Shown: positions 1 through 39,986 of the stretch, piece after piece
Position numbering within the stretch: the stretch's first letter is position 1
Layout of the letters: the number at the start of each line of letters is the position of its first letter
Assembly (NCBI GenBank): GCA_017461225.1
Contig: JAFTYV010000003.1
Coordinates: 1 to 39,986, forward strand
Direction of reading: 5' to 3'
DNA length: 39,986 bases
Source: Candidatus Methanomethylophilaceae archaeon
GTDB taxonomy: Archaea; Thermoplasmatota; Thermoplasmata; Methanomassiliicoccales; Methanomethylophilaceae
Translations under genes and position numbers: made by a program
Notes under the pieces: generated by a model
Databases searched by the model: none
Told to the model about the DNA's origin: nothing
The model's input: only the letters and a program-made list of their open reading frames with translations

Positions 1-203
1 AGGGAGTAGTGGGACCACTGCCCCTCCTTGCGGACGTTCACCAGTCCGCTCCTGCAGAGGATGGACATGTGGTGCGAGAGGGTGGGCTGCGTGATGTCGA
101 GCTCCTCCAGGAGCCTGCACGCGCAGAGCTCCCCGTCGGAGAGCATCTCGACTATGCGGAGCCTGTTGCGGTCGGAGAGGGCCTTCATAACCTCGACGTC
201 CAT
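1..203 (-). CDS. ArsR-family HTH transcriptional regulator (partial, 3' end outside window)
   Basis: Only the first 67 codons are visible. They start MDVEVMKALSDRNRLRIVEML and form the winged helix-turn-helix of the ArsR/SmtB family, with the recognition helix around ITQPTLSHHMSIL (residues 37-49) and the beta-wing beginning near GLVNVRKEGQWSHYS. Residues 25-29 are ELCAC, which matches the type-1 ELCxC thiolate motif (C27, C29) of arsenite- or cadmium-sensing members, so a metal or metalloid sensor is plausible. The target is unknown because downstream genes lie outside the window. The start at 203 is supported by a TATA-like box at 225-234 on the minus strand, which would give a leaderless message. 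It is transcribed divergently from gltX. Confidence 0.85.
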   Translation of the reverse strand, partial: MDVEVMKALSDRNRLRIVEMLSDGELCACRLLEELDITQPTLSHHMSILCRSGLVNVRKEGQWSHYS

Positions 204-224
204 GGGAGGTCAGTGGGTGCGACC

Positions 225-300
225 GTATTTCAATCTGTCCCAGGAAGGCTCCATGCGGACGGTCCTCGCGTGCGCGCCCCTGCGCATCATTCTATTTATA
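225..300. promoter_or_regulatory. Divergent arsR / gltX promoter region
   Basis: A minus-strand TATA-like ATTGAAATAC lies at 225-234, about 25 nt before the arsR start codon. A plus-strand box, tctatttata, lies at 291-300, about 25 nt before the gltX ATG. The spacing suggests that both messages are leaderless or nearly so. Confidence 0.6.
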
Positions 301-321
301 GGAACATCCGGATGGGGACGC

Positions 322-2001
322 ATGTCCGACCAGATCGAGGAAACGATCAGAAAATTCGCACTGCAGAACGCAGTATTCTTCAAGGGGACCGCCAACCCCA
401 AGGCCGTCGTGGGGAAGATCCTCGGCGGATGCCCCGAACTCAGATCCAAGGCGGGGGAGATCACCCCCCTCATCAACCAGATCGTCGCGGAGGTCAACGC
501 GATGGGCCTGGAGGCCCAGACCAAGGCGCTCCAGGAGATGGACTCGTCCATGCTCGTCAAGGAGAAGAAGGAGCGCAAGTACGAGCTCCCCGAGCTGGAA
601 GGTGTCGACGGCGGTGTCGTCATGCGCATCGCCCCCGGTCCCTCCGGGCCGCTCCACCTCGGTCACACCCGTGTGTCCATCCTCAACGACGAGTACGTCA
701 AGAGGTACGGCGGGGACCTCGTCCTCAGGTTCGAGGACACCAACCCCGAGAAGATCGACCCCGAGGCCTACGACATGATCCCCGAGGACCTCGAGTGGCT
801 GAGTGTCAAGTGCAACAGGAGGTACATCCAGTCGGACAGGTTCGAGATGTACTACGACCACACCAGGAAACTCCTGGAGATGGGTCACGCGTACGTGTGC
901 ACCTGCAACGCGGAGCACTGGAGGGAGCTGAAGGAGAAGAAGCAGGCCTGCCCCTGCCACGATCTCCCCGTGGAGGACCAGCTCGAGAGGTACGACAGGT
1001 TCCTCAACGGCGATTACGCCGAGGGGGAGGCCGTCGTCGTCGTGAAGACCGACCTCTGCCACCCCAACCCCGCCGTCAGGGACTTCGTCGCCCTCAGGCT
1101 CGTGGACGCACCCCACCCCCTCACCGGCGACAAGTATGTGGCGTACCCCATGATGAACCTCTCCGTCGCCATCGACGACCACGAGATGGGCATGACCCAC
1201 GTCATCCGCGGTAAGGACCACCTCAACAACACGTTCAGGCAGGAGTACATCTTCGACTACTTCGGATGGAAGAAGCCCGTGTACTATCACTACGGACTCG
1301 TCAACATCCCCGACACAGTCCTCAAGACCTCCCTCATCAGGCAGAGCATCGGACAGGGCGAGTACTCCGGATGGGACGACGTCAGGACCGGCACCGTCCG
1401 CGCGATGGAGAGGCGCGGTATCAGGCCCGAGGCCATCAGGAGGTACTGGGTGGAGTCCGGTATCAAGTCCGTCGACATCCAGTTCACATGGGAGAACCTC
1501 TACGGCATGAACCGTGACATCATCGACGCCGAGGCCAACAGGTACTTCTTCGTGAGGGACCCCGTCAGGTACGACATCGAGGGCATCGACGTCATAGAGG
1601 GCAGCGCGCCCCTGCACCCCGACCACCCCGAGAGGGGCGAGAGGAAATACAGGCTCGAGGACCCCAGGACCGTCTTCCTCTCCGCCGAGGATTCCAAGCT
1701 GTTCACCGAGGTGGGTCAGATCAGGCTGAAGGACCTCTGCAACCTGCAGCACTCCCTCCCCGCGAAGTACGCCGGCGACGACGTTTCCGTCCTCAGGAAG
1801 GGCGTGCGCGCCGTCCAGTGGGTCGGTGCGGATGCGGTGAAGGCGACCCTCCTCATGCCCGATGGAACCGTCTCCGAGGGTCTCGTGGAGTCCGGTGTCG
1901 TCTCCGAGGGATCCGAGATGGTCCAGCTCGAGAGGATAGGGTTCGCACGTGTGGAGAGGAGGGGCGCCGACGGCGTCTCCATGGTGTTCTCCCACCGCTG
2001 A
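322..2001 (+). CDS. gltX: Glutamyl-tRNA synthetase, archaeal type (559 aa)
   Basis: Charges tRNA-Glu (and tRNA-Gln in archaea that use the transamidation route) with glutamate. It is a class I synthetase of the archaeal/eukaryotic GlnRS-like subgroup. The class I signature is APGPSGPLHLGH at residues 104-115 (HLGH equals HIGH), followed by the conserved LRFEDTNPEK segment. The KMSKS-equivalent loop is a divergent LKTSLIRQSIGQGEYSGWDD. The C-terminal half has the beta-barrel anticodon-binding region of this subgroup. The reading frame is open much further upstream, but the ATG at 322 begins MSDQIEETIRKFALQNAV, the normal N-terminus of archaeal GluRS, and has a TATA box 25 nt before it. The gene is monocistronic, with a hairpin after the stop codon. 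Confidence 0.95.
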   Translation: MSDQIEETIRKFALQNAVFFKGTANPKAVVGKILGGCPELRSKAGEITPLINQIVAEVNAMGLEAQTKALQEMDSSMLVKEKKERKYELPELEGVDGGVVMRIAPGPSGPLHLGHTRVSILNDEYVKRYGGDLVLRFEDTNPEKIDPEAYDMIPEDLEWLSVKCNRRYIQSDRFEMYYDHTRKLLEMGHAYVCTCNAEHWRELKEKKQACPCHDLPVEDQLERYDRFLNGDYAEGEAVVVVKTDLCHPNPAVRDFVALRLVDAPHPLTGDKYVAYPMMNLSVAIDDHEMGMTHVIRGKDHLNNTFRQEYIFDYFGWKKPVYYHYGLVNIPDTVLKTSLIRQSIGQGEYSGWDDVRTGTVRAMERRGIRPEAIRRYWVESGIKSVDIQFTWENLYGMNRDIIDAEANRYFFVRDPVRYDIEGIDVIEGSAPLHPDHPERGERKYRLEDPRTVFLSAEDSKLFTEVGQIRLKDLCNLQHSLPAKYAGDDVSVLRKGVRAVQWVGADAVKATLLMPDGTVSEGLVESGVVSEGSEMVQLERIGFARVERRGADGVSMVFSHR

Positions 2002-2019
2002 TCCTAGAAACTTCACGAC

Positions 2020-2049
2020 GGGGTCCGCCGGCACTTGCCGGAGGACCCC
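2020..2049 (+). terminator. Hairpin after gltX
   Basis: GGGGTCC (2020-2026) pairs perfectly with GGACCCC (2043-2049), and GCCGG repeats allow further pairing inside. It lies 18 nt after the gltX stop. There is no long T tract, so intrinsic termination is likely but not certain. Confidence 0.45.
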
Positions 2050-2062
2050 TGGAATTCTCCGA

Positions 2063-2094
2063 CACACCGCCGCCGGATGTTCCGGCGACGTGTG
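2063..2094 (-). terminator. Hairpin between convergent gltX and feoB
   Basis: CGCCGGA (2071-2077) pairs with TCCGGCG (2081-2087) across a TGT loop, and CACAC (2063-2067) with GTGTG (2090-2094) extends it. It lies just past the feoB stop and could serve either convergent transcript. Confidence 0.4.
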
Positions 2095-2136
2095 AGGTAT
2101 TGAAATGTGGTCCGGGGTCCGGATCGTTGTACGCCG

Positions 2137-4053
2137 TCAGAACGCCGACAGCAGCAGGTTGGTGGCGGTCCCGAACAGGAGTGCGACGGCTATGGACAGC
2201 AGCGATATCGCCACCGTCTCCCTCCATCCCATCTCCCTCCACATGGTGGTGAGGGTCGCGATGCAGGGCATGTAGATCGCCATGACGACGCCGAAGACCA
2301 CGAACTGGTCCGGTGTCATGAACTCGGAGAGGGCGACACCGCCCGCGAGGATCTGCAGCATGCCGACGGCCATCTCCTTCCTGAGGATGCCCACGATGAA
2401 CGAGATTATGCAGACCGCGGGGAGTCCCAGCATGCCCACTGTGATGGGGGACAGCGGGTCGACGACGAACCTCAGCAGGTCGTACATGAGCAGGACCTCG
2501 ACGACCACGGATCCGACCACGAGGAGCGGGAACGCGATGGTGAAGAAGTCCTTGATGCGGTCCCACGTTTTCCCGAGGATGTTCGCCGGGGAGGGGACGA
2601 CCAGTTCGGGGAGCTCCATCGCGAGGTTGGTGGGTTCATACCTCATGAACCTGTTCATGAGAACGCCCGTGAGGGCACCGATGGCCACCAGGAGTCCGAA
2701 TATCCCGACCGCGTAGACGAACCCGGAGTAGTTCCCGGTCGTACCCATGATGATGGCGATCTGCGCGGAACAGGGGACCGCCATGACGATCATGGAGGAC
2801 AGGATGATCTTCTCCCTGTGGGATCTGATGGTACGGACGGCCATTATGGCCGGGACGTTGCATCCGATACCGACAATCATGGGGATGAACGCGCCGCCGT
2901 GGAGTCCGAAGCGGTGCATCAGCTTGTCCAGCAGTACGACAGCGCGGGTGAGGTACCCCGAATCCTCCAGGATGCCGAGCAGTAGGTAGAACACCATGAT
3001 GTAGGGGATGACCAGAGCGAGGATCGCCCTGAGGCTTCCGTCGATACCGGTGAACACGGCACCCCAGAACCTGCCGAAGCCGGTTCCGAAGTCGATTATG
3101 GATGTTCCGATGACGGCGTCGTAGAATCCGTTGACGACCCCGTCGAGGAAGGATCCGCCGTATACCACGACGGCCACCACGGCGAGGCACACCGCCGCCA
3201 GGATGGGCACCCCGGTGATGGGGGTTATGCACATGTCCGAGATGCGTTCGGAGAGGCTCTGCTCCACCTCCCTCGGGGAGAGGCACTCCTCGTGGACCTC
3301 GTGGGCCCTGTCGTACCTGCGGGCGTGTGTGGCGACCTCGACCGGTTCGCCGTATTCCTCCTCGTAGATCCTCCTCATGAGGCCCACGGAGCGCATCAGG
3401 TCCGGGTCCATACCCGAGGTGAACTCGGAGGACCCCTCTAGGAGCTTCAACGCGGTCCCGCGGGGGTCGAAGCAGATGTCCGTACCCTCGAGACCGTCGA
3501 CGATGGCCGTGACGGCCTTCTCGACCGTCCCGTCGTACTCCAACCTGAAGTCGGGGACCCTGGCGCGTCCGAGGCAGACGGTGTCCGCCAGCAGGTCCAC
3601 GCCCTCGGCGGTCTTCGACGAGATGCCGACGACGGGGACGCCGAGGACGGACTCGAGGCGTCCGATGTCCACATCGTACCTCTTCCTGGCGATGTCCATC
3701 CTGTTCAGGGCGACGATCGAGGGAAGGCCGAGTTCGAGCGCCTCGAAGCACAGCACGAGGCTGCCCTCCAGGTCGGCGGCGTCCGCCACGATGACAACGG
3801 CGTCCATGTCCTCGTCGCGGATCTTCCTGAGGACGACCCTCTCGTCGTCCGTGTTGCCGGACAGGCTGTAGGTCCCCGGGAGGTCGAAGACGGACACGGT
3901 GTTCCCGTTGCGGGTCACCGTCCCCTCGTCGAACTCCACGGTGGTTCCCGGGTAGTTGGACGAGACGACGCCCACTCCGGTCAGACGGGAGAAGAGGGAC
4001 GACTTGCCCACGTTGGGTTGGCCGACGAGGGCGAACTTCACGTTCCCTGTCAT
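2137..4053 (-). CDS. feoB: Ferrous iron transport protein B, FeoB (638 aa)
   Basis: GTP-dependent Fe(II) uptake protein of the cytoplasmic membrane. The N-terminal G domain shows G1 GQPNVGKS (11-18), the switch region SNYPGTTVEF, G3 DLPG (57-60) and G4 NRMD (117-120). A helical regulatory domain follows, then the membrane core with two Gate motifs, visible as GCNVPAIMAVRTIRSHREKI and the matching second half around ILRKEMAVGML, with about eight to ten membrane segments. The frame is open 31 codons upstream, but MTGNVKFALVGQPNVGKSS is the standard FeoB start and lies 13 nt after the stop of the regulator gene. FeoA is not a separate gene; the only FeoA-like domain here is the C-terminal domain of that regulator. 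Confidence 0.96.
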   Translation of the reverse strand: MTGNVKFALVGQPNVGKSSLFSRLTGVGVVSSNYPGTTVEFDEGTVTRNGNTVSVFDLPGTYSLSGNTDDERVVLRKIRDEDMDAVVIVADAADLEGSLVLCFEALELGLPSIVALNRMDIARKRYDVDIGRLESVLGVPVVGISSKTAEGVDLLADTVCLGRARVPDFRLEYDGTVEKAVTAIVDGLEGTDICFDPRGTALKLLEGSSEFTSGMDPDLMRSVGLMRRIYEEEYGEPVEVATHARRYDRAHEVHEECLSPREVEQSLSERISDMCITPITGVPILAAVCLAVVAVVVYGGSFLDGVVNGFYDAVIGTSIIDFGTGFGRFWGAVFTGIDGSLRAILALVIPYIMVFYLLLGILEDSGYLTRAVVLLDKLMHRFGLHGGAFIPMIVGIGCNVPAIMAVRTIRSHREKIILSSMIVMAVPCSAQIAIIMGTTGNYSGFVYAVGIFGLLVAIGALTGVLMNRFMRYEPTNLAMELPELVVPSPANILGKTWDRIKDFFTIAFPLLVVGSVVVEVLLMYDLLRFVVDPLSPITVGMLGLPAVCIISFIVGILRKEMAVGMLQILAGGVALSEFMTPDQFVVFGVVMAIYMPCIATLTTMWREMGWRETVAISLLSIAVALLFGTATNLLLSAF

Positions 4054-4066
4054 TGGACCGCCCGTC

Positions 4067-4726
4067 TCAGATGGACACGTCGACGAAGATGTACGACGAC
4101 ATGTCGTAGTCCAGGGCGATGGACGTCTCCCCGGTCCTGACGACACGGGGTCCCATGTCCGAGAGGATGGCCTCTATCGCGACGATCCTTCCGGGGACGA
4201 ACCCCATGGACACGAGTCTGTTCACAATCTTCGAGTCGTCGGATTTGATGTGCGTGATGAGTCCCATCTGGTCCTGGGACATCTTGTTGAGTTGGATTAT
4301 GTCGGTCTCGCCGTCGGATGCGGCCTTGCAGGGCTTCTTGCAGCTCTGGCAGTCCGAATCGATCTTCGTGCCCATCATGTAGCACATCCTGATCGCGGAG
4401 TCGTCGGAGAGCGCGTGCTCCATCCTGCATGCCTCCTCGTGGGCCGTGGCGTGGTCGACGTTGAGGTAGTCCGTCAGGAAGCGCTCCAGGACATGGTGCT
4501 TCTTGCGCAGCTGACGTGCGTAGTCCAGACCCTCCTCGGTGAGGGAGACCCCCTTGTACTTCTCGTACGAGACGAGTCCCTCCGCTGCGAGGGCTTTGAC
4601 CATCTCGCTCACACTGGCGGGGGACACGTCCATGAACGTGGCCAGCTCGGTGGTCTTGGCCATCTTGGTCCCCTCCGTGAGTCTGAGGATGTTGATTAGG
4701 TAATCCTCGCGGTTTCCAGTTATCAT
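4067..4726 (-). CDS. DtxR/MntR-family metalloregulator with C-terminal FeoA/SH3 domain (219 aa)
   Basis: Metal-dependent repressor expected to control the following feoB gene. Residues 1-65 are the winged HTH (ASVSEMVKALAAEGLVSYEKYKG). Residues 66-120 form the metal-binding and dimerisation domain; H77, E81 and H96 have the spacing of the DtxR ancillary site, and C100, E103 and H104 that of the primary site. D8 occupies the position of MntR D8 where DtxR has Met. An unusual C126-x2-C129-x3-C133 cluster precedes the FeoA-like domain at 145-219. The start MITGNREDY at 4726 is chosen because a TATA box at 4749-4760 would give a leaderless message; an ATG at 4750 overlaps that box and is unlikely. 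It is cotranscribed with feoB. Confidence 0.9.
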   Translation of the reverse strand: MITGNREDYLINILRLTEGTKMAKTTELATFMDVSPASVSEMVKALAAEGLVSYEKYKGVSLTEEGLDYARQLRKKHHVLERFLTDYLNVDHATAHEEACRMEHALSDDSAIRMCYMMGTKIDSDCQSCKKPCKAASDGETDIIQLNKMSQDQMGLITHIKSDDSKIVNRLVSMGFVPGRIVAIEAILSDMGPRVVRTGETSIALDYDMSSYIFVDVSI

Positions 4727-4729
4727 CGG

Positions 4730-4746
4730 GCGTGTATCGTGCACGC
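4730..4746. promoter_or_regulatory. Imperfect palindrome at the dtxR-feoB promoter, candidate operator
   Basis: GCGTGTATCGTGCACGC lies between the TATA box and the start codon of the regulator gene. Its arms GCGTGTA and TGCACGC match at 6 of 7 positions. A repressor bound here would cover the transcription start, so autoregulation by the DtxR-like protein is the simple reading. Confidence 0.4.
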
Positions 4747-4748
4747 GC

Positions 4749-4760
4749 ATTATAAAGATT
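4749..4760 (-). promoter_or_regulatory. TATA box of the dtxR-feoB unit
   Basis: Minus-strand AATCTTTATAAT, about 25-30 nt before the MITGN start codon. Confidence 0.6.
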
Positions 4761-4806
4761 TTAGGTGCGACGAACTTAGGTGAGGGATGTCCGAAAAGGG
4801 GTTTGG

Positions 4807-4824
4807 GGCGGGCATGCGCCCGCC
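4807..4824 (-). terminator. Terminator hairpin of the glyA unit
   Basis: On the minus strand GGCGGGC pairs with GCCCGCC across GCAT and is followed by CCCCTTTTC. It lies just after the coiled-coil gene that ends the glyA transcript. Confidence 0.55.
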
Positions 4825-4833
4825 GGGGGAGGA

Positions 4834-5121
4834 TCACTCCTCCTTCTTCTCGGACTTGAGGGCCTCCTTCTCGGCCTTCAGGTCCTCGATGGTCTTCTCG
4901 CAGTCCTGGATCTTCGCGTAGACCGCCTTGAGGTCGTCCTCTGCGAGGGCGGCTCCGTCCCTGAAGTTGGCGAGCACCTTCTCGCCCATCTCCTTGGTGA
5001 GCTCCTCGATCTTCCTCTCCTCGTCGCGGATCTTCGAGTCGATCTTGCTGCTGTCGATTGCGTTTCCGAGCTTCTCGTCCGCGGACTTGACGCTCTCCTT
5101 GACCTTGTCCATGAATCCCAT
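4834..5121 (-). CDS. Small coiled-coil protein of unknown function (95 aa)
   Basis: Not recognised as a named family. The protein MGFMDKVKESVKSADEKLGNAI... is very rich in Lys and Glu and is predicted to be almost wholly helical. A heptad-like segment runs from about residue 31 (IRDEERKIEELTKEMGEKV) to the end (TIEDLKAEKEALKSEKKEE). There is no signal peptide or membrane segment, so it is probably cytoplasmic. A strong Shine-Dalgarno AGGAGG at about 5130-5135 fixes the ATG at 5121, only 15 nt after the glyA stop, so it is expected to be cotranscribed with glyA. Similar short helical proteins elsewhere often pair with zinc-ribbon proteins, but nothing here proves a partner. Confidence 0.75.
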   Translation of the reverse strand: MGFMDKVKESVKSADEKLGNAIDSSKIDSKIRDEERKIEELTKEMGEKVLANFRDGAALAEDDLKAVYAKIQDCEKTIEDLKAEKEALKSEKKEE

Positions 5122-5136
5122 TCACGATTCCTCCTT

Positions 5137-6420
5137 TCACTCAACGAGTTTGTGGTAGCCGTATGCGGGCTCCCCTGCGTTGAAGCAGTACTGGATAGTG
5201 GAGAACTGCTTCTTGAACTCCTTGACATCCTCCTTGACCTTCGCGGGGTCCTCCTTCTTGACGACGACCCTGGCGATGAACTCGGCGACCTGTTTCATCT
5301 CGCTCTCCTTCATTCCGAGGCGGGTCATCTCCTGGGAACCGAGCCTCAGACCGGAGGGCCTGACGGCGCTGGTGTCCTGGGGGAGCATGTTCTTGTTGCA
5401 GATGATGTTGGCGTCCTCGAGCGCCTTGGCGCAGTCCTTGCCGCCTCCGAACTGGGAGACGTCGACGGCGATGGCGTGGGACCTGGTGAATCCCTGCTTC
5501 TCGCAGAGGACGGGGACCCCGAGCTCGTACAGCGCCTGTCCGAGTGCACGGGAGTTCTTGCATGCCTGTGCCGCGTACTCCTTCCCGTAGACGTCCATCT
5601 CGGCGAGGGTGATCGCGAGTGCGGCCATCGCGTGGAGGTGGTGGCTGGAGGTGACTCCGGGGAAGACGGCCTTCTCGAGGACCTTCTCCTGCTCCTCCGT
5701 GAGGTTCTGTCCGAGGAGCATACCGTGGTTGGGTCCGGGGAACGTCTTGTGTGTGGAGGACGAGACGATGTTGACACCCTCCCTGAGGGGGTCGTGGAAC
5801 TGTCCGCCGGCGATGAGTCCGAGGACGTGGGCGCAGTCCTCCCAGACGAGGCATCCGACCTCGTTGAAGGTGTCCTGGAGCTCCTTGAGGGGCGGGGGGA
5901 ACAGGAACACGGAGAGTCCGAACTGCGCGATCTTGGGTTTGACCTCCTTCAGGAGCTTGATGGTCCCGTCGACGTCGAGGTTCATGTCGTCGAGGTTCCA
6001 GGGGTAGTTGACGGAGTTGACGGACCTCTGTCCGAACGCACCGAACTCGCAGGTGGAGATGTGGGCACCCTGTGCCAGGGCGCAGGTGGTGATGGTGTCG
6101 CCGGGCTGTGCGAATGCGAAGAGCACCGCCATGTTGGCGACGGTACCGGAGATGGGCCTGACGTCGGCCCAGTCGCAGTTGAAGACCTTCTTCGCGAGCT
6201 CGATGGCCTTGAGCTCGACCTGGTCGACGTAGATGTTGCCCTGGTAGTAGCGCTTGCCGGGGAGACCCTCGGCGTACCTGTCCGCGAAGTCGGAGATGAG
6301 CATCTCCTTGGCGAGGGGGCTCATGAGGTTCTCGGAGGCGATCATGGGGATGCTCTCCTCGAACCATTTGTTGTGAGCCATGACCTTCTCTCTGATGTAC
6401 TTAGCATCTTCGGCTGTCAT
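5137..6420 (-). CDS. glyA: Serine hydroxymethyltransferase (427 aa)
   Basis: PLP enzyme that interconverts serine and glycine while moving a C1 unit to or from a reduced pterin. Visible family features include MIASENLMSP, YAEGLPGKRYYQGN, the PLP-site motif SSTHKTFPGPNHG with Lys225 as the Schiff-base lysine, and RPSGLRLGSQEMTRLGM. The motif reads FPGPNHG rather than the bacterial LRGPRGG, which fits the divergent archaeal branch that may use tetrahydromethanopterin or tetrahydrofolate. A TATA-like TTTTTCTATCC at 6444-6456 sits about 25 nt before the start. The nearby mptD gene is also a reduced-pterin function. Confidence 0.95.
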   Translation of the reverse strand: MTAEDAKYIREKVMAHNKWFEESIPMIASENLMSPLAKEMLISDFADRYAEGLPGKRYYQGNIYVDQVELKAIELAKKVFNCDWADVRPISGTVANMAVLFAFAQPGDTITTCALAQGAHISTCEFGAFGQRSVNSVNYPWNLDDMNLDVDGTIKLLKEVKPKIAQFGLSVFLFPPPLKELQDTFNEVGCLVWEDCAHVLGLIAGGQFHDPLREGVNIVSSSTHKTFPGPNHGMLLGQNLTEEQEKVLEKAVFPGVTSSHHLHAMAALAITLAEMDVYGKEYAAQACKNSRALGQALYELGVPVLCEKQGFTRSHAIAVDVSQFGGGKDCAKALEDANIICNKNMLPQDTSAVRPSGLRLGSQEMTRLGMKESEMKQVAEFIARVVVKKEDPAKVKEDVKEFKKQFSTIQYCFNAGEPAYGYHKLVE

Positions 6421-6443
6421 GAATATCGGTGGTGCACTGGTCT

Positions 6444-6489
6444 AAGGATAGAAAAACAGTATGTTCGAAGGATGGGAAGTTTAATATAT
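6444..6489. promoter_or_regulatory. Divergent glyA / ADH synthase promoters
   Basis: A minus-strand TATA-like TTTTTCTATCC (6444-6456) serves glyA. A plus-strand TTTAATATAT (6480-6489) serves the ADH synthase gene; its start codon is 35 nt downstream, so that message would have a short leader. Confidence 0.5.
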
Positions 6490-6524
6490 GTGTCCCATGT
6501 TAGCATGTAGCACGGTGAACGAGA

Positions 6525-7316
6525 ATGTTTGGAAAGAACATCAGAATGGAGAGGATCATTGACAGGAAGAGCGGCAACGCCGTCGTAGTGCCCATGGACC
6601 ACGGTATCAGCGTGGGTCCCATCCCCGGTCTCGTGGACATGAAGGGTACGGTCAACGACGTAGTCGAGGGCGGGGCAACCGCGGTGCTGATGCACAAGGG
6701 TATCGTCCCCCAGGGTCACAGGACATCCGGTCACGACGTGGGTCTGATCCTCCATCTGTCCGCATCCACGGACATCGGTGTCAGTTCCAACAGCAAGGTC
6801 CTCGTGGCCACGGTCGAGGAGGCCCTGAAGCTCGGAGCCGATGCGGTCTCCATCCACATCAACGTCGGTGCCGAATCCGAGTGCCAGATGATGCAGGACA
6901 TGGGCATGGTCTCCAGGCAGTGCATGGAGTGGGGCATGCCCCTCATCGCGATGGCGTACCCCCGCGGACCCAAGATCGAGAACTCCTTCGACCCCGATGC
7001 GGTCGCACATGCGGCAAGGGTCGCCATGGAGCTCGGTGCGGACATCGTCAAGTGCAGCTACACCGGGGACATCGACTCGTTCCGCGAGGTCGTCAGGGGC
7101 ACCATGGTCCCCGTGCTGATCGCAGGCGGACCCAAGATGGACTCCGACATGGACATCCTCAACATGGTCCACGACTCCCTCGAGGCCGGTGGACACGGTG
7201 TGTCCATGGGAAGGAACATCTTCCAGCACAGGAACGTCCGCGGAATCATGAGCGCGGTATCCGACATCGTGCTCAACGGTGCATCCGTCGAGGAGGCGGC
7301 CAGGCACCTGAGGTGA
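6525..7316 (+). CDS. 2-amino-3,7-dideoxy-D-threo-hept-6-ulosonate (ADH) synthase, DhnA-type aldolase (263 aa)
   Basis: First step of the archaeal alternative route to 3-dehydroquinate and aromatic amino acids (MJ0400 family), which joins a 6-deoxy-5-ketofructose phosphate unit with aspartate semialdehyde. It is a class I aldolase TIM barrel: [17 protein letters not shown] near the N-terminus, [12 protein letters not shown] in the middle and the Schiff-base strand [12 protein letters not shown] with Lys176, followed by [10 protein letters not shown] and [11 protein letters not shown]. The length is normal. The same fold also includes archaeal class I fructose-bisphosphate aldolase, but the [15 protein letters not shown] pattern favours ADH synthase. 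The partner dehydroquinate synthase II is not in the window. A terminator hairpin follows. Confidence 0.88.
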
Positions 7317-7323
7317 GGTCCGG

Positions 7324-7342
7324 CGGGGCGTCCACCGCCCCG
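7324..7342 (+). terminator. Terminator hairpin after ADH synthase
   Basis: CGGGGCG (7324-7330) pairs with CGCCCCG (7336-7342) over a 5-nt loop, followed by CTCTTCACC. It starts 7 nt after the stop codon. Confidence 0.55.
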
Positions 7343-7360
7343 CTCTTCACCGTTAAACAC

Positions 7361-7378
7361 CTACCAGGATCCTGGTAG
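7361..7378. promoter_or_regulatory. 18-bp perfect palindrome upstream of the riboflavin operon
   Basis: CTACCAGGATCCTGGTAG is a perfect inverted repeat just upstream of the ribB TATA box at 7391-7400 (tatcatatat). Its position directly before the promoter suggests an operator for a dimeric regulator of riboflavin synthesis. An RbkR-type archaeal riboflavin kinase/repressor is one known candidate class, but no such gene is in the window. Confidence 0.5.
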
Positions 7379-7390
7379 CTACATCCTTAT

Positions 7391-7400
7391 TATCATATAT
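7391..7400 (+). promoter_or_regulatory. TATA box of the rib operon
   Basis: tatcatatat, 37-46 nt before the ribB ATG, so a leader of roughly 10-20 nt is expected. Confidence 0.55.
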
Positions 7401-7436
7401 CCAAGGGATACATACCCCCTGAGAGACAGTGATCCC

Positions 7437-9046
<1,610 letters not shown>

Positions 9047-9055
9047 GGTATCGAT

Positions 9056-9469
9056 ATGAAGGCATACAAGATCGGAATGGTCGTTGCGGAGTTCAACTAC
9101 GAGGTCACATCCCTCATGATGGAGAGGGCGAAGGCGGAGGCCGAGTTCCTCGGTGTGAAGCTCACCAAGACAATCAAGGTGCCCGGGGTGTTCGAGGTCC
9201 CGATGGCCACCAAGAAGCTGCTCGAGCAGGACGACATCGACGCCGTCATCACGCTCGGTGCCGTCATCACCGGCGAGACCAAGCACGACGAGGTCGTCGT
9301 CGCACAGGCATCGAGGAAGATCATGGACCTCGGTCTCGAGTACGGGAAACCCGTCGGGTTCGGTATCAACGGCCCCGGCATGACCGAGCTCCAGGCCATG
9401 GACAGGATCGAGAAGGGCCGCGACGTCGTCGACGCGGTCGTGAAGATGCTCCAGAGACTGGACTTCTGA
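9056..9469 (+). CDS. ribH: 6,7-dimethyl-8-ribityllumazine synthase (137 aa)
   Basis: Condenses 5-amino-6-ribitylaminouracil with the RibB product to form the lumazine. The flavodoxin-like fold shows VVAEFNYEVTSLMMERA, VPGVFEVPMATKKLLEQDDIDAVITLGAVITGETKHDEVV (the His in KHDEV corresponds to the catalytic HF/HD position) and PVGFGINGPGMTELQAMDR. The length is slightly short, as in archaeal RibH. Last gene of the operon, 9 nt after ribC, followed by a terminator hairpin. The earlier pathway steps (GTP cyclohydrolase, reductase) are elsewhere. Confidence 0.95.
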   Translation: MKAYKIGMVVAEFNYEVTSLMMERAKAEAEFLGVKLTKTIKVPGVFEVPMATKKLLEQDDIDAVITLGAVITGETKHDEVVVAQASRKIMDLGLEYGKPVGFGINGPGMTELQAMDRIEKGRDVVDAVVKMLQRLDF

Positions 9470-9477
9470 GAAACACA

Positions 9478-9492
9478 GGGGGTCACACCCCC
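9478..9492 (+). terminator. Terminator of the rib operon
   Basis: GGGGGT (9478-9483), CAC loop, ACCCCC (9487-9492), followed by gttccattttc. It begins 8 nt after the ribH stop. Confidence 0.65.
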
Positions 9493-9587
9493 GTTCCATT
9501 TTCAAACGGTTCCCATCGCGTCATCCCGCGACAGGCAAGTCGATCCACGGTTGTGCATCCGAAACAGGATCGCGATGTCCGAAGGTA

Positions 9588-9983
9588 TCACATGCGGGGG
9601 CAGCGCTCACCCGCGAGGCTGACCTTCACGGTGTCGATGACCGTGGCCACGGAGATCCCCGTGTCGATGGAGATCCTCACGCATCCCATCCCGTTCTTGT
9701 AGAGGTTCACGATCATCTTCGACTTGTCGTCCTCGTAGGATTTGAAGAGCTTGCGTTCCCTGGAGGATCCGGTGATCCACGAGCGTGTCTTGCAGGACGG
9801 ACATCTCAGAGGGGTGCCCTCGGAGCGTGAGAACCATCTGTGGCCGCACATGGCACAGGAGTGGGTGGTGGACTGGTCGGACCAGTGGTACGTACCGCAG
9901 GAGGGGCACCTGAGGGGCAGTTCCTTCAGGCTTATCCAGTTGTGACCGCATCTTCCGCACGTCTTCTCTTCGCCCTCCATCAT
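9588..9983 (-). CDS. Double zinc-ribbon protein with C-terminal helix-turn-helix (131 aa)
   Basis: Probable DNA-binding protein, function unknown. Two treble-clef/zinc-ribbon units use C9-C12/C26-C29 and C43-C46/C61-C64, each as CxxCG...CPSC. From about residue 85 a helical segment MIVNLYKNGMGCVRISIDTGISVATVIDTV has the shape of a homeodomain-like or transposase-type HTH. There is no membrane segment. The start is one of two adjacent ATGs (9983 or 9980), after a TATA box at 10020-10030. An inverted repeat at 9994-10010 lies between promoter and start and could be its own operator. The gene is monocistronic. Confidence 0.8.
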   Translation of the reverse strand: MMEGEEKTCGRCGHNWISLKELPLRCPSCGTYHWSDQSTTHSCAMCGHRWFSRSEGTPLRCPSCKTRSWITGSSRERKLFKSYEDDKSKMIVNLYKNGMGCVRISIDTGISVATVIDTVKVSLAGERCPRM

Positions 9984-9993
9984 CTATCACCAG

Positions 9994-10030
9994 TTGGATG
10001 TATTATCCAATCGTAACATGGTATATAAAT
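9994..10030 (-). promoter_or_regulatory. TATA box and TTGGAT-ATCCAA inverted repeat of the zinc-ribbon gene
   Basis: Minus-strand ATTTATATACC (10020-10030) is a good archaeal TATA box. TTGGAT (9994-9999) and ATCCAA (10005-10010) are perfect arms around a 5-nt centre and cover the expected transcription start. Confidence 0.55.
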
Positions 10031-10169
10031 CCTTTCTGAAGCACGAGGAAAGATGGTGAAAACTATCCATTCCCATCCAAGATTTCCGGAATCGGCGGAT
10101 GGTACTGGCCTATGGAAACAGGTAGTGCGGTGGGGTGACGGGGCACCGCGACCCCGTTGGATGTTTGGT

Positions 10170-10189
10170 CGGGCGGAAATGGCCGCCCG
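10170..10189 (-). terminator. Terminator hairpin after the acidic protein gene
   Basis: CGGGCGG (10170-10176) pairs with CCGCCCG (10183-10189). It lies just past the stop of the minus-strand gene at 10194. The stretch 10031-10165 upstream of it shows no gene; it holds a weaker GGGGT/ACCCC pairing near 10133-10155. Confidence 0.55.
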
Positions 10190-10193
10190 GGGA

Positions 10194-10652
10194 TCAGTCC
10201 ATCTCCTCGTAGATCTCGGAGACGTACTCCGCGGGGCAGGAGACGAGGAACTCGTCGAACTCCTCGCTGATGACCTGCATGCCGAAGGGGTGGCCCTCGT
10301 GCATGATGAAGACGGTCATCGCGTAGGGCTCGTCCCAGTCCTGTGCGATGATGGTGTCGTTGTGCTCGAGGATGGTCCTCTCGGCCTCCTCCGCATCGTC
10401 ACCGAAGATCTCCTCGAGGTCGAAGTCCTCGGGGTTGACGACGAGGTCCTCGGGCTCGATGTAGTCGTACTCGACGAAGACGACCTTGGCACCGACGGCC
10501 TCGGCCAGGTCCCTGACGTCCTCGAGGGTGTTGTCACCGACGATGACGGGTCCCTCGCCCTCGCCGAAAGCATCGCTGACCTCGAAGGCGCGGACGCCCG
10601 CACCGTCGAAGAAGTTCCTCACATCCTCCAAGGATTTGATTCCATCAGTCAT
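10194..10652 (-). CDS. Acidic protein of unknown function (152 aa)
   Basis: Not recognised. The protein MTDGIKSLEDVRNFFDGAGVRAF... is highly acidic (for example PEDFDLEEIFGDDAEEAER and a C-terminal EEFDEFLVSCPAEYVSEIYEEMD), with one Cys near the end and no signal peptide or membrane segment. Alternating hydrophobic strands (GPVIVGDN, KVVFVEYDYI, YAMTVFIMHEGHPFGMQVI) suggest a compact alpha/beta cytoplasmic fold. The frame is open further upstream, but a TATA box at 10672-10682 places the transcription start at the MTDG codon, so the message is probably leaderless. It has its own promoter and terminator. Confidence 0.8.
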   Translation of the reverse strand: MTDGIKSLEDVRNFFDGAGVRAFEVSDAFGEGEGPVIVGDNTLEDVRDLAEAVGAKVVFVEYDYIEPEDLVVNPEDFDLEEIFGDDAEEAERTILEHNDTIIAQDWDEPYAMTVFIMHEGHPFGMQVISEEFDEFLVSCPAEYVSEIYEEMD

Positions 10653-10983
10653 GGCGAGTGGATGGCCCCACCGTAATAAAGATGATTCCACGGTGGTGAG
10701 TCTGGGGAGGTCGTGGATCCGGACACTTGTTGCTGATCACGTATCCGTTCCACATCCGATGTACACACAGCTGCCTTTATCCAAAAGTAATTATTTCTTA
10801 CTTTTGTTTCAAAAGTGATTTTTCTATACTTCTGATGTCGGATGCACCCTTCACGGGGTGCACGGAGGCTGCCACCTGCCGGTTGTCGGTTCCATCATCC
10901 GTGTATGTAGAAGGTGTCGGTGAGAAGGCAGTGCAGAGAGATGAAGGGTTTGGACGGGCGGCCCGGGCCGCCCGTCGTCCGCA
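10653..10983. other. 331-bp intergenic region with an AT-rich inverted repeat
   Basis: No convincing gene. At the left end is the TATA box of the acidic-protein gene (10672-10682, minus). An AT-rich island at about 10776-10833 contains CAAAAGTAA (10782-10790) and TTACTTTTG (10798-10806), perfect 9-nt arms around a 7-nt loop, and a third CAAAAGT copy beginning at about 10810. A GTGCA-containing hairpin follows near 10842-10862. The right end holds the terminator of the BspA-like gene. A 91-codon plus-strand frame crosses the region but has no coding character. Confidence 0.5.
10953..10976 (-). terminator. Terminator hairpin of the BspA-like gene (24-bp perfect palindrome)
   Basis: A perfect 24-bp palindrome of GACGGGCGGCCC and its complement ends 7 nt after the stop codon of the minus-strand gene. 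As RNA it forms a very stable GC stem. Confidence 0.6.
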
Positions 10984-13605
10984 TCAGCGGAACTTGGTGT
11001 AGGCGAACACGCCGACAACGGCGATCAGAACGACCACGGCCACGATAAGCCAGAGGGACGGGCCGTCGTCACCGTCGTCCTCGACCTCCGACCAGGTGGC
11101 CGTCAGGGTGAGGTCGCCGGCGGGCATGGTGGCGGGGACGGAGGGGGACCATCCCTCGAACTTGTAGCCACTGCGGCTGGGCTTCTTGGGTTCCTTGACC
11201 TCAGCCCCGTACTCGTAGGTGACCGGGTCCATCTCCGAGCCACCGGCGGTGTCGAAGGACAGCGTGTAGCTGTTGATGGTCCAGGTGGCCGTGAGGGTCA
11301 GGTCACCGGTGACGTCGGTTGCGAAGTCGTACGCGGTGTCACCGAGCATCCACTGGACGAAGGTGTATCCGGTCTTCACAGGGTCCTCCGGCTCGGTCAC
11401 ATCGGATCCGTGCTCCACTGTGGCCTTGCCGATGGAGGAGCCGCCGGCGGTGTCGAATGTGACATCGTACCTGTTGATGTCCCAGGTCGCGGTGAGCGCC
11501 AGGTCGCCGACGGAACCGGCGGCGATGGATTCGAACTTGGTGGTCCCGGAGTACCATCCCTTGAACGTGTACCCCTCCTTGGTCGGGGAGGCCAGCGACA
11601 CGGCGGACTCCACGGTGTACGAGGATGCGTTGGGCGTGGCGATGGTGCCGCCCGCGAGGTCGTAGGTGATGTAGTACGTCAGTGCGTTGCTCATGGCCGC
11701 CTTCTTGGTTGCGGTGTCGACGGTGAACTGGCGTCCGGAGATGTCGGTGATATCCGATCCGTCGGTCGCGGTGAAGTCGACTCCGAGTGCGGTCTCCCAT
11801 ACGGTGATGGATGAGGAACCGAGCTTGGCGTCGATCACGATGGTCTCGAGGTTGTTGCCGTTGAAGGCACCTGCGCCGATGCTGTCGACATCGCCGAGGA
11901 TCTTCAGGGACTTGAGTCCGGTGCATCCTCCGAACGCCCTGAGGCCCACCTCCCCGACGGATGCGGGGATCTCGAGAGATTCGACACCGCTGCATTGGTA
12001 GAGCGCGAACGATCCGATCGATATGATGCCGTCGGGTATGGTGACGGTGTCCTCGGCAGAGGGGTAGGCGACAACCGCGGTCTTCCCGACATCGGTGAGG
12101 ATCGCACCCTCGGACACGGTGGAGAAGTGGCGACTCTCGGAACCGACGGTGAACTTCGCCTTGACACAACCGGTGAAGGCGTTGTCGCCGATGCTCGTGA
12201 CCGATGAGGGGATGGACACGGATGTCAGGGAAGAGCAGAATGCGAAGGCGTTCTCCCCGATGGACCTGACGTTCTCCCCGATGGTGACGGAGGTGATCGA
12301 TGTGCACTGGTAGAACGCGTTCTTGGAGATGGACTCCACCGGGTGACCCAGGTATGTGCCGGGTATTGTCACAGAACCGGTGCGGGTCTTGTCGCATGCG
12401 GTGACGGTCATGGTGTCGTCTGGGTTGAGCACGTAGGTGACCCCGTCCATGATCATGGAGGACAGTGTTGTGACGGTCTTGTCGGTCCAGTCTATGCTGA
12501 CGACCTTGCCCCTCAGCTGCGTGTCGGCGATGGGGGCCTCACCGTCCTTCATCGTGAATCCGTCTCCGAATGCGGCGGCGGTCACGCTCTCGATGGTCTC
12601 GTTGAACTTGATCGTGGATATCTTGTCCTGGAGTTGGAAGGCGTTCTCCATCACCGATTTGACGGTGTACGTGGAGGATCCAAGGGACACCTCGTCGGGG
12701 ATGATGACGTCGGTTGTCGTGTCCAGGTCGTCGTAGTCCTTGATGGAGGCGTCACCGTTCTCGATGGCGTAGGTCGTCGGACCCAGGATGAGCTCAGTTA
12801 TGTTGCATCCCTCGAAGGAATCTGATTCCACATCGGTGGAGGGGTCGATCGTGACCTTCGCTAGTGCGGCGCATCCCTCGAACGCGGAACTGTCCACATG
12901 GGTCACGTTGGATCCGATGGTGACCGATCTCAGGTCCGTCAGACCCTTGAACGCCTCGGGGCCTATGGCGGTCACACCGGTGTCGATCACCACATCGTCC
13001 CCGGTCCCCCAGACGACCGTGGAGGAGGTCCCGGAGATCGCTAGCAGCGTCTTCGTGCCGGTGGAGAACCTGTCGTTGGACTGGTCGATGTTGAACACCA
13101 CTCCCGCAGGGCATCCGAGGAACGGGTTCACGCCCATGGAGGTCAGGCCCTTCCCGATGTTCACGGTTGTGAGTGCGGAGCAGCCTGCGAAGGCATGGTC
13201 CCCGATGGACCTGACGCCGTCGGGGATGGTGACGGTCCCCAGGATCCTGCATCCGTTGAACGTATCATCGCCGATGGATGTCACGTTGGGCCCTATGGTG
13301 ACCTCTTCGAGTGTGGTGATGTCCTTGAACGCCCCGTCGCCGATGGCGGTGACGTCGTAGGTCGTGTTGCCCTTGGTGACGGTCGCGGGGATCGTCGCCT
13401 TGGTCCCGGTGTAGGTGCCTTTGATGACGGTCGCCGTGTGGAGGTTCTCGTCGTAGCTGTATTCGATGGTTATGACTATTGGTGTCGCGGCAGGTTCCGT
13501 CCCCTCTGCGTCCACTGGAGGACACAGCATCAGGAGACCGACCGCGAGGACGGCGACCATGGCGATTGCCAGGCTCCGCTGATACGAGTGCTTTCCTGTT
13601 CCCAT
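10984..13605 (-). CDS. Secreted BspA-type leucine-rich-repeat protein with InlB-type repeats and C-terminal membrane anchor (873 aa)
   Basis: Cell-surface protein, probably for adhesion or matrix contact. Residues 1-33 are a Sec signal peptide (basic MGTGKHSYQR, hydrophobic core, cleavage near VDAEG). From about 80 to 620 it carries many LRR_5/BspA repeats of the form TSIGDxAFxGCxxLxxVxIPxxVxSIGxxAF. Three Listeria/Bacteroides (InlB B) repeats follow, each with a FDTAGGS or YDLAGGT start and a GYTFKGW-type core ending in LTATW. After an acidic EVEDDGDDGPS spacer comes one membrane helix (LWLIVAVVVLIAVVGVFAY) with a short KFR tail. Such proteins are expanded in gut-associated archaea and bacteria. 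Monocistronic, with its own promoter and terminator. Confidence 0.9.
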   Translation of the reverse strand: MGTGKHSYQRSLAIAMVAVLAVGLLMLCPPVDAEGTEPAATPIVITIEYSYDENLHTATVIKGTYTGTKATIPATVTKGNTTYDVTAIGDGAFKDITTLEEVTIGPNVTSIGDDTFNGCRILGTVTIPDGVRSIGDHAFAGCSALTTVNIGKGLTSMGVNPFLGCPAGVVFNIDQSNDRFSTGTKTLLAISGTSSTVVWGTGDDVVIDTGVTAIGPEAFKGLTDLRSVTIGSNVTHVDSSAFEGCAALAKVTIDPSTDVESDSFEGCNITELILGPTTYAIENGDASIKDYDDLDTTTDVIIPDEVSLGSSTYTVKSVMENAFQLQDKISTIKFNETIESVTAAAFGDGFTMKDGEAPIADTQLRGKVVSIDWTDKTVTTLSSMIMDGVTYVLNPDDTMTVTACDKTRTGSVTIPGTYLGHPVESISKNAFYQCTSITSVTIGENVRSIGENAFAFCSSLTSVSIPSSVTSIGDNAFTGCVKAKFTVGSESRHFSTVSEGAILTDVGKTAVVAYPSAEDTVTIPDGIISIGSFALYQCSGVESLEIPASVGEVGLRAFGGCTGLKSLKILGDVDSIGAGAFNGNNLETIVIDAKLGSSSITVWETALGVDFTATDGSDITDISGRQFTVDTATKKAAMSNALTYYITYDLAGGTIATPNASSYTVESAVSLASPTKEGYTFKGWYSGTTKFESIAAGSVGDLALTATWDINRYDVTFDTAGGSSIGKATVEHGSDVTEPEDPVKTGYTFVQWMLGDTAYDFATDVTGDLTLTATWTINSYTLSFDTAGGSEMDPVTYEYGAEVKEPKKPSRSGYKFEGWSPSVPATMPAGDLTLTATWSEVEDDGDDGPSLWLIVAVVVLIAVVGVFAYTKFR

Positions 13606-13623
13606 CCTTGTTATACCCCCGTG

Positions 13624-13640
13624 CCGGACGCCTGGTCCGG
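13624..13640 (-). terminator. Hairpin after the 513-residue orphan gene
   Basis: CCGGAC (13624-13629) pairs with GTCCGG (13635-13640). It lies about 80 nt after the stop of the minus-strand orphan and within the leader of the BspA-like gene, so it could be a terminator or a leader structure. Confidence 0.3.
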
Positions 13641-13663
13641 AGGGTCAACGACATTCGTTACAA

Positions 13664-13703
13664 TCGTTAGAACGACGTACGACGTACTCTTTCATAAGGA
13701 TAT
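13664..13703 (-). promoter_or_regulatory. BspA-like gene promoter with short repeats
   Basis: A TATA-like minus-strand CCTTATGAAAG lies at about 13690-13700. Just downstream are a tandem GACGTAC pair (13674-13687) and a palindrome TCGTTAGAACGA (13664-13675) near the expected transcription start. The leader would be about 60 nt. Confidence 0.4.
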
Positions 13704-13721
13704 GGTTAACGAAAGACGTCA

Positions 13722-15263
13722 TCACAGGGACCAGTCGGAATCCGTGATGGTCTTGACGAACCAGATGCTCTGGCCCGGGGAGGAGACGGAGCCGACGATG
13801 GTGTCGGCATCCACGTTGCGGGACCTCATGATCCTCGTCCCGGCACCGTTGCGGTTGCGTGTCTTCTTCACGCGGACGAATGCGCAGTCCCTCCAGTACG
13901 TTATGGACTCGATGGTCCAGCGGGACGCGATGAGCGCCCTCATCTCCTCGCAGCGGGGGGACGTGTCGGTCACGGTGCCGTGGGAGAGGGAGAACACGCC
14001 GGTGCATCCGGAGGAACCCATCTCCATGGACCTGTACAGCAGGTCCAGCTCGTCACCCTGTCCGACGAGGTCCGAGACGATGTGCCTGGCCCTCCTGCCC
14101 TCCTCCAGGAGCCTCTGCCTGGAGCGGCGGACGTCGTCCACGGTGAAGAATATCATGCCGTGCATCAGGAGTCCGGCTACGGTGTCGAAGTTGTGCTCCC
14201 TGGTGTCGCATACGGCCATTATGTTGCGTCCCGAAGAGCCCACGTGGCGGGCGCAGGCTCCGATCACGGCGGAGTTCCTGCAGTGGGGGTCCAGGATCGG
14301 CCCCTTGCCGTCGGCGTCCAGGAGCGTGGCCATGACCTCGGCCCTGACGGGGAGCTCCGGGTCGGCCACCATGTGGTTGAGCAGCTGGTGGTACATCCAG
14401 ACCGGTACCGCCAGCTCGGTGTCGATGAAACGGGATATCCCCTTCAGGTTGGTGACGCCCACGCGTCCGACCGCGGTCAGGTCCCTGATGACCTCCTTGA
14501 GTATGGTCTTGGACTCGCGGGGTATGACGGTGTAGGGCTCCCCGCGTGTGACCCATGACATGGCGCACTCGCGGAAGACCGACGGGTCGACCGCGTCCTG
14601 CGTGAGGGTCCTGGAGAAGTACGGGTTGCCCATGGCGAGCAGCACGACCGTCACGGTCTGCATCAGGCGCTCCTCCGGCACCCTCCACTTCCTGAGCTTC
14701 TCCAGGAGCGCGGATGCCTGTGCGGAGAGGTCCGGGAACCTGGACCTGCGCAGCTCGAGCAGCGAGGTGCACGTGCGGGTGTAGTCACCGATGTTCCTGG
14801 GTGAGAGCTGGGAGAAGTCGTCCATGACGGGCATGCGGACGACCTCGCCGATCCCGACCTGCGCATAGTAGGGACGGAGTGTGAACCTGCCGTCGGCGTC
14901 CATCGAGCACCCGATGGAGACGATGTGGGCGATGTCCCCTCCGACCATGCCGGCGGCGAGCAGTCTGGCGGTGGCCAGTGCGCCGTTCTCGGCCCTGGCC
15001 CCGGAGACCAGCGGGTTGTCGAGCGGCAACGGGCAGCTGAAGGGGGACTGCATGTCGCCCCACGTGACCTGGTTCCCGGTGCCGTACCTGTTGCAGACGA
15101 CGACCATGCAGTCGTCGACCACGGAGAACGCGTCGGCGGAGTCGGACCTGTCGTCGCAGAGGATGCGGTCCACCGGCGGGAAATCGCACCTGTCGAACCC
15201 CACTGTCAGTCCCGCGTCCTCCATCATGCGGCGGACGATGTAGTCGACGTCCCTGTCTATCAT
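13722..15263 (-). CDS. Conserved-looking protein of unknown function (513 aa)
   Basis: I do not recognise this family. The protein begins MIDRDVDYIVRRMMEDAGLTVGF and is mixed alpha/beta and soluble, without signal peptide or clear membrane helix. Notable segments are VWMYHQLLNHMVADPELPVRAEVMATLLDADGKGPILDPHCRN, GRNIMAVCDTREHNFDTVAGLLMHGMIFFTVDD and a helical RSRQRLLEEGRRARHIVSDL. Scattered Cys and His residues occur but no tight metal motif. The same frame stays open far upstream through the aminotransferase gene, but in that stretch it reads an Arg/Gly-rich shadow; the ATG at 15263 follows a GGGGG purine tract and lies 20 nt after the aminotransferase stop, so the two are probably cotranscribed. 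Confidence 0.75.
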   Translation of the reverse strand: MIDRDVDYIVRRMMEDAGLTVGFDRCDFPPVDRILCDDRSDSADAFSVVDDCMVVVCNRYGTGNQVTWGDMQSPFSCPLPLDNPLVSGARAENGALATARLLAAGMVGGDIAHIVSIGCSMDADGRFTLRPYYAQVGIGEVVRMPVMDDFSQLSPRNIGDYTRTCTSLLELRRSRFPDLSAQASALLEKLRKWRVPEERLMQTVTVVLLAMGNPYFSRTLTQDAVDPSVFRECAMSWVTRGEPYTVIPRESKTILKEVIRDLTAVGRVGVTNLKGISRFIDTELAVPVWMYHQLLNHMVADPELPVRAEVMATLLDADGKGPILDPHCRNSAVIGACARHVGSSGRNIMAVCDTREHNFDTVAGLLMHGMIFFTVDDVRRSRQRLLEEGRRARHIVSDLVGQGDELDLLYRSMEMGSSGCTGVFSLSHGTVTDTSPRCEEMRALIASRWTIESITYWRDCAFVRVKKTRNRNGAGTRIMRSRNVDADTIVGSVSSPGQSIWFVKTITDSDWSL

Positions 15264-15283
15264 CGGAAACCGTCCCCCTTGGT

Positions 15284-16495
15284 TCAGGCGACCCTTCTGG
15301 CGATGAACCTCTCGGTCTTGTCGAAGGCCTCCTCGAGCACCTCCATGGGCGGGAGGAGCAACGAGCGGACGTGGTCCCTTCCGAACTCCTGGCAGAACCC
15401 GGATCCCTGGACCATGACGACCCCCTCCTCGGCGATGAGGTCGAGGACGAACTCCATGTCGGTCCTCCAGGGGGTCCCCTTGAGGTCTATCCTCGGGAAC
15501 ATGTAGAGGGCACCCTTCGCCCTGCGGGTGGACATGCAGGGGATCTCGTTGAGCCTCTTGTAGGTGAAGTCGGCCCTCTCCCTCAGCTTCCTGTTCATGT
15601 CCACGATGTAGTCCTGGGGCCCCTGGAGCGATGCCCTGGCGGCCGCCTGGCAGGGGACGTTGGGGCATATCCTGGCCCTGAGCTGTTTCATGAACCCCTC
15701 GCGGATCTCGTCCATGAGTCCGTCCCCGTCCATGAAGTAGCAGTAGCCCATCCTCCATCCGGGCATCAGGTTGACCTTGGAGAAACCGTTGAGGATGATG
15801 CGCGGGACGTCCGATGGGAGTCTGGACATCGAGAAGAACTCCCCGTCGAAGACGATCTTGTCGTAGATCTCGTCGGAGATCAGGGGTATGCCGTACTCGG
15901 CGGCGACGTCGCCCATCTCCCTGAGGTCGGACTCGCTGTAGACGGATCCCGTCGGGTTGTTGGGGTTGATGACGACCAGCGCCTTCGTGCTGTCGGTGAT
16001 CCTTTTCCTGATCATGTCGACGTCGGGCCTCCAGTCCTCCTCCTCGATCATCCTGTAGGGGACGACGCGGCCCTCGTAGAAGTTGATGTACTGTGCGTAC
16101 GACGGGTAACCCGGTCCGGGCACCAGCACCTCGTCGCCGGGTTCGAGGAACGTGCCCATCAGCAGGTTGATGCACTCGCTCACACCGCTGGTGACGTAGA
16201 CGTCGTCGGATGTGATGCGGATGCCGTTCTTCTCGAACTCCCTCTCGACGATGGCCTCCCTCAGGTCTATGTCGCCCTGGGAGTCCCCGTATCCGTTGTC
16301 GACCTCGTCGACAGCGCGCCTGAGTGTGGCCTTGAAGTACTCGGGTGTCTCGAAGTCCCACTTGTTGGGGTCCCCGATGTTGAGGCTCAGGAGCTTCTTC
16401 CCCGCTTTGGCTGCCGCGGCGGCCGGGACGGTGACCTCACGTATCGCGTAGTTCATTCCCATCGACCTTCTCGAAGCCTTGATCCTCTTCTTCAT
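15284..16495 (-). CDS. Class I/II PLP-dependent aminotransferase (403 aa)
   Basis: Fold-type I aminotransferase of the AspC/AlaT group. SLNIGDPNKWDFETP (substrate carboxylate loop), VTSGVSECINLLMGTFLEPGDEVLVPGPGYPSY, INPNNPTGSVYS (177-188), SDEIYDKIVFDG and the PLP lysine motif NGFSKVNLMPGWRMGY with K240 and R248 are visible. The length is normal. It most resembles archaeal alanine/aspartate aminotransferases; substrate cannot be fixed from sequence alone. A TATA box lies about 30 nt before the start. The downstream orphan gene follows after 20 nt. Confidence 0.92.
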   Translation of the reverse strand: MKKRIKASRRSMGMNYAIREVTVPAAAAAKAGKKLLSLNIGDPNKWDFETPEYFKATLRRAVDEVDNGYGDSQGDIDLREAIVEREFEKNGIRITSDDVYVTSGVSECINLLMGTFLEPGDEVLVPGPGYPSYAQYINFYEGRVVPYRMIEEEDWRPDVDMIRKRITDSTKALVVINPNNPTGSVYSESDLREMGDVAAEYGIPLISDEIYDKIVFDGEFFSMSRLPSDVPRIILNGFSKVNLMPGWRMGYCYFMDGDGLMDEIREGFMKQLRARICPNVPCQAAARASLQGPQDYIVDMNRKLRERADFTYKRLNEIPCMSTRRAKGALYMFPRIDLKGTPWRTDMEFVLDLIAEEGVVMVQGSGFCQEFGRDHVRSLLLPPMEVLEEAFDKTERFIARRVA

Positions 16496-16521
16496 AAGCT
16501 ATCGCCGGTGGATGGATGGGC

Positions 16522-16533
16522 GGATATAAAAAT
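16522..16533 (-). promoter_or_regulatory. TATA box of the aminotransferase unit
   Basis: Minus-strand ATTTTTATATCC, about 30 nt before the ATG at 16495. Confidence 0.6.
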
Positions 16534-16554
16534 GGTTCAACGGTGGTTTTTCGG

Positions 16555-16580
16555 GGGCACCCCCCGCACGGAGGGTGCCC
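16555..16580 (-). terminator. Terminator hairpin after the small conserved protein
   Basis: GGGCACCC (16555-16562) pairs perfectly with GGGTGCCC (16573-16580). On the minus strand it is followed by CCCCGAAAAACC. Confidence 0.6.
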
Positions 16581-16590
16581 GGACGCCGGA

Positions 16591-16911
16591 TCACTCGATG
16601 GTGAAGCTGACGTCCTTCTTCAGTCCGAGGCCGCCCGCGACCTCGATGGACTTGATGATGCCCGAGGGGACGGGGCAGGCGGTGTGCCTGATGTTCTCCG
16701 TGGCCCAGGCGTAGACCTTGCTCTCGTTGAAGGGGGCGCCGACCTCCTCCCAGGAGACGATGTCGGTGGGGAGGGGGTTCTTGCCGACCATGGGGCAGTC
16801 CGTCTCGATGGAGACGAGGACGGTCATCCCGTCGTCGTTCTGCTTGGTCGTGATCTTCGTGGTCTTGCCGCATACGCCGGCCTTGACTGTGACTGTGCAT
16901 TCTCCTGCCAT
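16591..16911 (-). CDS. Small conserved cysteine-containing protein of unknown function (106 aa)
   Basis: Starts MAGECTVTVKAGVCGKTTKITTKQNDDGMTVLVSIETDCPMV. This resembles a family of roughly 100-residue proteins in methanogens and strict anaerobes that share a V.AG.CG..T.I opening and internal conserved Cys residues (here C5, C14, C39 and C79). Function is not known to me; the Cys pattern suggests a redox or metal role. It has no signal or membrane segment. A GTG three codons upstream (16920) is an alternative start. It has its own promoter region at 16940-16975 and a strong terminator. Confidence 0.75.
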   Translation of the reverse strand: MAGECTVTVKAGVCGKTTKITTKQNDDGMTVLVSIETDCPMVGKNPLPTDIVSWEEVGAPFNESKVYAWATENIRHTACPVPSGIIKSIEVAGGLGLKKDVSFTIE

Positions 16912-16999
16912 CTTGTTCACTGGGAACGGGTTGGATGTGTCCGTTGAAAAGGATGACGTAAGATTCCAGATGTATTAACATCTGTTAGGCATCCAACGG

Positions 17000-18118
17000 T
17001 CAGCTGTCGTGCCTTCCCCTGTCCGGGCTGAAGTCCCTGTACAGCGGGACGAGGTCGTCAAGGGGGATGTCGGTCTTGAAGGATGTGGGGGACACGTGCG
17101 TCTTGGACGCCCTCCCGTGCTCCTGCAGGAACCCGATGAAGTCGTCGATCCTCGGAGGGGACATCTTGATGTGGGAGGACAGCTCGCTCATGTCGTAGAC
17201 GAAGACCTCGGTGTCCAGTTCGTTCCTCCAGAGGTCGAGGTACTTGTTGCACCTGCGCTCAGCGGCCATGCCGGCCGGATCCATCGCCATCAGCGTGTCC
17301 CTGTCGTGCAGGGGGCCTAGCCAGAACGGGCCGAGCCTGTGTTCGGCGTCCGGTAGCCTGGAGGTGGAGCGCTCCATGGTCTCCATGTCGTAGTGCATGT
17401 ACCCCAGCTGTGCGAGGGTGGAGTCGGCCGCGTCGGCCCCCTCGGTGACCTGGACGTAGGTCCTGTAGTAGTGGTCCGCGTAGAAGGACAGGAGCGGCTT
17501 CATACCCCTGTCGTACTTCGCCAGCTCCCTGGCGATGGTGCACATGAGGATGCGGAGTCCGCCCTCGTGGCACATGAACCCGCGGATGGGTTCGGACTGG
17601 TACCTGCGCCTGCATTTGGCAGCATGTGCCCCCGCGAGCGGTGCGGTGTCCGTGGCGGTTATGGCGAGTACCCCCCTCCTGCGGCAGCCCCTGACGACCG
17701 ACTGTATGAACGGCGCGGGGGAACCGAAGGGGTCCAGGTCCACGTAGTCGAAGCTGCTCTCGGCGAAGAGGGCGTGCATGTTCCTGTTGGAGCTGACGCA
17801 GTTGTCGAGCCCGTTGATCTCGATGTTGGCGTCGATGTACGGGATCGCGTCGGAGCTGATGTCGTTGGCGGTGACCGTCGTCCCCCTGACCTCGTTGGCT
17901 ATCCTGACGGCTCTGGAACCTGTGGCCGTCATGGCGTCGGCGACGGTCATGTCGCGTCCCATGGTCCTGAGGAACATGACGCTGACGTCGCGGTTGAACG
18001 ACATCTGCTCGTTGAAGAAGACGGAACCCTGGATCTTGCCGGGTCCGTGCACCGAATGGGTCTCGGGGACCAGAATGTCCGTGGAACCCTCCCTTATCAG
18101 GACGCCGTCGGGCCTCAA
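17000..18118 (-). CDS. trm1: tRNA (guanine26-N2)-dimethyltransferase Trm1 (372 aa)
   Basis: SAM-dependent enzyme that makes N2,N2-dimethylguanosine at position 26 of tRNAs. Visible are VFFNEQMSFNRDVSVMFL, the SAM-binding region VADAMTATGSRAVRIANEV, TVTANDISSDAI and the catalytic DLDPFGSP (127-134), followed by GVLAITATDTAPLAGAHAAKC and the Trm1-specific C-terminal domain. The length is normal for archaea. The start codon is TTG at 18118, inside the stop of the upstream THEP1 gene (TTGA overlap), and MRPDGVLIREGSTDILVP is the usual N-terminus, so translation is probably coupled. Confidence 0.94.
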   Translation of the reverse strand: MRPDGVLIREGSTDILVPETHSVHGPGKIQGSVFFNEQMSFNRDVSVMFLRTMGRDMTVADAMTATGSRAVRIANEVRGTTVTANDISSDAIPYIDANIEINGLDNCVSSNRNMHALFAESSFDYVDLDPFGSPAPFIQSVVRGCRRRGVLAITATDTAPLAGAHAAKCRRRYQSEPIRGFMCHEGGLRILMCTIARELAKYDRGMKPLLSFYADHYYRTYVQVTEGADAADSTLAQLGYMHYDMETMERSTSRLPDAEHRLGPFWLGPLHDRDTLMAMDPAGMAAERRCNKYLDLWRNELDTEVFVYDMSELSSHIKMSPPRIDDFIGFLQEHGRASKTHVSPTSFKTDIPLDDLVPLYRDFSPDRGRHDS

Positions 18119-18660
18119 ACGTTCTCACCGTTCATGAGGCGGACGATCTTGTAGGGCAGGATGTTCCTGTTGGTGGGTGTCACCTCGAGGATGCGGACGT
18201 CGTCCCTCCTCCTGATGTCCTGCAGGAGGGGGTTCCTGGATTTCTTGTGGAGGGTGATGATCATGGGTTTGTCGACGTCGAGCGCCTCCTTGACGGCGTC
18301 GATGAACGCCTGGCTCTCGACCTCCATCTTCCCGACCTCGTCGATGACGATGATGTCGCACTTCTCGCAGGCCTCCCTGATGGCGGCGACACCGACCGAT
18401 TCGAGCTTGCCGAGGTCGACGCCGATCTTGCCGACCATGACCTTGCTCTCGATGTCCACGCTGGCGAACACCTCCGTCTCCCCGGTGAGGAGGTTCCTGA
18501 CAGTGAAACCCGTCTTGTGTCTCCCGTCGCCGACAGGTTCGTCGATCATGCCGCCGATCGAGAGTTCTCCATCCTGCAGCATCTCGATGACACGGAGCAG
18601 CGCATAGGTCTTGCCTGAGCCAGGTAACCCGGTAATTCCGATTTTGATGTCAGATATCAT
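18115..18660 (-). CDS. Nucleoside-triphosphatase THEP1-like (181 aa)
   Basis: P-loop NTPase of the THEP1/NTPCR family, which hydrolyses NTPs slowly in vitro; the physiological role is unsettled and a link to nucleic-acid or nucleotide metabolism is assumed. Walker A is GLPGSGKT (11-18). The segment IGGMIDEPVGDGRHKTGFTVRNLLTGE and the Walker B strand CDIIVIDEVGKMEVESQAF are family hallmarks, and DKPMIITLHKKSRNPLLQDI follows. The frame is open 17 codons upstream, but MISDIKIGITGLPGSGKT is the natural start. Overlap with trm1 suggests a shared tRNA or nucleotide function. Confidence 0.9.
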   Translation of the reverse strand: MISDIKIGITGLPGSGKTYALLRVIEMLQDGELSIGGMIDEPVGDGRHKTGFTVRNLLTGETEVFASVDIESKVMVGKIGVDLGKLESVGVAAIREACEKCDIIVIDEVGKMEVESQAFIDAVKEALDVDKPMIITLHKKSRNPLLQDIRRRDDVRILEVTPTNRNILPYKIVRLMNGENV

Positions 18661-18687
18661 GTCAATGCCCACCAGTGAATAGTACTG

Positions 18688-18722
18688 GACATACCAGTAT
18701 GTCTTTCTCAATATTTAAATAA
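18688..18722 (-). promoter_or_regulatory. THEP1-trm1 promoter with palindrome at the expected transcription start
   Basis: The TATA box ATTATTTAAATAT lies at 18709-18722 (minus). GACATAC (18688-18694) and GTATGTC (18697-18703) are perfect 7-nt arms around CA, at the predicted start site. A second short repeat, CCAGT (18672-18676) with ACTGG (18684-18688), overlaps it. Confidence 0.5.
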
Positions 18723-18775
18723 TCGTTCTGGTGGGAGTGCCCCGTCTGGCACATGGAACGGGTGTTCCGAGGGAA

Positions 18776-19153
18776 TCACTCGATCGAGGACACGTACATC
18801 AGCGGGTAGTCGAGTTCGGGGTCGTACCTCATCTCGGACGTCACGACGGTGTCCCCGATGCGTATCCTGACGACGGCGTCGATCATGTCCCCGGTGAGGG
18901 AGACGTACGAGTACGTGTCGTCACCGCGGTTGAAGACGGACCTGTCTATCCTCACGACCGCCGACTCCACGTACGGCTGGACACCGATGGTGCGTCCGAT
19001 GAGGTCCTCGAGATCCGTCACGGTGTCGGTGTTGAACGGCGTGCCGACGAACTGGTGGTATATCGTGCCCATCTTGATCCCCGCCTCGAAGACGGCCCTC
19101 TCGCGGGTCGTGCATCCGAACATGGAATCGGCCCTCTCTTCCCTCTGGCTCAT
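18776..19153 (-). CDS. mptD: Archaeal dihydroneopterin aldolase MptD (125 aa)
   Basis: Cleaves 7,8-dihydroneopterin to 6-hydroxymethyl-dihydropterin and glycolaldehyde in methanopterin or folate-type pterin synthesis (DUF372/MJ1585 family). The signature is FGCTTRERAVFEAGIKMGTIYHQFVGTPFN near the N-terminus, followed by DLEDLIGRTIGVQPYVESAVVRID. The length is normal. The frame is open upstream, but the ATG at 19153 is 25 nt after a TATA box (19176-19184), which suggests a leaderless message. It is divergent from nadA. In a Methanomassiliicoccales background, where the methanopterin methyl branch is missing, it more likely feeds a folate-like cofactor; this is inference. Confidence 0.9.
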   Translation of the reverse strand: MSQREERADSMFGCTTRERAVFEAGIKMGTIYHQFVGTPFNTDTVTDLEDLIGRTIGVQPYVESAVVRIDRSVFNRGDDTYSYVSLTGDMIDAVVRIRIGDTVVTSEMRYDPELDYPLMYVSSIE

Positions 19154-19175
19154 GGTCCCCGATTGAGGGGGCTCG

Positions 19176-19245
19176 GTTATAACGGTTGTCCCGTCCGTAT
19201 CCGCTCCGTCATCCCCGGGTACTTGGCTAGACAATTGTTATATAC
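19176..19245. promoter_or_regulatory. Divergent mptD / nadA promoters
   Basis: The minus-strand GTTATAAC box (19176-19184) serves mptD; the plus-strand TGTTATATAC (19236-19245) lies about 25 nt before the nadA ATG. Confidence 0.6.
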
Positions 19246-19265
19246 GCGTCAGGGATGGAAGGTTC

Positions 19266-20162
19266 ATGGAAGAGATCGTGGCCCGCATCGCGGAGCTGAA
19301 GGGGGAGCTGAACGCAGTCATCCTCGCGCACAACTACTGTCTGCCCGAGGTTCAGGACGTGGCGGATTACGTCGGCGATTCCCTGGGTCTGTCCATCAAG
19401 GCGTCCACCACCGATGCGGACGTCATCGTGTTCTGCGGTGTCACCTTCATGGCCGAGACCGCGAAGATCCTCAGTCCCGGCAAGACCGTCATCATCCCGG
19501 ATCCGGCCGCACACTGCGCCATGGCCGCCATGTGCACGCCCGAGCAGATCGACCGTGTGAGGTCGGAGAACCCCGGTGCGGAGGTCGTCGGTTACGTCAA
19601 CAGCACCGCGGCGTGCAAGGCCCGCATGGACGTGTGCTGCACGTCCTCCAACGCCGTGGAGATCGTCAACGGCACCGCATCCGACAGGGTGATCTTCGTC
19701 CCCGACAGGAACCTCGGGACCTATGTGGCGTCGAAGTGCCCCGGCAAGGAGGTCGTACTCTGGAACGGGTTCTGCCCGATACACCAGGCGATAACCGTCG
19801 GTCAGGTCTCGGAGCTCAGGGACAGGTTCCCCGGAGCCCCCGTGGTCGCGCACCCCGAGTGCAGGACGGAGGTCCTGGACATGGCGGACCACATAGGGTC
19901 CACCGAGAAGATGATCTCGATCGCACGCTCGTCGGACTCCGACGACATCATCGTCCTGACCGAGGTCGGAATGCGCCACCGCCTGGAGGCGGAGTGCCCC
20001 GGAAAGAGGTTCCATTTCCCCGAGCACGCGGTCTGCTCCGCGATGAAGATGGCGGACCTCCGCTCGATAGTCTCCTGCATGGAGGGCATGTCCAACCGCA
20101 TGGAGCTCGATCCCGAGATGCTCGACAGGGCGTACGCCCCGGTCAAGCGCATGGTCGGTTGA
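19266..20162 (+). CDS. nadA: Quinolinate synthase (298 aa)
   Basis: Condenses iminoaspartate with dihydroxyacetone phosphate to quinolinate in de novo NAD synthesis. It is a [4Fe-4S] enzyme: the three cluster cysteines are C84 (PDPAAHCAMAAMC), C170 (WNGFCPIH) and C257 (PEHAVCSAMKM), in the archaeal arrangement. AHNYCLPEVQDVADYVGDSL and GYVNSTAACKA bind substrate. The length is normal for the short archaeal form. The start has a purine-rich GGAAGG before it and a TATA box 25 nt upstream. NadB and NadC are not nearby, and the gene appears monocistronic. Confidence 0.96.
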   Translation: MEEIVARIAELKGELNAVILAHNYCLPEVQDVADYVGDSLGLSIKASTTDADVIVFCGVTFMAETAKILSPGKTVIIPDPAAHCAMAAMCTPEQIDRVRSENPGAEVVGYVNSTAACKARMDVCCTSSNAVEIVNGTASDRVIFVPDRNLGTYVASKCPGKEVVLWNGFCPIHQAITVGQVSELRDRFPGAPVVAHPECRTEVLDMADHIGSTEKMISIARSSDSDDIIVLTEVGMRHRLEAECPGKRFHFPEHAVCSAMKMADLRSIVSCMEGMSNRMELDPEMLDRAYAPVKRMVG

Positions 20163-20163
20163 A

Positions 20164-20625
20164 TCAGGAGTACATGTAATCGATCTTCCTCACCGCGCTG
20201 GCGGGGATGAGTCCCTTCAGGTTTCCGTCGTTCACATCGACGGTCTTGAACGCGATCATGACGAGGTGCCTTATCGTGTCCACCGAGGGTGCGCGGTCGA
20301 AGTAGCTCTGGACGATCTTGAAGTAGATCTTCGGCTCGTCGTTGTCCATGTAGAACCCGCCGTTGTTGATGGTGTTGTTCACCCTGTTGAGTTCGGGTAT
20401 CAGCTTGGCGCGGGCCTCCTCGGGGATGTCGAACAGCAGGTAGCAGTAGATGTTCAGGGTGCGGTTGTCGTCGTCCGCGACGATCATCATCCCGATCGGG
20501 AGGTCGTCACCCATCGCGCTGAGGAGGATCACGTCGTTCTCCGCCATCTCGTAATCCAGCTTGCTGGCATCGAGTGCCTTCTGGACGTTCCTCAGGACCG
20601 TCTTCTTGTCTGCCTTCCCGAACAT
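20164..20625 (-). CDS. YbjN-like / secretion-chaperone-fold protein (153 aa)
   Basis: A small acidic alpha/beta protein. MFGKADKKTVLRNVQKALDASKLDYEMAENDVILLSAMGDDLPIGMMIVADDDNRTLNIYCYLLFDIPEEARAKLIPELNRVNNTINNGGFYMD... has the helix-strand order and the LNxxNxxxxxGxF...D segment of the YbjN superfamily. In bacteria these proteins affect stress and motility; in archaea the role is unknown. The start at 20625 is preceded by AGGGGG and a TATA-like box at 20648-20657. It ends 1 nt from the convergent nadA stop. Confidence 0.75.
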   Translation of the reverse strand: MFGKADKKTVLRNVQKALDASKLDYEMAENDVILLSAMGDDLPIGMMIVADDDNRTLNIYCYLLFDIPEEARAKLIPELNRVNNTINNGGFYMDNDEPKIYFKIVQSYFDRAPSVDTIRHLVMIAFKTVDVNDGNLKGLIPASAVRKIDYMYS

Positions 20626-20722
20626 ACCCCCTGTATCCGACTGGATGGTATTTACGTTTGTTACCTCGGTCCCCTCCGCGTCGGATGCAAAGTGATAACT
20701 ACCGGTCCGGATTCGGCGCATC

Positions 20723-21595
20723 ATGCGCTCGGATGCCCGGTACCCTTCGATGATGTTCATCGCATCGCTGCTCGTCTTCGGTACAAACGGCGTCGTCGCC
20801 AGCACGATAGGGTTGGACGGCATCCGGATCGTCCTGCTCAGGTCCATGATCGGGGCCGTGGCGCTTGTCGCGGTCTTCCTGGTGATGGGGAACAGGTTCA
20901 CGTTCCACCGCGACCGCCGCACGTTCATGCTGATGGCGGTGTCCGGGGCGTCCATGGGGTTGAGCTGGATGTGCCTGTTCGAGGCCTACGACTCGGCGGG
21001 TGTCGGTCTGGCGTCCCTCGAGTACTACTGCGGCCCCGTCATCGTGATGGCCCTCTCGCCGCTGCTGTTCGGGGAGCGTCTGACCGCACGGAGGGCCCTG
21101 GGTTTCGCCGTGGTCTTTATCGGGATCGTCGCGGTCGGGATGGACGGTGTCAGTGGTTCCGCCGATGCCGGGGGGCTCCTCCTCGGCGCGATGTCCGCCG
21201 TGCTGCTGGCGGTCATGATAGTCACCAACAAGATGGCGGTCGGGGTCCGGGGGATGGAGAACCCCGTGGTCCAGCTGGTGTTCGCCTTCGCGACCGTTGC
21301 GGCGGTGTCGCTCGTCACGGGGGATGCGGCGATGGCCGTCGCCCCGTCGGATGTGCCCGGCATACTGGTCCTGGGGCTGGTGAACACGGCCCTCGGATGC
21401 GTCCTGTACTTCACGTCGATGGGGCGCATACGCTCCCAGACGGTCGCGGTCTGCGGTTACATAGAGCCGCTCACCGCGGTGGTCCTGGCGGCACTCGTCC
21501 TCGGAGAGCCGATGGGACCGGTCCAGGTACTGGGTGCGGCGATGGTCATAGGCGGCGCCCTCTTCTGCGAGACGGGTGCCGTTGCTTCAGAATGA
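20723..21595 (+). CDS. EamA/DMT-family transporter (290 aa)
   Basis: Integral membrane permease of the drug/metabolite transporter superfamily. It has about ten hydrophobic helices arranged as two EamA halves: residues 10-135 (SLLVFGTNGVVAS ... EYYCGPVIVMALSPLLFGERLTARRALGFAVVFIGIVAVG) and 145-285 (GLLLGAMSAVLLAVMIVTNKMA ... YIEPLTAVVLAALVLGEPMGPVQVLGAAMVIGG). The paired SPLLFGERLT and AALVLGEPMG elements are the family hallmark. The substrate cannot be predicted; amino acids or nucleotide-related metabolites are common. The start is in a weak promoter region shared with the divergent YbjN-like gene. Confidence 0.9.
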   Translation: MRSDARYPSMMFIASLLVFGTNGVVASTIGLDGIRIVLLRSMIGAVALVAVFLVMGNRFTFHRDRRTFMLMAVSGASMGLSWMCLFEAYDSAGVGLASLEYYCGPVIVMALSPLLFGERLTARRALGFAVVFIGIVAVGMDGVSGSADAGGLLLGAMSAVLLAVMIVTNKMAVGVRGMENPVVQLVFAFATVAAVSLVTGDAAMAVAPSDVPGILVLGLVNTALGCVLYFTSMGRIRSQTVAVCGYIEPLTAVVLAALVLGEPMGPVQVLGAAMVIGGALFCETGAVASE

Positions 21596-21606
21596 TGGGG
21601 GGGAGG

Positions 21607-21625
21607 GACCGGGGGTCACCCGGTC
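21607..21625. terminator. Bidirectional terminator hairpin between EamA and citrate synthase
   Basis: GACCGGG (21607-21613) pairs perfectly with CCCGGTC (21619-21625) between two convergent genes. Confidence 0.5.
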
Positions 21626-21646
21626 CTCATCCGGTGTCCGGACGGA

Positions 21647-22996
21647 TCATCTCTGCTCGATGTCCGTGTACTCCTTCGGCTCCACCATGTTGACGTAGGC
21701 GGGGCGGAGGATCTTGTTGGAGGTGATGAGCTCCTCCATGCGGTGTGCGCTCCATCCGACGATCCTCGCGGTGGCGAAGAGGGGGGTGAAGAGCTCGCGG
21801 GGGATGTCCAGCATGTCGTAGACGAACCCGCTGTAGAAGTCGACGTTGGCGCTGACGCTCGTCGCATTGGGCCTCTTGGCCAGGATGAGCTCGGGCGCGA
21901 TCCTCTCGATGGTGGCGTAGAGCTTGAAGTCGGCCTGGCGGTGCTTCTCGATCGAGAGCTTCTCCACGAAGGACTTGAACACCTCGGCACGGGGGTCGGA
22001 CTCGGTGTACACCGCATGGCCCATGCCGTAGACGAGACCCTGGTGGTCGAACGCCTTCTTGTCGAGGATGCGGTTGAGGTACCTCCTGAGCTCGCACTCG
22101 TCGTCGAGGTTGTGGACGTGCTTCTTGATGTCGTCGATCATGTCCATCACCTTGAGGTTGGCGCCGCCGTGCTTGGGACCCTTCAGGGACGACATGGCCG
22201 CGGAGACCACGGCGTAGGTGTCGGAACCGCTGGAGGTCGTGACCCTGGTGGTGAACGTGGAGTTGTTGCCGCCTCCGTGCTCCATGTGGAGGACGAGGGC
22301 GAGGTCGAGGACGGTGGCCTCGAGGTACGTGTAGTTCTTGTCCGGCCTGAGCATGCGGAGGATGTTCTCCGCGGTGGAGAGCGTCGGGTCGGGCTTGTGG
22401 ATGTACATGCTCTCGTCGTTGATGTAGTGGTTGTACGCATGGTAGCTGTAGACGGTGAGCATCGGGAACACGCTGATCAGGAAGATGCACTGCCTGAGGA
22501 CGTTGTCCAGCGAGTTGTCTATGGCCTTCTTGTCGTAGGACGAGAGGAAGAGGACGCTCCTGGTGATGGAGTTCATGATGTCGTTGCTTGCCGCCTTCAT
22601 GATGACGTCCCTTGTGAACGTGTAGGGAAGCTTGCGCTCGTCGTTGAGGAAGCCCTTGAACTCCTTCAGCTCGGCCTCGGTGGGAAGCTGTCCGAAGAGC
22701 AGGAGGTAGGTGACCTCCTCGAACCCGAACCTCTTGTTGAGGAACCCGCTGCAGAGGTCCTTGATGTCGTATCCGCGGTAGCGGAGCGTTCCGGGTGCGG
22801 GGACCTTGGCCCCGTCGACCATCCTCGTACCCGAGACCTGCGAGACGGTGGTGAGGCCGCAGACGACACCGTTCCCCTGGCTGTCGCGCAGACCCTTCTT
22901 CACGTCGTACTTGGCGTACTGCTCGGGCGCAACAGTGTCGCTCTGCAGGCACATGTCGCGTTTCGAGTCGATGAAATGCTTGTATTCGTGATTCAT
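21647..22996 (-). CDS. gltA: Citrate synthase (449 aa)
   Basis: Condenses oxaloacetate and acetyl-CoA to citrate, probably supplying 2-oxoglutarate and glutamate in a biosynthetic half cycle. Family features include LRYRGYDIKDLC, the oxaloacetate-binding HMEHGGGNNSTFTTR, GPKHGGANLKV (active-site His), GMGHAVYTESDPRAEVF (active-site His and Asp region) and NVDFYSGFVYDMLDIPRELFTPLFATARIVGWSAHRMEE. The N-terminus is longer than in the shortest archaeal forms. The start MNHEYKHF at 22996 has a GGGGGAG ribosome site; an ATG 13 codons upstream is less likely. A 16-bp palindrome sits in its leader. 2-methylcitrate synthase is the alternative, with no prp genes nearby. Confidence 0.93.
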   Translation of the reverse strand: MNHEYKHFIDSKRDMCLQSDTVAPEQYAKYDVKKGLRDSQGNGVVCGLTTVSQVSGTRMVDGAKVPAPGTLRYRGYDIKDLCSGFLNKRFGFEEVTYLLLFGQLPTEAELKEFKGFLNDERKLPYTFTRDVIMKAASNDIMNSITRSVLFLSSYDKKAIDNSLDNVLRQCIFLISVFPMLTVYSYHAYNHYINDESMYIHKPDPTLSTAENILRMLRPDKNYTYLEATVLDLALVLHMEHGGGNNSTFTTRVTTSSGSDTYAVVSAAMSSLKGPKHGGANLKVMDMIDDIKKHVHNLDDECELRRYLNRILDKKAFDHQGLVYGMGHAVYTESDPRAEVFKSFVEKLSIEKHRQADFKLYATIERIAPELILAKRPNATSVSANVDFYSGFVYDMLDIPRELFTPLFATARIVGWSAHRMEELITSNKILRPAYVNMVEPKEYTDIEQR

Positions 22997-23031
22997 GTGT
23001 TTCTCCCCCGGAAAAGGTTTGGTCATCCGGA

Positions 23032-23047
23032 TCACCGCGCGCGGTGA
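23032..23047. promoter_or_regulatory. 16-bp perfect palindrome in the citrate synthase leader
   Basis: TCACCGCGCGCGGTGA lies between the TATA box (minus, 23076-23086) and the ATG at 22996, just after the expected transcription start. It is a candidate operator or leader hairpin. Confidence 0.45.
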
Positions 23048-23075
23048 CCGTGGATTGACTACGAACGCTGGGACC

Positions 23076-23086
23076 GTATTAATAGT
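23076..23086 (-). promoter_or_regulatory. TATA box of citrate synthase
   Basis: Minus-strand CTATTAATACG; the transcription start is expected near 23055, which gives a leader of about 60 nt. Confidence 0.55.
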
Positions 23087-23131
23087 ATTTCCATGGGCCA
23101 GAACCGGAAACCGGCGGTATCCCGCGAACCA

Positions 23132-23992
23132 TCAGAGCGGGTTGCCGGAAAGGTTCACCAGGCTGCCGATCCTGTCGATCTCGGTCCCCACCGCGGACTC
23201 GTCGAAGGTCAGCGTCAGGGCACCCTGGGGGCAGACCTCCACGCACCTGCCGCATCCCCTGCACAGGGAGTCGTCGACCGAACATCCGCCGTCGGTGACG
23301 GAGATGGCCGTGGTGAAGCACCATTCCGTGCATGTGCCGCAGCCGTCGCACCTGGAGGGGTCCGCGTTCAGCTCCACGCCGGTCATCCTCCTGAACTGGG
23401 AGCCAATCTCGTCGGAGATGTCCCTGACCATGTTCCACAGGCAGCAGCAGGGACAGCAGTTGCACAGGGTCATCAGGTCGGTGGTCTTGCCGGTGTTGAG
23501 CCACATGCTGTCCAGCCTGTTCCTCCCCACGATGTGCACGAGGCCCAGCTCGGCGCACCTGTCGAGGTACCGGTGGGCCTCCTCCACGGTGGCCATGCGC
23601 CCGTACTCCGGAGGGATCCTGTGGACTCCCTTGCCCATGAATATGCAGCCGTTCTCGATCGGATAGTCCCCGCACTTGCTGGAGAGCCTGCAGAGGCAGA
23701 AGTTCATGATGAAGATGTCCTCGCCCGCACGGGAGACGATCTCCTTCGCGACCTGGCTGGGCAGGATGGTCCTCTCACCGGCCGAGTCCACGCTGATGTC
23801 GGTCTCGACGGTCCTGGACCTGCTGCGGACCACATCGTCCTTGGGCAGGAGGATCATGTCGTCGCCCCTGAACATCACCCTCTCCACGACGGCGTTGAAG
23901 ACCCTGGAGCGCCTGGTGAAGGATGCGAGACCGTACCTGAACTTGAATACGCGCCTCACTGTCCAGACGCTGATGCGGGGGATGATGTTCAT
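23132..23992 (-). CDS. Cysteine-rich 2x[4Fe-4S] ferredoxin-like protein (286 aa)
   Basis: Electron carrier or iron-sulfur enzyme subunit of unknown partner. The C-terminus has two classic clusters: C215-x2-C218-x2-C221-x3-C225 and C244-x2-C247-x2-C250-x3-C254 (the latter followed by Pro). The N-terminal 200 residues hold a second set of cysteines: CLC at 99-101, C107 and C116 (FCLCRLSSKCGDYPIENGCIFMG), then a remarkable CNCCPCCC run at 177-184, which could bind an extra cluster. No membrane segment is seen. This layout is known from uncharacterised ferredoxin-domain proteins of anaerobes. The TATA box at 24013-24022 places transcription at the ATG. A 15-bp palindrome covers the start codon. 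Confidence 0.85.
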   Translation of the reverse strand: MNIIPRISVWTVRRVFKFRYGLASFTRRSRVFNAVVERVMFRGDDMILLPKDDVVRSRSRTVETDISVDSAGERTILPSQVAKEIVSRAGEDIFIMNFCLCRLSSKCGDYPIENGCIFMGKGVHRIPPEYGRMATVEEAHRYLDRCAELGLVHIVGRNRLDSMWLNTGKTTDLMTLCNCCPCCCLWNMVRDISDEIGSQFRRMTGVELNADPSRCDGCGTCTEWCFTTAISVTDGGCSVDDSLCRGCGRCVEVCPQGALTLTFDESAVGTEIDRIGSLVNLSGNPL

Positions 23993-24056
23993 GCATCCCG
24001 GATGCAGTCGGGTTCTTAAAGACTGCCCTCCGGCCCGAGGGGAACCTGAAATATAA
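23992..24056. promoter_or_regulatory. Divergent promoters of the ferredoxin and ThiS-like genes, with a palindrome
   Basis: TGCATCCCGGATGCA (23992-24006) is a 7-1-7 inverted repeat touching the ferredoxin start codon. The minus TATA CTTTAAGAA (24013-24022) serves the ferredoxin gene; the plus GAAATATAAC box (24048-24056) lies about 25 nt before the ThiS-like ATG. Confidence 0.5.
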
Positions 24057-24076
24057 CCGGCGGACGATGACGTGCC

Positions 24077-24268
24077 ATGGCGAAGCTCATCGTTTCAGGC
24101 AGGGAGCACCTCATAGCGGACGGGGAGACGGTCGCTTCCGCGGCCACGGCCGCGGGACTGCGTCCGGACTCGTACCTTTTCCTGTGCGACGGCACCCCGG
24201 TCCCCATGGACTCGACGGTGTCGCCGGACTCCGAGGTCCGCGCCCTGCGCGTGGCGTCGGGCGGATGA
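24077..24268 (+). CDS. ThiS/MoaD-type ubiquitin-like protein with C-terminal Gly-Gly (63 aa)
   Basis: Small beta-grasp sulfur carrier or protein modifier. MAKLIVSGREHLIADGETVASAATAAGLRPDSYLFLCDGTPVPMDSTVSPDSEVRALRVASGG shows the expected pattern of beta strands and helix, LIVSG at the start, FLCDGTPVPMDSTV in the middle, an acidic SPDSEVRALRV strand and a terminal GG. The GG is activated by E1-like enzymes in ThiS, MoaD and the archaeal SAMP proteins. No E1-like or sulfur-transfer gene is adjacent, so its pathway (molybdopterin or tungstopterin, thiamine, tRNA thiolation or protein tagging) is open. It has its own leaderless-type promoter and ends 2 nt from the convergent CobQ-like gene. Confidence 0.85.
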   Translation: MAKLIVSGREHLIADGETVASAATAAGLRPDSYLFLCDGTPVPMDSTVSPDSEVRALRVASGG

Positions 24269-24270
24269 CC

Positions 24271-25104
24271 TCATCCGCGTGCTATCTCGAGGAAACCCTC
24301 GAAGTCGAAACCGGACCCTTCCGCATGGGAGACCATCTCGTCCAGGTTGTCGAGGTAGGCCTGCAGGGGGTCGTCCCCCTCGAACCTGCCGTCGGACACC
24401 GAGAGCGAGTCCTCCTCGGGGAACCTGAGGAACTCGTACCCGAGGACGCCGAGGCACCTCATGCCGGTCAGCTCCTCGATCCTCTCTATACCGGGGCCCA
24501 GGATGGAGGCGTCCCCACGGAAGCGGTTGATGACGAAACCCTTCAGGAGCGGTCTGAGCTCCTCGGGCATGAGCCTCCACGTGCCGTAGATCGCGGCGAA
24601 GACGCCACCCCTCTCTATGTCCCCTACGATGACCGCGGGGACGGAGAGCTCGCGCATGAGGCCGGTGTTGGCCACGTCCCTCTCCATGAGGTTGAGCTCC
24701 ACCGGTGATCCCGACCCCTCGCAGACGACGATGTCGTGTTCCGCGGAGAGCCTGTCGAACGCCTCGTGGACCGTGCGGAGCACCAGGGCCTTGTCCATAG
24801 GCGACTCGCGTGATATGTCGGAGTGGGGGCGTCCGTTCAGGACGAGCTGGATCCTGCCGTTGCCGGACGGTTTCAGGAGCACGGGGTTCATGTCCGTCAC
24901 GGGCTCGCTGCCGCACGCCCATGCCTGGAAGGCCTGGCCCATGCCTATCTCCCCACCGTCCGCCGTGGCGTAGGAGTTCAGCGACAGGTTGGAGCCCTTG
25001 AAGGGCGCCGGGTCGTGTCCGTGGGTGGAGAGGTACCTGCACATCATGGCGGTGAACGTGGTCTTGCCCGCTCCGGAGGACGTCCCGAGGACGAGGACCT
25101 TCAC
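24271..25104 (-). CDS. CobQ paralogue with only the ATPase half (277 aa)
   Basis: Starts with GTG at 25104 as MKVLVLGTSSGAGKTTFTAMMCRYL, with Walker A GTSSGAGKT at 7-15. It then follows cobyric acid synthase closely: APFKGSNLSLNSYATADGGEIGMGQAFQAWACG, MNPVLLKPSGNGRIQLVLNGRP, VVCEGSGSPVELNLMERDVANTGLM and GDIERGGVFAAIYGTWRLMPEE. It ends at about the domain border, so the class I glutamine amidotransferase half with its Cys nucleophile is missing. The gene overlaps the stop of full-length cobQ by GTGA, so both are made together. It may be a duplicated ATPase subunit with a separate role in corrinoid or other amidation; it shows no frameshift. Confidence 0.85.
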   Translation of the reverse strand: MKVLVLGTSSGAGKTTFTAMMCRYLSTHGHDPAPFKGSNLSLNSYATADGGEIGMGQAFQAWACGSEPVTDMNPVLLKPSGNGRIQLVLNGRPHSDISRESPMDKALVLRTVHEAFDRLSAEHDIVVCEGSGSPVELNLMERDVANTGLMRELSVPAVIVGDIERGGVFAAIYGTWRLMPEELRPLLKGFVINRFRGDASILGPGIERIEELTGMRCLGVLGYEFLRFPEEDSLSVSDGRFEGDDPLQAYLDNLDEMVSHAEGSGFDFEGFLEIARG

Positions 25105-26927
25105 TGTCCCACCCCCAGGATGCCCATGAGGGCGTCCATGTCGAGGCTCTGCTCCACGGCGTCCGCCAGCTTGTCCAGGTTCTCCTCGATGCTCTGCACG
25201 TAGTCCCTCGGCTCCTCCCTGACGGCGCTGCCGCCCTCGCACCGTACGAGGGACAGGAAGTGCCTCCTGAAGGACGGCCTGTCGAAGACACCGTGGAGGT
25301 AGGTGCCGAAGAGCATCTCGTCCTCCCTGACGGACCCCTCGTCCCAGGCCTCCCTGGCCACGAAGCCGTCTATCCTGAACAGGGGTTTCTCGGAGGTCTC
25401 CGTGACCCCCATGTGCAGCTCGTACCCGGTGACCTCGCCGCCGTCGCCGATCGCCATGTGGCCGCTGTCCTGGGTGATCCTCTTGCTGTACTCGCCGAAG
25501 ACGGTCCTGTTGTCGAAGAGCCCGATCCCGTCCAGGACACGGGGCTCCCCGCCCTCGATCCCCAGTGAGTCGTCGAGCACGCGTCCCATCATCTGGTACC
25601 CGCCGCAGATGCCCATGACGGGCACCCTGCCCCTGAGGGCGGCGACGGCGTCGGCCAGTCCGGTCTCGCGCATCCACAGGTAGTCCACCACGGTGTTCTT
25701 GGTGCCGGGGAGCACGACGGCGTCGACGCCCTCCAGCTCCTCCGGGGTCTGGACGAACCTGAGCGTCACGTCCTCGAGGAGGAGCGGGTCCAGGTCGGTG
25801 AAGTTGGCGATGCGCGGGTACCTGATGACACCGACCACGGCCCTGCCGTCGCCCTTGGTCCTCAGGCCCCTGAGGGACTGGGAGTCCTCGCCGGGCAGGT
25901 CCAGGCGGGTGTGGGGCACTATCCCCAGCACGGGGATGCCCAGCCTCTCCTCGATCTCCCTGACGCCGGGCATGATGTTGGCGGGGTTGCCCCTGAGGTT
26001 GTTGAGGATGATGCCCTTCACGCGCTTCCTGTCGCACTCCGGCATGAGCTCGACGGTGCCGAGGGCGTAGGCGAAGGAACCGCCCCACTCCACGTTGACG
26101 ACCAGGACGACGTCGGCGTCGGCGATCTCCGCTGCGCGCATGTTGGCGATGTCCACGTCGTAGATGTTGATCTCGGCGGGGGACCCCGCACCCTCCATCA
26201 CGACGAAGTCGTACCTCTTCTTCAGGAAGTCGATGTTCTCGGCGACGATCTCCCTGCCGGGGCCGGGGACGAAGTCGCTGTAGTAGTGCTCCACGTCGTA
26301 GTCCCCGTAGGGCTGTCCCAGGACCATGACCTGGGAGACGGTGTCGCCCTTGGGCTTGAGCAGGATGGGGTTCATGTGGGCGTCGGGGTTGGTGAGTCCG
26401 GCCGCACGTGCCTGGAGCTCCTGGATCATCGCGATCTCGCAGCCGTACATGGTGACGCGGGAGTTCAGGCTCATGTTCTGCGATTTGAACGGTGCCACGA
26501 GGTAGCCCCTCCTGAGGAGGATCCTGCACAGGGCGGTGACCATGAGGGACTTGCCGGCGTCGGACGTGGCGCCGACCACCATGAGGGCGCGTCCCCTCCT
26601 CCAGAACCTCTCCTTGACGTCCCTGAATATGTCCTTGAAGCGCGGGTCGCCCGCCTCCGTGATGCCGAGGCGCTCCACCTCGGAGCATATGTGGCGGCAC
26701 ACGTCGGTCCTGTGTATGAAGAGGCAGTCGGTGCAGCTCCAGATGTCGTTGCCGCGGCGGCCGGTGATGTTGTTGCCGAGGTCCGTGTCCCCGCAGGGGT
26801 AGAACGGACAGTAGCAGAACGTGCAGTCCTGTCCCTTGAAATGGCACGGGTTGTACTCGCAGTCGCGGTTGCAACCTATCCATCCCCTCTCCAGCTCCTC
26901 GTTCACCTTCTTCTTTATGCAGTCCAT
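25101..26927 (-). CDS. cobQ: Cobyric acid synthase CobQ/CbiP with N-terminal cysteine-rich domain (608 aa)
   Basis: Glutamine- and ATP-dependent amidation of adenosyl-cobyrinic a,c-diamide at positions b, d, e and g. Residues 1-85 are a Cys-rich domain (C19, C23, C28, C35, C38, C40, C45, C65, C68, C77, C81) like the small cysteine-rich module found with archaeal cobalamin genes. Walker A is GATSDAGKS (119-127); SQNMSLNSRV, MNPILLKPKGD and MEGAGSPAEIN are CobQ hallmarks. The amidotransferase half has nucleophile C441 in MGICGGYQMMG and H545 in GTYLHGVFD. It is about 100 residues longer than usual because of the added domain. Cobamides are needed for methyltransferase-based methanogenesis. A TATA-like box lies at 26958-26968. 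Confidence 0.94.
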   Translation of the reverse strand: MDCIKKKVNEELERGWIGCNRDCEYNPCHFKGQDCTFCYCPFYPCGDTDLGNNITGRRGNDIWSCTDCLFIHRTDVCRHICSEVERLGITEAGDPRFKDIFRDVKERFWRRGRALMVVGATSDAGKSLMVTALCRILLRRGYLVAPFKSQNMSLNSRVTMYGCEIAMIQELQARAAGLTNPDAHMNPILLKPKGDTVSQVMVLGQPYGDYDVEHYYSDFVPGPGREIVAENIDFLKKRYDFVVMEGAGSPAEINIYDVDIANMRAAEIADADVVLVVNVEWGGSFAYALGTVELMPECDRKRVKGIILNNLRGNPANIMPGVREIEERLGIPVLGIVPHTRLDLPGEDSQSLRGLRTKGDGRAVVGVIRYPRIANFTDLDPLLLEDVTLRFVQTPEELEGVDAVVLPGTKNTVVDYLWMRETGLADAVAALRGRVPVMGICGGYQMMGRVLDDSLGIEGGEPRVLDGIGLFDNRTVFGEYSKRITQDSGHMAIGDGGEVTGYELHMGVTETSEKPLFRIDGFVAREAWDEGSVREDEMLFGTYLHGVFDRPSFRRHFLSLVRCEGGSAVREEPRDYVQSIEENLDKLADAVEQSLDMDALMGILGVGQ

Positions 26928-26957
26928 GTTCGACCCTATGGGATGGATGGGTGTTCC

Positions 26958-27033
26958 AAGTAATAAGCTGGACGGTCTGGACGGGGCACGGGAGGGTGTC
27001 CACTTTCGGCGACCCCCCGCTTCGGTTTATAAC
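26958..27033. promoter_or_regulatory. Divergent cobQ / Mre11-like promoters
   Basis: Minus-strand GCTTATTACTT (26958-26968) lies about 35 nt before the cobQ ATG. Plus-strand GGTTTATAACC (27024-27034) lies about 25 nt before the nuclease ATG. Confidence 0.55.
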
Positions 27034-27055
27034 CGTGACCGGCGATCGTTAGACG

Positions 27056-28243
27056 ATGGGATCGCAATTCAAGTTCATTCACTGCGCGGACCTCCATCTG
27101 GGGTCCAGGTTCAAGGGGGTGTCCTCCTCGGATCCGGAGCTGGGGAGGGCGATGAGGGAGTCCACATGGGTGTCGCTGGGGAGGATCGTCGACCTGGCCG
27201 TCTCCGAACGCGTCTCCGCGGTCGTGATCTCGGGCGACGTGTACGACGACGAGAACGCCCTGCCGTCCACACGCATGAGGTTCACCAGGGAGCTGGCCCG
27301 GATACCCGCCCCCGTGTTCATCGCGAGGGGCAACCACGACAGCGCGACGTCGTGGGACTCGGCGGTCCCCTATCCGTCCAACGTGCACGAGTTCGGACCG
27401 GAGCCCTGCAGGTACGCCGTGGGAAGCGGTCCCGGTTCGTTCGACGTCGTCGGTGTGAGCTTCTCGGTGCCGCACGAGGGACGCAACCTCGCGTCCATGC
27501 TGTCCGGGGACCCGGACAGGTTCACCGTGGCGTGCGTCCACTGCGACGTGGACTCGGTCTCCGAGGGGTACCCCTACGCGCCCTGCCGCATGTCCGATCT
27601 CCGCGGCAGGGGTGTGGACTACTGGGCGCTGGGCCACATCCACCGCAGGCAGGTGGTGTCCGAATCCCCGTACGCGGTGTATCCCGGGAACATCCAGGGG
27701 CGCAGCGTCCGCGAGACCGGGGAGAAGGGGGCGTACCTGGTGACCGTCACCGACGGCAGGGTGTCGGAGCTGAGGTTCGTGCCCACCCAGGGCATGGTCT
27801 GGCGCGACCTGGAGGTCGACATCACGGGCCGGGACATGCAGTCCCTGGCGGCCGATGTGTCGTCGTCGGTGCTTCCCGGCGACATCTGCAGGCTGAGGTT
27901 CACGGGCTCCGGGGACCTGGACGCGGTGCTCAGGACCGAGACCGGTGACGCGGTGGCCGCGTTGTCGTCGGCATCCGGGTGCACGGTGGCGTCCGTGGTG
28001 CTCGGCTGCTCCCCGTCGGTGGAGCTGCCGCCCGCCGGGGGACCGGACATCCTGTCCCGTGCGGTGGGCTGCGGGGAGGACCTCCGCGACTCCGATGTCG
28101 GGGCAATCCTCGACGCGGTGTGCGCCAACGGGATGGCCGCGAGGCACAGGGTCCTGCTGTCGTCCCTCGGCGAGGAGGGGATCCGCGGCATGGTCGACGA
28201 CGCCGTCCGCCTGCTGGCGGTGCACCTGGGGGCGGGGAGATGA
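27056..28243 (+). CDS. Mre11/SbcD/YhaO-like calcineurin-type nuclease (395 aa)
   Basis: Predicted Mn-dependent DNA exo/endonuclease, partner of the downstream ATPase in double-strand-break processing. Phosphoesterase motifs are visible in order: I D12-x-H14 (HCADLHLGS), II GDVYDD (60-65), III GNHD (92-95), IV VHCDVD and V GHIH (GHIHRRQVV). The capping region after about residue 240 is not well conserved and lacks typical archaeal Mre11 features; overall it resembles bacterial YhaO, which pairs with membrane-associated YhaN. It is preceded by a TATA box, probably leaderless. Its stop overlaps the ATPase start as ATGA, so the two form one operon. Confidence 0.9.
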   Translation: MGSQFKFIHCADLHLGSRFKGVSSSDPELGRAMRESTWVSLGRIVDLAVSERVSAVVISGDVYDDENALPSTRMRFTRELARIPAPVFIARGNHDSATSWDSAVPYPSNVHEFGPEPCRYAVGSGPGSFDVVGVSFSVPHEGRNLASMLSGDPDRFTVACVHCDVDSVSEGYPYAPCRMSDLRGRGVDYWALGHIHRRQVVSESPYAVYPGNIQGRSVRETGEKGAYLVTVTDGRVSELRFVPTQGMVWRDLEVDITGRDMQSLAADVSSSVLPGDICRLRFTGSGDLDAVLRTETGDAVAALSSASGCTVASVVLGCSPSVELPPAGGPDILSRAVGCGEDLRDSDVGAILDAVCANGMAARHRVLLSSLGEEGIRGMVDDAVRLLAVHLGAGR

Positions 28244-30291
28244 GGATCACGAGGATCGACGTGGGGGCGTTCGGCGCCATGAGGAGCCGCACGTTCCACA
28301 CGGACCACGGGCTGGTCCTGTTCCACGGACCGAACGAGAGCGGGAAGACGACCGTCATGGAGTTCGTCCGCAACACCCTCGTACCCACCTCCAAGCGCGA
28401 CGTCTACCCGGTCCGCGGCAGGGGCGACCACGGCTCCGTCACGGTCGTCGATGCGGAAGGGGAGCACGTCATCGTCCTCGAGGGGAGGAGGCGCGGCGGG
28501 GACGTCCCCGACGCGGTGTCCGGACTGGACCCCGTCCTGTACAGGTCGGTGTTCGCCCTGAACCAGCGCGATCTGGAGGACGACGGCCCGTTCGCCAGGG
28601 GCGAACTCCGCTCGAGGTCCCTGACCGTCCCGGGAGGGGACGCCGTCCCCGGGGCTATGGAGGCGCTGACGGCCATCGTCGACGCCGAACTGGGCAGGAC
28701 GGCATCGTCGAGGTCCAGGCTGGCGGAGGCCCTCCGCGACCTGGATTCGGTCGAGTCGCGCATAGCCGAGCTCCGTCCGATCGCGGAGTCGTACGGGGAG
28801 GTGTCGGCACGCAGGGACGAGGTGCGGGGGGAGATCGAATCCGCCGAGTCCGAGCTGCGTTCGGCCGCCGAATCCAGGAGGATGGGCGAACTCGCCGAGT
28901 CCAACGCCGGCAACTACAGCAGGCTGGAGGAGCTCGAGGGGGAGCTGTCGTCCATGGGCGTGTTCAGGAGGGTCCATCAGGGCGACATCGACCTGCACGC
29001 CGGGCTGAGGGAGGCCGTCGGTGCGGCCAGGGCTGCCTTGGACGCGGTGGAGTCCGAGAGGGACAGGTGCCGCAGGACCATGGGCGGTGTCGACGAGAGG
29101 GCCGTCAGGTCCTCGGCTCCGGCCATGACGTCCCTCCTCGACAGGTACCCCGCGTACATGGCGGGGGCATCCGGAGCGGACGTCCGCGGTGGCACGCCGG
29201 TCATGGTGCTGGCGGGACTGCTGCTCGCAGCGGCCGGTGCCGTCGGATCGACCGCGACCCCCTACGCACTGGTCGCATCGGCGGCGGGTGTGGTCCTCGC
29301 GGTGGTGGGTCTCGTCCGCAGGCGGAGGGCGGGGCGCCGGAGACCCGGTCGGGACGGCGCCTACGAGGGCGAGGTCGCCTCGGTCATGGCGTCACTCGGG
29401 CTGCAGCCCACCTCCGTCCCCGCCGACATAAGGCGGATGGGGGACCTGTTGTCCGCCCAGAGGGCGCTCTCCGCATCCGAACCCTCATGGATGAGGTGCA
29501 GGTCCGGTGTGGTGGCCGCCGAGGAGGACATGCGCCGCTTCTACCAGCCCTACGGGGGAGAGCGGGGATACGCCGCGAGCATCGAACTCACGGAGAGGGC
29601 CATCCGCATCGAGTCCGAGATCGGGTCGATACGCGGGGCGCTCTCCCGCTCCGGCCTCGACCCGGATGCGGATCCGCGCACCGTCATGTCCGGGGACGTG
29701 GACGACGGACGCCTCAGGGAGCTCGTCGCCGAACTGGGCAGGTTGGAGGAGAGGATGTCGGCGATGATGGACACCGGGGAGCTGGACTCGCTGCTGGACC
29801 GCAGGTCCGCTCTCAGGGGCGAGGTGCTGGAGACCGTCAGGAGGGGGTCGACGGCCGTCTTGGCCCTGCACATAGCCGACCGGGCGTGCGGCGAGGAGTT
29901 CGGCGGCACGAGGTCGTCGGTCCTGTCCGCGGCCGACCGCTACCTGTCGATGATGACGGGCGGCGAGCACCGCATCGACATGGACCCCCTCGGCGAGGAG
30001 GTCTCCGTGGTGTCCGGGGGACGCGTCCGCGGACCGAGGGAGTGGAGCACGGGGCTCCGTGCCCAGGTGATGCTCTCGGTGAAGCTCGCCCTGGCCAGGG
30101 AGATGGGCGGGGGAGAGGTACCCGTGATACTCGACGACGTCCTGCTCCCGTTCGACAGGGTCAGGATGGAGGGTGCCTGCAGGGCACTGGTTGAGGCGTC
30201 CCGCGAGATGCAGCTCCTGGTCTTCACATGCGACGACAGGGTCGTCGGCATGCTGGGCGGGATGGACGGGGTCGGAACGGTAGAACTGTGA
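28240..30291 (+). CDS. Rad50/YhaN-like SMC-type ATPase with internal membrane hairpin (683 aa)
   Basis: Partner of the Mre11-like nuclease. The N-terminus MRITRIDVGAFG leads to Walker A GPNESGKTT (30-38), of the YhaN rather than Rad50 type. Coiled-coil helices (about 150-290) follow, then two hydrophobic segments at about 319-357 (VMVLAGLLLAAAGAVG and YALVASAAGVVLAVVGLV) ended by RRRRAGRRRPGR. A return coiled coil comes next, then a signature-like WSTGLRAQVMLSVKLALA (from 602) and Walker B VPVILDD (627-633). No CxxC zinc hook is present, and the protein is shorter than Rad50 (about 880 residues). The hairpin would place the coil tip in the membrane, as proposed for bacterial YhaN. The start at 28240 overlaps the nuclease stop. 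Confidence 0.88.
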   Translation: MRITRIDVGAFGAMRSRTFHTDHGLVLFHGPNESGKTTVMEFVRNTLVPTSKRDVYPVRGRGDHGSVTVVDAEGEHVIVLEGRRRGGDVPDAVSGLDPVLYRSVFALNQRDLEDDGPFARGELRSRSLTVPGGDAVPGAMEALTAIVDAELGRTASSRSRLAEALRDLDSVESRIAELRPIAESYGEVSARRDEVRGEIESAESELRSAAESRRMGELAESNAGNYSRLEELEGELSSMGVFRRVHQGDIDLHAGLREAVGAARAALDAVESERDRCRRTMGGVDERAVRSSAPAMTSLLDRYPAYMAGASGADVRGGTPVMVLAGLLLAAAGAVGSTATPYALVASAAGVVLAVVGLVRRRRAGRRRPGRDGAYEGEVASVMASLGLQPTSVPADIRRMGDLLSAQRALSASEPSWMRCRSGVVAAEEDMRRFYQPYGGERGYAASIELTERAIRIESEIGSIRGALSRSGLDPDADPRTVMSGDVDDGRLRELVAELGRLEERMSAMMDTGELDSLLDRRSALRGEVLETVRRGSTAVLALHIADRACGEEFGGTRSSVLSAADRYLSMMTGGEHRIDMDPLGEEVSVVSGGRVRGPREWSTGLRAQVMLSVKLALAREMGGGEVPVILDDVLLPFDRVRMEGACRALVEASREMQLLVFTCDDRVVGMLGGMDGVGTVEL

Positions 30292-30312
30292 CAGGAACCC
30301 CTCCAGGCCCGC

Positions 30313-30324
30313 ATATATTTATAA
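30313..30324 (+). promoter_or_regulatory. Strong TATA element of the dnaG transcription unit
   Basis: ATATATTTATAA, one of the most AT-rich stretches in the window. Expected start near 30345, about 230 nt before the dnaG ATG, unusually far for this genome. Confidence 0.6.
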
Positions 30325-30344
30325 ACAATGTATAACATTCAGGC

Positions 30345-30574
30345 AGTAAGGGAATGCGCTAATCCATCCCTGTTCACAATCACATCACGATCACACCCGT
30401 CCACAGATGGACGACGACCGGTAGGTACGGGCAACGGAGCGACCGTCCCGATCAGAGCAGAACCGAACCGGTGTAACAAGTAGGAAGTTGCACGGGCCCG
30501 GGGGGTCCCGGAGTGCAACGGGAAGCGGAGCAGGTACGGTTGGGCGGTTCCCTCCACCCTTCAGGAGGGTTCAC
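30345..30574 (+). ncRNA. Structured dnaG leader or independent small RNA (candidate)
   Basis: No open frame with coding character fills this stretch. Paired elements include CGTCCA/TGGACG around 30400-30416, ACCGG/CCGGT further on, and a long hairpin with perfect GTTGCAC/GTGCAAC arms near 30486-30526 whose inner stem is CCGGG/CCCGG. The last hairpin hides the ribosome site of dnaG. It may be a regulatory leader or a stable RNA processed from it. I could not match it to tRNA, SRP RNA or RNase P RNA, although a short GTGTAAC run recalls the SRP Alu domain. Confidence 0.4.
30550..30569 (+). promoter_or_regulatory. Hairpin that sequesters the dnaG ribosome binding site
   Basis: CCCTCC (30550-30555) pairs perfectly with GGAGGG (30564-30569), which is the Shine-Dalgarno sequence 5 nt before the dnaG ATG. 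Such a stem would limit translation unless opened. Confidence 0.55.
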
Positions 30575-32260
30575 ATGAACATCGATCCCAATACAACGAA
30601 ATACATGGTGAAAGCGAAGATCAACGCCGACGGTATCGTCGAGAAGCCCGACGTCGTCGGGGCGATCTTCGGACAGACCGAGGGACTCCTCGGCGACGAA
30701 CTGGACCTCAGGGACCTCCAGAAATCCGGAAGGATCGGCAGGATCGAGGTCGAGGTCACATCCAAGGGCGGCAAGTCCGACGGAATCATCTACATGTCAT
30801 CCAGTCTCGACCAGGTCGAGACCGTCATCCTCGCCTCCGCACTGGAGACCGTCGACCGCGTCGGACCCTGCAAGGCGTCCATCCGCGTCCTCGGCATCGA
30901 GGACGTCCGCATCACCAAGAGGGAGAAGGTCGTCGAGCGTGCCAAGGAACTCCTCAACGAGCTCATCAAGCAGTCCAAGGGATCCAGCTTCGACCTCACC
31001 GACAGTGTCAGGCAGAGCGTCCAGGTCGAGGAGATCACCACCTACGGAAAGGACAGGTGCCCCGCCGGACCCAACGTCAAGGACTCCGAGGCCATCATCA
31101 TCGTCGAGGGCAGGTCCGACGTCCTCAACCTCCTCAAGGCGGGCATCAAGAACGCCATCGCCGTCGAGGGCACGAACGTCCCCAAGACCGTCCAGGACCT
31201 CTCCAGGGAGAGGGTCGCCACCGCATTCGTCGACGGCGACAGGGGAGGGGAACTCATCCTCAGGGAGCTTTTCCAGGTCGCGGAGGTCGACTTCGTCGCC
31301 CGCGCACCCCGTGCGCACGAGGTCGAGGAGCTCACCGCCAAGCAGATCATCAAGTGCCTCCGCAACAAGGTCCCCGGTGATCAGTACATGGAGATGAACG
31401 GACTCGTCGCGGAGGGCAGGTCCTCCGACGACTCCGATTCCGACTCCGACAACGGCCGCGAGGAGAGGCGCGAGCGCAGGGCCAGGGAACGCGAGGAGAG
31501 GCGCGAGCGCAGGGCCAGGGAACGCGAGGAGCGTGAGGAGGCCGAGTCCGAGGACGAGCCCGAGGACAGGAACGAGGAGAGGTCCGAGAGGCAGGACAGG
31601 CGCCGCGACCGCAGGTCCAAGGACCGCGAGGAGAGGCGCGAGCGCAAGGAGCGTTTCAACAACGACGCCATCGACAAGTACAGGAAGAAGCGCGACACCG
31701 AGGAACCCGTCGCCGAGCCCGTCGCCGAGGAGCCCGAGACACGTCTGGCCGAGCACGAGGAACCCGTCGCCGAGGCCCCCGCGGAGCCCGTGACCGAGGA
31801 GGCGCCCGCAGTCGAGGAGAAGGTCGCCGAGCCCGTCGCCGAGGAGAAGACGGTGGAGGAGAAGCCCGTCGTGGAGGCACCCGCAGTCGAGGAGAAGCCC
31901 GTCGAGGTGAAGCCCAAGAAGCCCAGGACGCTCCGCGGCAAGAGGTCCTCCGACAAGGTGCTCACACCCGAGCAGGAGGCGTACCGCGACATGCTGCTCG
32001 ACCTCTCGACCACCCACAACGCGAAGGTCCTCGGTCCCGAGAACGCCGTGCTCAGGCAGGTCGCCGTCAAGAGCCTCGTCAACTCGCTCAAGGAGGACTC
32101 CGAGAACGTCGTCGCCATCGTCTTCGACGGTGTCATCTCCCAGAGGATCCTCGATGTGTCCGCCGACAAGGGCATCAAGCTCGTCATCGGAACCCGCAAG
32201 GGCAACATCTCGAAGATGCCCGCAGACATCACGATCTGGACCAAGGAAGACCTCTACTGA
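30575..32260 (+). CDS. dnaG: Archaeal DnaG-type primase / exosome-associated DnaG (561 aa)
   Basis: Toprim protein of archaea, found with the RNA exosome where it helps poly(A) binding, and with primase activity in some species. MNIDPNTTKYMVKAKINADGIVEKPDVVGAIFGQTEGLLG is the family start. The Toprim core shows IIIVEGRSDVLNLLK with E178 and AFVDGDRGG with D220 and D222, then HEVEELTAKQIIKCL. Residues 283 to about 460 form a long low-complexity insert: Arg/Glu-rich repeats, then Pro-Val-Ala-Glu repeats, before the conserved C-terminal exosome-binding region (EAYRDMLLDLSTTHNAKVLG...). This insert makes it longer than the usual 400-450 residues. It is followed by the Lon-like ATPase 5 nt downstream. 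Confidence 0.94.
   Translation: MNIDPNTTKYMVKAKINADGIVEKPDVVGAIFGQTEGLLGDELDLRDLQKSGRIGRIEVEVTSKGGKSDGIIYMSSSLDQVETVILASALETVDRVGPCKASIRVLGIEDVRITKREKVVERAKELLNELIKQSKGSSFDLTDSVRQSVQVEEITTYGKDRCPAGPNVKDSEAIIIVEGRSDVLNLLKAGIKNAIAVEGTNVPKTVQDLSRERVATAFVDGDRGGELILRELFQVAEVDFVARAPRAHEVEELTAKQIIKCLRNKVPGDQYMEMNGLVAEGRSSDDSDSDSDNGREERRERRAREREERRERRAREREEREEAESEDEPEDRNEERSERQDRRRDRRSKDREERRERKERFNNDAIDKYRKKRDTEEPVAEPVAEEPETRLAEHEEPVAEAPAEPVTEEAPAVEEKVAEPVAEEKTVEEKPVVEAPAVEEKPVEVKPKKPRTLRGKRSSDKVLTPEQEAYRDMLLDLSTTHNAKVLGPENAVLRQVAVKSLVNSLKEDSENVVAIVFDGVISQRILDVSADKGIKLVIGTRKGNISKMPADITIWTKEDLY
31457..31531 (+). repeat. 33-bp tandem duplication in dnaG
   Basis: Two identical 33-bp units (31457-31489 and 31490-31522) start CGCGAGGAGAGGCGCGAGCG and are followed by the first 9 nt of a third. 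They encode repeated Arg/Glu-rich 11-residue blocks (REERRERRARE). Exact identity at DNA level suggests recent duplication. Confidence 0.85.
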
Positions 32261-32265
32261 TTGAC

Positions 32266-33780
32266 ATGACCGAGAAGAGGTTGGTAGACACATGGGACGA
32301 CGTCGCCGCGATGTCGTCCACGGCGGAGATCCAGATACCCTCCGATCCCCTGGACCGCGTCCTGGGTCAGGAGGAGGCCATAGAGCTGGCCAAGATCGCC
32401 GCCAGGCAGCGCAGGCACCTCCTGCTCGTCGGTCCCCCGGGGACCGGTAAGTCGATGATCGCACGTGCGCTCTCGATGAACCTCCCCAAACCGGCCCACG
32501 AGATCCGCGTCGTGAAGAACCCCGAGAACCCCGAGAGGCCGTTCCTCGAGGTCCTGGACGCGGACGAGGTCCTCAGGGAGGAGAGCATCAAGGCGGAGTC
32601 CGTCGGCGTGCTGCTGAAGCCCGCGGAGGCCCCCGCCAACGTCGCGGAGCACCTGGGCTACAGGTGCAAGTCCTGCGGCAAGTGCTCCCTGCCCTCGGAC
32701 ATCACCTGTCCCCACTGCAACCAGAGCAAGATGGACATGGGCAACAGGTCCAACCCGTTCCAGGACATCCTCGGCGGTGTACTGGAGGTCGCCATGCCCC
32801 AGGTGACGGCCGGTAAGGAGAAGGTGCACACCACCCGCACCCGCGACGGTGTGGACGAGGTCATAATCTTCGAGCGTGCCGGGGACAGGATCCGCATGCT
32901 CGACCAGAAGGCCATCGACAAGAGGGGCGAGCTCCAGCGCACTTCCAGCGAGAAGGTGCTGGTAAAGCTGCACAGGGACCCGTTCGTCCTCGCGACCGGT
33001 GCGTCCGAGACGGAGCTGCTGGGGGACGTGAGGCACGACCCCTACGGCGGCCACGAGAAGCTCGGTTCCCCCGCGTACGAGAGGATCGTCGCCGGTTCCA
33101 TCCACGAGGCTCACGAAGGGGTCCTGTTCATCGACGAGATCTCCCATCTCGGCGACCTCCAGAGGTACATCCTCACCGCCATGCAGGAGAAGGTCTTCCC
33201 CATCGTCGGGAGGAACCCCCAGTCCGCCGGAGCCAGCGTCAAGGTCGAGGACGTCCCCTGCGACTTCATCCTCGTCGCCGCATGCAACATCCAGGATCTG
33301 GAGAACATCCTGTCCCCCCTCAGGTCGAGGATCATCGGCGGGGGATACGAGGTCCTTGTGGACATCGCCATGCCCGACACCCCCCACAACCGTGCGAGGT
33401 ACGCGCAGTTCGTCGCCCAGGAGGTCAACCTCGACGGCCACATACCCCACGCCACCATCGAGGCGGTGGAGCTCATCATCGCCGAGGGAAGGCTCCGTGC
33501 GAAGGCCGACAACCAGAACAACGCGCTCACCCTCAGGCTCAGGGAGCTCGGGGGACTCATACGTGCCGCCGGAGACCTCGCGGTGATGGACGGTTCCGAG
33601 TTCATAACCGCGGACCACATAACCCGTGCCCTGAGGAGGTCCCGCAGTGTCGAGGAGCAGATCAGGGAGAGGTACGGGTCCTACAACAAGGGACTCGGGA
33701 AGGATGTCTCCTCCGCACAGAAGGAGAGGTCCTCCTACTACTTCCAGACCGAGCACATGGACGACTCCATGTTCTCCTGA
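32266..33780 (+). CDS. LonB-like AAA+ ATPase with zinc ribbon and no protease domain (504 aa)
   Basis: AAA+ protein closest to the ATPase part of archaeal LonB and to magnesium-chelatase-like ATPases. Walker A is GPPGTGKS (56-63) and Walker B GVLFIDE (285-291); ETELLGDVRHDPYGGHEKLG is a LonB-typical motif, and SPLRSRIIGGGYEV and RLRELGGLIRAAGDLA form the lid and sensor region. Where LonB has its membrane insertion there is a zinc ribbon instead (C134, C137, C140, C148, C151). The protein ends after the lid with HMDDSMFS, so the Ser-Lys protease domain is absent. Cotranscription with dnaG suggests a role in nucleic-acid metabolism or protein remodelling. A terminator hairpin follows. Confidence 0.88.
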   Translation: MTEKRLVDTWDDVAAMSSTAEIQIPSDPLDRVLGQEEAIELAKIAARQRRHLLLVGPPGTGKSMIARALSMNLPKPAHEIRVVKNPENPERPFLEVLDADEVLREESIKAESVGVLLKPAEAPANVAEHLGYRCKSCGKCSLPSDITCPHCNQSKMDMGNRSNPFQDILGGVLEVAMPQVTAGKEKVHTTRTRDGVDEVIIFERAGDRIRMLDQKAIDKRGELQRTSSEKVLVKLHRDPFVLATGASETELLGDVRHDPYGGHEKLGSPAYERIVAGSIHEAHEGVLFIDEISHLGDLQRYILTAMQEKVFPIVGRNPQSAGASVKVEDVPCDFILVAACNIQDLENILSPLRSRIIGGGYEVLVDIAMPDTPHNRARYAQFVAQEVNLDGHIPHATIEAVELIIAEGRLRAKADNQNNALTLRLRELGGLIRAAGDLAVMDGSEFITADHITRALRRSRSVEEQIRERYGSYNKGLGKDVSSAQKERSSYYFQTEHMDDSMFS

Positions 33781-33795
33781 AACCATGTTCCGGAC

Positions 33796-33819
33796 CCGTC
33801 CCCGCCCCCACGGGGACGG
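33796..33819 (+). terminator. Terminator of the dnaG operon
   Basis: CCGTCCCC (33796-33803) pairs perfectly with GGGGACGG (33812-33819), followed by TCCGTTCTTCC. Confidence 0.6.
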
Positions 33820-33850
33820 TCCGTTCTTCCATCACCGCATCGAAAACCGT

Positions 33851-33860
33851 CAAATACACA
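33851..33860 (+). promoter_or_regulatory. TATA-like box of the secreted protein gene
   Basis: CAAATACACA, about 25 nt before the ATG at 33879. Confidence 0.45.
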
Positions 33861-33878
33861 TACCCCGTACCCGCGCTG

Positions 33879-35804
33879 ATGAAGGGCGGGAAGAGGTGCT
33901 TTCTGTTTCTGGCCGTGTTCCTCCTGGCCGTCGTGTCGTCGTCCGTCCTGCTGACGGAGGACGCATCGTCCGCCAGACAGGAGGAGGTCCCGCTCCCGCA
34001 GGACACGTACCCCGATGCGGACGTGATCCTGACCGTGGGGAAGGACGGACAGACCCTCGTGACACAGCGCTCGTCGCTGGTCGACGGCGATCCCGACGGC
34101 ACCGTCTCGTGGGTTACGCGCACCGTGTCCCCGGGTTCCGATGTGACCGTCGCCGAATGGCTCTCCACCACCGGGGAGCTCCGCGTGGTCCTCGATGGGG
34201 CCGATGTGAGGAACCTCGTCCTCCTGCACCTCGACGAGCTGGAGCAGACGCAGAAGTACATCGACATCTCGTTCAGGATGGTCTCCGGCTCCGTCCGCAC
34301 GCTGACCCTCTTCGCCGTCGACAACGCAGACGTCCCCGCACTGGGGAACGACTACGACAGGATGTTCAACCCCCTCGGGAACGTGGACATACGTCTCGAG
34401 TCGGGCACCGTCACCGAGTTCGTCCCCACCGAGGACATGGTCCGCGTGGGCGAGATGACCGTGACCATCGGCGAGGGTGCGACCGTCCACCGCATGTTCA
34501 CCACCGGGGAGGAGGGCAGGTACGGTTCCGTGACGGTCCTCCTCCGCGGGGGCTCGGTGGGCTACATGTCCAACACGGGTTCCATGATAGGTTCCATGAG
34601 CTACGGCCTGGAGGCCGGATCCGTGGACTACCTCTGCATAGGTGCGGATACGGAGGCGAGCGGCAACCGTTCGCTGTCATCCATGTGCACCTCGTACATC
34701 TCGGGGGACGTCACGGTCTCCATAGACTCCCGTGTCTCGATACGCCACGCCATCATCGGCGGAGGCGTCGTCGACGCACCCGGCCTCCTGTCGAACGGTC
34801 AGGAGCCCGATCCCATCCGTCTCAAGAACGTCGTGATCGATGCCTCCGGGACGCGTGTCATGATGGACACGTGCTTCCTAACGGAGAAGAGGACCTCCGC
34901 GTACCACTTCGGAAGCTACAGGGTCGGTTCAACCGCCTACACGACATCCGTATCCCACACATACACCACGCAGTCCGGTTCGGACGCGCCCGTGTACGGT
35001 GACGGAGGGGTCTGGGACGGGGTCGCGGTCCACACCGTGGGTTCCGAGACGTCCGTGTTCCTCGACACCCTGGCGGTCCTGGAGGTGGACGGTCTGGTGA
35101 CCGTGAGTCCCGGCGGGATGCTCGTGATCACGACGGACCTGGAGCTCCACGGCACCATCGTCAACGACGGGACGCTGGAGAACAACGCTGTCGTGGAGAA
35201 GCACGACAACGGGGAGGTCGTCGGCACAGTGTCCGGGGACGGTTTCGTCGCTGACTACATCCGCTGCCAGAACACCGAGTCCAGCATAAGCATAATGTCA
35301 TCCGACGAGACCGTGGTGATCGCGCTCTCCTCGCCCGGGTACCTGAGGTACATCTCCGCGGTGCTCGTGAACGGCGAGCGCGGACTGTCCGTGTCCGTCC
35401 CAGATGACATCGCCGTGTACGGTGACAGGTTCCTCCTGTCGGTGTCCCGTACCGACGACGACACGTACAGGGTCCACATGGACGGTGTCGACGAGAGGCT
35501 GTTCCCCCTGTGCACGATGGTGGCGAACGTCCCCTTCGACGGCATCCACGGGATGGATGTCGCGGTGATCTACTCGGCCACGGAGGGTGGCGAGGGGATC
35601 GATGCGGGCGAGGCGGTCCGCTCACAGGGTTCCCTGTCGTTCGGTGTCGTGGGCAACGGGTACTACGCGGTCTCCACCGACGGATCGGTCCCGGTGGAGG
35701 ATGACGGCGGTCACGATACGGAGATCCTGGAGATCGCACTGCTGTCCGCGGGCATCGTGGTCACGTTGGCGATCATGATACGCCTTTTGACGAAGAGGGA
35801 CTGA
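33879..35804 (+). CDS. Secreted beta-rich protein with C-terminal membrane anchor, function unknown (641 aa)
   Basis: Not recognised as a named family. Residues 1-32 are a signal peptide (MKGGKRCFLFLAVFLLAVVSSSVLL, cleavage near ASSA). The body is rich in short beta strands with many Gly, Ser, Thr and Val residues (GSVGYMSNTGSMIGSMSYGLEAGSV, ISGDVTVSIDSRVSIRHAIIGGGVVD), which suggests a parallel beta-helix or adhesin-like fold. A hydrophobic segment at the C-terminus (EIALLSAGIVVTLAIMIRLLTKRD) anchors it in the membrane, facing outward. The start at 33879 is fixed by the signal peptide and the TATA spacing; the open frame further upstream belongs to a shadow of the AAA gene. Its last 32 nt overlap the convergent acetyltransferase gene. 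Confidence 0.85.
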   Translation: MKGGKRCFLFLAVFLLAVVSSSVLLTEDASSARQEEVPLPQDTYPDADVILTVGKDGQTLVTQRSSLVDGDPDGTVSWVTRTVSPGSDVTVAEWLSTTGELRVVLDGADVRNLVLLHLDELEQTQKYIDISFRMVSGSVRTLTLFAVDNADVPALGNDYDRMFNPLGNVDIRLESGTVTEFVPTEDMVRVGEMTVTIGEGATVHRMFTTGEEGRYGSVTVLLRGGSVGYMSNTGSMIGSMSYGLEAGSVDYLCIGADTEASGNRSLSSMCTSYISGDVTVSIDSRVSIRHAIIGGGVVDAPGLLSNGQEPDPIRLKNVVIDASGTRVMMDTCFLTEKRTSAYHFGSYRVGSTAYTTSVSHTYTTQSGSDAPVYGDGGVWDGVAVHTVGSETSVFLDTLAVLEVDGLVTVSPGGMLVITTDLELHGTIVNDGTLENNAVVEKHDNGEVVGTVSGDGFVADYIRCQNTESSISIMSSDETVVIALSSPGYLRYISAVLVNGERGLSVSVPDDIAVYGDRFLLSVSRTDDDTYRVHMDGVDERLFPLCTMVANVPFDGIHGMDVAVIYSATEGGEGIDAGEAVRSQGSLSFGVVGNGYYAVSTDGSVPVEDDGGHDTEILEIALLSAGIVVTLAIMIRLLTKRD

Positions 35805-36255
35805 GGTTCACCCCGTTGATGAGGAGGACCATGCGGTAGGCGTCACCGACGCCGTCGTAGAAGCCCCTGAGGTGCTCGGTCCTGGTGAACCCGTTCCTCT
35901 CGTAGAACGATATCGCACGTGTGTTGGTCGTGCGGACCTCCAGCTGTATCCTGGTCAGACCCTCCATGAGGCAGCGTCTGCGGAAGTGCTGGAGGAGCTG
36001 GGTGCCGACACCGGTGCCGCGGTGACGGCCGTCCACCGCGAACAGGGCGATGGAGGCGCGGCCCCCGTCGAGACGGGAGCCGCATATGACGCCGACGGGG
36101 TTGCCGAGGAAGTCCTCGGCGATGAACTGCCCGCCGGGCCATTGCATGAGGAAGAAGTTTACGACATCCGGTGCGAAGTACGCATCGAGGTTGGAGTTCA
36201 CAAGGTTGTAGACCCTCTCCACGTCCATCGGTCCGGCCTGTCTGATCATCACCAT
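35773..36255 (-). CDS. GNAT-family N-acetyltransferase (160 aa)
   Basis: Acetyl-CoA-dependent acetyltransferase of the RimI type. MIRQAGPMDVERVYNLVNSNLDAYF at the start, the CoA-binding motif VDGRHRGTGVGTQLLQHFRRRC (R/Q-x-x-G-x-G/A pattern), then LEVRTTNTRAISFYERNGFTRTEHLRGFYDGVGDAYRMVL, which is the RimI-like C-terminal half. The target could be a protein N-terminus or a small amine. The first or third codon may be the start (36255 or 36249), only a few nt after the upstream PLD-like gene, so it is probably cotranscribed with it. The 3' end overlaps the convergent secreted-protein gene. Confidence 0.9.
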   Translation of the reverse strand: MVMIRQAGPMDVERVYNLVNSNLDAYFAPDVVNFFLMQWPGGQFIAEDFLGNPVGVICGSRLDGGRASIALFAVDGRHRGTGVGTQLLQHFRRRCLMEGLTRIQLEVRTTNTRAISFYERNGFTRTEHLRGFYDGVGDAYRMVLLINGVNLSPSSSKGVS

Positions 36256-36259
36256 CGGA

Positions 36260-38371
36260 TCACTTCTTGATGGCCCTGATGAGGGCTCCGAGTATCGCGA
36301 TGATGATCACGATTATGGGTACGATGTACTCCTCGAGGAACCCGAGGGACTCGGGGAGCTGGATGTCGAGTGTGTCGTCACCGGTGGTGCCGTTGCCGCC
36401 GGTACCGTCTCCGGAGGTTCCGGGGTCGCTTCCGACATAGTATGTCTTCTCCACCTTGTTGCTGATGCCGGTGTCGTTGTCGGTCACCGTGACGGTCAGC
36501 TTGTGGGAACCGTCCGCGGGCGTGGCGGCGATACGGGGTACGGAGGTCGTCCTGACACCGGATCCGTCTCCCAGGTCCCACTTGTAGGTGTAGTCGCCCT
36601 CGGGGGAGACCGTCACGGTGAACGTGACCTCCTTTCCGGAGGGGTAGCTGGACTGGATCTCGGATATGTCGACGCTGAACCCGTCGTAGTCGTAGTTCAT
36701 CTGGAAGTCCTGGTTGAAGGACTCCGCGAAAAAGTCAGCGACCGCCGCGGAGTGGATGACGGCGCACACCTCCCTGTTGTTGTTGACGGAGGTGGGGGTC
36801 CAGTTGATGGAGCTGACCCAGACGGAGTCGTCGCAGATCAGGCCCTTGTTGTGGACGTACGGTTTGTCCATGATGGTGGCCGATACCGAGGTGGTGCTGT
36901 TGATGAGGTACACCGCGTTCTCCTCATTCTGGCTGGAGGAGGGGTCGAAACCACCGCTCAGGATGAACTTCGCATCGACTCCGTCCTTCGCCCTCTCATT
37001 CATCATGTAGATGGGGGTCCCCTCACCGAGTTCGGCGTAGTAGGATGTGAGGCTCTGGTTCTCCGCGTAGACCCTCTCGTCGGCGTTGGCGATGTAGTAC
37101 TTCATCGCGTCGTAGGAGCTGTCGTTGGAGAGGACGGGTGTCACCTTCGCCGAGTAGGACTGGAAGGTGTAGTCGGATGCAGGGGCCTCGTAGTAGACGT
37201 TGGCCGCGACGGAGTTGGGGTAGAGGCTGAGGAACTCACGGGTGTCATCGTAGTCCATGGAGTAGTCGTTCCAGAAAACATCCATCATGAAGTCGGCGTA
37301 CCCCTTGCTCTCGATGACGGCACCCCATCCGCGGTTACCTGTACCGGTTCCGACATAGGGTTTGTCATCGATCTTACCGTTGCAGTTGGCGGTGGACCAG
37401 TTCTCGGAGGTCACGATGACTGTGTCGCCGTCGATTACGGCGTACTTGGCGTGCATGTTCTCGTATCTGTCCACATCCGTTCCGCCGATGACCCTGACGG
37501 TGCCGCCGTGGTCGACGAGCGCACGGATCTTGGGCGCATCCTCGGCGAGTCCGCGACCCACGGAACCGCCCTCGAGGAGCAGAGTGACCTCCACGCCCCT
37601 GTCCTCGAGTTCGCACAGGAGACCGTAGATGTTGGGGCTCCTGATTTCGTACATCTGGATGTAGACGGATTCCGTTGCCGCTTCTAGTGCCCTGTAGATG
37701 GGGATTCCGCCGCTCTCGGGGAAGAGGAAGGGCGTCACAGTCGCATCGTACTTGATGGTGGGGTCGAAGTCGAAATCGGACTGTCCGGGGATGAAGGAGA
37801 ACCAGTCATCGGAGGAGTCTGAGTCGAACGTCCCATCCCTCTGCATGATGAATGATCCGTAGAGTGTCACGGATTCACCGGTCCAGATGGTGGAATCGGA
37901 TATGGTCTTGCTGCCGTAGCAGAATGCATCGATGATCGTGCCCGAGGGGTTGAAGAGGTACAGATCGTCCCCATCCTTGGCGAGCGAGAAGCTTCCGGAG
38001 GACTCTATTCCGTTCGTACCGATCTTGAACGTGTTGTCGCGACTGGTGAAACTGTTGTCTGTGTCGATGGATTTGGCGACGGTGATTCTTTCACCGGCAC
38101 CGAGGTTCAATTTGGATGTGAAGGTGACCTTGCCTTCCCCTTTGCCGGGGGAATCCGAGACATAGTACCCGTTGAGATCGATCGTCTTGCTGCTGTAGTT
38201 GTAGAGCGAGAAGCCCTCCACGTCATCCATCCTGGGATTGACCTCGTAGAGGAGGACTCCGTTGGCATCGCCGATAGCATCGGACCCCTGGTCCGCGGCA
38301 CCGAGTGGCACGGCGCAGCAGAACATTGCGAGGACCGTGATGCATACCAGTGTTTTCCTGAGCGCATCCAT
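36260..38371 (-). CDS. Secreted lamin-tail / double phospholipase D-like protein with PKD domain and membrane anchor (703 aa)
   Basis: Exported protein with a likely phosphodiesterase (nuclease or lipase) activity. Residues 1-26 are a signal peptide (cleavage near GAADQ). About 35-200 is a lamin-tail domain (VLLYEVNPRMDDVEGFSLYNYSSKTIDLNGYYVSD). Two PLD active-site motifs follow: H307-x-K309 in MHAKYAVIDGDTVIVTSENW and H507-x-K509 in VHNKGLICDDSVWVSSINW, both complete. About 575-647 is a PKD-type beta domain (YTYKWDLGDGSG). A Gly/Thr-rich linker leads to the C-terminal helix VPIIVIIIAILGALIRAIKK. TATA spacing fixes the start as leaderless. LTD plus PLD architecture is known from secreted nucleases of bacteria and archaea. 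Confidence 0.92.
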   Translation of the reverse strand: MDALRKTLVCITVLAMFCCAVPLGAADQGSDAIGDANGVLLYEVNPRMDDVEGFSLYNYSSKTIDLNGYYVSDSPGKGEGKVTFTSKLNLGAGERITVAKSIDTDNSFTSRDNTFKIGTNGIESSGSFSLAKDGDDLYLFNPSGTIIDAFCYGSKTISDSTIWTGESVTLYGSFIMQRDGTFDSDSSDDWFSFIPGQSDFDFDPTIKYDATVTPFLFPESGGIPIYRALEAATESVYIQMYEIRSPNIYGLLCELEDRGVEVTLLLEGGSVGRGLAEDAPKIRALVDHGGTVRVIGGTDVDRYENMHAKYAVIDGDTVIVTSENWSTANCNGKIDDKPYVGTGTGNRGWGAVIESKGYADFMMDVFWNDYSMDYDDTREFLSLYPNSVAANVYYEAPASDYTFQSYSAKVTPVLSNDSSYDAMKYYIANADERVYAENQSLTSYYAELGEGTPIYMMNERAKDGVDAKFILSGGFDPSSSQNEENAVYLINSTTSVSATIMDKPYVHNKGLICDDSVWVSSINWTPTSVNNNREVCAVIHSAAVADFFAESFNQDFQMNYDYDGFSVDISEIQSSYPSGKEVTFTVTVSPEGDYTYKWDLGDGSGVRTTSVPRIAATPADGSHKLTVTVTDNDTGISNKVEKTYYVGSDPGTSGDGTGGNGTTGDDTLDIQLPESLGFLEEYIVPIIVIIIAILGALIRAIKK

Positions 38372-38390
38372 GGGGATGAATGGAAATCGA

Positions 38391-38472
38391 GGATAAAAAC
38401 GATTGCCATTCGTAGATATGTTAACGGATTTCGTAGAACGGGGTCAGCAGATTCGTCGGGGCACGTTTTATC
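38391..38472. promoter_or_regulatory. Divergent PLD-like / MATE promoters
   Basis: The minus-strand GTTTTTATCC box (38391-38400) lies about 25 nt before the PLD-like ATG. The plus-strand CGTTTTATC (38464-38472) precedes the MATE gene by about 40 nt, with AGGGGTGAG as ribosome site. Confidence 0.55.
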
Positions 38473-38512
38473 CGTCGTGAAGCGATCGGGAGTGTGAACA
38501 GGGGTGAGATGG

Positions 38513-39868
38513 ATGGGTTCCGAGGACAACGTTTCGGTTCTGCTGGGTGATCCCAGGAAGGCCATCCGCTCGATGGTCGTCCCGCTCCTGGTCTCGCTCC
38601 TGGTCGTGGAGGTCAACACCATGGCCGACAGGGCGTGGTGCTCCGGTCTCGGTCCCGACGCCCTCGCGGCGATAGCCGTCGTGACGCCGATATACATGGT
38701 CATCACCGGTCTCGGCAACGGACTCGGTGTGGGGGCGGCGTCGATGGTCGCCAGGAGGATAGGTGCCGGGGACAGGGCCTCCGCGGAGGTCTGCGTGCGT
38801 CAGACCATGCTCTTCGCCATCGTGTTCGGGCTGCTCCTGACGCCCCTGCTGTACCTCTCGATGTGGCCGATCCTGGATGTGATCGGCTCGCCCGACATCA
38901 ATAGCCTGGCGGCGGAGTACATGGGGGCCATCGTCCTTTCGTCGACCGTGTTCATCGTGAGCGGTGCCATGGCCGGTCTCCTGCGCGGGGAGGGAGGGGC
39001 CCGCATGGCCACGTGGATGGTCTCACTGACTGCCGTGTGCAACATCGTGCTGGACCCGATCCTCATCTACGGGTTCGGGATGGGCGTCACCGGTGCCGCT
39101 GTGGCCACGTCGGTGTCGACGCTGCTGTCCATAGCGTTCGGGCTCTACCTGTACGGTTCACGCATGACCTACCTCCGCATGGACGTGCGCGGAGGGGTCA
39201 ACAGGGTGCAGATGCGCGCGGTGCTCTCCATGGGGGTCCCCCAGATGATGGAGTACACCGTGATGTACGCCATGAACATCGTGCTGAACTACCTGGTGCT
39301 GTACTGCGCCGGTTCGGAGGGCCTGACGGTGTACTCGGTGCCAAACCTCATAGTGGGTCTCGCCGTGATACCCGCCATGGCGATAGGCTCCTCCCTGGTG
39401 CCCGTGGCCTCCTCGGCGTACGGTCAGGGCGACATGGGGAGGATAGCCGACGCGTACCGGTACTCCCTGACCGTGGCCCTCGCATCGACTGCGGCGATCG
39501 CCCTGGTGGCGATGCTCCTGCCGGAGCAGCTGCTGTTCGTGTTCACCTACTCCCCGGAGACCGAGGCCCTGAGGCCCATGATGGCCGAGGCCCTGAGGAT
39601 ATACGCCCTGTACATACCGCTCTTCGCGTTCATACCGGTGGGGTCGAGCCTCCTCCAGGCGCTGGGGAGGCCCAACCGCTCCGTGGTCCTTGCCGTGGTC
39701 AGGAACCTGATCCTGATAGCGCTCTACGCCGTGGCCGCCCAGCACTCCCTCTACTGGATATACTGGGCGGTGGTCGTGGGCGAACTGGTCGGCGGTCTGA
39801 TGATGTACGCCGTGGCCGGACGCACATTCGCCGCCGTGAGGGGGAGCGGACCCTCCGGCTCAGGGTGA
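38513..39868 (+). CDS. MATE-family multidrug/toxin efflux transporter (451 aa)
   Basis: Cation-coupled efflux protein of the cytoplasmic membrane. There are about twelve hydrophobic helices in two six-helix bundles. The first begins with LGDPRKAIRSMVVPLLVSLLVVEVNTMADRAWCSGLGPDALAAIAVVTPIYM, which contains the MATE LGxxALAA-like element; GLGNGLGVGAASMVARRIGAGD is the second hallmark. The second half begins near VNRVQMRAVLSMGVPQMMEY. DinF-like or NorM-like specificity cannot be decided. A GTG at 38504 is in frame, but the ATG at 38513 is better spaced from AGGGGTGAG. The stop overlaps the next convergent gene by 9 nt. Confidence 0.92.
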   Translation: MGSEDNVSVLLGDPRKAIRSMVVPLLVSLLVVEVNTMADRAWCSGLGPDALAAIAVVTPIYMVITGLGNGLGVGAASMVARRIGAGDRASAEVCVRQTMLFAIVFGLLLTPLLYLSMWPILDVIGSPDINSLAAEYMGAIVLSSTVFIVSGAMAGLLRGEGGARMATWMVSLTAVCNIVLDPILIYGFGMGVTGAAVATSVSTLLSIAFGLYLYGSRMTYLRMDVRGGVNRVQMRAVLSMGVPQMMEYTVMYAMNIVLNYLVLYCAGSEGLTVYSVPNLIVGLAVIPAMAIGSSLVPVASSAYGQGDMGRIADAYRYSLTVALASTAAIALVAMLLPEQLLFVFTYSPETEALRPMMAEALRIYALYIPLFAFIPVGSSLLQALGRPNRSVVLAVVRNLILIALYAVAAQHSLYWIYWAVVVGELVGGLMMYAVAGRTFAAVRGSGPSGSG

Positions 39869-39986
39869 TCGGCACCTCCTCTCGCGGCGGAAGCAGAGGA
39901 ACCAGTCCAGGCAGTACTGGTTGGGGTCCTTCGACTCCATGCGCTCCTTCGCGGTGCCGCAGGAGCCCGCTGTTGGGACGATGACG
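39860..39986 (-). CDS. C-terminal fragment of a cysteine-containing protein (5' end outside window)
   Basis: The last 41 codons of a minus-strand frame are visible. They read from VIVPTAGSCGTAKERMESK to FRRERRCRSP before a TGA stop, with Cys in SCGT, YCLDWFLC and RRC. The spacing could bind a metal, but the fragment is too short to identify. It overlaps the 3' end of the convergent MATE gene by 9 nt, as seen elsewhere in this compact segment. Whether it is a real gene depends on the sequence beyond the window. Confidence 0.45.
   Translation of the reverse strand, partial: VIVPTAGSCGTAKERMESKDPNQYCLDWFLCFRRERRCRSP

Follow-up and report, generated by a model that had tools for sequence, protein, structure and literature searches.

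A covarying RNA leader upstream of archaeal dnaG and its probable role in control of an exosome gene

Why should the gene of an exosome subunit begin so far behind its promoter? The stretch of DNA analysed here (the window, 39,986 nucleotides) comes from a Candidatus Methanomethylophilaceae archaeon with a genome of 1.5 Mb, in which it forms contig C44; it carries dnaG on the plus strand, and exosome core genes are present in the same genome. The original prediction pointed to a strong TATA box far upstream of dnaG and to several stems in the interval between them. The box stands up well. Its exact core TTTATAAA (30318-30325) occurs once in 40 kb, four matches are found there when up to one mismatch is allowed (0.39 expected), and the ATG of dnaG lies at 30575. 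From the position of the box, the dnaG transcript is predicted to start at about 30346-30349. The interval contains the following elements:

30314..30325, plus strand: TATA box TATATTTATAAA of the dnaG promoter, holding the only exact copy of the core in the window
30346..30574, plus strand: structured 5' leader of the dnaG mRNA, predicted (covariation in relatives; one copy per genome)
30349..30360, plus strand: 5' strand of helix P1, AGGGAATGCGCT (swap tests; fold prediction)
30369..30375, plus strand: 5' strand of helix P2, CCTGTTC (swap tests; genus covariation; fold prediction)
30374..30395, plus strand: UCAC/UCAU repeat element TCACAATCACATCACGATCACA, largely unpaired (UCAY clustering against shuffles; spacing; unpaired probability)
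30398..30413, plus strand: P3 hairpin CGTCCA/TGGACG (96.8% of cells paired in 19 genus leaders)
30417..30472, plus strand: P4 arm (P4b covaries; outer helix predicted)
30428..30450, plus strand: helix P4b, CGGGCAACGGAGCGACCGTCCCG (covariation in the genus)
30487..30519, plus strand: P5, the GTTGCAC/GTGCAAC hairpin with an inner GC stem (recurs in relatives)
30528..30534, plus strand: 3' strand of P2, GAGCAGG (swap tests; genus covariation; fold prediction)
30543..30553, plus strand: 3' strand of P1, GGCGGTTCCCT, whose end is 9 nt short of the Shine-Dalgarno site (swap tests; fold prediction)
30550..30569, plus strand: possible Shine-Dalgarno hairpin that pairs GGAGGG (30564-30569) with CCCTCC (30550-30555) and overlaps the 3' strand of P1 (predicted)
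30563..30569, plus strand: Shine-Dalgarno site AGGAGGG (from sequence)
30575..32260, plus strand: dnaG, DnaG/exosome cap subunit (NF003108 of NCBIfam, 524 bits)

In the encoded protein, a long, charged and repetitive insertion (31420-31960 of the window) with RERE and EEPVAEP repeats separates the conserved N-terminal part from the C-terminal one; its length varies among relatives.

Covariation of the leader helices

Taken alone, the leader (about 30346-30574) has an ordinary folding energy, z -0.65 against dinucleotide shuffles. One sequence is thus insufficient; single-sequence stability, being non-significant, was dropped as evidence of structure and relatives were compared instead. This comparison confirms, at the level of sequence, that a folded RNA leader of about 200 bases is a real element in front of dnaG. 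The original prediction had staked its case on conservation of the stems in relatives, and the helices are indeed kept there through covariation. The stems it had listed, GTTGCAC/GTGCAAC with the inner GC stem included, are present, accompanied by P1, P2, P3 and P4b.

The closing helix, P1, joins the predicted start of the transcript to a strand lying directly 5' of the Shine-Dalgarno site, and P2 joins CCTGTTC to GAGCAGG. RNAalifold on a MAFFT alignment missed both P1 and P2 owing to the variable spacing of their strands. We therefore used alignment-free swap tests, in which duplex energies of native strand pairs are compared with those of pairs exchanged between genomes. With shared descent only partly corrected, and with clustering, reversed strands and displaced windows as controls, P1 and P2 together reached -26.1 kcal/mol in native against -18.9 kcal/mol in swapped combinations of 50 dissimilar leaders of the order (z -13). 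Reversed strands gave z -1.8; for windows displaced upstream, z was -2.5 at a shift of 260 nt and close to 0 at greater distances. Tested separately, P2 is clear in the home family and in other families, while P1 is weak in the home family (z -1.9) and clear in other families (z -3.9). In the rest of the phylum, where P1 was sought only in leaders with a T run, 62 dissimilar leaders yielded z -13.9 (reversed control -2.6, complement control -2.1). The strands of P1 are wholly different in sequence across the phylum; for example, CGGAAAAAGGTA pairs with TACCTTTTTCC in locus L247, AGAAAAATAGCACA with GGTGCTATTTTTCA in L299 and ATTGAAAATAGTC with GGACTATTTTCAG in L135.

The position of P1 is also informative. 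Its first base lies a median of 24 nt past the TATA centre in 69 leaders of the order and 27 nt past it in other classes, and archaeal transcripts usually start at about that distance. The closing helix would thus tie the 5' end of the transcript to the base in front of the ribosome site. Furthermore, the first bases of the P1 5' strand can pair locally with 30367-30371, and this competing 5' hairpin covaries as well (z -6.3), which makes two states of the leader plausible. Another alternative, formed by two hairpins with the 3' strand of P2 paired to the 3' strand of P1, found no support (z 0.27).

Inside the closing helices, P2, P3 and P4b were followed in 19 leaders of the genus: 91% of their cells are paired and 16 cells are changed on both sides, with two-sided changes at three pairs of P3. 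Their covariation score was reached by none of 500 shuffles, and sliding the partners by 1-3 columns lowers pairing to 35-49%. A possible outer helix of P4 (ACCGGT at 30417-30422 with ACCGGT at 30467-30472) appears in the prediction only if the arm is folded by itself. The P5 strands GTTGCAC (30487-30493) and GTGCAAC (30513-30519) enclose the inner GC stem in a fold of their own stretch in isolation, while in the minimum fold of the whole leader GTTGCAC pairs with GTGTAAC (30471-30477) instead. Several relatives have the P5 hairpin in the corresponding position but built from different bases; in L005, for example, it is CGTACC/GGTACG. As a general feature, the Shine-Dalgarno hairpin was rejected, being weak in the family (z -1.8) and unsupported in other families.

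Leaders with enough sequence reveal a plan shared by the order. From 5' to 3', a TATA box is followed by a purine-rich 5' strand, a local strand like CCTGTTC and a stretch rich in UCAC/UCAU; variable hairpins then precede GAGCAGG or its equivalent, a pyrimidine-rich strand, the Shine-Dalgarno site and the start codon. Among 38 representatives the predicted folds are in agreement in the majority of cases, though not in all, and the interior is strongly variable. A leader peptide was also considered and provisionally set aside, as upstream ATGs stand at differing places in ten relatives.

Linkage to dnaG and the UCAC/UCAU repeats

Among relatives as far out as the order, dnaG was located in 79 of 80; the gene was likewise located in 145 of 150 genomes of the class and in 92 of 97 of the phylum sample. 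Upstream DNA was examined for a large part of these genes. The leader is single-copy in the genome of the window. A covariance model built from the genus alignment (19 leaders) finds exactly one match in each of 26 out of 50 genomes, all from the home genus, and in 25 of these the match lies directly upstream of dnaG. Five genomes outside the model are among those matched (G001, G010, G018, G025 and G029; E 2.6e-9 to 2.4e-4). At that threshold the model picks up no leader from the order's other families, where recognition was through position and pairing. The closing helix and the UCAC/UCAU row recur over much of the archaeal phylum.

Several observations accompany this distribution. The remaining model match (L319; G017:C29:7593-7795, E 9e-29) lies in a genome that is 66% complete and in which a protein search did not find dnaG. 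In other families, tRNA genes occur near dnaG (L060:958-1062, L052:251-354, L095:3-89 and L101:779-865): what lies upstream of dnaG varies, but the leader is retained. A dnaG leader is short or practically missing in L141-L146, L152, L157, L158, L161, L277 and L278, some of these lineages having one small hairpin, such as ATGGTAA/TTATCAT in L144. Such short or missing leaders fit a regulatory rather than an essential part. Archaeal dnaG was not found in plasmid and viral collections, and a scan of a genome collection for dnaG outside the phylum returned only records from the phylum itself among the 80 loci listed.

The second recurring element is the row of UCAY motifs. In its densest 40 nt, a leader of the family has a mean of 3.9 such motifs and a leader from elsewhere in the order 4.3, whereas shuffles have about 1.4; the reverse strand has no excess over shuffles, and the element is absent from displaced windows. 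Leaders from the other families of the class average 2.5 (shuffles 1.3), and 30% of them are individually significant. The commonest spacing of successive UCA triplets is 6 nt, usually with A before and C after, and in 56 of 69 leaders the motifs are less paired than the remaining leader. UCAC also stands upstream of dnaG in three distant members of the phylum (L291, L292 and L297; TTCACGCAGTGTGAATCCGTTCAC, ATCACATTCACTTGG), with no obvious P1. Of the two copies of the spaced repeat in the genome, one is that of the dnaG leader. A regulon sharing it was considered and provisionally set aside, the spaced UCAC/UCAU pattern giving 0-4 matches per genome. By analogy, the repeats resemble multivalent sites of KH-type proteins, which we take as a candidate lead.

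The original prediction also proposed a search against Rfam. Release 15 at the gathering threshold has no match in the window, nor does 30250-30620 give any at E up to 10; on twenty related loci only tRNAs were found, all outside leaders. A tRNA search of the window was negative. Archaeal SRP RNA (RF01857) and RNase P RNA (RF00373) were excluded as identities of the locus, as both reside elsewhere in the genome (C63:590-897 and C1:78744-79037, respectively).

Possible functions of the leader

We suggest that the region is a cis-acting leader of the dnaG mRNA, through whose fold DnaG or the exosome, as candidate reader, adjusts dnaG expression; we hold this reading to be rather probable. Transcription would start probably about 25 nt past the TATA box, so that the first dozen nucleotides may pair with the strand just 5' of the Shine-Dalgarno site. 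P1 would then close the whole leader into a multi-branched fold of P1, P2 and, within them, P3, P4 and P5, which would display the largely unpaired UCAC/UCAU row. An RNA-binding protein, with DnaG or the exosome itself as first candidate, would read this fold and shift the balance between P1 and the 5' hairpin that competes with it; either the accessibility of the ribosome site or the lifetime of the message would change as a result. DnaG is an RNA-binding cap subunit of the exosome, but its known preference is for poly(A), not UCAY (PMC4227792), which counts against it as reader. Because the leader is found on dnaG only and DnaG binds RNA, the control is probably autogenous, by DnaG or the exosome. 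What counts against this path from fold to translation is the Shine-Dalgarno hairpin, which is hardly conserved. The short or missing leaders of several lineages weigh against the reading as well.

The original prediction offered a regulatory leader or an independent stable RNA. Linkage to dnaG favours the former; the latter is less supported. It would be a trans-acting small RNA of about 200 nt with a terminal stem, sharing the dnaG promoter, cut or terminated at the 3' strand of P1, and working with DnaG or the exosome. Like stand-alone RNAs, the leader has its predicted 5' end joined to its far end by a closing helix; many leaders carry a U4-U7 run in the last strand, and the interior is strongly variable. 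Bacterial Y RNA, which works with Rsr and PNPase, has the same combination of a terminal stem joining both ends, a variable interior and a link to an exosome-like nuclease. However, every leader match in a genome where dnaG was located lies upstream of that gene, a Shine-Dalgarno site and start codon follow directly with no second promoter visible in between, and P1 is kept without a U4 run in 19 of 45 family leaders, the window included. The position inside the dnaG promoter unit and the lack of an Rfam match likewise distinguish the leader from Y RNA. We therefore favour the cis-acting leader, on account of its dnaG linkage, its closure by the Shine-Dalgarno site and these 19 leaders, and regard a small RNA as unlikely.

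The same U-runs suggest a transcription attenuator, with the U-rich 3' strand of P1 as a termination site recognised by aCPSF1/FttA and with pairing in P1 or in the competing 5' hairpin deciding between stop and read-through into dnaG. Runs of U4 or longer occur in 26 of the 45 leaders of the family and in 15 of the 24 from elsewhere in the order, the KH domains of aCPSF1 bind terminator U-tracts (PMC8716108), and covariation of the competing hairpin would suit such a choice. But many leaders, that of the window among them, keep the pairing and have no U-tract, which argues against a simple terminator and leaves attenuation distinctly unlikely. Quite improbable, too, is a dual-use RNA that serves as dnaG leader and is also released as a stable exosome-associated small RNA, gating or guiding the exosome via its UCAC/UCAU repeats. 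A riboswitch sensing a small molecule or an RNA thermometer sensing temperature, as the multi-branched junction, whose conserved bases include GGCAACGG and UCAC, and the possible Shine-Dalgarno hairpin might suggest, is very improbable, given that no Rfam class matches, internal arms differ among families unlike a ligand pocket, that hairpin is hardly conserved and dnaG is the sole carrier.

A cis-acting leader of dnaG would have known counterparts. In E. coli the level of PNPase, which in bacteria is the counterpart of the exosome core, is set through RNase III cleavage of the pnp leader, with autoregulation. There, too, a structured leader sits on a gene of an exosome-related 3'-5' nuclease machine, and RNase III cleavage destabilises the mRNA (PMC8708148). 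Gene, organism and fold are unrelated, however: the whole dnaG leader would be closed by the transcript's own beginning, and it is not known to be cut by a nuclease. The autogenous leaders of ribosomal-protein genes in bacteria and archaea resemble it in that a structured leader is confined to a single gene whose product binds RNA, which by analogy suggests feedback; in contrast to them, the dnaG leader has no Rfam match and its feedback is putative. Neither of two surveys covering structured RNAs from bacteria and archaea, one of them on such ribosomal-protein leaders (PMC7247131), mentions dnaG. Binding to dnaG mRNA is not mentioned in the searched text of a Sulfolobus exosome iCLIP paper either, which counts against the proposed control. 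In the openly available literature we found neither a description of a dnaG leader nor any control element of an archaeal exosome gene.

Taken together, the comparative data make the dnaG leader a probable switch, not described before, that controls a gene of the RNA-degrading exosome. Archaea have few known structured leaders. One that is kept over much of a phylum, on one gene only, would be a direct handle on how the level of DnaG is set, and this can be tested on the strands of P1, on the 5' hairpin that competes with it and on the UCAY repeats.
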